Positions 1-64,000 of a stretch of 64,000 nt of DNA are shown here, one piece after another (position 1 is the first letter of the stretch; the number at the start of each line of letters is the position of its first letter). The DNA is from Tubulanus polymorphus. Lineage: Eukaryota; Nemertea; Palaeonemertea; Tubulaniformes; Tubulanidae. The stretch lies in contig NC_134033.1 of assembly GCF_964204645.1 (NCBI RefSeq), positions 10,264,231 through 10,328,230 of the forward strand, given 5' to 3'. The notes below the pieces were generated by a model that saw only the letters and a list, made by a program, of their open reading frames with translations, was not told the DNA's origin and did not search any database. A program made the position numbers and the translations under genes.

Positions 1-224
1 CGCAATGTTTTAGGTTCAGTTACAGTAACTTTCGGAGGAGGAGTTACGAAAGTGACGCTGTTCGTCGATGCAGATGTGTTGCCAGTTTTACTCGAGGAGT
101 TGTGTTGTTGATTACGAGTAGATTTACTGGCGATTAAAGACGACACCCCCGACGAAGTTTGGCTAAGCGTATCAGCACCGTCCCTGGACGAGGCCGCCCG
201 CCGCGATATAGCTTTTGTCGACAT
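1..224 (-). CDS. N-terminal exon of an unidentified protein, cut by the left window edge
   Basis: On the minus strand an ATG at 222-224 opens a frame that stays open to base 1 (74 codons plus 2 nt). The peptide starts MSTKAISRRAASSRDG and is rich in Ser, Thr, Asn and Gln, with a basic start and a Pro/Val/Thr stretch (VTFVTPPPKVTVTEP) near the edge. This low-complexity composition is typical of disordered N-termini of nuclear or cytoskeletal proteins, but no domain is visible and I do not recognise the gene. There is no signal peptide. The sequence just upstream (CCTTAG before AAAACG, around 233) could be a splice acceptor, so a separate 5' untranslated exon is possible. It is read as coding because the frame is open and GC-richer than its flank; the rest of the gene lies outside. 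Confidence 0.5.
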   Translation of the reverse strand, partial: MSTKAISRRAASSRDGADTLSQTSSGVSSLIASKSTRNQQHNSSSKTGNTSASTNSVTFVTPPPKVTVTEPKTL

Positions 225-3200
225 CGCGGTCGTTTTCTAAGGTCGTATTGTTTACACGTCAATCTAAAGCAGCCATCTGTAAAACAGCAAACAAATTCCA
301 AAATAAGACGAATACAAACGTTCTAAATACTTATTAAAGTTTATATCATGCATTAAATGACGTTTCCATTTCTATAATGGTTTAATTTGGGTTTCGGTCA
401 ATAATGATTTATTAGTTTGAATACAATATGAATCGTGATATATTAAAACTATAAACGCGTGTTTGAATTCCTTCCGTGAGTGAGCGTTTTAATTTCCTCT
501 TCACTGAGTTCTTCTTCCTTAATTAAAATCTACGTGCTGTTTTCGATTGGTCAGCGGAGTTGGCACAGACTACTGTCCGCCATGCGCACATGACCTCGTT
601 GGAAAAGAATATATATTACTATTAAGCGACGACTCAACTGTATCTATTCAAATGTCAAGTCGTTTATAAGTGCAATCATTCCTTTATTCATAATTGCTCT
701 AAAAAGTTAAGTGTGGTTTATTGAAACCTGGTATATCTAAAATCATCTCTTTAAAATATATGTGTGAAAAAAAACCACAATTTTAGATGAATCTATGAAC
801 CTGGGGCAGGTTTCATAGTCCGAAAGCGGATTTAAACAGACTGGTCTTGTGTTGTAAGATTGTATATAGAAGCAAAATGAACTTAGATTTGGTCTTAAGT
901 TGGTCACATCGGAAACAGAACCAAAATGAGCTCAAACTGGTCTTAAAATGTTATAGATTGCTTACAGAACCAAAGTGAGCTTTGACTGGTCTCAAGTTGT
1001 TAGATTAGCTATAGAACCAAAATGAACTTGGACTGGTCTCAAGTTGTTAGATTGGTTACAGAGCTTTTATAACTGATCTTAAGTTGTTTATTCAGATTGG
1101 CTAAAGAATGAAGATGTTCTAAGACTAGTCTTATTTCCTGTTATATTTACTGGTTATCTATATTTCCCTTTAAACCAGTTCCATATTTGTGAGTAATTAA
1201 TTGATTAATAGCAAATGTACTAATTTAATCTTCCTATTGTCGTTATGCAAATCCTGTTGAAAAACTTTGGAACACCGGTCTAATTTACGTATACGTCATA
1301 TTCTCTTATTCCCAGATCGATAAAGTTACGCAAATGTTCAAATACGATCTAACAGGAGAATGGTGGTTGAAATGAGAAATACATGTATGTGTTCGTGTTT
1401 TCGCAGCTGGATAGGTCGCTCTATGAGTGTCGCATAGTGTTAAACTCTAGCCCATAGTTTAAGATCTATATCTCCTCAGTAAAAGCCTATATAACATACA
1501 TACACGAGGACAGTCACGAATACAGGGTTCGGATTCCTTTAACAAAAATCATTCGAGCGAATTGAAAATGAAATAGAAAGCTTCGAACAATCGAAAGGAG
1601 GGCTAAACCGGTTTTTACGACCCGGAGAACTCTTATCAGATCTCAAGCCGTAGCGACTTATGAAATAGCAAGACAAAACAACTCCGCACCAGAATTCAGT
1701 GGGTTTATATTTCGTACATAGAAATCTAATAAAATAGCGTTCGTGTTTTCTGTGTCGTGACGACAAATAGCTAATGAACTGATGTCACATCGAGAATGGA
1801 AAGAATTCATGTAAACGGTCTAAGATTCGATTCCTACTGAAAGAGTTGATTGACACAATACACAACGAGTGAATTACAGCGGAAAAAAAACTTCCGAATT
1901 GAACATTTGAATGCACTCTTAACACTTAATCTAGCCTGAAGGCAGTCATAGAATTCCCCCATATTTAATTGGATCAGGCTACAAATCAACCAAGGTAGAA
2001 ATTAATATATGGTTTGACAATTTCTCGTACGAAATAGAAATGTTGAACGCGAATTTTGTGGAATATTTGACGTTGGAAAATCCAAAGCAAAAACAAGAAT
2101 ATTAGTTAGTAGAAAATTGTACTGGGCTGTATTGCATTTTTCAAAAGTACAGATTTGTTGATTGGATTAATTTTCACTATTCATTACCGTCACAATAGTG
2201 ACTTCTAGTGAAGCATGTTGCGGTAAACACTGATCCACTAAAAAACTGTAGCCGTGAGCTACGAATTGAATTTGAAATGAAATTCTCACGATTAGTTCAA
2301 TGTTGTTTATGATTTCGTTGACACAAATGAGTTTCATGTCGATGTCGTATTTTTGTTGATATAATAGCGAATTCTAGGGTTGGTTGTAGATTCACACGGT
2401 TTCTATCATAACAACTGAATTGACGCGTCAAATCATCAGACAATAAATCATCGTGATTATCACACTGAATTTCATCGCGTTTATGTCGCCTTTAATATTA
2501 AAACTATCGCTATCGGTTTTCATTCAACAATGAAAATGACACTAATTGAAAAAAAAACAACCGAATACAGTAAAACACGAATAGCTGGTGACCAGTGACT
2601 AAGACTCAATAGCCGCCTTTACTTTACTTTAGATAATAATAGTAAAATAATAATGCGATTTATATATGGCGCTAAATCCAGCCAGGCTGCTCAGAGCGCT
2701 TTACATAAAAGCCGCCTTAAAAAGAAAGCATTTTACCTGCATCCTAAAATAATCGATGGATGTGAATAGATACTTTATTTCCGATTAACTTAGTTCATTT
2801 ACATATGACAATTAGAGCGTAATACATTTGCAAAGGTAAAATAAGAAAAAAATAGTACATGTATGATTACAGATGGCCAAAGCTTTAAGCGAATGTTTAC
2901 ATAACAGTTTATACAAATGTTCATAAATCTTCTACATTTTTCTGTTGCATCAAAGCTCTGAATTTGAAAGGATTTGGATCAGTCGAAAAATATTGGGCCA
3001 ATCTAATGATCTAAGACTAGTCTTAACATTCAACGCCATTATTGTACTGGAGTCATGCCTGTTCCGATCCACTGGGTCCAGGCCCCTCCGACCTCAAACA
3101 TAGCAAGGCACTAGGACCCCTCGGCTGATACGTATAAAGTCTACATGTATATTGTAATATTTTGATATTATGTTATATACACTGGAGAGTTTTTAAAGAG

Positions 3201-3892
3201 TTGATTTGATTATGGGACCAGTTAAAACAAGCCTGTTTCATGAAGCATCTGAATTTAATGTATCGAAAATACGAATACAACACGCGAATATTTATAAAAT
3301 CAACGTGTGCAGTTCTGATAATTACGCCACCACAGAAACTAACGAGTAAAAATTCCTCTCAAGCTATAAATTGATCGCTGTTAATGGCTATTTTGTCTGA
3401 TAGCCTATCAATAATGATTTTACATTTATCCTACATCGGGACAAGAAATTCACTCACGAAAGAACAATATCAGTGCTGCTAGCTGCTCGTATACTGTAGG
3501 ACCTCAAGCACAGGGCCAGTTTCACATTTTGGAGCCAAATCTAATACCGACCCTGTGGTACTGTATGGTCTATGATAGCCTACCTATACAATGAAAATCT
3601 GTAGATAAACTTCTAATGTAACTGCAAGCGACAGGAAGACAACCCATCCATTCATGATAATACAATATCCCCTTAACATATCATCAAAACCATTTCCAAC
3701 AACGGACAATATCGGACAAATCATTATCAATATTTCATAAATACGTACAGTAACATTACCTTACTCGGTCGTGTTGGGACACCGGGAATATTTAACGTTT
3801 CTCCCAAACCAATTCACCCTAACCCGAGTAGTCAAATCGACCGGTAGCAACATGCTGTTTACGTATATAGCTATCCATATAAAACTATTACC
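225..3892. other. Non-coding flank with repeats
   Basis: No convincing exon is seen. The stretch is AT-rich, with a 48-bp minisatellite at 838-1140, a short relic of the same motif near 3007, and a segment at about 2650-2710 ending in AGAGCGCTTTACATAA that looks like a dispersed palindromic repeat. It may be upstream or 5' intronic sequence of the minus-strand gene that starts at 224. Confidence 0.4.
838..1140. repeat. 48-bp minisatellite, about six degenerate units
   Basis: The units read roughly GACTGGTCTTAAGTTGTTAG followed by ATTGGTTACAGAACC and AAAATGAGCTT. Several units are diverged. The same unit occurs in reverse orientation at 58510-59075 inside an intron, so this is a dispersed minisatellite family. 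Confidence 0.75.
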
Positions 3893-3901
3893 AATACTTA
3901 C

Positions 3902-4050
3902 AGCTTTGTTAGAAAAATGAATTCATCACCGAGAAATCAGCCGTCGTAATCCGTGTGAGAGACCAGCTAGCAGCTCCGTTACTAAGCGAACCAGTGCTGC
4001 AGCCGCTGTCCACGCTGTGGTCCATACGCGTCCTTCCACAGACCAATCCC
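3902..4050 (-). other. Possible 5' untranslated exon (weak)
   Basis: A strong donor-like sequence, GCT|GTAAGTATT, sits on the minus strand at 3893-3902. The bases upstream of it are GC-rich compared with the surroundings. A frame from the ATG near 4022 stops just before the donor, so it would be untranslated. It could be the first exon of the minus-strand gene starting at 224. Only the donor supports this. Confidence 0.2.
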
Positions 4051-4655
4051 TTCAATCTTACACGTAATGAAAACAGAAACACCTGGTGACTAGAGAGATC
4101 TAAGACGTCGGGTCTGAGAGCGTGTGCGTGTGTGTATGCGCAACGTGAAAGTAAGATTGTTATTAGCAACGAAAGTAATTCGTCTTTCCCCCAGCCCAGC
4201 AGATCGTCTTAATGCAGTTCTGCTGTTTTACATGTCACTTGGTCGATTTAATGAAAAATTGTCATCTACACATTTGCATAATTCACAGGAGTTTATTCGA
4301 AATAGTACGTAATAAACATTACGTACTCACGGCGCTTATTTCGATATTTTCCAATAAAAATGACGTCTATAACTCACATATGTCTGTACGTACGTAGCTA
4401 GGTACGTAGGTATCTTTGAAGTGCGAGTAATTTCATCTCAGTCACAAACCCCAGAAACGTGGAACTCTCTTATTACTCGCGCTCAGATGCAAACCCTGTC
4501 AAAAACGATCAATAGGTCACCGATTCGAAACTTTGAATATCTACAAAATTGAAATCGTTCATAGAAATCCCTTTTACTGCATCGTCATATTCAGCAACAG
4601 AATTCATTCCCAACTCGTCCATATAGATCCTAAACTGTAGTCTATTCGTGATGTA

Positions 4656-4681
4656 TGGTGGTGGTGGTGGTGGTGGTGGTG
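4656..4681. repeat. (TGG)n microsatellite
   Basis: About eight uninterrupted TGG units. Read on the minus strand it gives a histidine run, which is a by-product of the repeat and not evidence for a protein. Confidence 0.85.
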
Positions 4682-5196
4682 ATTATTGCACGGTTCAGTG
4701 GTCGGGGGCCTAAGACGTATGTACAACAAGCGGTATAAAACTAAAACTAATAAACCACACAAAACAATCCCGATATGGTTGTTATTGACAGTACACACCG
4801 CCGCCGCGTAGACAGTCTATGCTAGACGATATACGTGTCAAAAGAACACTTAAGATATAAAGTGTCCAGCAGGAGATTCGTTAAACCTTTTACAACCAAA
4901 GGTCAATGTGTCATAAGCCCCCAACGAATTAGACTCAATTCCAGTTCGATATTACAGTACATGCGCAAAATAGCAACCTCGAGAATATTCATTGTTTTCA
5001 TGTAAGATCCGGAAATCATGATTAAGTAAAGAAAATGATCCGAAATTTGTTTCCATATATCGGACCGAAAAGAATACTGAGAACAACAAACTTATATGAT
5101 TATTTACCAGTAAATTGCTTATTTTTGAATTTAAATCAAACAATTCATTTTGCAATGTGGTCCAATATGATCCGAATGCAACCTCCTACGATTCGG

Positions 5197-6816
5197 TTAA
5201 TTTGAATGAGATCTCCTCCTGTTCGTATCGGAATAGGACCCAATCAGTGAAAATTCGGGATCGGGAACTTCAGTGAGATAAGGTAGTTCCTCATAAACCC
5301 CTTCTTCCAGGACTCCACCTTTATTAGTGGCGGCGTATGAAACCGGTAAACACTGGTTTCTACTGCGGGTACATTTCTGAGTCACCGGATCATACCAGGT
5401 CGTCATGTTCAACTTGATGGTTTGCCGATGGATGATTTTCCAATTTGAAAATTTCACTCATAATACTGACACGGGTCGACTTCATCCGGGTATTTAGTGC
5501 CTGGTTCTTTTCCATCACAAGTAAAAGCGGCTTCAAAATGAAATACATTTGATAAACTTATATAGATGTGATAGAAATTGCTCTGCTTAAATGATCCACG
5601 CGAAGATATACACCTTTTTACTATCAGGTTATTCTAGTATACTCTTTTACGCCGTTAATGTTGTAGAAAAACATCATTTTTGATATATGCATCTTAATTT
5701 TGTAAGCCAATGAGCATATCAAATATAATAGCATTATGGCGATAACTCATAAGTGTTATCGATATCATAGAAATTTGCGAAGGAAAATCGTTTAACACTT
5801 ACGATTTACATCGCAGTCCATGCTTAATTTCTGATTTTCCATCAAATCTGTAAATAATACGCCAGAGAAAATACGATAAATTTCAAAACATTTCCTTCAT
5901 CTCACTCCTCCCTCTCACCGCTCTGTCCCCTGTTAACAACAGCACTCACACTCCGGTGAACGGAGAAAAAAGGGCCAAGGAAAGAATGGCCAAGGAAAAA
6001 ATGGCCAGGAAAAAATGGCCAAGGTATTTGCCCTAGGAAAAATGGCCAAGGAAAAAATGGCCACGGAAAAAAAGGCCAAGGAAGATTGAATAGAAAACTA
6101 ACCATCATTTCATTGACTAAAAAGAAATCAAATGCATTGAAGTTTTGATATGTCACTTTTTGAGATTATTAGACCTATTCCTGGATTAGTTTAGGTGAAT
6201 TTATGATGAGCATATCTCACTTCGATGTCATCAGACACTACATCAGTTTGCTATATAAATAACCACACAATTTCAATGCATTTACCTTTGATGATTTAAT
6301 ACAGTCTGTGCCCTAATAGCTTACTTAGATGTTTTGAAAAACCAATTTAGTTAATTTATCAATTTTAAGTTTATCACTATTAATTTTATCCATTGCCCAC
6401 TTGCATGATAGTTCTTTCATGATAGTTCTTGATATATATTTATTATATGTAATGAAATAAATGTAAGCTCATCACATTTCTGAACTCATTATAGCGATTT
6501 TAATTGTTTTTAGCCCCATGAAAAATAAATGATGTCATTAAATTGAAAGCTTAATGTTTATTAACATTGTCAGTAGTTCTCATAAATTTTCCAAGGCCTT
6601 TTTTCCGTGGCAATTTTTTCCTTGGCCATTTTGCCTAGGCAAATTCCTTGGCCATTTTTTTCCTTGGCCTTTTTTTCCTTGGCCATTTTTTCCTACATTC
6701 TCACACTCCATCTTCGAAGGAAATATTTCTATATCGTTTTCTTCCCGGCTGCCGAACGTGGTCGCCCTCATCTTCGTCAATTTCGTGCAACTGAGGAGCA
6801 TATAAATCCCTGTTAA
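5197..6816 (-). pseudogene. Paralog 1: truncated, disrupted copy of the metallopeptidase/chitin-binding gene
   Basis: Only the last three exons of the tandem family are recognisable. The 45-nt exon at 5847-5803 is intact (ACAG acceptor, GTAAG donor). The final exon (about 5520-5197) begins like its paralogs but meets a TGA after QYYE, because about 70 nt of the chitin-binding domain are missing relative to paralog 2; the rest continues in another frame. The preceding exon keeps only its 3' part (about 6800-6710), ends in a foldback insertion, and lacks the peptidase-side sequence. No copies of the exons for the signal peptide, HEFAH motif or upstream domains are seen; a LINE fragment lies where they would be. 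The 3' flank still matches the other copies (TGAGAACAACAAAC near 5080). I read this as a dead 5'-truncated duplicate. Confidence 0.75.
5955..6699. mobile_element. 745-bp foldback element with GGCCAAGG-rich inverted arms
   Basis: The left arm (about 5971-6085) repeats units such as AAAAAATGGCCAAGG; the right arm (about 6592-6694) is its inverted complement (CCTTGGCCATTTTTTCC). The centre is AT-rich and non-coding. The 10-bp direct repeat CTCACACTCC occurs at 5945-5954 and 6700-6709 and may be a target-site duplication. It sits at the exon 6 donor of paralog 1, interrupting that copy. Foldback elements often have arms made of short tandem repeats. Confidence 0.7.
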
Positions 6817-7156
6817 AATCCGTTATCTGTAATACGTGATCTGTCCCATTTTTTACAACAAGGGTAAAAATTCTGTGAATTTTTCTCCATGCGGTTTTGT
6901 ATGTATTTTTCTTTTCCCAATTAGTATTCGTGTTTATACTTCGTCAAATCTGTAAATACAACTACTATGTATTAATTAACCTGTAATTTTGGAGCATAAT
7001 AAACCAATTTCTAAAAGCGTTAAGTGTTTGGGTTACAGTTGGAAACGGCCACGAACGCGGGCCTGTCAGATAACAGTTATAATCGGCTCAGACTTAGCAC
7101 TCCCGGCTTCCTGAAAAGCCCTCATCACGTTCTGCACGCGGCCGGTGCGGTTTATA

Positions 7157-7265
7157 ATCCTCGCTTGCAAGGGTTTGATTGCCGCCAGCTGAAGTCACGC
7201 CAACAGAAACCATGGCCGCAAACGCTTCATCGGTATATCACATTCACGCCCAATATTTCTTGGGT
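7157..7265 (+). mobile_element. Partial MITE of the CATCCTCGC family
   Basis: The sequence from TCCTCGCTTGC through GGTTTGATTGCCGCC to AATTTCTTGGGTGG-like bases matches arms of the inverted-repeat elements at 59430-59685 and 61051-61222, and a fragment near 25010-25110. Only one arm is clear here. Confidence 0.5.
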
Positions 7266-7320
7266 GGATAGGTTGCTCGAAATTGTAATGTATTTCGTAA
7301 GTGATTGAGGCACCTAAAGG

Positions 7321-7640
7321 CAGCCATTTCTGACAAAATTAGTGAAAGTATTGATAAAGGTGTGACGACAGTTATTTTGACTTGTCAAAAACTTTTGATA
7401 CGATAGTTTACGATATATTTCTTAACAGATTAGATCACTACGGTATCAGAGGCTTACCTATTGCATGGTTTAAAAGTTACTTGATCGGGCAGAGGAGACG
7501 ATTGATAAATAAATGTAAATGGCTTTGCTTCAGTTGTAATATAAAAACATACTTCTACTGTTTGGTCAATTTATCTTGGAGTGACGGAGGGTGCCATCTT
7601 GGGCCCATTCTATTTCTATATTTGAATGATTGCGTTTAAG
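7321..7640 (+). mobile_element. Fragment of a LINE reverse transcriptase (degenerate)
   Basis: A plus-strand frame encodes FDLSKTFDTIVYD followed by LNRLDHYGIRGLPIAWFKSY, the conserved region of non-LTR retrotransposon reverse transcriptases around the first catalytic Asp, with the following W-x-x-SYL segment. A later piece, LGPILFLYLND, matches the next conserved block (GxxLGPxLFxxYxND) but is reached only with changes. Both ends are frame-disrupted, there is no FADD-box sequence, and the rest is absent. A dead 5'- and 3'-truncated insertion. Confidence 0.7.
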
Positions 7641-8040
7641 TAAATGGCCGAATAAAACACGCTAATCCATGTAAACTGTAGATCTATGAAGAAATTTGAG
7701 TGATTCTTGGGCTTTTCGTTGTTTATAGTTAAGTTTCGTTAAGTTTCCTTCGAATTGCGGGACATCTTCATTCATTGCGTTAACGCTTCAATCTCCACTT
7801 TTTCAATATGTGTTGTTGGCCGATGATTCAATATTTTCAAATGCCACTCAACGACGAACCACCTTGAACTCATTACATGACAAATATTGAGAACAACAAA
7901 CATATGATTATATAATTATTTTTCATAAACTTGTTTATTCTATTACCAAACGAATCCAACAAATTTTGTGAACTGGCAACGAGCGGAATACATCCCATCA
8001 ATTCGACTTGTCTTTGGCACCTTCACCATTTTTGATCTTA

Positions 8041-11000
8041 TCATTTTTTTCCATCCTTGGTCTTGGGCCTATCCTTTTTTCCCTTCTCCTCGATCTTATC
8101 ATTCCCTCCCTTCCCAGTCTTATCATTTTTTTCCTTCTTGGGCCTATCCTTTTTTCCCTTCCCCTTGATCTTTTTATTTTTCGCCTTCCTGTTCGTATCG
8201 GAATAGGACCCAATCAGTGAAAACTCGGGAACTTCAGTGAGATAAGGCAGTTCCTCATAAACCCCTTCTTCCAGGACTCCACCTTTATTAGTGGCGGCGT
8301 ATGAAACCGGTAAACACTGGCTTCTACCGCGGGTACATTTCTGAGTCACCGGATCATACCAGGTCGTCATGTTCAACTTGATGGGTCGATGTTTAGAAAA
8401 TTCCGTTTGACTCCATCCGTACATGACCTTGGCGCATTGATACATGCGACGGTAAACGCGACCTTCCTCATCGCACTCATAATACTGACACGGGTCGACT
8501 TCATCCGGGTATTTAGTGCCTGGTTCTTTTCCAACACAAGTAAAAGGGGCTTCAAAATAAAATGAGTATATAGAAATGGTTAAGTTTAGATTATTTGTGC
8601 AAACATAGTAAGTAATCCGCGAGTAAGTGCAATCATGATGGTAACGTGGCGGTCACAGCTATGGGGAAACTTTCGCGTGATGGAAATTGCAAAATAAAAC
8701 CTTGAATACGTACATGTTCCATTACAGTCCATGTTCAATTTCTGATTTTCCATCAAATCTAGAAATAATATGAGAAAAAGCCATGAATTTTAAAACTCCC
8801 CCACTCCATACTCTCTCCCTCTTCTCTTCCCTTTTGAACGGACACTCACACTCCATCTCCTCTAAGGTACTATTTCTGTATCGTTCTCTTCCTGCCCGTC
8901 GCACATGGTCGCCCTGTTTTTTATCAATTCTGTGGAATTGGCACCGACTGATGTAACGGTTTTCACACGGGAATATAGAACGCAGGAAATCGTAAATTGT
9001 TGGTAATTCTGTCTTCATCTGAGCTCGATTTGTAACGCTGATCCCACGGAAGTAATCACCAATGTAAACTTGCGTTGAAACGGCCTGAAAATAGAGCAGT
9101 CGATCTGGTTGACGGTTATATGTACCCACAAGTTCTACAGCTGTTTCATTTTTCTTGGCCCTTGGAGATTCCAAATTAGAGAATGGTGCATTTTTGATGC
9201 AAGAGCTGCGAGTAACACAGCCGCAGTTAGAATTTGACTCTCGGGACAAAACATTGATTACAATGAACTCACTTAAACTCAAGAACTGTGGAACTGGGTC
9301 TAGAACGATGGAACTGGATCACGAACCATGGGTGGCAGCAGAAATTTTCTACAGGGGGTCGAGTACGTAATATTTAACTAAAAGTTGCCGAAGGGCGGAG
9401 CCCGCTCGGGTGCGAAACGCATACAAATTGTTATGCAGTGTAGCACAGAGGGAGAGCGCAGCGGAAATTCCTGCATTTTGTCATGGAGATGCATTCCGAC
9501 GCAATCAACTAATTAGGCCTATTACCAACGAATACGTCGAGAACAACGGGGCTTAACCATCCACAAATATTAATGATTCCATCTAATTATTTGCCCCGCA
9601 CCCGGGCGGGATCTTCCCTTCAGACATTTTAGGCTTCATGACAAACGCTCAATATTTATCAGCAGTAAAGGACCCAGTTACGGTAAGAGCAATAATCAGG
9701 CGTTGATTGTGACTGGTGACGACACATCGACGATCGTTATGTGCTGCCACCGCATTATCGAGGTCAATTCCCTATGCGACGACCGTTTTTGAATTTTTGA
9801 AAAGGGCCGGGTCGTTCACACCCCAACCCCCTCTGGTGCCGCCCATCCGAACTACAGAACGGGCCAAGAACTGTGAAACTGGATCTGTGGAGCTGGATCC
9901 AGAAGTGTGAACTGTACCTAGAATTGTGGAACTGAATCCATAATTGTGGAATTGGATCTGTGGAACTGGGTCCAGGACTGTGGAATTGCATCCACAACTG
10001 TGGCACTAGATCCACAACTATGGAACCAGAAGTATGAAACTGTGTTGAGAACCCGCGGTACTGAGTCCAGAAATTTGAAACTGGGTCGAAAACTGTTGAA
10101 CTGGGTCGTCAACTATGGAACTGGATCCAGATCTCTGAAACTGGGTCCAAAACTGTGGAATTTAACCGAGCCCAGCGATTGGTTTCCGGCCCCAGAATTT
10201 GTTGGAATTTGAGAACCCATAGAGGATAATCTACTTACAAAAAATTCCTCGGCGTCTGTAAACTCATATCTATTATTATGCATCATTGCTTGATTTTTAG
10301 CTTCATAGATTTCGAAAAGTTCTTTGTTTTTCTGTTCCCCTTGAGATTCGTACATACCGAGCCTACGCACACCGTGTGCGAACTCGTGCATGGCCACGTC
10401 TTCACTGGAACACCTAGATCACAAAAACAAACTTAAAGTCATCATAATGAATTTCGATTGCCCGGTGGCTTGTTTTCGTCGTTTCTCGATACTCACGGAT
10501 ACGACTGATATCCTAAACCGGCGACGTTGTTTTCCCAGACGAACGTGAACGGAATGTTAATCGTTGGTCCGAGTCCGCCTTGAAACAAGCTCCGACTGTA
10601 GCGTGAATATTGAGGGGAATCATTGATATTTTCCGTCATCGCTAACACGACGAAACGACCATGGTTTTTGTAGTAATTACGGCGAATATCTTTACGATCC
10701 GCCAACATGAATCGGGCCAAGTAGCACGCCCTTCTCAGAGAGTAATCACGAACTTTACTTGAAGCTGAAACAAAAACGGAATAATCAAATAAAATACGTT
10801 TAAAGTTCCAGTTAACCATATAGTTGTCTCGTAATTGAGAATTCTGAATAGTTTTAGCAATGGTACTGATTAAGAAATGTTTGATTTCAGAGAATGGTAA
10901 CAAGTCACTAATAGTAAGTTGTAGGAATTGAAGTCAAAATGAAGGCCGAAAGGCCAAGAAAACGAGAATAGAGAAAGTTGAAATAATTCAGTACCGTATT

Positions 11001-12529
11001 TCATTATTTCCATTTCATTAATGAAAAACTGAAATTCAAGTAGTGACACATATAGGTAAAATCTAGTTAAAAGTAAGTTCCAACGACTGCTTAATTTCAA
11101 TTGAAATAATTTAATTCTTCAACATAAAGGAATTGTGCTAAATTTTATGAATAAAATAAATGCTATCTAATCGAAAATGTATGTTGATAAATGAGCATAG
11201 AAAATAAAGCTTCAACGAAAGAGTATAATATTATTTCAACGATTAGCAATCGATAATCATTTATCATTTATACCAAATATAGACATGAATAAACATTTCA
11301 AATCTCAAAATTATAAGTTAAACAGAAAATGATATGAAATTACTGAGTACTGACATCCAAAAAGTAAGAAAGACACTGTGAAATATGAGTATGTTTTATC
11401 AGAATAGATAATACAATTTTAAATCCTCTCGCGGATGCGAGAATAAAACGTGTTATAAAGGCAGATGAAGATCAACGTTAAATCATATATTAAGTATGGA
11501 CTAAAATAGATAGTGAGAAATTAGAATTAAAAGATCATATTGCAACATTTAAAGTTTTATTATGTGATTGACTTATTCTACGTATAAGACAAGATTTCTG
11601 GATCTGTTAATGAATTTGGTACAGAATACTGTTTTCTTTTTTAATAGTTGTGTTTCGTGTTTATTGGAAGTGGATCTTTATTATAAAACTTTTTGGACTA
11701 ATGAGCTGCCCCTCAAAATACCAGGTTTTGACCACTATCGCAATTGACTTTTCAAATGTTTCCATATTCTAATAGATAATATCATGTATATGATATCACT
11801 TACCAATAACGGGAATGTTATAAGCGTGAAGAAACTTCTGATAGAAATCACCAATTTTAGCGAATGTAAGCTCACGGTATTCAGCTGGTACTGATTTGAT
11901 ATTCGTACATTCTGAGTCGTCGGTTGGTTCTCCTCCTCGAACTATAAAAATCAATTGCTTTGTTTTTTTCACGGATTTTGTAACATGTTAACGCAGTTTT
12001 CATACAGGATAAAAATCCGTCATTTTGAATTCTTGTTGTTTGAGAATTAGGATTATATACAAAAGCATGTTTCCTTACAAATATTTTGAAAGAGTATGTG
12101 TGACCGTTAACCAGCCCTTACCAACACTTACCTGGTTCTCTGCGACCGCGAAATTTCACTTTTTCTTCTTCTATCTACATATGGTTGAAATAAATAAGAC
12201 TCCACAATAGAGAAGTGATGACTTACCCAAACTTAAACGAGAGTTCGATTTTTAAAAGCGCAACCCACAGTTGATGAGTTGATGATATAACAGTTTACTA
12301 TAAACCCCATCAACAGAGAACGAAAATGAAAATGGTAAAGACAATATTTTCGTTTCTCCGTTGGATGGGGTTTATGAAAAACTGTTATATAAAGTTTCAG
12401 CTGTTATATTAAGTTTAATTAGTTAAAAACTACCTTTAGATCTTCAGCATGAAAATCAGGAAAATGTTCTGCTGTCATGAGACTGAACAAACAGGGCCAA
12501 ATCACAAAGACAATCACTGCACAATGCAT
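8041..12529 (-). CDS. Paralog 2: secreted zinc-metallopeptidase-like protein with C-terminal chitin-binding domain
   Basis: Eight minus-strand exons join in frame to 502 aa: 12529-12434, 12174-12132, 11941-11804, 10764-10497, 10413-10239, 9084-8850, 8758-8714, 8549-8041. Exon 1 encodes a signal peptide (MHCAVIVFVIW, then LFSLMTAE). Exon 2 is a 43-nt microexon that converts phase 0 to phase 1. The peptidase region spans exons 3-6: HEFAHGVRRLGM in exon 5 supplies an HExxH zinc site, and AEEFF at that exon's end is a plausible third-ligand Glu, as in gluzincin-type (HExxH...E) peptidases. The last exon has six spaced Cys with a CQYYECD core, the peritrophin-A (CBM14) pattern. After the conserved GSYSDTNRK the chain ends in a Lys-rich tail not found in paralog 3. 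ShK exons are absent. AATAAA on the minus strand near 7939-7934 could end the transcript. Known from families: HExxH zinc catalysis, chitin binding. Inferred: extracellular protease acting on a chitinous or mucous matrix; substrate unknown. Confidence 0.7.
9283..10165. repeat. Minisatellite, about 20-22 bp units (AACTGTGGAACTGGGTCCAG)
   Basis: The array lies in intron 5 of paralog 2. It starts at 9283-9330, is interrupted by about 500 bp of unrelated sequence, and continues from about 9863 to 10165. Units vary (GTGGAACTGGATC, GTGGAACTGGGTC). Its reverse complement forms another array at 38590-39150. The interruption has GGTGGCAGCA at 9331 and TGCTGCCACC at 9742 as possible inverted ends. Confidence 0.8.
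12284..12390. mobile_element. 107-bp palindromic MITE in intron 1 of paralog 2
   Basis: The ends are imperfect inverted repeats: TATAACAGTTTACTATAAAC on the left and the complement of CATAAACCCCATCC with AACAGTTTTT on the right. The sequence is absent from the matching intron position of paralog 3, so it probably inserted after the duplication. Confidence 0.6.
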
Positions 12530-13761
12530 TGTGTTCAGTGGTCAACGAAGTAATGAATTTATTATTGAAATGAATCTGTTTTGTCGGGGAAATTAGTAGA
12601 ATTTCAGCTGCGGCAAAATGCTACTCATAAAAAACTCTAAACATTTAGCATCGGTACATGACAAAGAAACATGTGGCCCTCCATGTCATGTACCGAAAAC
12701 CACTCCATAGCAAATTCGGGCCGTAAACCACTCCATAGCCAATTCGGGCCGTGAGTATATGTAAAAGAGTGCAGATGTTAAGTCTGATTTCATAGAATCG
12801 ATTAAGTATAATACACAAACAATATGCACGTGCTATAATGTTTTTCGTTTGCGGTTTGGAACGTTCGGGCACACTCTCCGGTGCACATTCCTCGCTGTGC
12901 GCCTGAAAACAGTTACGTAACTCTAGGGATCCGGATTAGGACTCGATCCAAGCTACCCGGGATCCATTCACATCGCACTCTGTGATAAGTAATAGAATCG
13001 ATAACTCGCTGCTGCAGTCGTCTCTACGAGTATTAATTTGATATACTCGCTGTTTGTCAATAATACTGGATGATGCCTCGACCTCATTTTGAACCGCTTC
13101 TCCTAACGCTGACTTGAAAAAGTGATAATGCGGAAAAACCCCATAGTACCTGAGAGGTAAAGTTAAAATGATAAAGCTGAAATGTTGAGTGAACTACAGC
13201 TCAAGGGAAACCATTCGGACTCATTTTTATTTTCTAAATTGTGGGATCTTAACCTGCGTTTCTGACAGCATTTTACATACATCTAATTTTAGAAATGGCC
13301 ATAATTTTAACTTGAGTTGTATATTATTATTATCTTTCAATTGTGATTGCTAGAATGTTTTTGTAAACGGCCATTAAGGCTTCATGTTTCGTCTGTACTT
13401 TACTGCAAATAGTTACGTAACTACGCAAATTCATGTTTTTGACCGCTGCACACTCAATCGGGACAGTTCGTGACTGCCTTCTCTGTGGCATTGTCATTTA
13501 TTAACATCGCCATATCACATCATTTATTTTTATTGTGCCTTGAAACGCTAAAAGCTGAAATAATGTAAATTCATCTACAATTTCTAGCATTGAAAATTCA
13601 AAAGGTGGCCATGTTTGTTTCTGTTGCTTCGCGTAAGTCCCGCGCGGTGGTGCATCCGCGAGTAGTGGGGCCAATACGTCCAGTTTTTAATACTGCTTTA
13701 TCATTTCTATCTACTGAATGCTCTAGATTCCGAGTTGTGAAATCTGCTTCTAATGGATGAG

Positions 13762-14014
13762 CAGGGGCGGATTTAGCCTAGCTATTGAGTACTGCTCGTA
13801 TAGGGAAGGGCATCTATGTCATAGAAAATCTTGAATTTTTTTAGGGCTCCGAGACGCAATCTGAGCAATTTGGGGCATCACATCCTTCTCTGCAAGTTTT
13901 ACCGACCATTTGTGACTATTCATATTGCCCATTTTAAAAATTACTTCTAATCAGAACTTAGAATAATAGAATGGCACCTCAACAATCGTGAGCGGTAGGC
14001 TGGGACCGCCACTG
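13762..14014. mobile_element. hAT-like MITE (CAGGGGCGGATTTAGC ends)
   Basis: The left end is CAGGGGCGGATTTAGC and the right end GCTGGGACCGCCACTG, imperfect inverted repeats starting with CAG as in many hAT elements. ATGAG flanks both sides. There is no coding content. It lies between paralogs 2 and 3. Confidence 0.55.
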
Positions 14015-14246
14015 ATGAGAGTTAAATCAGGATATCACACCGTCAAGTATCAATTGATTTCACTTTCAGAATCATGATCTCGTCAAGAAATATCTTGAAT
14101 TGAAATATCTTGTTGACAGGTAAATGAGAAATGAGAGTTAAATCAGGATATCACACCGTCAAGTATCAATTGATTTCACTTTCAGAATCATGATCTCGTC
14201 AAGAAATATCTTGAATTGAAATATCTTGTTGACAGGTAAATGAGAA
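14015..14246. repeat. Perfect or near-perfect 116-bp tandem duplication
   Basis: The block starting ATGAGAGTTAAATCAGGATA is repeated head-to-tail at 14131 with no difference that I can see. It is a recent duplication just downstream of paralog 3 and next to the hAT-like MITE. Confidence 0.85.
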
Positions 14247-14382
14247 ATGAAAATTCATGTTGAGAACAACAAACATGTATCATTTTCTCATTAATAACTT
14301 GTTCTATTTTCGAATAAATCGAACAACTTATTTTTGCAATGTGGTCCAATGATCGAATCCAACCTCCACCAATTGGGCTAAT

Positions 14383-17300
14383 CTAACTACTGCTATCTCT
14401 TCTCTTCCTGTTCGTATCGGAATAGGACCCGATCAGCGAAAATTCGGGGACTACATCCATATAATGTAGTTCCTCATAAACCCCTCTTTCCAGAACTCCG
14501 CCGTTATCAATAGCGGCATATGATACGGGTAAACACTGGCTTCTACCGCGGGTACATTTCTGAGTCACCGGATCATACCAGGTCGTCATGTTCAACTTGG
14601 CGATTTTCCACTTAGACCATTTCGATTGATGCAAACCATACATGACCTTGGCGCATTGATACATGCGACGGTAAGCGCGACCTTTCCTATCACAATGATA
14701 ATACTGACACGGGTCGACTTCATCCGGATACCTGCCTGGTTCTTTTCCATCACACGTAAAAGCGGCTGATAATTGAGTCGAAACAATTAATTAGTTTTAA
14801 AAGTATAAATGATAGATATTGCGAAATTAAATCTTGAAATACGTACGTTTTTCATTGCAGTCCATGTTCAATTTCTGATTTTCCATCAAATCTGCAAATC
14901 ATAAAGAGAAAATAATATGTTATAGGTATTAAAGATTATGGTGGCTGATAAGGGCCAAATGCATTAATTTTACACGACCTCGATTATAGAAAAACACAAA
15001 ACGAAACCTATATAGCAAAAACGAAAACTTCGTTTTTGCTGCCGCGCAAAAACGAACTTTTCGTTTTTGCGAAAGTTCGATAGTTCGTTTTTGTGCCCAA
15101 GCAAAAACGAATATTTTCGTCTTTGCTCTATAGCATTAGGAAAAGTTCGTTTTTGCGCGGAAGCAAAAACGAAGTTTTTGTTTTTGCTCTATAGGTTTCG
15201 TTTTGCGTTTTTCTATAATCGAGGTCGTGTAAAAATTAATGCATTTGGCCCTTATTAGCCACCATAAAAGACTACCCTTTCTATCTGTTCGTTCCCCGCC
15301 AACTACCTCATCTTCTTCCCCTTCCTCTCCCTCCTGTCGCCCCTCCCTCCTCTCCCTCTCATTACCCTCAAACTCCCTCGACTCCTTCTCGCTCCCCTCA
15401 TACAGAGTAACACTCACACTCCATCTCCTCTAAGGTAATATTTCTATATCGTTCTCTTCCCGGTTGCCGAACGTGATCGCCCTCATCTTTATCAATTCTG
15501 TGGAATTGGCACCGACTGATGTAACGGTTTTCACACGGGAATATAGAACGCAGGTAATTGTGAATTTTTGGTAATTCTTTTTTCAACTGAGCTCGATTTG
15601 TTACGCTGTTCCCACGGAAATAATCACCGAGGTATGCTTGAGTAGAAACCGCCTGAAAACAGTAGCAGCCGTCACGTCAATGTTAGCCATCGGTAACCCG
15701 TTGTGGACCTAGTTCCATTATGATAATCAAAGTTTAAATTAAGTTTGATTCTAGATTAAAAATCAATTCATGTTTTTATCATTAGGCGGGGATTGTGCCC
15801 ATCTGTATGTAAGTTTGTGCTGATTTGTTTTTATTTGGTGTCCCTTACAAACCCAACACACCTTCCGGGAATGGAACAGCGGGTTTGATTTTGAAATCGG
15901 AAATCGAAATCCAGATATACAGTTGTGTGATCGACGCGATCGAATTAACTGAATTCTTTGTTTAATCGAAATACACAATTGGGAAACTTCGGTTTCGGTT
16001 CATTCAAACGATCTTCGAACCAGCCTGAACCGGCAAGCGACATTTCTCCGACAGATGTTTAAGGGAAATAAATTGCTTCTTGGGGCTACTTAAATGAAAA
16101 AGATATGTATGTACATTCTGAAATAGAACGTCAGCTGTACAATCTATGAAAGATTGTCGTACAAGTATTATAATTACTTTGACGAAATAAATAATAATGA
16201 TAATAATAATAACAAATTGGGGTTGATTTTATGGCTGCCTATTCAATATATCGAAATGGAAATAACTATCAGTCCATTTTTATCAAAGGATGTGAGTTGG
16301 AATTTTAATTTTTGCATCAATCTCAGGGGAATAAACAGTGTACAAGTACTTACAAAAAACTCCTCGGCGTTAGTGAACTCATATCTAAAATCGTGCATCA
16401 TTGCTCGATTTGCAGCCTCATAAGTTCTGTACAATTCTATGTTTTCCAGTTCAAGTTTGTACTCGAGGAAACCATGCATACCGAGTCTACGCACACCGTG
16501 CGCGAACTCATGCATAGCCACATCTTCAATGTGACACCTATAAAAGGAAAACAAACTCAACTATTTATTTTTGGTCGATCGATGCGCTCGCCCCAAACGG
16601 GACCCGGAACACAGTTCTGCATCATTAGATTATTATTTAATATTAGAATTAGTATTTAGCATTAAATAAGCATCACCCTGTTTCTTGGCATCGTTTCTCG
16701 ATAATTACCCATACGACTGATCTCCTAAACCTGCCACGTTGTTCTCCCAGACGAAGGTGAATGGTGTGTGAGGTGTCGGTCCGAGTCCGCCTTTAAACAG
16801 TCGACCATCAGAATAGCTCGAATATTGAGGGGAACTATTGATACTTTCTTCCATCGCTAACACAACGAAACGACCGTGGTTTTTATAGTAATTACGGCGG
16901 ATGTCTTTACGATCTGCCAACATGAATCGAGCCAAGTAGCACGCCCTTCTCAGAGAGTAATCACGAACTTTACTTGAAGCTGAAACAAAAATGAAACAAC
17001 TATCAACAAAGTCCTTAGTCTCACAGTTTCTAATTCTCCCGGAATTAAGAATTCTGGAGATTGCTATGAATAGGATTGATCTGATACTGTTATAATCATC
17101 AGAGAATGATAGCTGGTATTGTTTGTGAACAGGATTCATTACACCTGACTGGTCAACAGTCACTACTCTGACCAGACGAAGCTAAAAACCTCGTCATTCT
17201 ACTAGTATGTTCAGCTTGCGTTCTGGAGGTCTCAAGTTCGAGTCCCGGTGACCACTATGCTATGCTATGGGATGAATTACGACCTTAGGTTACTGTTATC

Positions 17301-20236
17301 TGTTTCCTGATTTTCTAGTGTCTGGTGCAATAGATTTTTTGTTGAATGATTGCAAAATTTTGTTACTTACCAATAACGGGAATGTTATAAGCGTGAAGAA
17401 ACTTCTGATAGAAATCACCAATTTTAGCGAATGTAAGCTCACGGTATTCAGCTGGTACCGACTTGATATTCGTACATTCTGAGTCGTCGGTTGGTTCTCC
17501 TATTCGAACTGTAAATATTCATTCATTAAATATCACAACATATAAAAGGAATTGCACGAGTCTCACAAATAACTAAAATGTGAGTTAATATGTAGTTCTG
17601 CTTTTGGTAATCCATCAAATCATTTCGATGAGTAAGTAAAATTTTCACAAAATTAATGAGTAAGGAAATGCATTAACGATGTAATAATATCAAATAAGGG
17701 ACAACAGTTAGCTTATACAAGAAAGCAGCCCTAGAAAAGAGGAAAAAATATACACAAGATGAAAATGTATGAAAAAATCTTAATGTAACATTATTTTTTT
17801 GGGGGGTTGGGGTTATTGATATGTTCTACAAGCTTTGCTTTGCCTTCCCCTCTTATAAATGATGTAAATCTATCCTTGAGTGGTACAATAACATCATTAT
17901 CTATGTATTGTATACTATTTGTTATAAATGCTATAATTTTCAGAAAAAAAAAACAATAATAATAAAATGATGATAAATTTGCTTTGTTAATGAATTCAAC
18001 TCACGTTCAGAGTTTTCTATTGCTGAAACATCTTTACAGGCACCACACGCTCGTTTACAAACTTTCCACATAAACTCCGGATAATTGGTGCACTTTCCAT
18101 CTTTCGCCCATTTTCCACAGTTCGAAGATAGATTTTTGCATAATCCCTTTTTATCGAATGGTCCGAGACTTTTATCTGAAAATTTCATTGTATCCGCTCA
18201 GTTGTTTGAATCTTTTTCAATCTATCAAGTATTTCCATTACTCGGTGAATTAACCATTTATCTGATGAGAATGACACCCGAAACAAAACCAGTGAAACAC
18301 GATGATGCAACGCAATTCGTTATGAATATCCCCAACAAAAGGGCTGCTAGAAAATGGTCTAAATGCGCTTTATTGGTTTTTACGGTTTTGAGAATCAAAT
18401 GAGCATGACTCTGATAATTTCAGATAGGAATGAATCTAAACCTACAGTATTCGATTTCCGCTGGCGTACAGATATTACACGATACTTTGCAGGTGTTTCT
18501 GAAGGACTTGCTTTTATTGCATTCACCATGCTCGGCGTAGTTTTCACAGTGAGATCCGTCATCGATACAAACTGGATCTAATCATAAATTGTTACATATG
18601 AAAAAAAATTGATGAAATCGAAATTCGATCAGTGATTTTAAGATAAGTGTTTAGCTTTCGCAGATTTCATGTTAAGATATAGACAAAATGCACCATTTTG
18701 AAGTCACTTTAAGGCTAAACAATGATACCTTGTTTCTCCGCTCTGCTGGGCCTAAAAATTTATCCGGCGGCCCCCTATCTACCCTGTACATTACTTTTTT
18801 TAAATCGTGATCATTTACCATAACAGACCTGGCCGCTCTAGAAATGTACCGATAACAAATTGTTTCATATTTTACAAAAATGATCCGGCCGCTGTGGAGA
18901 AACAAGATATCATATTTGTTTTGCCTTAGAAGCCAAGTTTATTTTGGTATTTTCCGGAATAATTCAAAACAGTAAACAAATATGTGGCCGTCCACCAGAG
19001 CTCTAAACAGCTCTTACCCGATGCTCTCCGATGTCGATGTATCGCAGCCGCTTCTTCTATCTAAATGTGATTGAAATGAATATAATAATCCATTCATTTG
19101 CGTTTACATAAGATTAGTTATTCATTTACTTAAGTTGTTCGTGATTGGTTTTTGCAGTGTAAGGTTGGTATAGACCTGGATGCTTGCTGGGGATGGAATG
19201 TGAAAATACAATCAAAACTCACGCATGGCTATGCACTACCGTATTTTTGAATGGCCCTGGAAATGGACTCGAGCCGAAACAATTAAGATCACGGTACCGA
19301 TTATTTCATTGTGTAAGTTAATTAAAAGATCAGGCCTTTTGGGACATTGATCTAAGATCACCAAATCACCGGCGGATCCCTGTGATTTTTTCTCTGTATA
19401 ATTGTAAAAACCAAGGTATTAATAAAACCACTAGCACGAATCGAGGGCTTTAGTGTTCGGAAAGTAACTGATTTTGAGATAAACTGAATGTGTCAAAAGT
19501 CTGCGTGGAAAGAAAGTGCGACATGGAGCTTAACAGTGCATTGGTAAAAATGGTTACGTTATGGAACAAGCCTCCGAGCAGCTTAACTAGTAAATGGTCT
19601 AACAATTCTATTAAGGAGAAATTTTGCATGTCGACAGCCGATCATTTATGAATAAACGTACACAATGGAACAATCCTCGTCTCTTGTTTTTGGTACCACT
19701 CCATTTTCATAGCCATTCGAAGATACGGTGGTACACAGCCATGCGTGACTTATGTTTGCATTTCAACATTCCACCCCACAATATACAGGTCTACTACCGC
19801 CCCCCCCCCCCCAAAATGATCACTTTCATAGGTGATGAATGATTGATCAAATAGAACATTTAACACATTTTATGAGTCACACTTCTGTGTAGGCTAGAGC
19901 CGAAAAAATAAAAACAATAATCAACATTTCGAATCGTAGCAAAAATAAAACCTTTTATATAAAATACTGTTTGAATCGTCGTAGTTCGGACATGATTCAT
20001 GTTTTAGACTTTACACTTACGTGGTAAATTGGATTAGAAATGATTTACACATCGAGACTCAAAAGTAGAGTGTGACGAATTAACTAGACTTAAACGAGAG
20101 TTTGACTGTAATTGATAATAAAAAGTTTAAAACTACGTACCTTTAGATCTTCACCGTCGAAATCAGGAAAATTCTCTGCTGTCATGAGACTGAACAGGCA
20201 GGAACAAATTACAAAGACAATCACTGCACGATGCAT
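14383..20236 (-). CDS. Paralog 3: secreted two-ShK-domain, zinc-metallopeptidase-like, chitin-binding protein
   Basis: Ten minus-strand exons join in frame to 565 aa: 20236-20141, 19060-19018, 18577-18446, 18175-18005, 17508-17371, 16979-16709, 16537-16354, 15652-15418, 14891-14847, 14765-14383. Exon 1 is a signal peptide (MHRAVIVFVICSCLFSLMTA). Exon 2 is a 43-nt microexon (IEEAAAIHRHRRAS). Exons 3 and 4 each encode one ShK-type domain with six Cys, ending CKVSCNIC and CKRACGAC; both are phase 1-1 exons that can be inserted or removed without shifting frame. Exons 5-8 form the peptidase region, with HEFAHGVRRLGM and AEEFF in exon 7. The last exon is a peritrophin-A-like chitin-binding domain (CQYYHCD; YDPVTQKCT) ending SYSDTNRKRRDSSS. 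Tandem arrangement and shared 3' flank show it is a sister of paralog 2. ShK domains occur in many secreted animal proteases as well as in ion-channel-blocking peptides, so channel activity should not be assumed. Confidence 0.72.
14936..15267. mobile_element. 332-bp palindromic MITE in paralog 3
   Basis: The ends TTATGGTGGCTGATAAGGGC and GCCCTTATTAGCCACCATAA are long inverted repeats extending through CACGACCTCGATTATAG for about 70 bp. The centre is a series of smaller palindromes built on CAAAAACGAA and TTCGTTTTTG. It lies in the intron between exons 8 and 9. Confidence 0.75.
15275..15400. repeat. Pyrimidine-rich tract beside the exon 8 donor of paralog 3
   Basis: Nearly all C and T on the plus strand, so a purine-rich run in the minus-strand transcript, starting 18 bases after the exon donor at 15418. 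A shorter CT-rich tract lies at the same place in paralog 2 (8790-8840), so it was present before the duplication. Confidence 0.6.
15786..16041 (-). repeat. 256-bp dispersed repeat, copy 1
   Basis: Its reverse complement, from GTCGCTTGCCGGTTCAG to about GGCACAATCCCCG, is alignable over its whole length with 25844-26099. Both copies contain GATTTCAAAATCAAACCC and TGTAAGGGACAC. No inverted ends or coding content are seen. It lies in the intron between exons 7 and 8 of paralog 3. Confidence 0.7.
18713..18925. mobile_element. 213-bp MITE, GGCTAAACA family
   Basis: Inverted ends GGCTAAACAATGATACCTTG and the complement of ACAAGATATCATATTTG with TTTTGCC. Internal inverted motifs around GCGGCC and TCTCCGC. 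A second copy in opposite orientation lies at 44124-44344, and fragments at about 21846-21890 and 29670-29745. It lies in the intron between exons 2 and 3 of paralog 3. Confidence 0.7.
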
Positions 20237-23094
20237 TGTGTTCAGTGGTCAACGAAACGTGTAATGAATTCGTTACCGAAATAATTCTATTTTTATCAGG
20301 AAATCCTAATCCTTTCATATCCGGGCAGCCACAATTGAACAAATAAAGTGACAATTTATCAGATTTAAACACGACAGCATTTCAGTTTCAGCTGCAGTGA
20401 ATTAATCACTGAGGAACTTGAGAACCTCGAGGTTCATTCGTGTTCACCTTGAACGAGAAAACAGTGGGCATCGATACAGGACAGAAAAATATGAAGCTCT
20501 TATCTCTCGAAAATAGATCCGTATTTAATCCGGATGATGAGTGGTCTGTGTTCGATTTTCTATGATTGAATAGATTTCGAGCCAAGTACGCCACGAGAGA
20601 AACAGCAGGCCTGGATACAGGACAGAAAAACATATGGACCTGTTTAATTCATTTAATACATGCCTCGAAAATAGAACTGTATTTAATCCGGCTCCGATGA
20701 TGATGATCGGGCCTGTGTTTGATTTTCTACGACACAGAACGTTTACAGTTGTTTGTAGAGTCTTTATCTAACACCCCAATCAGGTCCACGCATCTATTTT
20801 ATTGCACGCGGCAAAGGGCTAACTGAAGTAAAGTCGCCATTCTACGACTAATACGACGTCCATTATGACGCGTGTGTACCATGCGCGTGATGCCTGTGAA
20901 TAAGGTCTATATAGACATATTTAATTAACTACAGCACCCACTACTGCATGTGAAGGACGTGGCAAAAATATTGAACCATACCAAATGACCTTAGAATTAT
21001 GATCTAAAACGAAAACAAAACAAAAACAAGAGCCCCAGGGGCATTATGGCCAGCCTCTCGGCTTTTCAATTTCAATTTATTTCACAGAAAAGCAGAATAT
21101 TAAGATTAGAAAAAAGTTAAACAATTGAAAAAAGAGAGGAAAAATTTACAAATATTTTCATAAATGGCAGATGATGTATTTTGCGGGTTAATTTGTCAAT
21201 ATACACTCCCCGCCCATAGTCAATATAATTTCACTGATTTGAATGCGGAATAGAATGTGAGTTGGATTTTCTGTAATGTTTAATAAAATAAAATTGAATT
21301 GGATTTGATTTGATTTGATGTTTTTTGAAGTGGATTAATTTGATATTTTTTGGAGAATAAAATTTGATTGAATTTGCAATTTGAGCACATGGCTATAACT
21401 GGTATATCAAGGACTTCCATCCGATTTGAGAAAAGGTTATTTTCCCGGACATTGGATAATTCTCAATGATTTTAACTGTAGTGCAAATAAGAATATTCCA
21501 AATCAGCTGACACGGAGATCGATATTGAAATAAAATTTTAAATCTTAAAATAAAACCCGGAAGTAAAACGGTAGACGATACCGCGGGTTCACGTGCACAC
21601 CTGCAGATCTCTGCGGCTAAGCCAATCATAGAGCAGTCTTTGCTTTCTGATTGGCTTTTTTAAAACCGATATTGCGTTCAGATTTTCGCGAAAATGCTCG
21701 TACAAATTTCAACGAGGCCCCTTTTCAAAATTCAGCTCCCTAGGATTTGGAGAATGAATATAATGCTTTAATGAACGATGTTGCACAGTCAAATGGCCAT
21801 TCCTCTAGAAACCATGTCATCTAAATTCACTGCATTTGTATAGTAAGGCCCAAAAAATGATGCCTTGTTTCTCATTTTCAAAATCCCTGAAAATGACACT
21901 GCAGGCAGGTGTTTATCTTTATTTTTTAAACATCAATTCATGGAAATCTGGACCAGGCAGGCAAAATTTGTATTTTTAATGAAAATATTTGGAAGCAATC
22001 CATCCTTGTTTTAGCTAGTTGGCCTACGTAGCCAGCTTTCACAAGTAAAATGTGTCATAAAGAGGTTTGCGGGCATGCACTCATACCAGAACCGGGAAAT
22101 CATTACTAGGCCTATGTGTATTCCCGCTGAATGACATTGGTGATTGTCAAAAACAATTAAACGTCTTTTAATCTTCAACATGCCTTAAATATCTTGGCTG
22201 ATTGACGGATGACCAAGGCAGACAGACATTTGGTGCCTGTGTCCAATTTCACACACACAACAACTGTGAACGCCACATTTGATATAATTTGTCTACGAAT
22301 TTATCCCACACAAAACAATTGTTTTATACTCGTCACTGCTCAACGACCGTGAGATAATTCATATCTCAACTTTGGAATAACCTTCAGACAAGAAAATATA
22401 ATCTCAAATTATTTGTTTTTATCTAAACGCTCATAAATTTCACATTACAACGACTCGATAAAATTCATTCTTAACATTGTCAAACGGTAGCGGATTAAGA
22501 AATTCATAATTTAGGTGTTTCTAAAACTGGCCCAATTTAAAGCAAAATGTTCGATTTTGATGAACCATTTATTGCGTGAAATGTTCACATTGTTGAATTG
22601 ATAATCCATCCAACTCAGTTACATTTTCTAATTCATATTATAAGGGGCAGATTTGGAGGAGGTCCTACCCCAAGAAATCCTAAGTGTGACCAAGGAATAT
22701 AAAACAAAAACGTGTTATTTCCTCATGCATAATGATGAAGATACAATGGTATTGTGATTTTGGTTGTGGTATTGTGTTTTTTTTCAATTATTACCATGGA
22801 TTTCATTATTCAACTTCGTGGAAATCCTTTTTCAATTTCTTCTCAAAATTTCAAAACATTTCTTTTGTCGAGTACCCCCTCACAGTCGACGGCCATAATG
22901 TCGTAATACGTAATGCATCGTCCTTACAGTAACATTTCCTATGGTGCCCTTTATTTACTTTCCTAGACCCCCACCCCTACAAAAGTCCTTGATCCGCCCC
23001 TGACATTTATAAATATGAATTAGATCCACGGTTCCTAGATGGATATGATACGTATGGATAGTGATTTTCTGTACTTTCGTTCTTGTCGATTTCA
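20237..23094. other. Gene-poor interval
   Basis: No exon is supported. It contains an approximately 140-bp diverged tandem duplication (about 20465-20600 and 20605-20740, both with GGACAGAAAAA and CTGTATTTAATCCGG or similar), a fragment of the GGCTAAACA MITE family near 21846, and a hAT-like inverted-repeat element at 22643-23003. The 200 bp next to 20236 would include the promoter of paralog 3; a clear TATA box was not identified. Confidence 0.5.
22643..23003. mobile_element. hAT-like MITE (AGGGGCAGATTTGG ends)
   Basis: The left end AGGGGCAGATTTGGAGG and the right end CTTGATCCGCCCCTGA are imperfect inverted repeats similar to the CAGGGGCGGATCC ends of other elements in the window. No transposase. 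Confidence 0.4.
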
Positions 23095-26000
23095 TTAAAA
23101 CCAAATTTCTACCGTAAGGTTATCTATCACGCCTGGAGGTGCATGTGTTATAACTCTGAACTTTGGTTTAACCTTCTCTTCAAACAACGATGCCTCGATG
23201 TTTAGAGGGTTTGATATGCGCGTATCGTTGATGTACATATCTCCGTTTGTGCATCTCACTGAAACCCATTTCAATTCGCTGAAAACATTTCTATCGATTC
23301 GAAACATCAATGAGTGTTTCGCTGGAAATTTGGTACACACAACTTTATCCATTCGGTGAATGAATATAGGATATCTATCTATGTTAAACGTTCTCTCACC
23401 ACTTCCACGGGCAAAATAAGAAATCGAGTAGTTTTTTATATCAATTGCATCCTTTTCGTACCCGAAATACAAAGACGGATTTCTTTTCGGAAAGGTTACA
23501 GCTTGGCTGTCGTTGACCCCTTCGACAAGTATTATTTCCACCTTTCCTCGTCCAAATTCGTAGATTGTCATATTGGCTCCCTCCCCGAGGACGATTCCGC
23601 GTTCAGTATCAACTTTTTCAAAATCGAAGAAATAACGTAGTTTGCCCAATTTTGGTTTCACGACTGCAACAGCTGAAAATGAAAGCGTATAGTGTCGCTT
23701 TGAAGGCATGCTATTAAAGTGTGTTCGTGGCATTCATTTCCCAGGTTTGTGGGTTCGAATCCTGCATCGGTTTGGCAAACAGTCATTTGTCATTTGAGTC
23801 TATTTTCATTAGATAGTCGAGATTACTGGAACTGAGGGTAGGCAATGAACCTACCTGTTGTAACAGCGATGGTTCTAGTAATGGTACTGGTGCCGCTGTT
23901 GTTGCTACTGCTGTCGGTTCGTCCATCATTACTTTTCTGAAACAAACATGAATAAGAACGTATTTATTTGGCAAATTATTGCGCGCATTCACCTCGGTAA
24001 CATGAACGTATAATTGTTCTCAAGGGACCAAATCGAAATTGACAGTGATAATAATCAAACCCATTATTTGCAAATTTTGAAGATAACGAAGATTGAGAAG
24101 ACAGGAAGATATTTTCTCAGTGAGTTCCGGGAACTCATTCTGACTCGGAATGTCAAAATCGAAGCGTCCCAGTGCTCACTGCTCACTGCATTATTTGAGT
24201 CTGCTCGAGTCTTGACCTAAACCTGAATGAAGGCATTTTTAACCAAGGGTCTAAAGCTCCAATCAAGTTGAAAATTATTTCAAACAATGATGCAAAAATC
24301 TGACTCAATATATGCTATATCAAAATCAAAAACAGGTTTGTTTTCATTAATCATCGGAAGGTAAGAACCACATACAGTGTAACGTAATAGGTTGCAAATA
24401 TTCACATGAATGTTTCCGATATTTTGATATATTAAACAAAACCCATAAAGGATGAAGATACGTTATTCACAAATGGCACTCCAGACCCTCACTTGAGAAT
24501 GATTACTCTGTTTTGGATAATTCTACCCTACTTTACTACGCCGCGGGCCACTTGGTGTCCGGTGTGGATTCTTTTTTCAACGATTGTGATAACCGTTGGG
24601 GAACTTGAGGATTTACGTTTTCCAGCCATCTGGTCAGCTAACCGCTGCCAATGAAGCTTACGTTCCCTGTACGTCTTATTGTATCTTTGAGCGTTTAGAT
24701 GAATTCAGCCCGACAGGGCTAGCACGTATGAAATCTTGCCTTTTTAAATTTGCTTTTTTAATATAATGTTTAACTTTCATCTTTTGGTATGAGTTTGGGT
24801 TTTTGGATGTTTATGTTGGGCTTGTCTCTGCCGAGTTTTTAGTGACGTTGCTTGGGTGGTCCCAGTTTTTTCCCATATCTAGCTCTTTAGTATGTCCGCA
24901 CAACAGAGTGTGAGAATATTATAGCATTATCACTTCGGGGCGCTACGAACAGATGGATGAAATCGGTTTGGCTTTGGTTTAGATACGTCCATGGTCTGAT
25001 TGTCGCACGCTGGGGCTCACGCCAATACAAACCCTGGCCGCAAAATCTTCATTGGTCTATGACATCGACCAAGATTTCTTGGGCGGACGGGTTCCCGATC
25101 GGCGTCACCAGTCTATATATCTAGCCAACGTGGTATTTTGTAGAGGCAAACGTCGTGCCGGTAAAAACGCCTTGATTGGTTCGACATATAAACTCGTGGG
25201 CGCTGAGCGAGGACCCGTACGACTAGATTTATATAATTGAGCAAACTGTGAAATATGAACTATCATCATGCATTATGCAATTTTACAGGATATTTCGCGC
25301 ATCATTCTGCTTATACTTACTAGCTTAAATCAATATGCATGTTTCATACTTTCAGATAATAGCATTGTTTAAAGATTAAAGATGATTATGAATTGCGCTG
25401 CAGGCTTTTAAACAAAAAAGCAGAACGCAGGGATAAAACAGTGGTACGAATATTGAGTTATTAGAAACCTTGAAAAAGACATTTCTCCTGATGATATTAT
25501 TCTTTTACAGAAGAAAGAAAATATGTTGAAATGTTGCAATGATTAGAATTAAGATGTAAGATCCAATTCATTCGGATACCCCAGGGCCATACTCTCATCT
25601 GGAAAATTTTCGTTTTGAAATGTGCTTTCTTCCTATCTAGTCAACACGCGGGATCATCAACTTAGAGGACTTCTACATCAACATCTACCCGAGAAAAAAC
25701 CCAATAAACTATCGAACTATTTACACGTAGAAAACGACCAAAAAGATATAAAAATGGACAAAATGATGTTTAACCTTGTCATATAGCTATTTCCAGAATC
25801 TCAATGTATTAAATTAGGCAGCCAGAAAAATTCATCCCAATCAGTCGCTTGCCGGTTCAGACTGAATGGAAGATTGTTTGGATGAACCAGAACCGGATTT
25901 CCAATTATGTACTTCGATTTAAAAATATTCTGTTAACTCGACCGCTGATCACACAACTATATCTGTACTTCGACTTCCGATTTCAAAATCAAACCCCCTG

Positions 26001-26736
26001 TTTCGCTCCCGGCAGGTGTGGTGGGTCTGTAAGGGACACTCAATCGAAAATTCAAACGAAATTTACCAACCAATTGAATAAATAACGGGGACAATCCCTA
26101 TTTCAAAATTAAAAAAAAGATCCAAATCATTGGGATTCTTCAAATGAAAACGGCTTCCAAAAATTCATTTGACTACACCAATTCGTTTCAGAGTAGTGCA
26201 GTACTTTTGATGCCAAGGCTTTGTGTAGCGGATCAAATCAAGCGCAATCGCATATATTCGCTCAGATCTTAACAGGAACTGAACTACCGGCGAAATAAAA
26301 TAGGGTTGTTTACCGATATAGTCAGACCCGCATAATACCAAGTTTCCTGTTGGACTTCACAGCACTGATAGTGAGTCCAGGAAAAATTCACTCTCAAAAA
26401 ATATTTGAATGAACCTACCTTATAGTACTTGGTTTTGCCGTTGGTGGTGTTGCACGCGTTGTCAATTTTGACGTCATACAGGTAATAATGCACTCTGTTG
26501 GACGACATGGCCGAACATTTCTGATCATTCATACAATCCCGGGCGTTCTCGATGACGCTACGAACATTTGCGATGACGCGGTTTGTTTTCGCCCAGTTTC
26601 GTGAGTTATCTCCGCTGTGTTTGTCGCCTATCGAACATTCTGGCAGTCTAGTGAATTTCTGAAAGCGGAACTCGGCAAAAACCTCGGACGCGACGAGACA
26701 GAAAACACCGGCCAGTAAAATGTTGATTGAGTTCAT
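23095..26736 (-). CDS. Secreted protein of unknown function, three exons
   Basis: The exons 26736-26419, 23936-23855 and 23672-23095 join in frame (phase 0, then phase 1) to 325 aa, ending VEIWF and TAA. The first exon starts with a clear signal peptide (MNSINILLAGVFCLVASEVF) and encodes about 85 residues with Cys at spaced positions (CMNDQKCSAMSSN), faintly like a PAN/apple-type domain. The second encodes a Ser/Thr-rich linker (DSSSNNSGTSTITRT). The third encodes about 190 residues of alternating hydrophobic and polar residues, suggesting a beta-sandwich, with only two Cys; I do not recognise the family. The 2.5-kb first intron contains two dispersed repeats. The link between exon 1 and the others rests on matching phase, good splice sites and orientation; exons 2-3 are more certain. 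Probably an extracellular protein. Confidence 0.55.
24993..25230. mobile_element. Diverged relative of the CATCCTCGC MITE family
   Basis: Contains CTCACGCCAATACAAACC, GGCCGCAAAATCTTCATTGG and GATTTCTTGGGCGG, which match parts of the element at 59430-59685 and the fragment at 7157-7265. Ends are unclear. Lies in intron 1 of the secreted-protein gene. Confidence 0.4.
25844..26099 (+). repeat. 256-bp dispersed repeat, copy 2
   Basis: Matches the reverse complement of 15786-16041 over its full length with scattered substitutions. An open frame across it is a consequence of the repeat and is not considered a gene. Confidence 0.7.
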
Positions 26737-28116
26737 GATCGTGTGTCGAAATTGTCAGTTGAATGAGACGGATGACACCAGATGATGATAATATATAATT
26801 CAAAGCTGATTAGAAGGGTCGGATCTAATTGGCTGTTTACCCACTCAACCTTCCCCCTCCATTTAGAGAATCGATCGAAGATATCGGTGGCTCATTATTA
26901 TTATCTTCTACTCCGGGAAGAAAAGTTTTGTTCAATGCAGTCAACCACTCAAACTTGTATTGATCTACTGAAAACATGGAAGAGCTCTGAACCAAGAAGC
27001 ATAAAATTGATAATATAGTTGGTATAGAGAACGGTGCCGTATTGTGATAAGCTTCTTACAATCATTTCCAAACTAAAAAAGCAGATAAAATTTCCGAACG
27101 TACAAAATGAAAAGGAGAATACGGATTTTCCTAATCTGCTGAAAATTCGCAAGTGCGATGGATGACACCAAAAACTGATGGTTGTCCAAACACTAGATCG
27201 ACCCCATCGATGAGTTTGATTTGATACCGATTCAGTCACGAATAAATGAAAATCTTCTTAAAATCGGTTATGTATTTAATAATAACTCTCCCAGAATGCA
27301 TCTCTAGAAATTGACGAAAGGTGAAAGATGATGCAACTCGATTGGTCCCGAGCTTATGTCGGTTCCGATCGAAAGAAATCCGCCTACCGTAGGCCTGAGT
27401 AGAACGGGACAACTAGCCGGCTTATGTTGAACGGAATTAGTAGCATCAACTGGCGGCCTTTTGCTAAACCCAGAGTTGAGTCGGTAGCGGGCCGCGTCGA
27501 GTCGCATGACTATAAGCTAGCCCAACCAACTATTGAGCGTTAATCTGGTTAAGATACCGTATTTATACCATCCCAGGATGAATCCATAGTAGATATTCTC
27601 ACCAGTATTTGATATTTGACGCCGTCTTTCAGGAGAGCTGTATAGTGACTGGCACCGACGGCAAGATTTGCTTTGCACCAAGAATACGTTTACCAAAAAC
27701 TAACTACTTAATTTTTCGAGAGGAAAATTTTGACTTGTGTACTCAGTTCTCCGAGAATTTAGTTTACTACCAAAAGGCATGATGACCTTCAGACGGGAGT
27801 AGCTCCTAGGATCGGAACCACGTGCACTTCGGATACTGACTATTCTTTTTACTACATGTAGCATCACGGTAGGAATATCGAGAGTCAGATCATGGCCATG
27901 TCATACTACCGGTGTGCTGTCCGGTAGAAAAATCACGGGCCGGGCGGTCCATGTGAACTAACTAAAGTCCAGAGTCCGTGTTTTAGATGTTACATCCGGT
28001 ATCCTATAAATAGGGAACGTGGGTAGTCTGTAAACAATACGGTCAATAGAGTGTAGTTGTGTAGTTTGAGTTGTTTCTTTAATATCTGCGCGTTTAAAAA
28101 GACGCTGCTACGAAAA
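26737..28116. other. Intergenic interval between the secreted-protein gene and NCBP2
   Basis: The two genes are divergently transcribed (minus start at 26736, plus start at 28117), so both promoters lie here. No further exon is supported. A GC-richer piece at about 27300-27510 has an open minus frame but no domain or splice signals. Confidence 0.5.
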
Positions 28117-31100
28117 ATGAAGAGATCTTTTGATGCGTCGTTTAAATCCCCAGAAGCGGCCGGATCTGCCGCTCTAAGCGCTTACAGAGATCAGCATTTC
28201 AGGGTTCGTAAAAACCTCAACAATTCCAATACAAAATCAAATTCAATTCGAAATTAATCTCTAATTTGCGATGTAACTTCCTAATCAGAGTGATCAGATC
28301 ACATTGTCGCTAAAGCTCAACGCTCAAGAATTTGCAGAAACCGTTTAAAAGTGTGTAAAGTGTAGATTCCGCGCCTTTCGTAAAATACCGGCGGGTTCAA
28401 TCAGTTTTATACATATCGAAAGAAGACAAGTGGATATATCGGTCCTCCTAATTACCGAGATGACGTAATTTACCGAGATCAACCCACAGGGGTTTGGCGA
28501 TGGGCTTGGATTTTATTTCCGGGTTGTTGATAATCTTGCGAGAATGGCGCTAAATATGAACTGCGAATAAATTCAAAATATCACGGAAATACCTTGTGTT
28601 TATATTGTTTATTTATCCGCTATAAAGTTCTGATAAACAATTGGTCGTTAAGAATCATTATCAGACGGTCGTTACGCTTTTCTATATAAAATAACAAGGG
28701 ATGAAACGCCAGGCCTCCGCTGTACTTAAATTTTCAGCCAGAAAGTTGGGACAGTCACGTGACATTCTGATGACGTCATCGCATTTAAAACTTCAACATG
28801 AAAAGTTAACATATTCACAGACCGATATCAATTGTCAGATTATGATTCATATGAAATAAATAACAAAAATATAAAGAATAAATTATGATGGAATATATAA
28901 TTCATAGTAAAAAAATGCATTTGAATGTAAGTTATTCTCAAATTATTTTTCGTATCATAGTTTCCGTCTTAGATGCTTCGGGTTTGCATTTAGTCAAATA
29001 AGAAGCGTTAAGTCACGTGACTGTCCCAACTTTCTGGCTGGCACGACTTGAACTGCGTTTCATCCCTTGTTATTTTATATAGTAGCGTGACGACCGTCTG
29101 ATAATGATTGTTAACGACCAATTGTTTATCGAAACTTTATAGCGGATAAATAAACAATATAAACACAAGGTATTTCCGTGATATTTTGAATTTATTCGCA
29201 GTTCATATTTAGCGCCATTCTCGCGAGATAATCAACAACCCGGAAATAAAATCCAAGCCCATCGTCAAACCCCTGTGGATCAACCGAGAGATGACATGAA
29301 ATATAACATATTTATTTATTCCTTATCCATTCTAACACTTGAAATCATATTATATCAGTAATAAATACCTGCTGGAGTCAAATATCAGGACAGCCGAACA
29401 CTGCCGATGATTGCCGAAGTTTGTTCCGAATTGTCAATCTTAATCCCGAAATATAAGGAGCACCCATGATTTCAATTGTAGATGAATTTTTGGAAAACTT
29501 GACCCTGTTTTAGCTCTGTTAAAGATTTCAACTGGCAGCAAAATTGATTTTTGAAAATTTGCCGGAGGTACGACCACCAGATGGCATGATTGTCTGTTGG
29601 AAATAGCCAAATGTCTCTTTGGGGGTAGATTTAAGCATTACGGAGATAGGAGCGTTTCCAGCCTTTCAATAATAGGCCTAGTTCTTTACAAAAATGACCG
29701 GGCCACTGCGGTGAAACAAGGAATCATTTTTGTTTAAGCCTGAATTACTGCGTCATTCATTTATTACGTACGCATTAGGGGAGGGGGAGGGGTCAGTGCG
29801 ATTGCGTACTGTAATGCTTAACGTATATGAAAAAATGGCCGATTTTGCGTACAGAGGGGGAGGGGGGGTTGAAAAATTCAAATTTCATGCGTACGTAATA
29901 AATGAATGACCCCTAACGAATTTCCATGCGTCATGTACACTGGGCTTTACCAATCTAATGTTGCAGCAGTGCCACCAAGTGAGCCATGACAAAACATGAA
30001 TGTCGTTGTTTAATTATATTCATACACAGGGCGACCGGAAGCAACAAGAGGTGTGTTTATTAACGAGCTGTACGCTATACGTCGGTAATCTGTCGTTTTA
30101 TACAACTGAGGAACAAATCTACGAGTTATTCTCGAAATGTGGAGATTTAAAACGAATTGTGATGGGACTGGATAAATTCAAAAAGACTCCGTGTGGATTC
30201 TGTTTCGTAGAGTATCCTTTTACTATATTATTCCACCACTAGGGGGCGTTTAACCCCCTACTTCTATGTAGATTCTGTTCATGCCCTGTTTTATAGAGTA
30301 CCCTTTTGCTATATTCTACCTCTAGGGGGCATCAACCCATTCCTCCTCTCCCTACCTCCTTGTGGATTCTGTTTTATTGAGTACCTTTTGCTTTATTCTT
30401 CCACAAGGGGGCATTATGCATCCATCCTGTGGATTCTGTTTTATAGAGTATCATTTTACTATATTCCCCCACTAGGGGGCGTTCAAACCCCTTACCTCCA
30501 TGTAGATTCTGTTCATACCCTGTTCTATAGAGTACCATCATGCTATATTCTAACGCTAGGGGGGGGGGCATTTATCCTCCTCCCTACATCTATGTGGATT
30601 CTGTTTTATAGAGGAACCATTTTACTATATTCCACCACTAGGGGGCGTTCAACCCCAACCCCCCTGCTCGAGTGAGAATCGGTAAGAGCGTTGATAATTC
30701 CTTGATGGTTTAACTGTATAGATATTATCTGAGAGAAGATGCAGAGATGTCGATGCGTTACATCAACGGAACGCGTTTAGATGATCGCATTATTCGAACT
30801 GATTGGGACGCGGGATTCAAAGAGGGACGACAGTACGGCAGGGGTAAAACAGGAGGACAGGTAAATATACACCTCAGCCTATCAACAGTAACTGATTTAA
30901 GGCAGGCGCGGATCCAGGGCCATACAGTGACTACAGCACAGTGAAAAAAGGGCACCAATTTTGGGAAAGGGCCAGTATTAATGCCCAGCGAGTGAGTTTG
31001 AGTGCCATTCATTGGTATCATGCCACTAGATTTGCCTTCACATTCAATTTGCTTATGCCTTTTTTTAGATTTTTGGCGAAATTTGCCCATTTTCTATTAA

Positions 31101-31878
31101 ATTCATAGAGCAACAATAATGTCTCTTTCAGAATAGTGCCCCTTTGAATAAAAAAAGAATGCCTTAGATTGCCTGTTATGATTTTGGGAAATTTATCTCA
31201 TTCACATTTTGCGTTAGGCCAAGTACAGAAAAGCAATTATTTTTTATGGCGCACAAATCGTGTGCCCTTTTATTTACTTTTTTCCCATAAATATAAATAT
31301 AATTTTTAAACATAAATTTTTCAAGGGCATTTGAAAACTGCGACTACCGCACGTGCTGCATGTGCGATAGTCTGGATCCGCGCCTGTAAGGAGTGTTGTG
31401 AAGGAGCCGTGTTAACCTAGTGTCGAGTCCGTAAAACAAAAATACAGATTGTCAAAAAAATAGCCTTGTTCCTCAGATCAGCCATTTTTGGGGGAAAGAC
31501 GAGGGATTAAGAAGGCAGGTTTCTGTTGCCGCGGTAACAAAATGAGTAACGACCTTGAAACATAAGAAAGTGTGATCATTTTGATAAGAAAAAAGGAAAA
31601 CCAAGTTTCTTATTTTTTGGTGACAAACTTTAAAATGAAACTGATGAGAAACGAACGTATTTTTTTGCGTGGCCTCGTGCACTTTATAGTTTTAAAATAC
31701 CGTGTACTATTAAGTAAAACTGTATTTACGGTTTAGTGAAGTAACTTATGATTTGAGAATGTTGTATTTACAGGTACGCGATGAATACCGAACTGATTTC
31801 GACAGCGGTCGCGGAGGATATGGCAAAATTATCGTCAGTAAAATTCCGGATTCTTCGCCGAAAAAAGCGATCACTTGA
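28117..31878 (+). CDS. NCBP2: Nuclear cap-binding protein subunit 2 (CBP20)
   Basis: Four exons, 28117-28203, 30030-30211, 30722-30860 and 31774-31878, join in frame to 170 aa. CBP20 binds the 7-methylguanosine cap of RNA polymerase II transcripts with CBP80 in the nucleus and promotes splicing, 3' processing and export. Exon 1 ends [10 protein letters not shown], the cap-contacting N-terminal motif. Exon 2 holds RNP2 (LYVGNLSF) and most of RNP1 (CGFCFVE) of the single RRM; exon 3 carries [19 protein letters not shown] and [12 protein letters not shown]; exon 4 starts [18 protein letters not shown]. All are highly conserved family sequences. The last 15 or so residues ([16 protein letters not shown]) are longer than and unlike the vertebrate end. 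The exon 1 donor (AGG|GTTCGT) and exon 2 donor (GA|GTATCC) are weak matches to consensus. Intron 1 holds a nested foldback element and intron 2 a minisatellite derived from exon 2. The extreme N-terminus is less conserved and its start is less sure. Confidence 0.95.
28484..29278. mobile_element. 795-bp foldback element with about 270-bp arms in NCBP2 intron 1
   Basis: The left arm 28484-28763 and right arm 29011-29278 are inverted copies: CACAGGGGTTTGGCGATGGG matches the complement of CCCATCGTCAAACCCCTGTG, and both arms end at GTCACGTGACTGTCCCAACT or its complement. About 250 bp of AT-rich sequence separates them. The transcript would fold into a very long hairpin. Confidence 0.85.
28682..29082. 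mobile_element. Inner 401-bp inverted-repeat unit with CTATATAAAATAACAAGG ends
   Basis: Within the larger foldback, the ends CTATATAAAATAACAAGGG and CCCTTGTTATTTTATATAG mark an inner unit. The same end sequence (TATATAAAATAACAAGG) delimits an independent element at 33255-33680, so this looks like one family nested in another. Confidence 0.6.
29752..29910. mobile_element. 159-bp MITE with 24-bp inverted ends
   Basis: The left end GTCATTCATTTATTACGTAC and right end GTACGTAATAAATGAATGAC are perfect inverted repeats (longer by GCAT/ATGC inside). The middle has two G-rich runs (GGGGAGGGGGAGGGG and GGGGGAGGGGGGG) on the plus strand with G-quadruplex potential. It lies in NCBP2 intron 1. Confidence 0.8.
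30189..30665 (+). repeat. Minisatellite built from the NCBP2 exon 2/intron 2 junction
   Basis: After the genuine exon 2 end (30190-30211) there are five further copies of TGTGGATTCTGTTT(T)ATAGAG or TAGATTCTGTTC versions, starting near 30266, 30362, 30425, 30503 and 30594. Most are followed by a GTAYC donor-like sequence, then CTATATTC, then ACTAGGGGGCGTT. The unit thus includes the last coding bases of exon 2, its 5' splice site and about 40 bp of intron. Spacing alternates between about 65 and 90 bp because some units carry an extra CATGCCCTGTT. Confidence 0.85.
30903..31386. mobile_element. hAT-like MITE in NCBP2 intron 3 (CAGGCGCGGATCCAG ends)
   Basis: Perfect 15-bp inverted ends, CAGGCGCGGATCCAG and CTGGATCCGCGCCTG, flanked by TAAGG on both sides. 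AT-rich interior without a coding region. Same family as 35889-36429. Confidence 0.75.
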
Positions 31879-32692
31879 TCGCATGATCATCGATCGCTTT
31901 CTCAATCCGGACTCGCATTTTATACTATTAACACCGGGGATGGTGGATGGGGCAGGACAGTCGGCTGGACTTGGATATTTTTAATTTTTACACTAAAAGA
32001 CGATTTGTGTCGATAAAAAGATGTTTCTGTTTAATATAACAGTGTTCCACTGAGCTGTAGTAGTCAGAGCCTGTTATTTCATGTAAGCTTATTCAACTTG
32101 TAAATTAAATTTAGAAAAAAAACAATTTTATTTTTCCGAGGTCTTATTTCTATTTGCTGGCGTTTTTAATGTATAAGGTTTTAATTAAATTTTCTGCGCC
32201 CTCTGATGTATTGTTTACTGGAACAAGCCGCTAGGAAAATACTGTCGAACATTGGGGTTCGAACCCGATCATTATTTGATTAAGGGACATCAAGAGACGC
32301 TGGAGGGCTATCGATTGTTTACGTTTTGTCAGGATTTTTAGGCTACGTTGTGAATGAGAAGGTATTTGACGTTTGTAATAATGTCACGTGCCTGTGTTTA
32401 AAATGGGCGACGATAAGCGACGTAATTGATTAATGAGCTATGATAATGAGGGCTGTTAAATCCGAATATTCAAACCCAATTCAATCAATTTTATTACTGT
32501 CTGGAACTGCTGATATATTTTTTAGGGTAACCGGTTAATGACACTTGGCAGGACACTGAGAAATGAAGATGTAGTAATCTGGCCCAGTCTCCTGCTGTTC
32601 GTGATTCCGTCCTCTAACCAGGGTACCCCGGCCGGGCTACACGTGCCTACCGACTGGATTTGGACTTCCAACCAAGCTCTGTCGCCGTCGTG
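31879..32692. other. Short intergenic interval after NCBP2
   Basis: The 3' untranslated region of NCBP2 and the upstream region of the next plus-strand gene. No exon is certain. The frame of the next gene remains open upstream of its ATG to about 32619, just after CTCTAACCAG, which could be a splice acceptor; so its true start may be earlier. Confidence 0.4.
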
Positions 32693-34924
32693 ATGTCGGG
32701 AAATCCATTCCTGATCGGGAGATTTGACGCATTCCACTTGCAGAAATATTTATTTGTTATTATTTTATTCGTGATAATCAGCATCATTTCATATCTGAAC
32801 GAGACATCGAAGTAAGTTCGTCATTCAGGCGGCTCATGCCACCACAGGGGGCTCGTATCAAGAGTTGTAGGTAATGGAAAAAACGATAATCTGTTAATCC
32901 ATTATGTATAGGCCTAATAATAGTCTATTTATTAATTGATGAGACCTGTTTTTCTGGGATATTTTGCTTACTTTTTGGGGTACATACCTCATTTATGTCT
33001 TAACAGAATGCCAAAAATCGCGGACAACTACTGAATATTCGATATTATTCCAGTTCTGTACCGATTAGATGGATTGGCAAAAAGACTTCTTAAGTCCAGT
33101 TGAATAAGAGAGAAAATCCTCCATTTTGTGAAATTTCTTGAATTTTTACATTGTCACCATGCCTACGAAATGAAGTTATTTTTCTTGGGGTCCCAACAAC
33201 TAAATCAGGATGGCGTAGACATGGTAACAATGTAAAAATTCAAGAAACAGACATTAGTATATATAAAATAACAAGGAGGCTAACGACGCTCACAAACTAC
33301 TCAACTTCAGTCACTTTCTATAATCCAGGGATGATATGAAAGCTGATAGCTTCCTGCTTCTAACGAAACTAATCCCGTTAACTTCCAATGAAAAACTTCG
33401 TGAATTATTTGTGTTTGAACGCGAAATTAAGGCCGAAATCGTTCGTACCGAAATATGCTATGACGCCTGTTTTCGCCTATATTTTCTGAATATTGCGGTT
33501 GTTTCGTTATTCGTTTCGTTATTGAAGTTAACGGGATTAGTTTCGTTAGAAGCAGGAAGCTATTAGCTTTCATATCATGCCCGGATTATCGAATTTGGAT
33601 GAGAAATAACGAAATAGTAAGCGACTGAAGTTGAGTATTTTGTGATCGTCGTTAGCCCCCTTGTTATTTCATATATACTATAGACATAGGATTAACAGAT
33701 TATAGTTTTTACATAACCTACAACTCTGATACGAGCCCCTGTGCATATATACCACCAACAACAGACCTCTGATCCAAATATCAATCTGCAGCAAACAGCC
33801 TAAATCTCTGAATGAACATATGGTCAACCCCCGATATGCCACCCTCCCATATACCGCCGCCTACTGCCAGATACCGCCATACTCTCTATACCGGGTACCG
33901 CCAAAATCATTCTGCAGCGATGTGGACGTTTATATCGGAAGTTGAATGCATTAATGTCTATTGCAACTTGTCTCGTGAGGACATCAGGTGGACTGCTTGC
34001 TCAGTCAGTTTCGATGGTATATATACGACCTGATATAAGTCTTAAAATAGGACCAGAATGGGCTGGCAGTTGAACCTACGAGCAATCATCTTGAGATAAT
34101 TGCTTGTAAGGTTGAACTAACATCGTTTTTTAATCCATTCTACTAAGGATTGCAAAAAATTCTTCAACCGCCGGCCACTTATACCACCTACTGGTCAGAG
34201 GTACCACCAAAACTGACCGAGCTAGGACACCCGATATCCAAAAGACATTAGACTTTCCTAGGGTTTAGGGTCAAGAGGCTGCAGGTTCGGGATAACTGTA
34301 TGAATTTGTTTGTGGTTTTCTGGATTCAACTTTTTGAAATCTGCTGAAAATTTACTCGCCAAAAGGTGTTTACTAAGTAAAACTATTTGCTGTTCTTTTA
34401 GGACTTCGAACATTCCTAGATTTATAGCCGGTAGAAATAGAATGGTAATCAGGGATACTGCGCTGCATCTGCACAAACAGTGGCGCCGCTCGGAGCGATC
34501 GGTTTCAGACGACGACGCAGGCCGCGGCACCGGCGACGTTCAAAAACTGTCATTCATCAAACCACATTCAACACTCGAAATCAGTGAAATGAAAGTTTCT
34601 AATTCGCTAATTCTAATTAGCAATGGATCGATGACAATTACCAGCAAGGCTGCGTCATCTGGGACCGGAAGGGCTGCATCATCTGCCACCAGCAGGCCCG
34701 CATCATCTGAAATTGCGTCACCCAGAACTGCTTCCAATCGGACTAAATCAAAATCTATCAGTAAAAACGACAATATAAAGTTACCGTTCAATAATGTAAG
34801 GATTCCAGGGTCACCTCCGACATTCATTAACAAGATAATCGATCGCTTAATAGTTAGGGTAAAAAGGGGACAGAAAAGAGGGGGCATGTTTTTTCATAGA
34901 AATAACTCATCAATTTTGAAATAA
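32693..34924 (+). CDS. Probable type II membrane protein, two exons, family unknown
   Basis: Exon 32693-32811 has a strong donor (TCGAA|GTAAGT) and joins in phase 2 to exon 34402-34924 (TTTTAG acceptor), giving 213 aa. About 18 residues precede a hydrophobic segment (YLFVIILFVIISIISYL), followed by NETS, a potential N-glycosylation site. This is the layout of Golgi type II enzymes. The remainder is basic and Ser/Thr/Ala-rich (SSGTGRAASSATSRPASSE), with no catalytic domain, and ends FHRNNSSILK. AATAAA at 35163-35168 could be the polyadenylation signal. A GTAAGG donor-like site at 34796 inside the last exon could lead to another exon that I cannot find. I do not recognise the protein. The intron holds two inverted-repeat elements. 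Alternative: the first exon belongs to a longer gene with other 5' exons. Confidence 0.45.
33134..33247. mobile_element. 114-bp palindromic MITE
   Basis: Inverted ends TTTCTTGAATTTTTACATTG and CAATGTAAAAATTCAAGAAA, extending to CCTACG/CGTAG inside, with a loop of about 45 bp. Lies seven bases from the next element. Confidence 0.75.
33255..33680. mobile_element. 426-bp foldback element with about 140-bp arms
   Basis: Ends TAGTATATATAAAATAACAA and the complement of TTGTTATTTCATATATACTA. Arms continue through GCTAACGACG, CAACTTCAGTC, GAAAGCTGATAGCTTCCTGC and AACGAAACTAATCCCGTTAA. The end sequence resembles the inner unit at 28682-29082. Confidence 0.8.
34072..34115. repeat. Short palindrome related to that at 49530-49577
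   Basis: CCTACGAGCAATCATCT followed at once by AGATAATTGCTTGTAAGG, an imperfect hairpin. The core CTACGAGCAATTATCT recurs as a perfect palindrome at 49530-49577. Confidence 0.55.
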
Positions 34925-35888
34925 TCTATAGGTTTGATTTGATCAAACTCTAGTTCGCTGTGTATGTCTCATCTCTCAACACCTGTGATGTGTTCTTCTG
35001 CCATAGTTATTTTTGTTTCTTAAGTGAATTGATTTGAGATTTGGTACTGGTTCACTTTTACTGAACGTTATATTTGTTTGTGTAATCAAAATTGCAATCA
35101 TTTAGTCGAACAAAATGTATTTTAATATGGTGAATATTTACTATAGTTGTCTATGTTTTCTGAATAAATGTCTGGAAAAAGGTTATAAATTTCGTCTTCA
35201 CGAATTCTTTGTTCACTATTGGAAAGATCTCTGACCCCTTTTCCGCAATTTGTAATTTTGTAAATATGAATTTATCTGTTATCAACAACCCGCATGCCGG
35301 CACCCGCCAAGAACTGCGAAAGACTGCTAAATTAATTTTTTCTCCAAGGTCCTGCCACCTGTGTACGTAAAATCTAGCACTGGTAAGTGTTGACGTCGGT
35401 GACCGGCAGGTGCTGCCATCTTCTATATGTCAAGCGAACTACGAATCAAAACATCCGGGAAGTTTTAAAATGGCGGCGCCTGATGGCTTGTAATATCGGG
35501 TTATTTCGAGGTGGTTTTTAGCGCCATACGGAGTATAACTAACTGAATCGGCGTCGATGAATTCATCACATTCAAGCTATATTCTCGATTGTTTCGATGA
35601 CGTTCATTAACAGGTGATTAATTAATTCAAACGAGTCTTAATTGAATGAACCAGTGATCACTGACAGCTCTCGTCGAAGAGAGAATGCGGAAGTAGTAAA
35701 TGATGATGAATACATCCCAGCAGCAGCAGTAGGTAGTTGGCAGTAGTCCTCGCTGAAGCTACTGCTGCTGAATCTGATGTTTATGCAGGTGCACCAGCCT
35801 CTGAAAATGCTGTATTAAAAGGCCAGGCACTGACTGACAAGAAGAGTAACGAACGTTAAACTCGGGAGAGGAGGGTAGCGTACACCAC

Positions 35889-36429
35889 CAGGCGGCGCAG
35901 ATCCAGGATTTTTTCCAGGACGGGGTTCATAAAGAATGTTATTGTTAAACCGCTGACTAAAATCTCTGATAGGGGGGCCTAGGTGGCATATTGTTTGGGA
36001 AAAACTTGGGAATTTTGAAATAATAATTCCCGGTTTGGAAATATTTGGGAATTTGAAAAATTTTCCTCAGCGCAGGGAAATACTTGGGAAATTCATTGCA
36101 TTTCACATTATTGCATTTGCCAAGGGCAACTTTCTTCAGCAATTTCCCTTGAAAATCGCCTTTATCAACCAGTCACCATTTAAATGTTGACTGTTGAATG
36201 ACGATATGTGTTCATTTCCATTTGGGAAAATTGAAAAATCACCCATGAAATACTTGGGAAAAACTTGGGAATTTTGAATTCATAAAATTGTGGGGACCTT
36301 TGATTATGTAATACTGTTTGCTTATTTTGTCTTGAGTACATTCCTTCAAGAAGACGATTAAAAAAATTTTGTTTGGTAGCTGAGCAGGGGGGCTATGACC
36401 CCTGAGACCCCCCTCTGGATCCGCGCCTG
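35889..36429. mobile_element. 541-bp hAT-like MITE
   Basis: Ends CAGGCGGCGCAGATCCAGG and CCCTCTGGATCCGCGCCTG, matching the family at 30903-31386. The interior has repeated TACTTGGGAAAAACTTGGGA motifs and no transposase. Confidence 0.65.
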
Positions 36430-36527
36430 TACAAACTTGTCATCAAGAAACGTGAAACATTTGAACAAATGAAATATTTTTTAATATCAGTTATTATAGG
36501 TTTCTTATTGCACAATTCATAAATTCG

Positions 36528-36820
36528 TTAACCCTTTCAGTGCGTCTACACTGCAGTAGGTGTATGAATCAGTTATAGATTTTGCTAGTACACCGCACTG
36601 CGGTGTATTGATGTAATTAGTAATTAGTTTTTATCTCTTGAAAAATGGCAGCACCTGTCAAACATAGTGAAATACTAATAACTAACGATACACCGCGCCG
36701 CAGTGTAGACGCACTATAGTGGTATTCCCATTATTCAACACACTAGGGTGGAATTTTTCAAAATTTTCAAATTATCTTCAGCACTATAGGATATTAATTA
36801 GTCAGCACTGAAAGGGTTAA
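36528..36820. mobile_element. piggyBac-like MITE, copy 1 (293 bp)
   Basis: Flanked by TTAA on both sides, with inverted ends TTAACCCTTTCAGTGC and GCACTGAAAGGGTTAA. TTAA targets and CCC-starting ends are features of piggyBac elements. The interior has ACACCGC-type inverted motifs. A close copy is at 39616-39911. Confidence 0.85.
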
Positions 36821-36906
36821 ATATGGTTTAGACCGTGATTTATTAGTAATAGAGATCTTGTCTGATTTGTAGGCTGCGATGATGAGATGACTGACGGTCT
36901 CACAGA

Positions 36907-39900
36907 ATGGGCGGACGTTATTCACATCATGCTAAACGTCAACCTCGACTCAATAAATGTCAGATACCGTGGTTACTGCGCGGAGCTATACGCAGCAACA
37001 ACATCGAAACGTTACAGTATTTACTGAGTCATCCGCACGAAGTGAATCCGAGTATGGTTATAGATGGACACAGTCCTGTTAATCTAGCTATACAATACGG
37101 GCATATACAATGTGTTAAAATGCTTATCAAAGCAGGTAAGATCAGCTTAAGCACTTCATTAATCCCTCTGCAGCCTGAGCAGCCCTAAGACGATCCGCTT
37201 TCTGGACCCTACAACCCTCAAGGCAATCTGCAGTCTGGACCCCGCACCCCCTCAGACAATCTGCTGTCTGGACGCTTCAACCCCTCAGACAATCCGCTTT
37301 CTGGACCCTACAACCCTTAAGACTATCTGCAGTCTAAACCCTGCACCCCCTCAGACAATCTGCTGTCTGGACGCTTATACCCCTCAGACAATCCGCTTTC
37401 TGGACCCTACAACCCTTAGACAATCTGCAGTCTGGACCCCGCACCCCCTCAGACAATCTCCTGTCTTGGACGCTTCAACCCCTAAGACGATCCGCTTTCT
37501 GGACCCTACAACCCTTAGAAAATCTGCAGTCTGGACCCCGCACCCCCTCAGACAATCTGCTGCCTGGACCCTCCAACCCAAAGACAATCTGCAGTCTGGA
37601 CCCCGCAATCCCTCAGACAATCCGCTTTCTGGACCCTACAACCCTTAGACAATCTGCAGTCTGGACCCCACACCCCCTCAGACAATCTGCTGTCTGGATG
37701 CTCCAACCCATCAGACAATCCGCTTTCTGGACCCTACAACCCTTAGATAATCTGCAGTCTGCTCCCTCCATCCCCTCAAATAATCTGCAGTCTGTAGGCC
37801 TGCCCTGCACCCCTTCAGACAATGTGCTGTCTGGACCCTCCAATCCTTTTGACAATCTTCAGTCTGTACCCTGCTCCCCTCAAACAATATGCTGTCTGAA
37901 CCCTCCAATCCTTTTGACAATCTGCTATCTGTACCCAGCAACCCTCAGACAATCGGCTGTCTGGACCCTCGAACCCCTCAGACAATCTGCAGTCAGGACC
38001 TCGCACCCGTTTAGACAATCTGCTGCATAGATCCCCCAATCCCTCTCAGTCACACAATCTGCTGTCCGTGGGACTTTGGTGTAGAGTAGACAATAGGTTA
38101 TCTCGAGGGATGAAGGGTACGGACCTGGAAATATTGAAGATTAAAAGTTTTTATTCAATTCGATGTTTTTGTTATTAGTAGGTTGTAATATGATGTAATT
38201 GTAATTTGTAGGTTGTAATTTACGTCAATGCGATGCACCTGTTTATCCACTGATCCAAGCCGCGATCCACGCCAGACCTGAAATTATCGAATTACTATTA
38301 AAAAGTGGATGTGACGTGAACGCATTTAATGAGAACAATGAAAATGCATTACATTCCATAGTACAGAGTAATTCTCCTAAACTAGTGGAAGTTGTCACTT
38401 TATTGGGTAAGAATTCAAAAGTCACATTTCAAGCTCAGTCACATTTCAATTCAGCCAAACTGGATGAAGTCGCATCTATTTTTATAAATCCCAATTTTGT
38501 ATTTTCTATCTATTCACTGATTATGAGTTGTCATTTGGATCAGTCATTAACATTAGAAACATCACACCTACAATGACTTCAGTAAGTTAGATCAGTCAGT
38601 CCTGGACCCAGTTACATCTGGACACCACAGTTCTGCAGTCAGTTCCACAGTTCTAGAGTCAGTTCCACAGTTCTGGAGTTAGTTCCACACTGCGGCACTC
38701 AGTGCCACAGTTCTGGATCCAGTTCTACCATTACTGGAGCGGGTTCCATGGTTACTGGACTCAGTTCCACAGTTCTAGAGTCAGTTCCACAGTTCTGCAG
38801 TTAGTTCCACACTGCGGCACTCAGTGCCACAGTTCTGGATCCAGTTTTACCATTACTGGAGCCAGTTCCATGATGACTGGACTCAGTTCTGGAGTCAGTT
38901 CCACAGTTCTAGAGTCAGTTCCACAGTTCTGGAGTTAGTTCCACACTGCGGCACTCAGTGCCACAGTTCTGGATCCAGTTTTACCATTACTGGAGCCAGT
39001 TCCATGATGACTGGACTCAGTTCTGGAGTCAGTTCCACAGTTCTAGAGTCAGTCCCACAGTTCTGCATTCAGCTCCACAGTTCTGGACTCATTTCCACTG
39101 TTACTGGAGCGTGTTCCACAGTTTTGGACTCAGTTCCGTGCATTGTTGGTTTTGCTAAAACATTGGAGAAATGTACTCAATAATAAGTCTCGAGAGTCAA
39201 ACTTTACAGAGAAATTAATCTGCTATAATTGATAGACGAGTTCGCTGTCATATATTTTCAGTTGCTGGTGGAATAGATGTGAATAAACAAGACGCTTCGT
39301 CGATTTCGCCTCTTCATAAAATGTGTTACGAAACGTGCGTCGAACTACTGAAAGCGCAACGTTTAAATATGAACATCAAAACTATAAACGGCGACACGCC
39401 GCTGAAGTGCGCGATAGAGAGCCACCAACTCGAGGTCGTCGAAGCGTTACTAGAGAAAGGATGTAACGTCGATGAGAAGGATTGCGCCGGCATGACCGGT
39501 CTGATGGTGGCCTGCGAACAGGGCTCGCACAGTCTCGCGTTGTGTCGCGCGATCGTTAAAAACGGCTGCTGTCTCGACCTGGTGAGTCGATTCACGATTC
39601 CAGTCTATTGCTAGTTTAACCCTTTCGGTGCGTCTACATCGCATTGCGGTGTATGAATCGGTGATGGATTTTGCTAGTACACCGCAATGCAGTGTATTGA
39701 TTTAATTAGTAATTAGTTTTTATCTCTGTTGAAAGATGGCAGCACCTGTCGAACATAGTGAAATATTAGTAACTAACGATACACCGCGCCGCGATGTAGA
39801 CGCACTATAGGGGCATTCCCGTTATTCAACACACTCGGGTGGAATTTTTCAAAATTTTCAAATTATCTCCAGCACTATATGGTATTGATTAGTCAGCACT

Positions 39901-42900
39901 GAAAGGGTTAACCCTTTCGCTAAGTGGTACACAGTCACCGGTGACCCGCATATTCATAGAGAATTGTCACAATACCCATGCACGCAACCTATCGCGAAAC
40001 CTTCGAAGTACTGTCATTTCGAAAATTTAGTGGATCAATATCAATTTATATATTTCTCTAATTGGGCGGACCACCTTGCTACACTTAAAAGCCATAAATC
40101 TTTTTTTTCATCAAAGGGAATTTTACCATCAAATTCTCAGGTAATCATCAAAACATACTGCAGAATATGAAAGCAGGCTTTGCTTAGCAATTGGTCGGAT
40201 ATCCGAATTTTATTTGATATTTTTCTGAAAAGCTATATATTATATAGATAATGCTAATTAGGTCACGTAATTAATTTCTTTATCACCATAATGTTTGGAC
40301 ACTACATTGGCCTCTGTGGGTGCAGTACCCCTTTCATAACACATCGGTTATAAAATCTTTATACCAGGGGTTTTAGTAAAATCACCAAACAATTTCGATT
40401 TCCGTCTCAGGAACAGTGGGTTGGTATATGGCCAGTACTAAAAGGGTTAAAGCATTGATTTACTAATGAGAAAAGTTTATTCAAATTTCATTGAAATGTA
40501 GAAGGAGAGAAATTAAAGCGCGGTAACCCCTGGGGAGGATCCAGGGTCCAATTTAAACTGCCTCACCAAACAAACAGGCCTCTTTAAAAAAAAAAACTTT
40601 CCAGAAATACTGGATGTGTACGATTGAATATTCGAAACACCATTCAGGACTACAAGGAAACAATAGCTTGAGGCACACCCTCTGGAAGTTGTGCTCGATA
40701 AGACATTTGAAAAGTTTTCTAATTCATTTCTTCGAATTTTTTATCCCTCCAAGATGGGCATTTCGGATATTTATCAGCGCTTCATGCGAGGCATGTGAGG
40801 TACCCTAAAACTGCCACTGATCCCAGTACTGCTTGCGATCCTGGTGGATCCTCGCTTGCCACGGTAGCATTGCCCGGGCGTATCCCTTTGTTAGCAGTGG
40901 TTGACATCTATGGCGTAATACCGATGCTGCGAAACGGTAAACAGTACCACCCAACCATGATACGATATCACCAATAAAGATAGATCATTTTCTTCAATTT
41001 TACCAGAGTAGTTTATTGGAGGAAAATATCATTGTTAAGTGCGCCGTGTTGTATCATCAATCAGTTGACTGACAGTTTATTGTAAAATTCCTTCGGTTCG
41101 GCTATATTCTAAGATAAGTTTTCACTTTAATGATGCCCTGCTCGCCTCCTGCTCACTCACGAGGCGGTAGCAGCCCCTTACGCACTCGGCAGATAGGATT
41201 TGCTTTGTAATGCGCGCCGGGAAAAATAACTTTTGTCTTCTCCACGCGTTGAACACCACAGCAGTGATTACATTTACACGTTGTTTGTCGTAAATTGCAA
41301 TTTCGCGATGGTTATTTGCCGCTACTGTAGTTTTTTTAAATTGAAGCGGCCTCGGTAGTTCAGTGAGATATGGCGTTGCTGTTGCATATCAGTGCTAAGT
41401 GGGTTTGAGTCCTGCTGACTGCTTACAGTGTGCGGGCAACACTTCAAAGGCCGTCCCACCGTGAGGTTAAATGAAAAATGGGAAACCGAGAACCGAACGA
41501 CGTAAACAAACAAAAAGACAAACAAGTCAGGCTATTTCATCAGCCCGCCTCAGTGACACCAAAGCTCTCTGTGCGACGTTTTGATGCGTACGTTTGTCCG
41601 GTTGATCTACCTATTTTATGTATCGTTCTGTTTTCGTTTTCATTATTCAGCAATAGGGCCTAACAGTTCATGCAAGAAAAACCACAGTCAGTCGAGATTA
41701 CCCTTACAGTTGTACGTCGTTTATACGTGTTGGCGAAAGTGCCGAAATTCTTGTATTTAAATGTGTTTTTGTATCCAAATCTTGATTGATATAAATCTAT
41801 TGGCTGGAACATGATGGAAAACATCAGAATAAACTAGTTTCGTCTTTAACAGAATCGCATTAATGAGGTTTAACAATAAAAATAGCGTAGGCTAAATCGG
41901 CGTTTGGCAGAAAAATTAGATTCATTTTCAGCATAAATGAAAATCGTACATTTAAGACCTTAAGTCTGTGGTCCTCCCAATCAACATCGTCGTAGAACAT
42001 TTGCCGGCAGATGTAAGACATTGACCACTTAATACCTTACCGCAGTATAATCTATCAATGCTTCGAGGCCCATGGGCCTCTTGTTGTATGTACGAAATCA
42101 ATTTTTGAGCGAGTGATCGACTGTGTGTGTCTTGTCGTTGTAGGTTGATAATCAGGGTATGACCGCTCTGCACCGAGCCTCTTACTGCGGCCATGAACAA
42201 ATCTGTCAAATGATTTTGGATAACGGTTCACAGGCGTTGAACAAACAGGATAAAAATGGTCGAAGTCCTCTTTATCTCGCGACAAGTCGAGGTATAGTTC
42301 GTCTCTGTATCTTACAATTTCCGGTGTGAGGGCTGTATATCAGTTTCTTAAGGTTTTTGATTGTCTGTATTTCAGGACACACCGATGTAGTTGAATATTT
42401 GATTCTGTTAGGAGCCGATATTTCACTTCCAAACAAAGAAGAAAAATCTCCGCTTTACGTTGGTAAGTTATGCCCAGTTCCCCTCCCCCCCCACCTCTTC
42501 TGAGTTCAGTCCTCCTCCCCCCACACTTCTGAATTCGATCCCCCTCCCTCCCCTACACCACTTAGCCCAGCCCTCTCCTTCCCCTACACTTCTGATCACA
42601 GTCCCCTCTTTCCACTACACTTCTGAGTTCAGTCCCCCTCCCTCCCCTACACCTCTGAGCCCAGTCCCCTCCCTTCCCTACACTTCTGATCACAGTCCCC
42701 TCCTGCAGCTGCACGTCTAAGTTCAGTCCCCTCCCTCATCTGAGCAGTGCCCCCTCCCTCCACTACAGGTCTGAGTTCATTCCCCGTACCCCCTCCCTCC
42801 ACTACATGTCTGAGTTCATTCCCCCGTACCCCCTCCCTCCACTACACGTCTGAGTTCATTCCCCATACCCCCTCCCTCCACTACACGTCTGAATTCATTC

Positions 42901-43857
42901 CCGTGCCCCCTCCCTACACTTCTGAGTTCGTACCCCCTCCCTCCCCCACTCCTCTAAAGTCCCTCTCCTTCCCCTACACGTCTGAGCTCAGTCCCCCTCC
43001 TGCCACTACACTTCTTAGATCAGTACCCCGTCCCCACAAAGTTCTGAGTTCAGGCCCCTCCCTCTCCCACACTTCTGAGCTCAGTTCCACAGGTCTGTAT
43101 TTGGCGGATATTCAATCGTTTGTGTCATTTCAGCGGCATATTTTGGACACCTGGAGATTGTGGCTAGTTTATTATCAGCTGGGGTTGATATAAATCAATC
43201 TGATTCTCACAATAAAACTGCTCTTTACGTCGCTACGTACCACGGTAGAACTGACATCGTTAACTTATTAATTAAAAACCAAGCAAGTGTGAATCGTTGT
43301 GATAAAAATGGTAAATCTCCACTTTACATCGCGGTCTTACACGGCAACTTACAAATAGCCGAGGCTCTTATTAGAGGTGAGTCTGTCATTCGCTGGCAAT
43401 AGCTGTCATCCACTGTCACTGGCTGTCGTGTCCATTCCCTGAAAGGCCGTCGTATTTTTGAAACGTGCTATTTTGTGTCGTTTTCACACTAGGCGGCGCT
43501 AACGTGAATTGGCCGGACAAGGACGGACTGGTGCCGTTGCATATGGCGGTGAAATTCCCGAAACTGGACATCCCGATGGTGAAATTGTTGCTGTCGGCCG
43601 GTTGCGACCCGTTGAATCTGTACAGTTTCACCCAGTGGCTGCTCGCCAACAATATCATCCCGGACGACTGCATCACCGGCGACGGCGAGTTTAACGCGTG
43701 GCTGCAGCACGAGAAGAAAAACGTCGTGTGTTTGCGCAGGCTGTGTCGCACGGCGATACAAACCGCCCTCGGCCAGCCGGACCTGCTGCGAGCGAAAGTG
43801 CGAGAGTTGCCGATTCCGAATCAGTTGCAGAACTATCTGTCGTTGAAACCGTTATGA
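36907..43857 (+). CDS. Ankyrin repeat and SOCS box (ASB-type) protein
   Basis: Seven exons, 36907-37135, 38212-38406, 39262-39581, 42144-42291, 42376-42462, 43134-43376 and 43493-43857, join in frame to 528 aa. There are about eleven ankyrin repeats, with TPLxxA-type helices visible as HSPVNLAIQYGHIQCVKMLI, GDTPLKCAIESHQLEVVEAL, GMTALHRASYCGHEQICQMI, KTALYVATYHGRTDIVNLLI and KSPLYIAVLHGNLQIAEALI. The C-terminus is a SOCS box (LRRLCRTAIQTALGQ, then IPNQLQNYLSL) with the Leu-Cys of a BC box and a Cul-box-like LPIPNQL. ASB proteins use this to bind elongin B/C and cullin 5 as substrate receptors of ubiquitin ligases; the substrate is unknown. Introns cut repeats mostly in phase 1 at the Gly of the loop, fitting repeat-wise exon duplication. 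Three introns contain large minisatellites. I cannot say which ASB subfamily it belongs to. Confidence 0.9.
37195..38075. repeat. Minisatellite in ASB intron 1 (about 40-bp half-units)
   Basis: Units read ACAATCTGCAGTCTGGACCC with CGCACCCCCTCAG, alternating with ACAATCCGCTTTCTGGACCC with TACAACCCTTAG; some carry CTGCTGTCTGGACGC. There are over 20 half-units. Open frames on both strands result from the repeat. Confidence 0.85.
38590..39150. repeat. Minisatellite in ASB intron 2 (CAGTTCCACAGTTCTGGAGT)
   Basis: About 22-bp units with a higher-order repeat of roughly 130 bp (compare 38770-38890 and 38895-39015). It is the reverse complement of the array in paralog 2 intron 5. In each host gene the array runs in the same direction relative to transcription. 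Confidence 0.85.
39616..39911. mobile_element. piggyBac-like MITE, copy 2 (296 bp)
   Basis: TTAA-flanked, with ends TTAACCCTTTCGGTGC and GCACTGAAAGGGTTAA; highly similar to 36528-36820. It begins 35 bases after the donor of ASB exon 3. Confidence 0.85.
39908..40450. mobile_element. piggyBac-like MITE of a second type (543 bp) sharing a TTAA with copy 2
   Basis: Starts TTAACCCTTTCGCTAAGTGG and ends CCAGTACTAAAAGGGTTAA. Only the first ten bases of the ends match the other type, and the interior is unrelated. Its left TTAA is the right TTAA of the neighbouring element. Confidence 0.7.
41346..41425 (+). repeat. tRNA-like segment, possible SINE head
   Basis: CTCGGTAGTTCAGTGAGATA resembles a tRNA A box region and GTGGGTTTGAGTCCTG a B box, about 45 bp apart. 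The acceptor ends do not pair, so it is not a functional tRNA gene. Confidence 0.4.
42475..43095. repeat. Pyrimidine-rich minisatellite in ASB intron 5
   Basis: About 30-35-bp units, CCCCTCCCTCCCCTACACTT with CTGAGTTCAGT, roughly 18 copies, fading out shortly before the exon 6 acceptor at 43133. It leaves a long C/T-rich strand in the transcript upstream of that acceptor. Confidence 0.85.
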
Positions 43858-44123
43858 CTGACGCCTATTAACACTCGTCTGCGCTCCTCGGTAATCGTTC
43901 TGTTTCAGTTGTTTTTATCCAGGTATCAAACTTAATGTCGATATCGATAGTTATTGACATTACTGCAGGCCCGTAGGCCGAGGGGGTTTACTTGTTATTC
44001 GGCTGATAATGCCCTTTTTCTGGGATGTACTTATTTGATTTAAACCCTTATAATTCTTTACCTAGGGCATGCTTTCCACTAAAGGACACTTTCATTGACG
44101 CAAAAGGGCAATTTCCATGCATA

Positions 44124-44344
44124 AGGCTAAACAAAAATGATACCTTGTTTCTCCGCAGCGGCCAGGTCATTTTTGTAAAATATGATAAAATTTATAAACA
44201 GTTCATTTCTATAGCGGCCGGGTCTGTTATGGTAAAATTGATCACGATTTTTAAAAAAGTAATGTATAGGGTAGATAGGCGGCTGGCCGGGTCAACATTT
44301 AAGCTCAGCAGAGCGGAGAAACAAGGTATCAATTTTTTTTAGCC
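44124..44344. mobile_element. 221-bp MITE, GGCTAAACA family, second copy
   Basis: Ends GGCTAAACAAAAATGATACC and GGTATCAATTTTTTTTAGCC with TTGTTTCTCCGC/GCGGAGAAACAA just inside. It matches 18713-18925 in inverted orientation. Confidence 0.75.
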
Positions 44345-45579
44345 TAAGGTGAAACCAGAAAGCGCCTTTTTATATCAAATAACCTCCACTCTCTAAATCC
44401 TGCCTACGGGCCTGTTACTGTCGAGTCGAGTCAGTCGGCGTTTCCCCATTCTTATTGGTCAATTAGCTGAAATGTCTCGAATACGGGCCAATAGGAACAG
44501 AACGGCTCTAACGATTCGACAAGTATTAACTAACTGACTTTTCTTCTCAATTTAAATAATTTAGAATCCTGCTGGTTTTTTTTTTTTCTAGTTCATTATT
44601 CAATTTGAAAACTGCTTTTTAGATTGGACCACGTTACGAATAATATCTTCCTCATGGATCATGTAAAACCTATCGGTACCGATCTGAGTATTTCCCAGTT
44701 TCAGTGATTATTACATCTGTGTGAAATTCTTCCAAATGTAAAACGATTCAAATCTGCTTGATTTCGCCTGAAGCTGATGTATGGTCGGGTTCTCGAGGTG
44801 GGAAGCCCAGGGGGAGGATGGGGGTTATTGATTATTCCATCTATATGTCTATATATAAGATACAGGCGTATACGGGGTAGGGACGGGAGGGACGGTGTCT
44901 ACAGTCAAACTTCATTTACTCGAATAACCTATGTAAATACGATATATCTATTGATTGATTGATTTGATTGATCGGTTTGAATGTCGGTTACGCAGATGAG
45001 AATTTGTGGTTGCTAAGCGACGGCGCTGAGCTCGTCGCCGTGGTGATGATTGTTGGTCCGTGTGAATGCGAATGTATGTGAGCTATGTTTAGTCCGTGTT
45101 AAATCTCCCGGTAGCCGAGACCCCTCGTTTCGCTGTTTAAACACAATTCACTTCAGTAAACAGAGCCAAAATGTAGGTCTCATTTGCATAATTTATGTAT
45201 ATGCGTATCAGATATTTGCCTAATTCAGACGAATATTCAAAATAGGTAGAGATTTTTGACGAGGGGTCGATAATCGGATGTACTTTCCGCGGACTAAAAC
45301 TAAAAATACTTGTAAATTAAATATTCGTAATTAATGATTAATGTTTATTAACGATTGGAATGATGAGCATCCATTTCTAATCAATTAATCAAAAGTAATT
45401 ATGATGATTGATTGTCGATAATTAAGTGAATTCAGCTGTTGCTGCTGCAACTCGTATTCGGTCAGCGTTGTATCGCTTTTAAAACCGGTACGTGATGAAA
45501 ATTTCTTGTTAAAATGATGAAAAAAAGTGCGTTTGACTTAAATGATTAAAGTGTAAATAACAAAACAATACAGATAAAA

Positions 45580-45970
45580 TTCAACCGATTCACAGAGCAT
45601 TTGATTTCGGAATCGACCGATTTATGGAATCAACTTATTTACGGAATGTTTGATTGCAGAATCAACTGATATGCAGATCATTTGATTCTGGAGTTATCGC
45701 TAAACGTTGGATTCTGGAATCAACCGATTTAAGGCGCATTTGATTTCGGAATCAGCTGAGCCTTGAGTTTGGTTCTGGAATCAACTGATTCAATGAGCAT
45801 TCGATTCTGGAATCAATTGATTCACAGTGTTTGATTCAGGAATCAACCAAATGATGGAGTGTTTGATTATGGAATCGACTGATTCACTGAGCATTTCATT
45901 CTGGAATCGACAGATTCCTAGAGTGATTCTAGAATCAACCGATTCCCAGTCGATTCAGAGCGTTTCGATT
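45580..45970. repeat. Minisatellite GATTCTGGAATCAACTGATT
   Basis: About nine degenerate units of roughly 45 bp, each with one or two GGAATC palindrome halves (GATTC...GAATC) and a GAGCATTTGATT spacer. Confidence 0.75.
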
Positions 45971-46249
45971 TCAACTACCATCGAAATAACAATTCAATAT
46001 GAAATACAAATGATGAACATCTAAAAAATACTCAGAAAAATAACTAGTTTAGATTCGCTGTAATTGTTTTCATTGTTATTGTTATTGTTGTTGTTGATAT
46101 CGTTGTTTTAAATGTTGTTATCCCCTGCATGACCTTCACTCCGTACGTCTGCCTAATGACTGCTGTTTTTAATTTTCTGTAAAAATGAATTGTGCAATGT
46201 TCATTTATATGCGTGTATCTAATATCTCTGAGGGGACTCTCCCCGGGTT

Positions 46250-46385
46250 CTCTGGGGTCTCACTGCTCTCCTTGGGGCCTGGGTCTTACAGCTCGCCGTG
46301 GGGCTGGGGTCTCGCAGCTCTCAATGTGGCTGGGGTCTCACAGCTTGCCGTAGGGCTGGGGTCTCGCAGTTCACGGGGGTCAGGG
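46250..46385. repeat. Short array GGGGTCTCGCAGCTCTC
   Basis: Five to six copies of a roughly 27-bp unit (GGGGCTGGGGTCTCGCAGCT and variants). Confidence 0.6.
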
Positions 46386-46529
46386 TCCCCTTATTTGCGG
46401 CCCCAAGTGCTTCTGATTTAACGTACTTGACTGAAAAATGTAGAGAATTAGATTTTTGAAGACCTCGACACATCGAAGGTTGTTTTCGACTCTTTCAGAT
46501 GTGATCTGTATGTTATATGTTTGACGATG

Positions 46530-46745
46530 GCTTCATAATTGAATACTTTGAAAACTAGCTAGCTAGATAGCTCCATAGTTGAATACTTTGAAAACTTGCT
46601 AGCTACCGGTAGGTAGCTTCATAGTTGAATGCTTTGAAAACTTGCTAGCTTGGTAGCTTCATAGTTGAATACTTTGAAAACTTGCTAGCTAGGTAGCTTC
46701 ATGTTTGAATACTTTGGAAACTTGCTAGCTAGGTAGCTTCATAGC
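46530..46745. repeat. 42-bp tandem repeat, five units
   Basis: Units read GTAGCTTCATAGTTGAATAC then TTTGAAAACTTGCTAGCTAG. Units are very similar to each other; one has an ACCGGTAG insertion. Confidence 0.85.
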
Positions 46746-46925
46746 TTATTTTCTTCAATGTACAACCATTGCATGCCCATCAGCCTACCAGAGGAGGTTG
46801 GGCTCACACTGTAGCTAGCATTTCTGCTGATTCGGGCGACATGTTCCCCCCTCTTCCCTCTCGTAAATTGTAATTACATTCTTTGTTGACACATGTTGAA
46901 TCAGTGTGTTTATCTCGTGTATTGG

Positions 46926-46949
46926 ATTATTACTATTATTATTATTATC

Positions 46950-46996
<47 letters not shown>
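46926..46996. repeat. (TTA)n microsatellite
   Basis: Trinucleotide run of TTA/ATT with a few C and G interruptions. Confidence 0.85.
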
Positions 46997-47419
46997 TGTA
47001 TTGAGGTCTTTATGTCGCCAACATTGAGAAAATGTTACTATATACAAAATGTTTAATTCATGAAAACATGAAAAAAAGAACAAAGATTTTAGAAACATCG
47101 GGAATAGAAAGGAAATATTTGAAAGGATCAAAAGATTTAAGAGGCTTGTGTCGTATTGCGCGTGTTGACTTGTCCAATGTTTAGGGTTTGTAGGGGGCGC
47201 CACCTTGCTGGAGAATTGTGCAATATTTAACAGCGTGCGCGCCGTGATGTAGGTGGCACCTGCCCTTTTTTATGGGTATGAAATGTGTTCCGGGATAGAA
47301 AATTGATTAGAATCAATAATGAAATGAAATAAGTTTATCAAAGGCCATAAACGCCTCAATCATGTACAAAATGATATCAATCAATTGAATGAATGCATTA
47401 AAACTACTATAAATCAGTC

Positions 47420-47467
47420 ATTTATATGTATATGTATATGCATATGCATGCATATGTATATGTATAT
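47420..47467. repeat. ATATGTATATGC-type microsatellite
   Basis: Hexamer-like alternation of TATATG and CATATG; self-complementary. Confidence 0.7.
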
Positions 47468-47599
47468 TATATCAGCTGCAGTCTTCATTCAACTACTGTT
47501 TATGAATAAATATTTAAAATATTTTGTTAGATTTTGGTCTTAGCTTGCTTTTTCTATGTTCGATTTTAAACTAACTCTTAACCTCTCTTAAGATGTATA

Positions 47600-47990
47600 G
47601 TAATTACTGATTCAGAGCGGTGCTGATGCTGAATAGAGGATGATCAGGGGTGTCCCAGTTTTGAACCTAATGATTACTGATACTGATTCAGAGTGGTCCT
47701 GATGCTGAATAGAGGATGAACAGGGGTGTCCCGGGTTCCGAATGAATCCAGAATTACTGACACTGATTATGAGCGGTGCTGATACTGAATAGAGGATGAA
47801 TAGTCCAGAGTTCGAACCCAGTACGCAATTACTAACACTGATTCAGAATGGTACTGATGCTAAACAGGGTGTCCTGGGTTTGAACCCAGTAATTACTGAT
47901 ACTGATTCAGAGTGGTGGTGATGCTGAATAAAAGATGCGCAGGGGTGTCCCGGGTTCGAACCCGGTGATACTGATTCTGAGTGCAGGGTA
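47600..47990 (+). repeat. About 75-bp tandem array, five units, each with a tRNA B-box-like motif
   Basis: Units start ACTGATACTGATTCAGAGTG, continue GATGCTGAATAGAGGATG and end GTGTCCCGGGTTCGAACCCGG or variants. The motif GGTTCGAACC matches the TFIIIC B-box consensus GGTTCGANTCC well in units 3-5 and is degraded in units 1-2. No A box or tRNA fold surrounds it. Confidence 0.75.
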
Positions 47991-49529
47991 GAAGCGGCCG
48001 GCCGAGTCTTATAAGCAGAAATGAGATACTAAGTTATCAGTCCTTTTTTAAAAATCTTAAATAGGGATTTTCCCTGTCATTTATTTGGGTGGTAAATTTC
48101 GTTTGATATTATGTCTGGCTTATGTCGACAAGCAACGCGACGCCTACCGACGCAACTGGGTTTATCGCCGATTAGCGGCAACTAGCGGCCTACGAGAGGC
48201 CGCCAGTTGCCTCTACGAGAGGCCGCCAGCAAGATCTCTGGGAGATCAAATTCACTTGTCCCACATGGCATCATCCTGTTTGGCAGAGGCTGCCGCCAGT
48301 TGGGTACTCTGAAACTGCTCCATTAACGTTTTTGTCTTTGCATTCCGTTATAACAGCCTGATCACGTACTTGTCTCTTTGCCCGCGTGTAATGTACTTTG
48401 CATTTTCCTGTGCCAAGCTTCTCTCAACTCTTGTTTCATCCATACCGACTGGTTCTTCTTATTCTTTACAGATCGTCACCTTACCTCCTTGACAGTGTTC
48501 CGAATTTTTCCATCGATTGACAGATCCTTAATTGCTGAGTAGTGGAAACTCAGTTTTTTGCTGAGTGCTTGATTTGGCTGGCTCGACACTACATGTAGAA
48601 CTGGCCTTTGATCACTTCCCATTGATGGCAGGAGATTTCCAATTCAGGTCGAGATACATGACAGGGGATGCCATAGTTAGTCAATAAAAGAATCCGCATC
48701 TCCAACCCTTTTAGCTACTCTAGTGGTGTATTTATTGTTAGGAATATTATACCATCTAGTGTAAGTAGTGCCTCCTCTAAGTGCTTTTCAAGTGGGTAGG
48801 GTTTTTCTATGCAGGGCTGCGTGCATTGAAGTCGCTTGTCGTGGTAATCACTCCTAGTTGACCCAGGAACCTATTCCAATGCTCGGCTGTAAGTATAGAT
48901 TTACCGAAAAGAAGTTTTTTGTTCCTCAGTACGCACTCTGACAGCGGGAGCGCTTTAACTCCCATGGGGATTAACAGAAGCCGATCACATAACAGTAGTG
49001 TGCAGCTGTTTCTCGCGACATCGTGCAGTTAATCTTGTCCACCCATTTACAAATTCCTGATTTTTTATTCAGACGGACAGCGATCACGCCCAGTGGTTTG
49101 TAATTAGAATTTTACTCATCCTATGAAGGCTGCTATCATCCGAACCCTTCCTGCCCGAGTAGGATTCATTGCGGGGCTGATGTCTCCTTCTAGATAAGGT
49201 CTTCTAGACAAGGTTTTAAATCAGTGTTTTACGTCTATTAGGAAGGCTACCATCAACCAAGACCTCCTTCCTTTGGATGGCCGAGGTTCCTCACGGTCGC
49301 CACACACGTGACCCCAAGACGAGGTTGGAAGGAGCTTTACGGATACATTTGGATATTTGGATAAGTCAAGAGAAAAAGTGTCCAAATTTCGTGGGTGTTA
49401 CTGGTACACTTATATCAATCTGTAACAGAGTTAATGAGTAAAACCCACAGTTGATGATTTAACAATTTATTCTGACAGTTTTGAAGTCCTTGACATACTG
49501 TCATGTCAAAACTGCAAAACTTTGAGAAT

Positions 49530-49577
49530 CTACGAGCAATTATCTAACTAGTTATCTAGTTAGATAATTGCTCGTAG
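49530..49577. repeat. Perfect 48-bp palindrome (22-bp arms, 4-nt loop)
   Basis: Left arm CTACGAGCAATTATCTAACT plus AG; loop TTAT; the right arm is its exact complement. Related to the imperfect palindrome at 34072-34115. Confidence 0.95.
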
Positions 49578-49779
49578 GTTTTTGTTACAGGACAAATTGT
49601 TTTTAAAGTCGAAAAGGTTGTACAGGTTGCTAGGCTGTGCATGTTATTTGAAAACCTAGGTCTCATGATTCATTTTGCTTGGCCATTGTTCGACTGCAAC
49701 ATTGTGATACTACAACGATAGCGATGATTCAGGGAAATAGCTAGGAAATAGCTATTTTTTGTGTATGTTGCCGAAAACT

Positions 49780-50570
49780 TGTTCGCCTAAGACAAGAAAA
49801 GAAGCCCTACTGTGCGAATCCTGTGATCTCTGGCAACACCGAATCTGCGAAAGTAGCGTCAGAGAGAAGACTATAGAATAGCTGTAAGGGGGACGCTTGT
49901 TATTAATTGCATTTGGTGTCGGGAGTACTGTACCGTCATCGAGCCAAATTCTGAAAGTACATAGTTGATGTTATCCGCGGCCCAGATGGAAATTACAACT
50001 GAGAGAGCCGCCTCCCATAGCTACACCAATAGACACCGCTATTAAAAGCTTAGACCGGCTGATCCCACGGATATCAACTTTGAGATGGGACAACTTCATT
50101 CCTGGCATTTTTATTTCATTTTTTGATCGGTGACATTAAACGCAGAAGAAGACACGTCATGTCAGCTACCAGAAACATATTAGTCGATCAATTGGAGAAG
50201 GCAAAGACATGGTACGCAGACAGCACATAGAGTAATGAAGGAGCCGTTTTTGCAGTTGTTTAGTTTACCCGCCTCCGTCAGGTGACAACAGCAAAAAGTT
50301 CTCCTCCTGTTCTGCTTCATGTCTGGTCGAAATAAGGGCAACTCCTATGTTGTAATTAAACATATTGTTTTTGATGCTGAAACAAGCATTGAAACAGTGG
50401 TCATCGATTTTGAGGCTGCAATTTGGAAAGCATTTCCTAAAGTCTTCCTCGATGTCGAAGTTGGGGGTTGCTGTTCTCACTGGATACAATGCATTATTGG
50501 CGAAAGAACCAAGAACTTGGTTTGGCTGTTAGCTCATTTCAAGATGTTTTTCAGTGCAATTTCAATTTGA
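49780..50570 (+). mobile_element. Remnant of a MULE-type DNA transposon
   Basis: A plus-strand frame at 50319-50570 encodes MSGRNKGNSYVVIKHIVF, then VVIDFEAAIWKAFPKVF and GGCCSHWIQCI. This order (a tDFExA motif, a Pro after aromatic residues, then GCxxHWxQ) is that of MULE-family transposases around one catalytic acidic residue. Upstream, 49789-49870 encodes LLCESCDLWQHRIC, a Cys2-Trp-His-Cys zinc-finger-like segment ending in a stop after TIE. Frames are broken between the parts, so the element is inactive. Confidence 0.55.
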
Positions 50571-51010
50571 TCCCCATGAAGGCGCCGAACGGAGAATGAC
50601 TGTTGAATTATGTGCATAATGGAAGCAGAGCGGTTTATATGATAATTCATAGGGTAGTACTCTTTTATGACCTCCGAGGTCTCCACCCGAAACTCCGGTT
50701 GGCTCCACACAAAATCCGAATCACACCACCTCGACAGAAAGGAAGTTTTGGACTCTCCAAAAAGTCATGTGACCAATACAGAGTACGATTGGAGGCAAAC
50801 GGATTCTTCGATCTCAAAGAGTGCCCCCATGGGCAACGGGGAACTAACCGTCATAAATTAGGTCCGTTAATTTAGATGAGGTGTGCAATGATTACTGTGA
50901 ATGCGCCAATTCCTATCTTTAGTTAATATATTTAGCCAGTATTTGAACGTGTTGTTAGTGTTCTAGTACGATAACCACACTCAAACGTGGACAACGGGAT
51001 GGGATGATAC

Positions 51011-51170
51011 GATAAAAACCCGCCACTTTGTACAAATAAAAATAATTTTAAGATCGAGAAATTATTTATTCAAAAAATCTAAATGAAATACACGACGTTT
51101 CGATCTCACCCTAGAGATCATCGTCTCTATTTGAAATTCGTTTAATTTGTACATAGTGGGTTCTTTTATC
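51011..51170. mobile_element. 160-bp inverted-repeat element with hammerhead-like core
   Basis: Ends GATAAAAACCCGCCACTTTG with TACAAAT, and the complement of AATTTGTACATAGTGGG with TTCTTTTATC. Between them, on the minus strand at 51125-51094, the order is GACGATGA, a 4-bp stem TCTC/GAGA, then TCGAAACGTC. Confidence 0.45.
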
Positions 51171-51408
51171 TTATTATCCGTTCTCCACGTTTGAGCTTTG
51201 CCGCGCGAAAACTTGCGGCACCAATCGGATTGCTCGTTGTATAATCGCTGAGGTAAATTTCACGGAAGAACTATAAATGGGATAAACCCGGGCTAAAAAT
51301 AAACGGGATATCTGATTGGCTAAATTAGCCGTCATCATTAGTAATGATGACATAATCTAAGCCGCGCGTGTAGCTGCGCACTCGGTCTTGTGTGGCAGGG
51401 TTTCGTAG

Positions 51409-51455
51409 CGTGGCAATCTCGATGCCATCAGGTTCGAATCCCTGCCGGGGGAGGA
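51409..51455 (+). repeat. tRNA-like 3' half (B box), probably SINE-derived
   Basis: GGCAGGGTTTCGTAGC then CAGGTTCGAATCCCTGCC has a B box and T-arm-like pairing, but no intact D-arm half or acceptor stem. Confidence 0.3.
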
Positions 51456-52038
51456 TGAGTTTGGATACGATTATGGATCAAGAAACGGAAGGTATTATTT
51501 TACCCACGGTGCATCTTTAATTCAACGTCAAAATCTTAAAACGTCAGTAAGTTCACTGTACCATGACCACTGGATAGAGTTTGTTCTTGGCACAATCGCC
51601 AAGCTGAACCCATAACTTAGGCCAAGTAAATTAATTGACCACACAGATGGGGTATAAGCTTCACATGCGTCAACACAGTTGTTTTGAAACTGTTCGAATT
51701 TGTAATTCATTCGGTGAAGAAGGTTCGGTCAATCCTCCGTAACTATTTTTAAAAATAGTGCTCGTCCAGTCTGGATCCCTGGAATCAATCACTTTTAAAC
51801 CGGTAAAACAAACATAAGGCAAAAGTCGTATTAAAATATAAACTTGAATTATATTTTTTCACGTGTGCATTTATTGATTATATGAAACCCGTCCGATTCA
51901 TACAAATATAAGCTATATTAGATTTATATTTGATTGTCAGATTCTGAGAGTGATTCCATGACCTGGTTCCATAGTTCCCATAGTAATCGATACTAGGTAG
52001 TCATAAGTAACATAACAATTTCAAAACCAGCTAAAATT

Positions 52039-52370
52039 CAGGGCCGGCGGAAGCAAGGCGACATTGGCCCGGTTCATACCTGACGGCGCGAGGTGTAACC
52101 CGCGCGAAAAATTTGCGTCTGTTTTTCCAAGAGGTTCGGGGGATTCTGAGAAATTCTGTTCGAATGGTTTCGTTTCGTATGTTCTGCGGCTATAAGAGAC
52201 GACAGTTATCTGGTAATGTTTTTTAGACGCAGCTGTTTCATAGTCGATTACAAAATACGTTTTCGGGGGTTAGCGCAGGCAGCTGAGGTTTTTCGAATAA
52301 CCTAGATGAAAAAATCATCATTTGGCGAAATTACTGGCCATCTTAAGCCGCCCCAGCTCCGCCTGCCCTG
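52039..52370. mobile_element. 332-bp hAT-like MITE (CAGGGCCGGCGGAAGC ends)
   Basis: Imperfect inverted ends CAGGGCCGGCGGAAGC and GCTCCGCCTGCCCTG. AAATT is present next to both ends. Interior GC-richer, no transposase. Confidence 0.6.
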
Positions 52371-53164
52371 AAATTACTTTAAATTATTGGATCGACAATC
52401 ATGGAATCATCAACCGAATTCCAGAGTACAAAAAATAACACATCAAACAATTCCTTGTAAATTTCTAGAAAATGGACGGATTTTACTCAGTAGGTTGGTA
52501 TGGACGAGTGGTTAAGTACAACATTTAACAAACTTTCACCACAAAAAAAAAACTAATAAAAGCAAAAATCGCTCAACAAGAATTGATATCAAGTCATTAA
52601 CATGTCACAAACAAAGCAAAATAAAGCAACTCAGTAAAAAAAACATGGCAATTATAAAACATCCCAGTAAGATGGCTTCTAAATAGAGTCGTGATGTTAT
52701 AGGTGGATCTTATCTAGAACATCTTATCAAGAACAGATTTATCATGCATACATTTCAATGAAATCTAGGTATGACGGTTACTATTTACAAGTACACCACA
52801 AGCACAAGGTGTTCTTAGGGAACCTGCACCCCTGTAACTTTAGCTGCAGATCTCTTGAGGTCGATCAGAGTTCCCAGGACCCTTCAGCCCCGTAGTTCCC
52901 CTGGGATGGGTTTCTGTGTACGTCTGAGATTCATTTTCCTACTGCCCGCGATAACCTACAATATATTCACAAAATTACCGCTTTCAAAAGTTTCGTAAAT
53001 AGAGACAAAAATTCCTCATTTAAAATAATTACATCACCGCAAAATTCAATCACATCTCATCAGATTGTATCACATATATATTGTTTATCACAGTCTGATA
53101 TTAGAGATTTTCTCAAGTGCTGAAATGGGATGATGCTAGCAGCTCCTGCTCCTGCACACTGATT

Positions 53165-56100
53165 CTAGTCCTCTTGCTCACGCTCACTGATATCGCCCCA
53201 CGTCACTGACTTTTGTTCTACGCTCTTTGGTCGTTCGGTAATATCTACAGCGATTACAGGTTGGTGGATCAAATCATCCTCGTTTTCTTCTTCATCGCTA
53301 GCTGCAGCTGCAGAATCCTCATTCTCTTCGTCATTAGCCGCAGCTGCAGCATCATCGTTCTCTTCATCGTTGATAACCTCCTCATTTACCACAGCTGCTG
53401 TCTCCAGGCTATCCTGATCCTTATCTCCGTGTAAACATTGTCCATGTCCCAGAAAACATCTATTAGTATCAGGTGTATCAAGAGTATCCACAGGTGTATC
53501 CACCGTCTTATTCTGCAGTTTATCAGGTGTATTGTGTAGTGTATCGGCTTGTGGTGTATCAGCGTGTTGTGTATCTGTAGGCTGGTGGTCGGTCAGTAGT
53601 GATTCAGTACCATCTCCTGCTCCTCCCATATCACTGAGTTTCTCATCCTCTGCTGCTACAGTGACAAGAAACTCACCAGCACCGCCGCCCTCTTCAGTCA
53701 GAAAGAATCGAACATTATCGTCATCATCAGCAGCAGCAGCAGGAGAGGCAGCAGCACCATCTTCATCCTCAATATCATCAATATTCAGATCTTGTTCATC
53801 TATAGTTGTAAAGTGTAGAGGGGTGTGGCATTCTGTGTCAGTAGGCGTGTTTGGGGGCGGAGTTAACAGCTGTCTGTTATTCGCAGTGATTTCGTCTTCT
53901 ATCTTAATATTTTCGAGTCGAGGAATCGAAACTCCGGAGCCAACGAGAATCGAATCCTGAGGAATCACCTGCTCCTCGTCCTCCGATTCCTCAGCGTTCT
54001 CACGTGATAGCGACCTCTTGTCCTCGCGCCGTTGTGACCTCTCTTTCTCAGCTTCCAGTAATTTCTGTTCGTAATTCGCTGCTTCATTTAATCTCTCTTG
54101 AGTAGTTCTATGTTCGTCGGTAGGTGGTGCCAGACAGATCGATGATCCCGTGATACTAGGAAGCCCGCGGGCTGCCACTGGTTCAGTCATCGACGGAGTG
54201 ACGCCTAAAGCAAATGAATTTTCCAGTTTTACACACTTCAATAAAAATCTAGTTCTCGATAAATGATCCGGATTTGTTAAACTTACCAGCGAGTTTGTGG
54301 GCACTTTTGGGTCTGGAAGGAATGTTAATAGCGGTGGTTGCTGATCCACAAGTGAGTCCGGTTCCTAGAAATGAATAAATCATGAACAATTTGAATAAGC
54401 CTCATATTGATGGGACAAATACAAGTGAGAAGTGTAAAACTATACATCAGTAGATAAAGTAGATACAGTAGATACAATGGGGAAGTGCATATTTGTGGAG
54501 ATGATTAAAATGTTTCATGATCTACTAAATCGTCATAGTGAAGAGCTGCTGATTGAATTGGAGGTGTCTCCTGTGCTGTGGAGGAACTGCTGATTGAATT
54601 GGAGGTGTCTCCTGTGCTGTGGAAGAGATGCTGATCGAATTGAGGGTGTCTCCTGTGCTGTGGAAGAGATGCTGATTGAATTTGGGGTGTCTCCTGTGCT
54701 GTGGAGGAACTGCTGATCGAATTGGAGGTGTCTCCTGTGCTGTGGAAGAGATGCTGATCGAATTGGGGGTGTCTCCTGTGCTGTGGAGGAACTGCTAATC
54801 GAATTGGAGGTGTCTCCTGGGCTGTGGAAGAGATGCTGATCGAATTGGGGGTGTCTCCTGTGCTGTGGAGGAACTGCTAATCGAATTGGGGGTGTCTCCT
54901 GTGCTGTGGAAGAGATGCTGATCGAATTGGGGGTGTCTCCTGTGCTGTGGAGGAACTGCTAATCGAATTGGAGGTGTCTCCTGTGCTGTGGAAGAGATGC
55001 TGATCGAATGGGGGTGTCTCCTGTGTTGTGGAGGAACTGCTGATCGAATTGGGGGTGTCTCCTGTGCTGTGGAAGAGATGCTGATCGAATTGGGGGTGTC
55101 TCCTGTGCTGTGGAGGAACTGCTGATCCAGTTGGAGGTGTCTCCTGTGCTGTGGAAGAGATGCTGATCGAATTGGAGGTGGCTCCTGTGCTGTGGAGGAA
55201 CTGCTGATCGAATTGGAGGTGTCTCCTGTGCTGTGGAAGAGATGCTGATCGAATTGGGGGTGTCTCCTGTGCTGTGGAGGAACTGCTGATCGAATTGGAG
55301 GTGTCTCCTGTGCTGTGGAAGAGATGCTGATCGAACTGGGGGCGTCTCCTGTGCTGTGGAGGAACTGCTGATCGAATTGGGGGTGTTTCCTGTGCTGTGG
55401 AAGAGATGCTGATCGAATTTGGGGTGTCTCCTGTGCTGTGGAGGAACTGCTGATCGAATTGGGGGTGTCTCCTGTGCTGTGGAAGAGATGCTGATCGAAT
55501 TGGGGGTGTCTCCTGTGCTGTGGAGGAACTGCTGATCGAATTGGAGGTGTCTCCTGTGCTGTGGAAGAGATGCTGATTGAATTGGAGGTGTCTCCTTTGC
55601 TGTGGAAGAGATGCTGATTGCACTGGAGGTGTCTCCTGTGCTGTGTAGGAGCTGCCGATTCAATTGGAGGTGTCCCCTGTGCGGTGGAGGAACTGTTTCT
55701 CTCATAAGAGAGGGAATCACTAACTCAGTGCAAGGAGGTGCCGCACACAGGAATTTCTACCTTTAAAGAATTAGTAATAACTACATGGAATCTAGAATGT
55801 AATTTCTTCTTTTTACCATAAGCTGTTATCGGGTAGAGTAATGAAAACAAATACACAACAGTAAGAACCGAGTTAAAGGACTAACGAAATTTAGTTAAAA
55901 ACTAAAATAAAACAGCAAATAAATGAAAAGAGGTCGAGAAGAATATAGTACCTTTCACGTTGAGAGTTTCAGGTGAATCTCTGAATTGTTCGTACATGTG
56001 ATTGATGTTGTAACCGGGTTGAGTCATTGAGTCATCCTCTGTACCCCACACCTGTCTGACTCCGGCGTGACTCCGAGCTGTAGTCACCAGACGCGCCGAT

Positions 56101-59100
56101 GCGGTACCAGCGCGCTGCTGCATAGGTGGCGCTGTTTGAGGCGGGAACTTTCCGGCCTTATCCAGATCACTACAACTCGATGACGGTGAATCTGATAAAG
56201 AAATAAAAACGATCATTTTTCTGGTCTTTCGTATTGATAATAAAATCGTGGCCCAGAAATTGAGTCGGGAATTAATGAAATATTTCTCATCAGTTGTGTT
56301 ATCTGTAATAGTAACAAAAATACTCACCGGGTGGAGTTAGTAGATAATCTTCTGTTTGTTGAGATTGCGTAATTTTTGGTTTGAGATTGATAAAACAACC
56401 GGCTGGGTTGGATCTCGGTAGAAATACTCCATAACGATCTAAACTTCTAGCATCGAAATGATGAGCCCTAAAAACACAACACACAGTTACCTTTTAGCCG
56501 CTAAACCCACTCTGAATGAGTAAAGGTAACCTGTTAGAGGCTTAACTCACTCTGATTTATGAATGAGCAAAGGTAACCCGCTAGAGGCTTAACCCACTCC
56601 GAGAGGGATGGTACCAGATCCAAACTTTTAAGTGGTACAGGGGTCCCTACAGATCAGTCATTCCTGGATGTAAGGAGTTTTAAAGAGGAAAATTTTAAAT
56701 TTCGAGTGAGTGTCTGCATCACTTTAATGCCAATGGGGTACCGGCACCGCTACTGTGGCAATCGAGGATTCCACCTATGGCAGGCGAAGATCCGCCAGGT
56801 AACCAGTAAAACTATACCATACACTCATTGAGAACGTCGACTTGTTTGACAACATTTCCATTTGGGAACCTGAAAATCCAGTTTGAAGTTCATCGAAAAA
56901 GAACTTATTTTTAATGTGTATAACTGAGTGTATTCATGCCAACTGGTGTGTGCCGGTACCCCATTACAGTAGATTGATCCTAAATCAGTACAGTTTAATC
57001 ATGAATTCAGTCTACTGTACAACTACAAACTAGACAAAAATGTCTAATTGTCTCTCAAAATTAAAGGAGTTTTGGGCATTTTGCTCAAATCAAAGGAGAT
57101 TCAAGCACCCTGAAAAGCATTTTGCGTTTTGTAGGAGTTTTTAAGGAATCAAGGTGTTGACGATGATCTCCAGTGAGAGTACCAAACATTGTTTATTTCA
57201 ATTCTAATTCTCTAAAAATAAAATTTGTTATTATCTTTCAAATATCTGTGTGGGTTTTAAATTGATCTGAAATCCTTGTCAGTGTGTACAGGCTTTTCTA
57301 CCTAAACGTAACTGATCCACTCTCATCAGTGGTACCTGATCCACCCTGGGTGGTACAGTAGCTGATCCACTCGTATATGGTACGGTACCTGTTATATCTT
57401 GCACCAGTGAGGAAAGAATGAACAGATTCTCCATCTACAACATCGGGATTGAAACGACGTCTACAAAAATCGAATAGTTTCATACTGAAAAATGATACAG
57501 ATAATCTAAAAAATTTAAATATATCAACCATGAAAATGATAGCTTCCTACAACTTAAACTACATGAGGAGATCATGTACACACTAGATAAGGGTTGAGGA
57601 GAGGAGAGAACACAAGAAACATAAAATAGCACTAGAACAAACAACATAAAGTAAACATTCATTCAAATCCGCAGAATCCTGATTACCTTTCAGTCTTTGA
57701 GGGAGACAGGGAGAGAGGAGAGACACAGGCAGAGAGGAGACAGGCAGAGAGGAGAGACACAGGGCAAGAGGAGAGGCAGGGAGAGGAGAGACACAGAGCA
57801 AGAGGAGAGACAGGGAGAGGAGAGACACAGGGCAAGAGGAGCATCAGAGAGGAGATAAAGAGGGAGGGAAGAAGGGGAATAAGGAGAGAGGGAGTCAAGA
57901 TAAGATACTTACTCACGATGCGACACACATGCTGTAGCTGGACGAGTTCTCACATCTAAAAAAAAATTTCACAAAATCAGAAAACCTGCTGTTGGGTGAG
58001 GCAGCGGGAATCTGGGAGGATCGAATGGTTTTGTTTTTCTTACCTTTCTTTGAAACTTTTCTCGCTTCTAACAGAAACTGATTACTGTTGAGTTGAGCCG
58101 AGTTACTTCTCTGTCGATGACGCAACAATCTGAAAATTCACACAACAAACAGCACAGATTATCTATTCATTCCTCAGTTTTTACTTGGAGAAATTGTGAA
58201 AATCTACATAACATCAGGGAACATACGTCGTCCTGGTGGGTCGTCCTAGTTTGAGGTCGAGATCAGTGATAGGTTGATCTCGTAACTCGGTAGGAGTCAG
58301 ATAGGAATGAGTTGTATTTGAGCGGTAAGTAGACGCAGGGATATCATTCAGACTCTGCGACGTTGATAGTTGAGTTCTGTTCGTTTGTAAAAGAGCCTTC
58401 GCTAGTTTAATATACTCCTTCTGTTGTTCAACCTATGATTTTACAGAACAATTGTTTCGTTTATTCTCTCTGTTTGTAACTCCATTAGAGTCATTTTTGC
58501 AAAGTCAAGGATTGAATTTAAAACCAGTCTAAGCTCATTTCAGTTCTATAACCAACTTTTAAGACCATTCTAAGCTCATTTTGGTTCTACAACCAATCTA
58601 ACAACTTAGGACCAGTCTAAGCTCATTTGGTTCTATAGCCAATCCAACAACTTAAGACCAGTCTACGCTCATTTTGGTTCTACAACCAATCTAACAACTT
58701 GAAGACCAGTCTAAGCTCATTTGGTTCTACAACCAATCTAACAACTTAAGACCAGTCTAAGTTCATTTTGGTTCTACAACCAATCTAACAACTTAGGACC
58801 AGTCTAAGCTCATTTGGTTCTATAGCCAATCCAACAACTTAAGACCAGTCTACGCTCATTTTGGTTCCATATCCAATCTAACAACTTAAGACCAGTCTAA
58901 GCTCATTTTAGTTCTAAATCCAATTTAACAACTTAAGACCAGTCTAAGTTCATTTTGGTTCCATATCCAATCTAACAACTTAAGACCAGTCTAAGCTCAT
59001 TTTGGTTCTACAACCAATCTAACAACTATTAAGACCAGTCTAAGCTCATTTTGGTTCTATAACCCATCTAACAGTGAATATTGTTTGTTTTAAAATTTGT

Positions 59101-60087
59101 TGTACCTTTGTTTGAAGATGTTTTGAATTAAATCCATTGATGAACACATTATCATTATCGTCCTCTACAGCAGAATCAGCGGCCAGTATTTTATCGATGT
59201 CATTGCGTAATTGTCGATGGTAATTGTGTAATTTACGATTACCAGTTCTCTGGCGGTTATTACCTGTGAACAAACAACAGAAAATAATAAAAGAAATCGT
59301 TTTTGCTTATATTGGTTAACCAGTGGTTAAAACTGGATCGCGTCGACTTATTCAGTAACCCGTCAGTGGTTTGGTTTCATGATCGGAGATTTCCATCCGA
59401 TTATAAAAGCTTTAATAGCCTAGCACCAACATCCTTGCTTGCGAGGGTTTAATTGTCGCCCGCTTAACTATATATCTAGCCAATCAGATGCGCTTTAACT
59501 GGCATGACGTTTGCTCCATAAATACCACGCATCTGATTGGCTAGATATAGACCGGTGGGCGCCGAGCGGGAACCTGCCTGCCCAAGAAATCATGGGCAGT
59601 GTAATAGACCGACGAAAGGTTTGCGGCCAGGGTGTGTTGGCGCGAGCTTCAGTGGGCGGCAATCAAAATCTGCCGAGCGAGGATGACCACCAACGATAGG
59701 TAACTAACTAACTTAGGCCCTACTTTTCTTTCAATTAAGTTCCCGTCATACTGAAGATTCTTGGAAGTTAGGATAGAAGAAGGATAGGCGTCACAACCAG
59801 TTTACTCTTTTACAAGGTTAAGGGTCTATAGCTTTTTCAAGCCTACCTTTAACATTGATGTTACCAGTACGAACTGTGCGAGCAGATAGTTGCATCAGTT
59901 TCTTGTTTTCATTATTGTTCTGATCGTCTTCAGGATGAAACTGAAAACTCAAATCGACCATTCGAATTTTACTCTTTCTATTCGTAGAGTTCATTATCAG
60001 TCTCCCTCGACCGCTGCCAACTCGTCCGGCCCCGGCGGCTCGACCTCCGCTGCTGCTGCTGGTCGGTCGATTGTCATTATTTCCCAT
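53165..60087 (-). CDS. Ten-exon gene for an unrecognised 775-aa, largely disordered protein
   Basis: Minus-strand exons 60087-59847, 59263-59106, 58432-58227, 58129-58044, 57955-57913, 57484-57389, 56467-56328, 56191-55952, 54364-54287 and 54204-53165 all join in phase to 775 aa, which strongly supports the model. The N-terminus MGNNDNRPTSSSSGG is Gly/Ser/Arg-rich. Next comes a charged helical stretch (LHNYHRQLRNDIDKILAA; VEQQKEYIKLAKALLQTNRT). The best-structured part is the middle: RTRPATACVSHR, MKLFDFCRRRFNPDVV, AHHFDARSLDRYGVFLPRSN. Then a linker with VWGTEDDSMTQPGYN, a short coiled-coil candidate (RTTQERLNEAANYEQKLLEA, EKERSQRRED), and a long acidic Asp/Glu/Ala tail ending KSVTWGDISEREQED. 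RPATA-like and coil motifs are common in ciliary or microtubule proteins, but that is only a guess. It shares a short upstream region with FIS1. Introns 2, 5 and 8 carry large tandem repeats. Confidence 0.75.
54540..55700. repeat. 45-bp minisatellite with 90-bp dimeric order (intron 8)
   Basis: About 26 units of GAGGTGTCTCCTGTGCTGTG followed alternately by GAGGAACTGCTGATCGAATT and GAAGAGATGCTGATCGAATT. The alternation gives a 90-bp higher-order unit. Because 45 is a multiple of three, two minus-strand frames stay open across the array (encoding repeats like SSSTAQETPPIRS and SLPQHRRHPQFDQ), but neither is needed to join exons 8 and 9. Confidence 0.9.
57690..57890. repeat. Purine-rich GAGAGGAGACAGGG repeat (intron 5)
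   Basis: About 200 bp almost entirely A and G on the plus strand, with loose 20-35-bp periodicity (GAGAGGAGAGACACAGG). In the minus-strand transcript it is a pyrimidine-rich run. Confidence 0.8.
58510..59075. repeat. 48-bp minisatellite in intron 2, about eleven units
   Basis: Units read AACAACTTAAGACCAGTCTA, AGCTCATTTTGGTTCTA, CAACCAATCT. It is the reverse complement of the array at 838-1140. Units here are more uniform than there. Confidence 0.9.
59430..59685. mobile_element. 256-bp MITE of the CATCCTCGC family (intron 1)
   Basis: Left arm CATCCTTGCTTGCGAGGGTT with TAATTGTCGCCCGC; right arm GGGCGGCAATCAAAATCTGC with CGAGCGAGGATG. A second, inner inverted pair is TATCTAGCCAATCAGATGCG and CGCATCTGATTGGCTAGATA. 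Confidence 0.75.
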
Positions 60088-60693
60088 ATTCTCGCTCTAG
60101 GCTAGTCTCAGTTAAGCCCCGCTGCGGCTGCTGCTGTCATGAGAAAACGTATTCATCGTTTTTGCTGAATGTTTTTCGTTACGTTTTTTTTTAAAATTAT
60201 TTTGACAGCCGGAAGTAAACATGATCGGCGGCCATGTTGTTTACACTGGTTGTCAACGAAAGAATATTAACTGTTTTGGGTGGAATTTATCGCAATTTAA
60301 ACCACTATACCTATAGCGGGTTAAATAATCCTTGTTCGGCGGGTATTACAGATATTTGATAATTATTTGATAGTTAAAGGGCGAAACAATGCGGAATCAA
60401 CGTAGAAATAGACTAAAAATAGCAGTTCAATTCAGCGGATAAGTAGCGACTCAATCCAGGTCACTACAGTACCCCGGAAGTAAAGCAATTCAATCAGATA
60501 TATATTGTACGCGTACACGATTATTCTAACCCTAGCATTTATAACCAGATATTTCGCGGGGTATCCTTACCCTATCCTCTCTCCCTGGTGCAACCCTAGG
60601 TTTCGGCAGATCCGATCCCAACCCCAACCCTAGTTGCTTCTGAGACCATTCCTCGCTGTGAACTCAACCGCCAGGCGGTGCTCCGTGCAATTA
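60088..60693. promoter_or_regulatory. Head-to-head intergenic region (unknown gene / FIS1)
   Basis: Only 606 bp separate the two divergent start codons, so core promoters for both must lie here unless there are distant 5' exons. It includes GCTGCGGCTGCTGCTG near the left start, two CGGAAGTAAA sites (60211 and 60475), which resemble ETS-factor sites common in bidirectional housekeeping promoters, and no obvious TATA box. Confidence 0.6.
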
Positions 60694-63002
60694 ATGATGG
60701 AGGCTGTCGAAGCTGTAATGAGAGAAACTGTCGAAACTGAAGACTTAAAGGTAACTTCAACGGCTCCGAGATTGAACCAGTTCTCAAAGAGAAGCTGTCC
60801 CCGAGGAGAGGAGGTTCTGAGGATTTACCCAGTTTACTGGGTCGTGATTTCGAATGTTGATTTTTTTTACAGCATTTTGAACAGATTTTTGAAACTCAAT
60901 TAAGACGCGGGGGAATACCCAGTGACAAAGCGCAATTTGATTATTCATGGTGTCTCATTAGGAGTCGATATTCTAATGATTTACGGCGAGGGATTTCACT
61001 ATTAGAAGGTAACAGTGACGTGAAAGCTGAATGAAATTTTCATGAATACCCATCCTCGTTTGCCAGTAGTGTCTGATTGCTGCCCGGTGATGCTTGTGCC
61101 AACACAAATTCTACCCGCAAATTGTAATAGACCAATGTGAAGGGTTTTGTAATAGACCAATGAAGGGTTTGTGTTGGCGTGAGCTCCAGCGGGCGGCAAT
61201 CAAACACTGGCAAGCGAGGATGATGAATGCCATTATAAATGAAAATTATTTAATAAATATAAATTCATATTGGCAACATATTGGTAATTGGCAATTGCTT
61301 CCAATGAGCCTGTTTGATCACACCCCAGCAATGGGTTATCTATTTCATTACCTGGGGACCTGACAAAAAAAATTTTTTACCCCAGTTACTATAGGCCTAC
61401 ATAAAAAGTTTTTTACATATAGTACCTAGGATACTGGGGTCAAAAATTGTTTTTGTCAAGTCCCTGTGACCCTTACTTATTGAATTTCTTTATAGAATTA
61501 TTTCACCGAACTCAAGATGAAACTGCTAAAAGAGATTACCTTTATTATCTAACGATCGGCAATGCTAAACTGAAGGTATGTTGATCCTTACTGGGCTTCA
61601 TGTAGCTGCCACAGCTGGTGGTGTAGTGAGTGTAGTTGGCTCCATTAATGCGAAGAAGACCTTTCTTTAGGAGTTATAGGATTATTAACAATTAGATCAC
61701 ACAAATCCTATTGGATTTTAATATCGAGACATTACGAACATGAAATGATGAAATGCTGATCTGAAATTAATAACATATAGAATTTAAACTCTGATCTTAA
61801 ATAAATTTGAACACTGATCTTAGATTAATTTCCTATTTAAATCATTCATTATCAAATTTAATACAAATTAACTGGTTAAACTTACATGTTTTTTGACCAA
61901 TATATTCTCCTAAATACTCGTTTAATTGCATGAAATCTAATCTCTACAAAGAATCGACGTGTCGCTCGTTGTATCTACAAAAGTTCTCATCCTAGATTTC
62001 GTTGGTTACACGTGATGAGGCTCTCGATGAGCTATTCGTACCTCTAACAGTGAGCTTCTTACTCATAACGGGTTTTCTGATGATGATGTGCTCGTTTTGT
62101 TGTTTTTTTGAAGGAATATCAGAAAGCTAAGAAGTACGTAGACGCAATTCTATTGGTGGAACCCAATAATCATCAAGCCTCGTGTCTTAAACGATATATC
62201 GAGAAGAAAATGAGAAACGGTAAGAAAAACTACCGATAACGCGTTACCACCATCTCCCTTCTCCGTCTCCGGGACTGTCAGTTTTCATTACATTCACTCG
62301 TTGCTTGTTTATCACTCTGTAGAATCCGCTTAATTCGGATTATTTGGGACCGTTAAAAAATCCATCAGGTTTATGCGAAATCCAGATTAAAAGTCATTTT
62401 CTTGTACATTATTAATGAACAAATGGACCGTAAATATTGTCCGCATAAGACAAAAATCCGGATTAATCCAGTCCGGAATAAGCGGGTTTGGCTACATTTC
62501 TTATTTGTTTTACTTATTTAAAATTCACAATCCTCTACACCTTAACCAAGAATTGAAATAGTTTCGTCTTTAGTTTCACTGTGTGATCTAATTGTTAGCG
62601 TTTAGTTTGAAGTTTGGTTAATTTTTTTGCAGAAGGTTTGTTGGGTATTGCTCTCGTCGGTGGAGCTGCTGCTGCTGCTATTGGAGGTCTAGTCGGAATC
62701 GGGCTGGCTATTTCTAAGAAATAAACCATAACCCTTGTCGCTTCATTCAATATCTTCTCTTCTAAAGTGTTTTTGTTAGTTGCACGGATTTGAATATTCT
62801 AATCTAGACAAATGTATTTTGTTTAATGAAAAATGACACCATACTTTACAATGAGTTTTAATCTATACATATAAAATGAGTTTACTGTGACATTATTTCA
62901 GAGGGATTACTCGGAATGGCTATTGTAGGGGGAGCCACTGCGTTACTGATAGGTGGTATTATCGGTGTCGGAGCTGTGATAGGAAAGCACAGGAAAACAT
63001 GA
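60694..63002 (+). CDS. FIS1: Mitochondrial fission 1 protein
   Basis: Exons 60694-60750, 60873-61008, 61496-61575 and 62114-62219 are followed by either 62633-62724 (156 aa) or 62902-63002 (159 aa). FIS1 is a tail-anchored outer mitochondrial (and peroxisomal) membrane protein that helps recruit the fission machinery and acts in mitophagy-related traffic. The cytosolic TPR-like bundle is clear: QFDYSWCLIRSRYSNDLRRG, ISLLEELFHRTQDETAKRDY, YYLTIGNAKLKEYQKAKKYV and LLVEPNNHQASCLKRYIEKK. Both final exons begin EGLLG and encode a Gly/Ala/Ile-rich membrane anchor and a basic tail. There are two in-frame start Met codons (60694 and 60697). The first exon is short (19 codons), matching the family N-terminal arm. 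The intron between exons 2 and 3 holds a MITE. Confidence 0.95.
61051..61222. mobile_element. 172-bp MITE of the CATCCTCGC family (FIS1 intron 2)
   Basis: Inverted ends CATCCTCGTTTGCCAGTAGT and ACTGGCAAGCGAGGATG; inner arms TGATTGCTGCCC / GGGCGGCAATCA and GTGCCAACACAAA / TTTGTGTTGGCG. The centre repeats GTAATAGACCAATG twice. Confidence 0.8.
62633..62724 (+). other. FIS1: FIS1 alternative last exon A (tail anchor ending SKK)
   Basis: TTTTTTTGCAG acceptor, phase 1 entry, then EGLLGIALVGGAAAAAIGGL, VGIGLAISKK and TAA. An AATAAA overlaps the stop codon (62720-62725). The tail after the membrane segment is SKK. Confidence 0.85.
62902..63002 (+). other. FIS1: FIS1 alternative last exon B (tail anchor ending KHRKT)
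   Basis: CATTATTTCAG acceptor, same phase 1 entry, then EGLLGMAIVGGATALLIGGI, IGVGAVIGKHRKT and TGA. The GMAIVGG start is closer to the usual family sequence. Polyadenylation signal AATAAA at 63528-63533. Confidence 0.85.
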
Positions 63003-64000
63003 ATAATAAGAATATGTGCAGTAAAATACTGTCGGGTACACGGTGTGTGACAACCTCGCGACAGAATGTCATTTAAATAATCAGTGATTCTAGGTTTTTC
63101 ATGCATTTTTTTAATGAGATCAATAATTCTAGGGATTTAATTCATTTTTTGAATGAGATCTGCAGACAAAACGCTTGGTGTTTCAAAGATGAATAGTAAC
63201 AGTTCATAATTAAGAAGGGTAGAATTTCATGTTTGAAGTTAAACTGCTGTCAGTTTAACTTCTAGAGACTAACCGATAGTCTTTGTGGTCCAATCAAAAT
63301 CATAACATTTCGTAATTCTATGAATTTGAACCAACGAAAGTGACAGTAAATCCAGCAACTGTGGAACTTAAAGTTTCATTACTAAATTGTAGTAAAATGA
63401 TTTGAGTTTCGATTCAGTGTTGATTCATTATTGATTATGTATTTGTAGTATTGTGAGCCATGTTTATACCATGTATATAGCATATTATTATAATATATTA
63501 TTAATTGTATTATGAGCTTAATGTAAAAATAAAACTACTGTACACAAGTGAAATGAGCTCTGTTTCTTTTTTCCTCATTTTGTTTGATCTCTCTCAACTG
63601 ATTAGTGTCAAACTAGTTCTCCTCAACCTACCATGAACTACTGGTAGTTGGCGAGATGGATTTAACCCAAAACCATGGCTCTAAACCCGGTTTTTTAGCC
63701 CTTCTCTAAATCCTTGAGGTTTTGAGTGACCTAATTCCTTATGTAGTTTATTTTAGCAAATTAATATTTGTATTTTTGGCACCTCGTGGAGCTCACCGCC
63801 AGTACGCTGGAGCGGCGTGTGAGCCTAAATTGAGCCTCTGCCAGGATTTGAAGACCGCGTCATCCATCTCATCGATTACAATCGGTGTGTTTGAAGTGAC
63901 AATTTATTATCTACAATATTCATTACGATATTATTTACACAAATGTAGTTTTTATACACAGATTTAAGCCTTTTGTCAGTTTAATATCGAAACAAATACT
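63003..64000. other. FIS1 3' untranslated region and right flank
   Basis: The first 530 bases are the probable FIS1 3' untranslated region. After that no exon is certain. A GC-richer open stretch at 63778-63883 (APRGAHRQYAGAACEPKLSL, on the plus strand) has no recognisable domain and could be a repeat or part of an exon continuing beyond the edge. Confidence 0.4.
63528..63533 (+). terminator. FIS1: Likely FIS1 polyadenylation signal
   Basis: AATAAA about 525 bases after the distal stop, followed by TGTTTCTTTTTTC-like GT/T-rich sequence at 63559-63575. Confidence 0.6.

Follow-up and report, generated by a model that had tools for sequence, protein, structure and literature searches.

Two tandem terminal exons in the FIS1 gene of the nemertean Tubulanus polymorphus encode alternative predicted tail anchors

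We analyzed a window of 64,000 nucleotides from Tubulanus polymorphus (contig NC_134033.1, positions 10,264,231 to 10,328,230 of the forward strand), which contains a FIS1 gene with exactly two anchor exons. This locus was the sole one found in the 268-Mb genome, where our search returned no second FIS1 gene. The features of the gene, all on the plus strand and in window coordinates, are as follows.

60694-60750, plus strand: FIS1 coding exon 1 (MMEAVEAVMRETVETEDLK), from its translation, the donor AAG/GTAACT and a match in the species' own genome
60873-61008, plus strand: FIS1 exon 2, N-terminal TPR, from Pfam Fis1_TPR_N, splice sites and an own-genome match
61496-61575, plus strand: FIS1 exon 3, from its translation, splice sites and an own-genome match
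62114-62219, plus strand: FIS1 exon 4, C-terminal TPR, common to both isoforms, from the donor ACG/GTAAGA (phase 1) and Pfam
62633-62724, plus strand: coding part of terminal exon 5a, anchor EGLLGIALVGGAAAAAIGGLVGIGLAISKK, stop TAA, from the top acceptor of the region and an own-genome match
62720-62725, plus strand: AATAAA, possible proximal poly(A) signal that overlaps the 5a stop, with a GT-rich stretch at ~62766-62783
62902-63002, plus strand: coding part of terminal exon 5b, anchor EGLLGMAIVGGATALLIGGIIGVGAVIGKHRKT, stop TGA, from the third-ranked acceptor of the region and a genome match
63528-63533, plus strand: AATAAA, probable distal poly(A) signal for both isoforms, with a GT/T-rich stretch downstream

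Splicing exons 1-4 to position 62633 yields an open reading frame of 156 amino acids that ends in ...MRNEGLLGIALVGGAAAAAIGGLVGIGLAISKK, and splicing them to 62902 yields one of 159 amino acids that ends in ...MRNEGLLGMAIVGGATALLIGGIIGVGAVIGKHRKT. Both predicted forms match Pfam Fis1_TPR_C (PF14853; 1.3e-22) and Fis1_TPR_N (PF14852) above the cut-off, and the 5b form matches the human Fis1 structure 1PC2 (E = 1.1e-41). The product therefore has the two Fis1-type TPR-like repeats, according to both Pfam and 1PC2, and in each form a single C-terminal membrane anchor is followed by a short basic tail. Exons 5a and 5b are entered in the same phase, with exon 4 contributing one G of the split codon, and each has its own stop (62722-62724 in 5a and 63000-63002 in 5b). 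An earlier, sequence-only reading of this DNA had proposed a FIS1 gene with two complete tandem last exons. The open frames and the Pfam and 1PC2 matches confirm that proposal, and its exon coordinates, shared phase and separate stops proved correct upon splicing and translation.

Acceptor sites were scored with a crude model at all AGs in 62240-63100. The acceptor of 5a, at 62632, ranks first in this interval with 9.6 bits, and that of 5b, at 62901, ranks third with 6.1 bits; the remaining FIS1 acceptors score 7.1-8.3 bits. The 5b site is ordinary, falling in the top 6% of the window's AGs and outscored by a cryptic AG at 62322. Both acceptors had been called good, a description that suits 5a but not 5b, which is fair. 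Based on exon order and acceptor strengths, 5a would probably be the default. The best donor between the two acceptors (2.4 bits) lies inside 5a and the best past the 5a stop reaches 1.5 bits, compared to 6.4-9.1 bits for the real FIS1 donors, and use of 5a as an internal exon appears unlikely. Because 5a ends in a stop and lacks a usable donor, the choice between 5a and 5b would be mutually exclusive by construction. In principle, then, exclusive use in the mRNA would be enforced by the exon layout itself, and special machinery would be unnecessary. RNA structure predicted across 5a and 5b was no more stable than that of shuffled sequences (z = +1.0). AATAAA occurs at a frequency of 1.1 per kb on the plus strand of the window, so the signal at 62720 is weak evidence for a proximal site. 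The layout would fit alternative polyadenylation, or equally a simple choice of acceptor in transcripts that all end at the distal poly(A) site.

The two anchors are physically similar. Over 26 residues, GRAVY is 2.09 for 5a and 2.13 for 5b, and it is 2.08 for the human FIS1 anchor. The anchors had been said to differ in their hydrophobic core; the core sequences do differ, yet their average hydrophobicity is the same. The basic tails are KK (+2) in 5a and KHRKT (+3 plus His) in 5b, a gap of approximately one charge. Given equal GRAVY and so small a gap, the two forms may differ little, if at all, in where they are targeted. In mammals, hydrophobicity and tail charge jointly set targeting to the ER, mitochondria or peroxisomes (PMC5450235). 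For example, wild-type FIS1 localizes to mitochondria and peroxisomes, compared to mainly peroxisomes for the more charged FIS1-SR, and an ACBD5 tail of +4.9 directs the protein to peroxisomes, compared to mitochondria, with some dual localization, for a tail of +2.9 (PMC5450235). The charge step in ACBD5 is larger than the one that separates 5a from 5b. Applying this mammalian rule to the gene described here is an extrapolation; by the ACBD5 values, the 5a and 5b tails would both fall in or near the mitochondrial or shared range. We expect a modest shift at most, with 5b more peroxisomal, rather than separate addresses, and the proposal that 5a and 5b confer different membrane targeting is weak. 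The machinery for such sorting exists, as PEX19 and MFF are both present in the genome. MFF, used as a control tail-anchored gene, has a single tail in the stretch that we read by eye.

It is possible, though we think it somewhat unlikely, that both anchors are made and lead to the same address. Selection would then keep the two exons for their different 3′ UTRs, which could affect mRNA stability, localization or translation, or for membrane residence or oligomerization via the glycine faces of the anchors. The near-identical GRAVY values, the same pattern of glycines and the gap of about one charge between the tails are all consistent with this explanation. Likewise, each of the Drosophila Fis1 isoforms, LL and LS, surrounds mitochondria, and the two have similar effects on oxidative stress (PMC8208795). 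If the UTRs alone mattered, however, divergence to SKK in one copy and KHRKT in the other would be needless, although drift could produce it.

Comparison of 5a and 5b points to an old origin by tandem duplication. Exon 5a sits 177 bases upstream of 5b on the same strand and in the same phase (phase 1), as expected of tandem duplicated exons, and 18 of 30 residues are identical between the encoded tails, 14 of them via different codons. All eight glycines of 5a are also in 5b. Exon 5a retains IGLA-SK as in human FIS1, a feature lost in 5b. Exon 5b retains GMAIVGG as in human FIS1, which is lost in 5a (1PC2 alignment). When the whole 268-Mb genome was searched with the 5b protein, the only matches were 5b itself and 5a (E = 0.0018), and no third anchor copy was found in 60000-64000 or elsewhere in the genome. 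A search of viral contigs found no relatives. The coding DNA of the two exons is 57% identical, with 11, 5 and 23 differences at codon positions 1, 2 and 3, respectively. Silent sites are saturated (pS 0.80), compared to a pN of 0.29 (Fisher p ~6e-6), and this saturation, coupled with conservation of the protein, indicates that both exons have been used. A simulated copy left unconstrained since the duplication kept at least 18 identical residues in ~0.02% of cases, and did so without a stop in ~0.01%. Selection on both copies is thus indicated by pS and pN and by the dead-copy simulations, which do allow for loss of one copy within the last ~0.3 substitutions per site. The flanks of 5a and 5b are no more similar than shuffled sequence, so they hold no trace of the duplication. 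On the strength of the shared residues, the retained glycines, the excess of silent change and the simulations, the last exon of FIS1 represents an old tandem duplication, both copies of which have been kept by selection over most of their history.

These results also bear on whether one of the copies, more likely 5b with its weaker acceptor, has recently lost splicing and still looks intact. We consider this improbable. An acceptor of just 6.1 bits is what such a relic might have, and the simulations leave room for a recent death, but the frame, stop and acceptor are intact in both copies, and death of either one since the duplication is rejected (P ~1e-4). An assembly or haplotype artefact, in which an allelic copy was wrongly placed next to the first to give the second exon, is already contradicted by the divergence of the coding parts and by flanks no more alike than chance, with both exons on one 16.5-Mb contig; nothing that we found favors it, and we regard it as extremely unlikely.

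The explanation that we favor, and hold to be fairly probable, is that an ancient duplication of the anchor exon has been kept as a pair of alternative terminal exons, with both mRNAs made and a modest change in partition between organelles. We are confident of the anatomy and of past selection, have moderate confidence in present-day production of the two mRNAs, and are weakly inclined toward a difference in targeting between the 5a and 5b forms. In this explanation, an ancient tandem duplication gave FIS1 a second copy of its final coding exon, and the pair has been retained as alternatives. Exon 4 would join either 5a, which is closer, has the stronger acceptor and is probably the default, or 5b, and each mRNA would encode one anchor by virtue of the stop in each exon and the lack of a usable donor in 5a. 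Transcripts containing 5a could end at the proximal poly(A) signal at ~62720 or continue through 5b to the shared site at ~63528. The two proteins would have the whole cytosolic TPR domain in common and differ in the anchor and tail alone. The more basic tail of 5b may favor PEX19 and peroxisomes, with 5a presumably acting like human FIS1. A more speculative version, which we consider doubtful, is that regulated choice between the two ancient anchor exons separately sets the level of FIS1 on mitochondria and on peroxisomes, and that the arrangement may be old and protostome-wide, with the fly LL and LS isoforms as its counterpart.

Variation in C-terminal tails has been observed in several genes, including FIS1. 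The Drosophila Fis1 isoforms LL (154 amino acids) and LS (148 amino acids) have different C-terminal tails (PMC8208795). Both surround mitochondria, part of LS also fractionates with the cytoplasm, and the two are proposed in that study to differ in location (PMC8208795). As predicted for T. polymorphus, one FIS1 gene gives rise by alternative splicing to the same TPR domains with different C-terminal tails; here the tail exons are homologous and in tandem, whereas the origin of the fly tails is not stated in PMC8208795. The sequence-only reading knew of no described duplication of a FIS1 anchor exon. Different tails of FIS1 were in fact known from the fly; homologous exons are not stated for them, and we found no report of a FIS1 anchor duplication in the open-license literature. 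Further variants of mouse and fly FIS1 lack the N-terminal region (PMC10641528). Among unrelated proteins, SLMAP has two alternatively spliced tail anchors, TA1 and TA2, and the anchor decides between the ER and mitochondria (PMC2712456). It resembles the present case in having one gene with two tail anchors, but the SLMAP anchors differ in hydrophobicity and those of 5a and 5b do not. Similarly, the kinase DMPK has alternative C-termini from one gene, and tail versions 1 and 2 direct the mouse isoforms to the ER or the mitochondrial outer membrane (PMC2778554). For the natural isoforms FALDH-ER and FALDH-PO, as for the engineered FIS1-SR, the charge of the tail determines whether the protein goes to the ER, mitochondria or peroxisomes (PMC5450235), but the FALDH charge gap (-1.1 versus +9.1) far exceeds that between 5a and 5b. 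Tandemly duplicated exons have been reported in ~10% of animal genes (PMC9013439). Among substitutions between such exons, swaps at the C-terminus are over-represented (77 of 236 human events), frequently exchanging transmembrane helices (PMC9741552); the main text of that study does not mention FIS1. Exons 5a and 5b resemble this class as homologous neighboring exons with predicted mutually exclusive use. Alternative tail anchors, terminal tandem-exon swaps and fly FIS1 tails are therefore already known, which reduces the novelty of the arrangement described here.

FIS1 acts on both mitochondria and peroxisomes, and mammals use one anchor for both, making the two roles of the protein hard to separate. 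A species in which one cytosolic domain naturally comes with either of two anchors could offer a ready-made pair of tails with which to ask how the partition is determined, and deletion of one exon is a possible route to removing FIS1 from one organelle. As the tails are physically alike, the effect may prove small.

The surroundings of the gene include two tandem arrays. At 54540-55695 there are 28 copies of a 41-bp unit with 88% matches, and this array is open in several frames, giving long, probably spurious open reading frames (54795-55756, minus strand). Approximately 1.6 kb upstream of FIS1, at 58518-59073, are 11 copies of a 47-bp unit with 89% matches and a higher-order period of 187. 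A head-to-head neighbor may have its first coding exon on the minus strand at ~59849-60087, with an ATG at 60087 and a donor close to 59849; the FIS1 start is roughly 600 bases away, and this candidate exon has no Pfam match. Similar stretches (tgtaatagacc..., ...gcggcaatcaaa...gcgaggatga) were seen by eye at 59560-59690, upstream of FIS1, and at 61074-61230, in intron 2, and are perhaps a short dispersed repeat. Elsewhere in the same genome, an array of units like gatccagttccacagttctg was noted by eye downstream of the MFF stop (L011:1840-2140).
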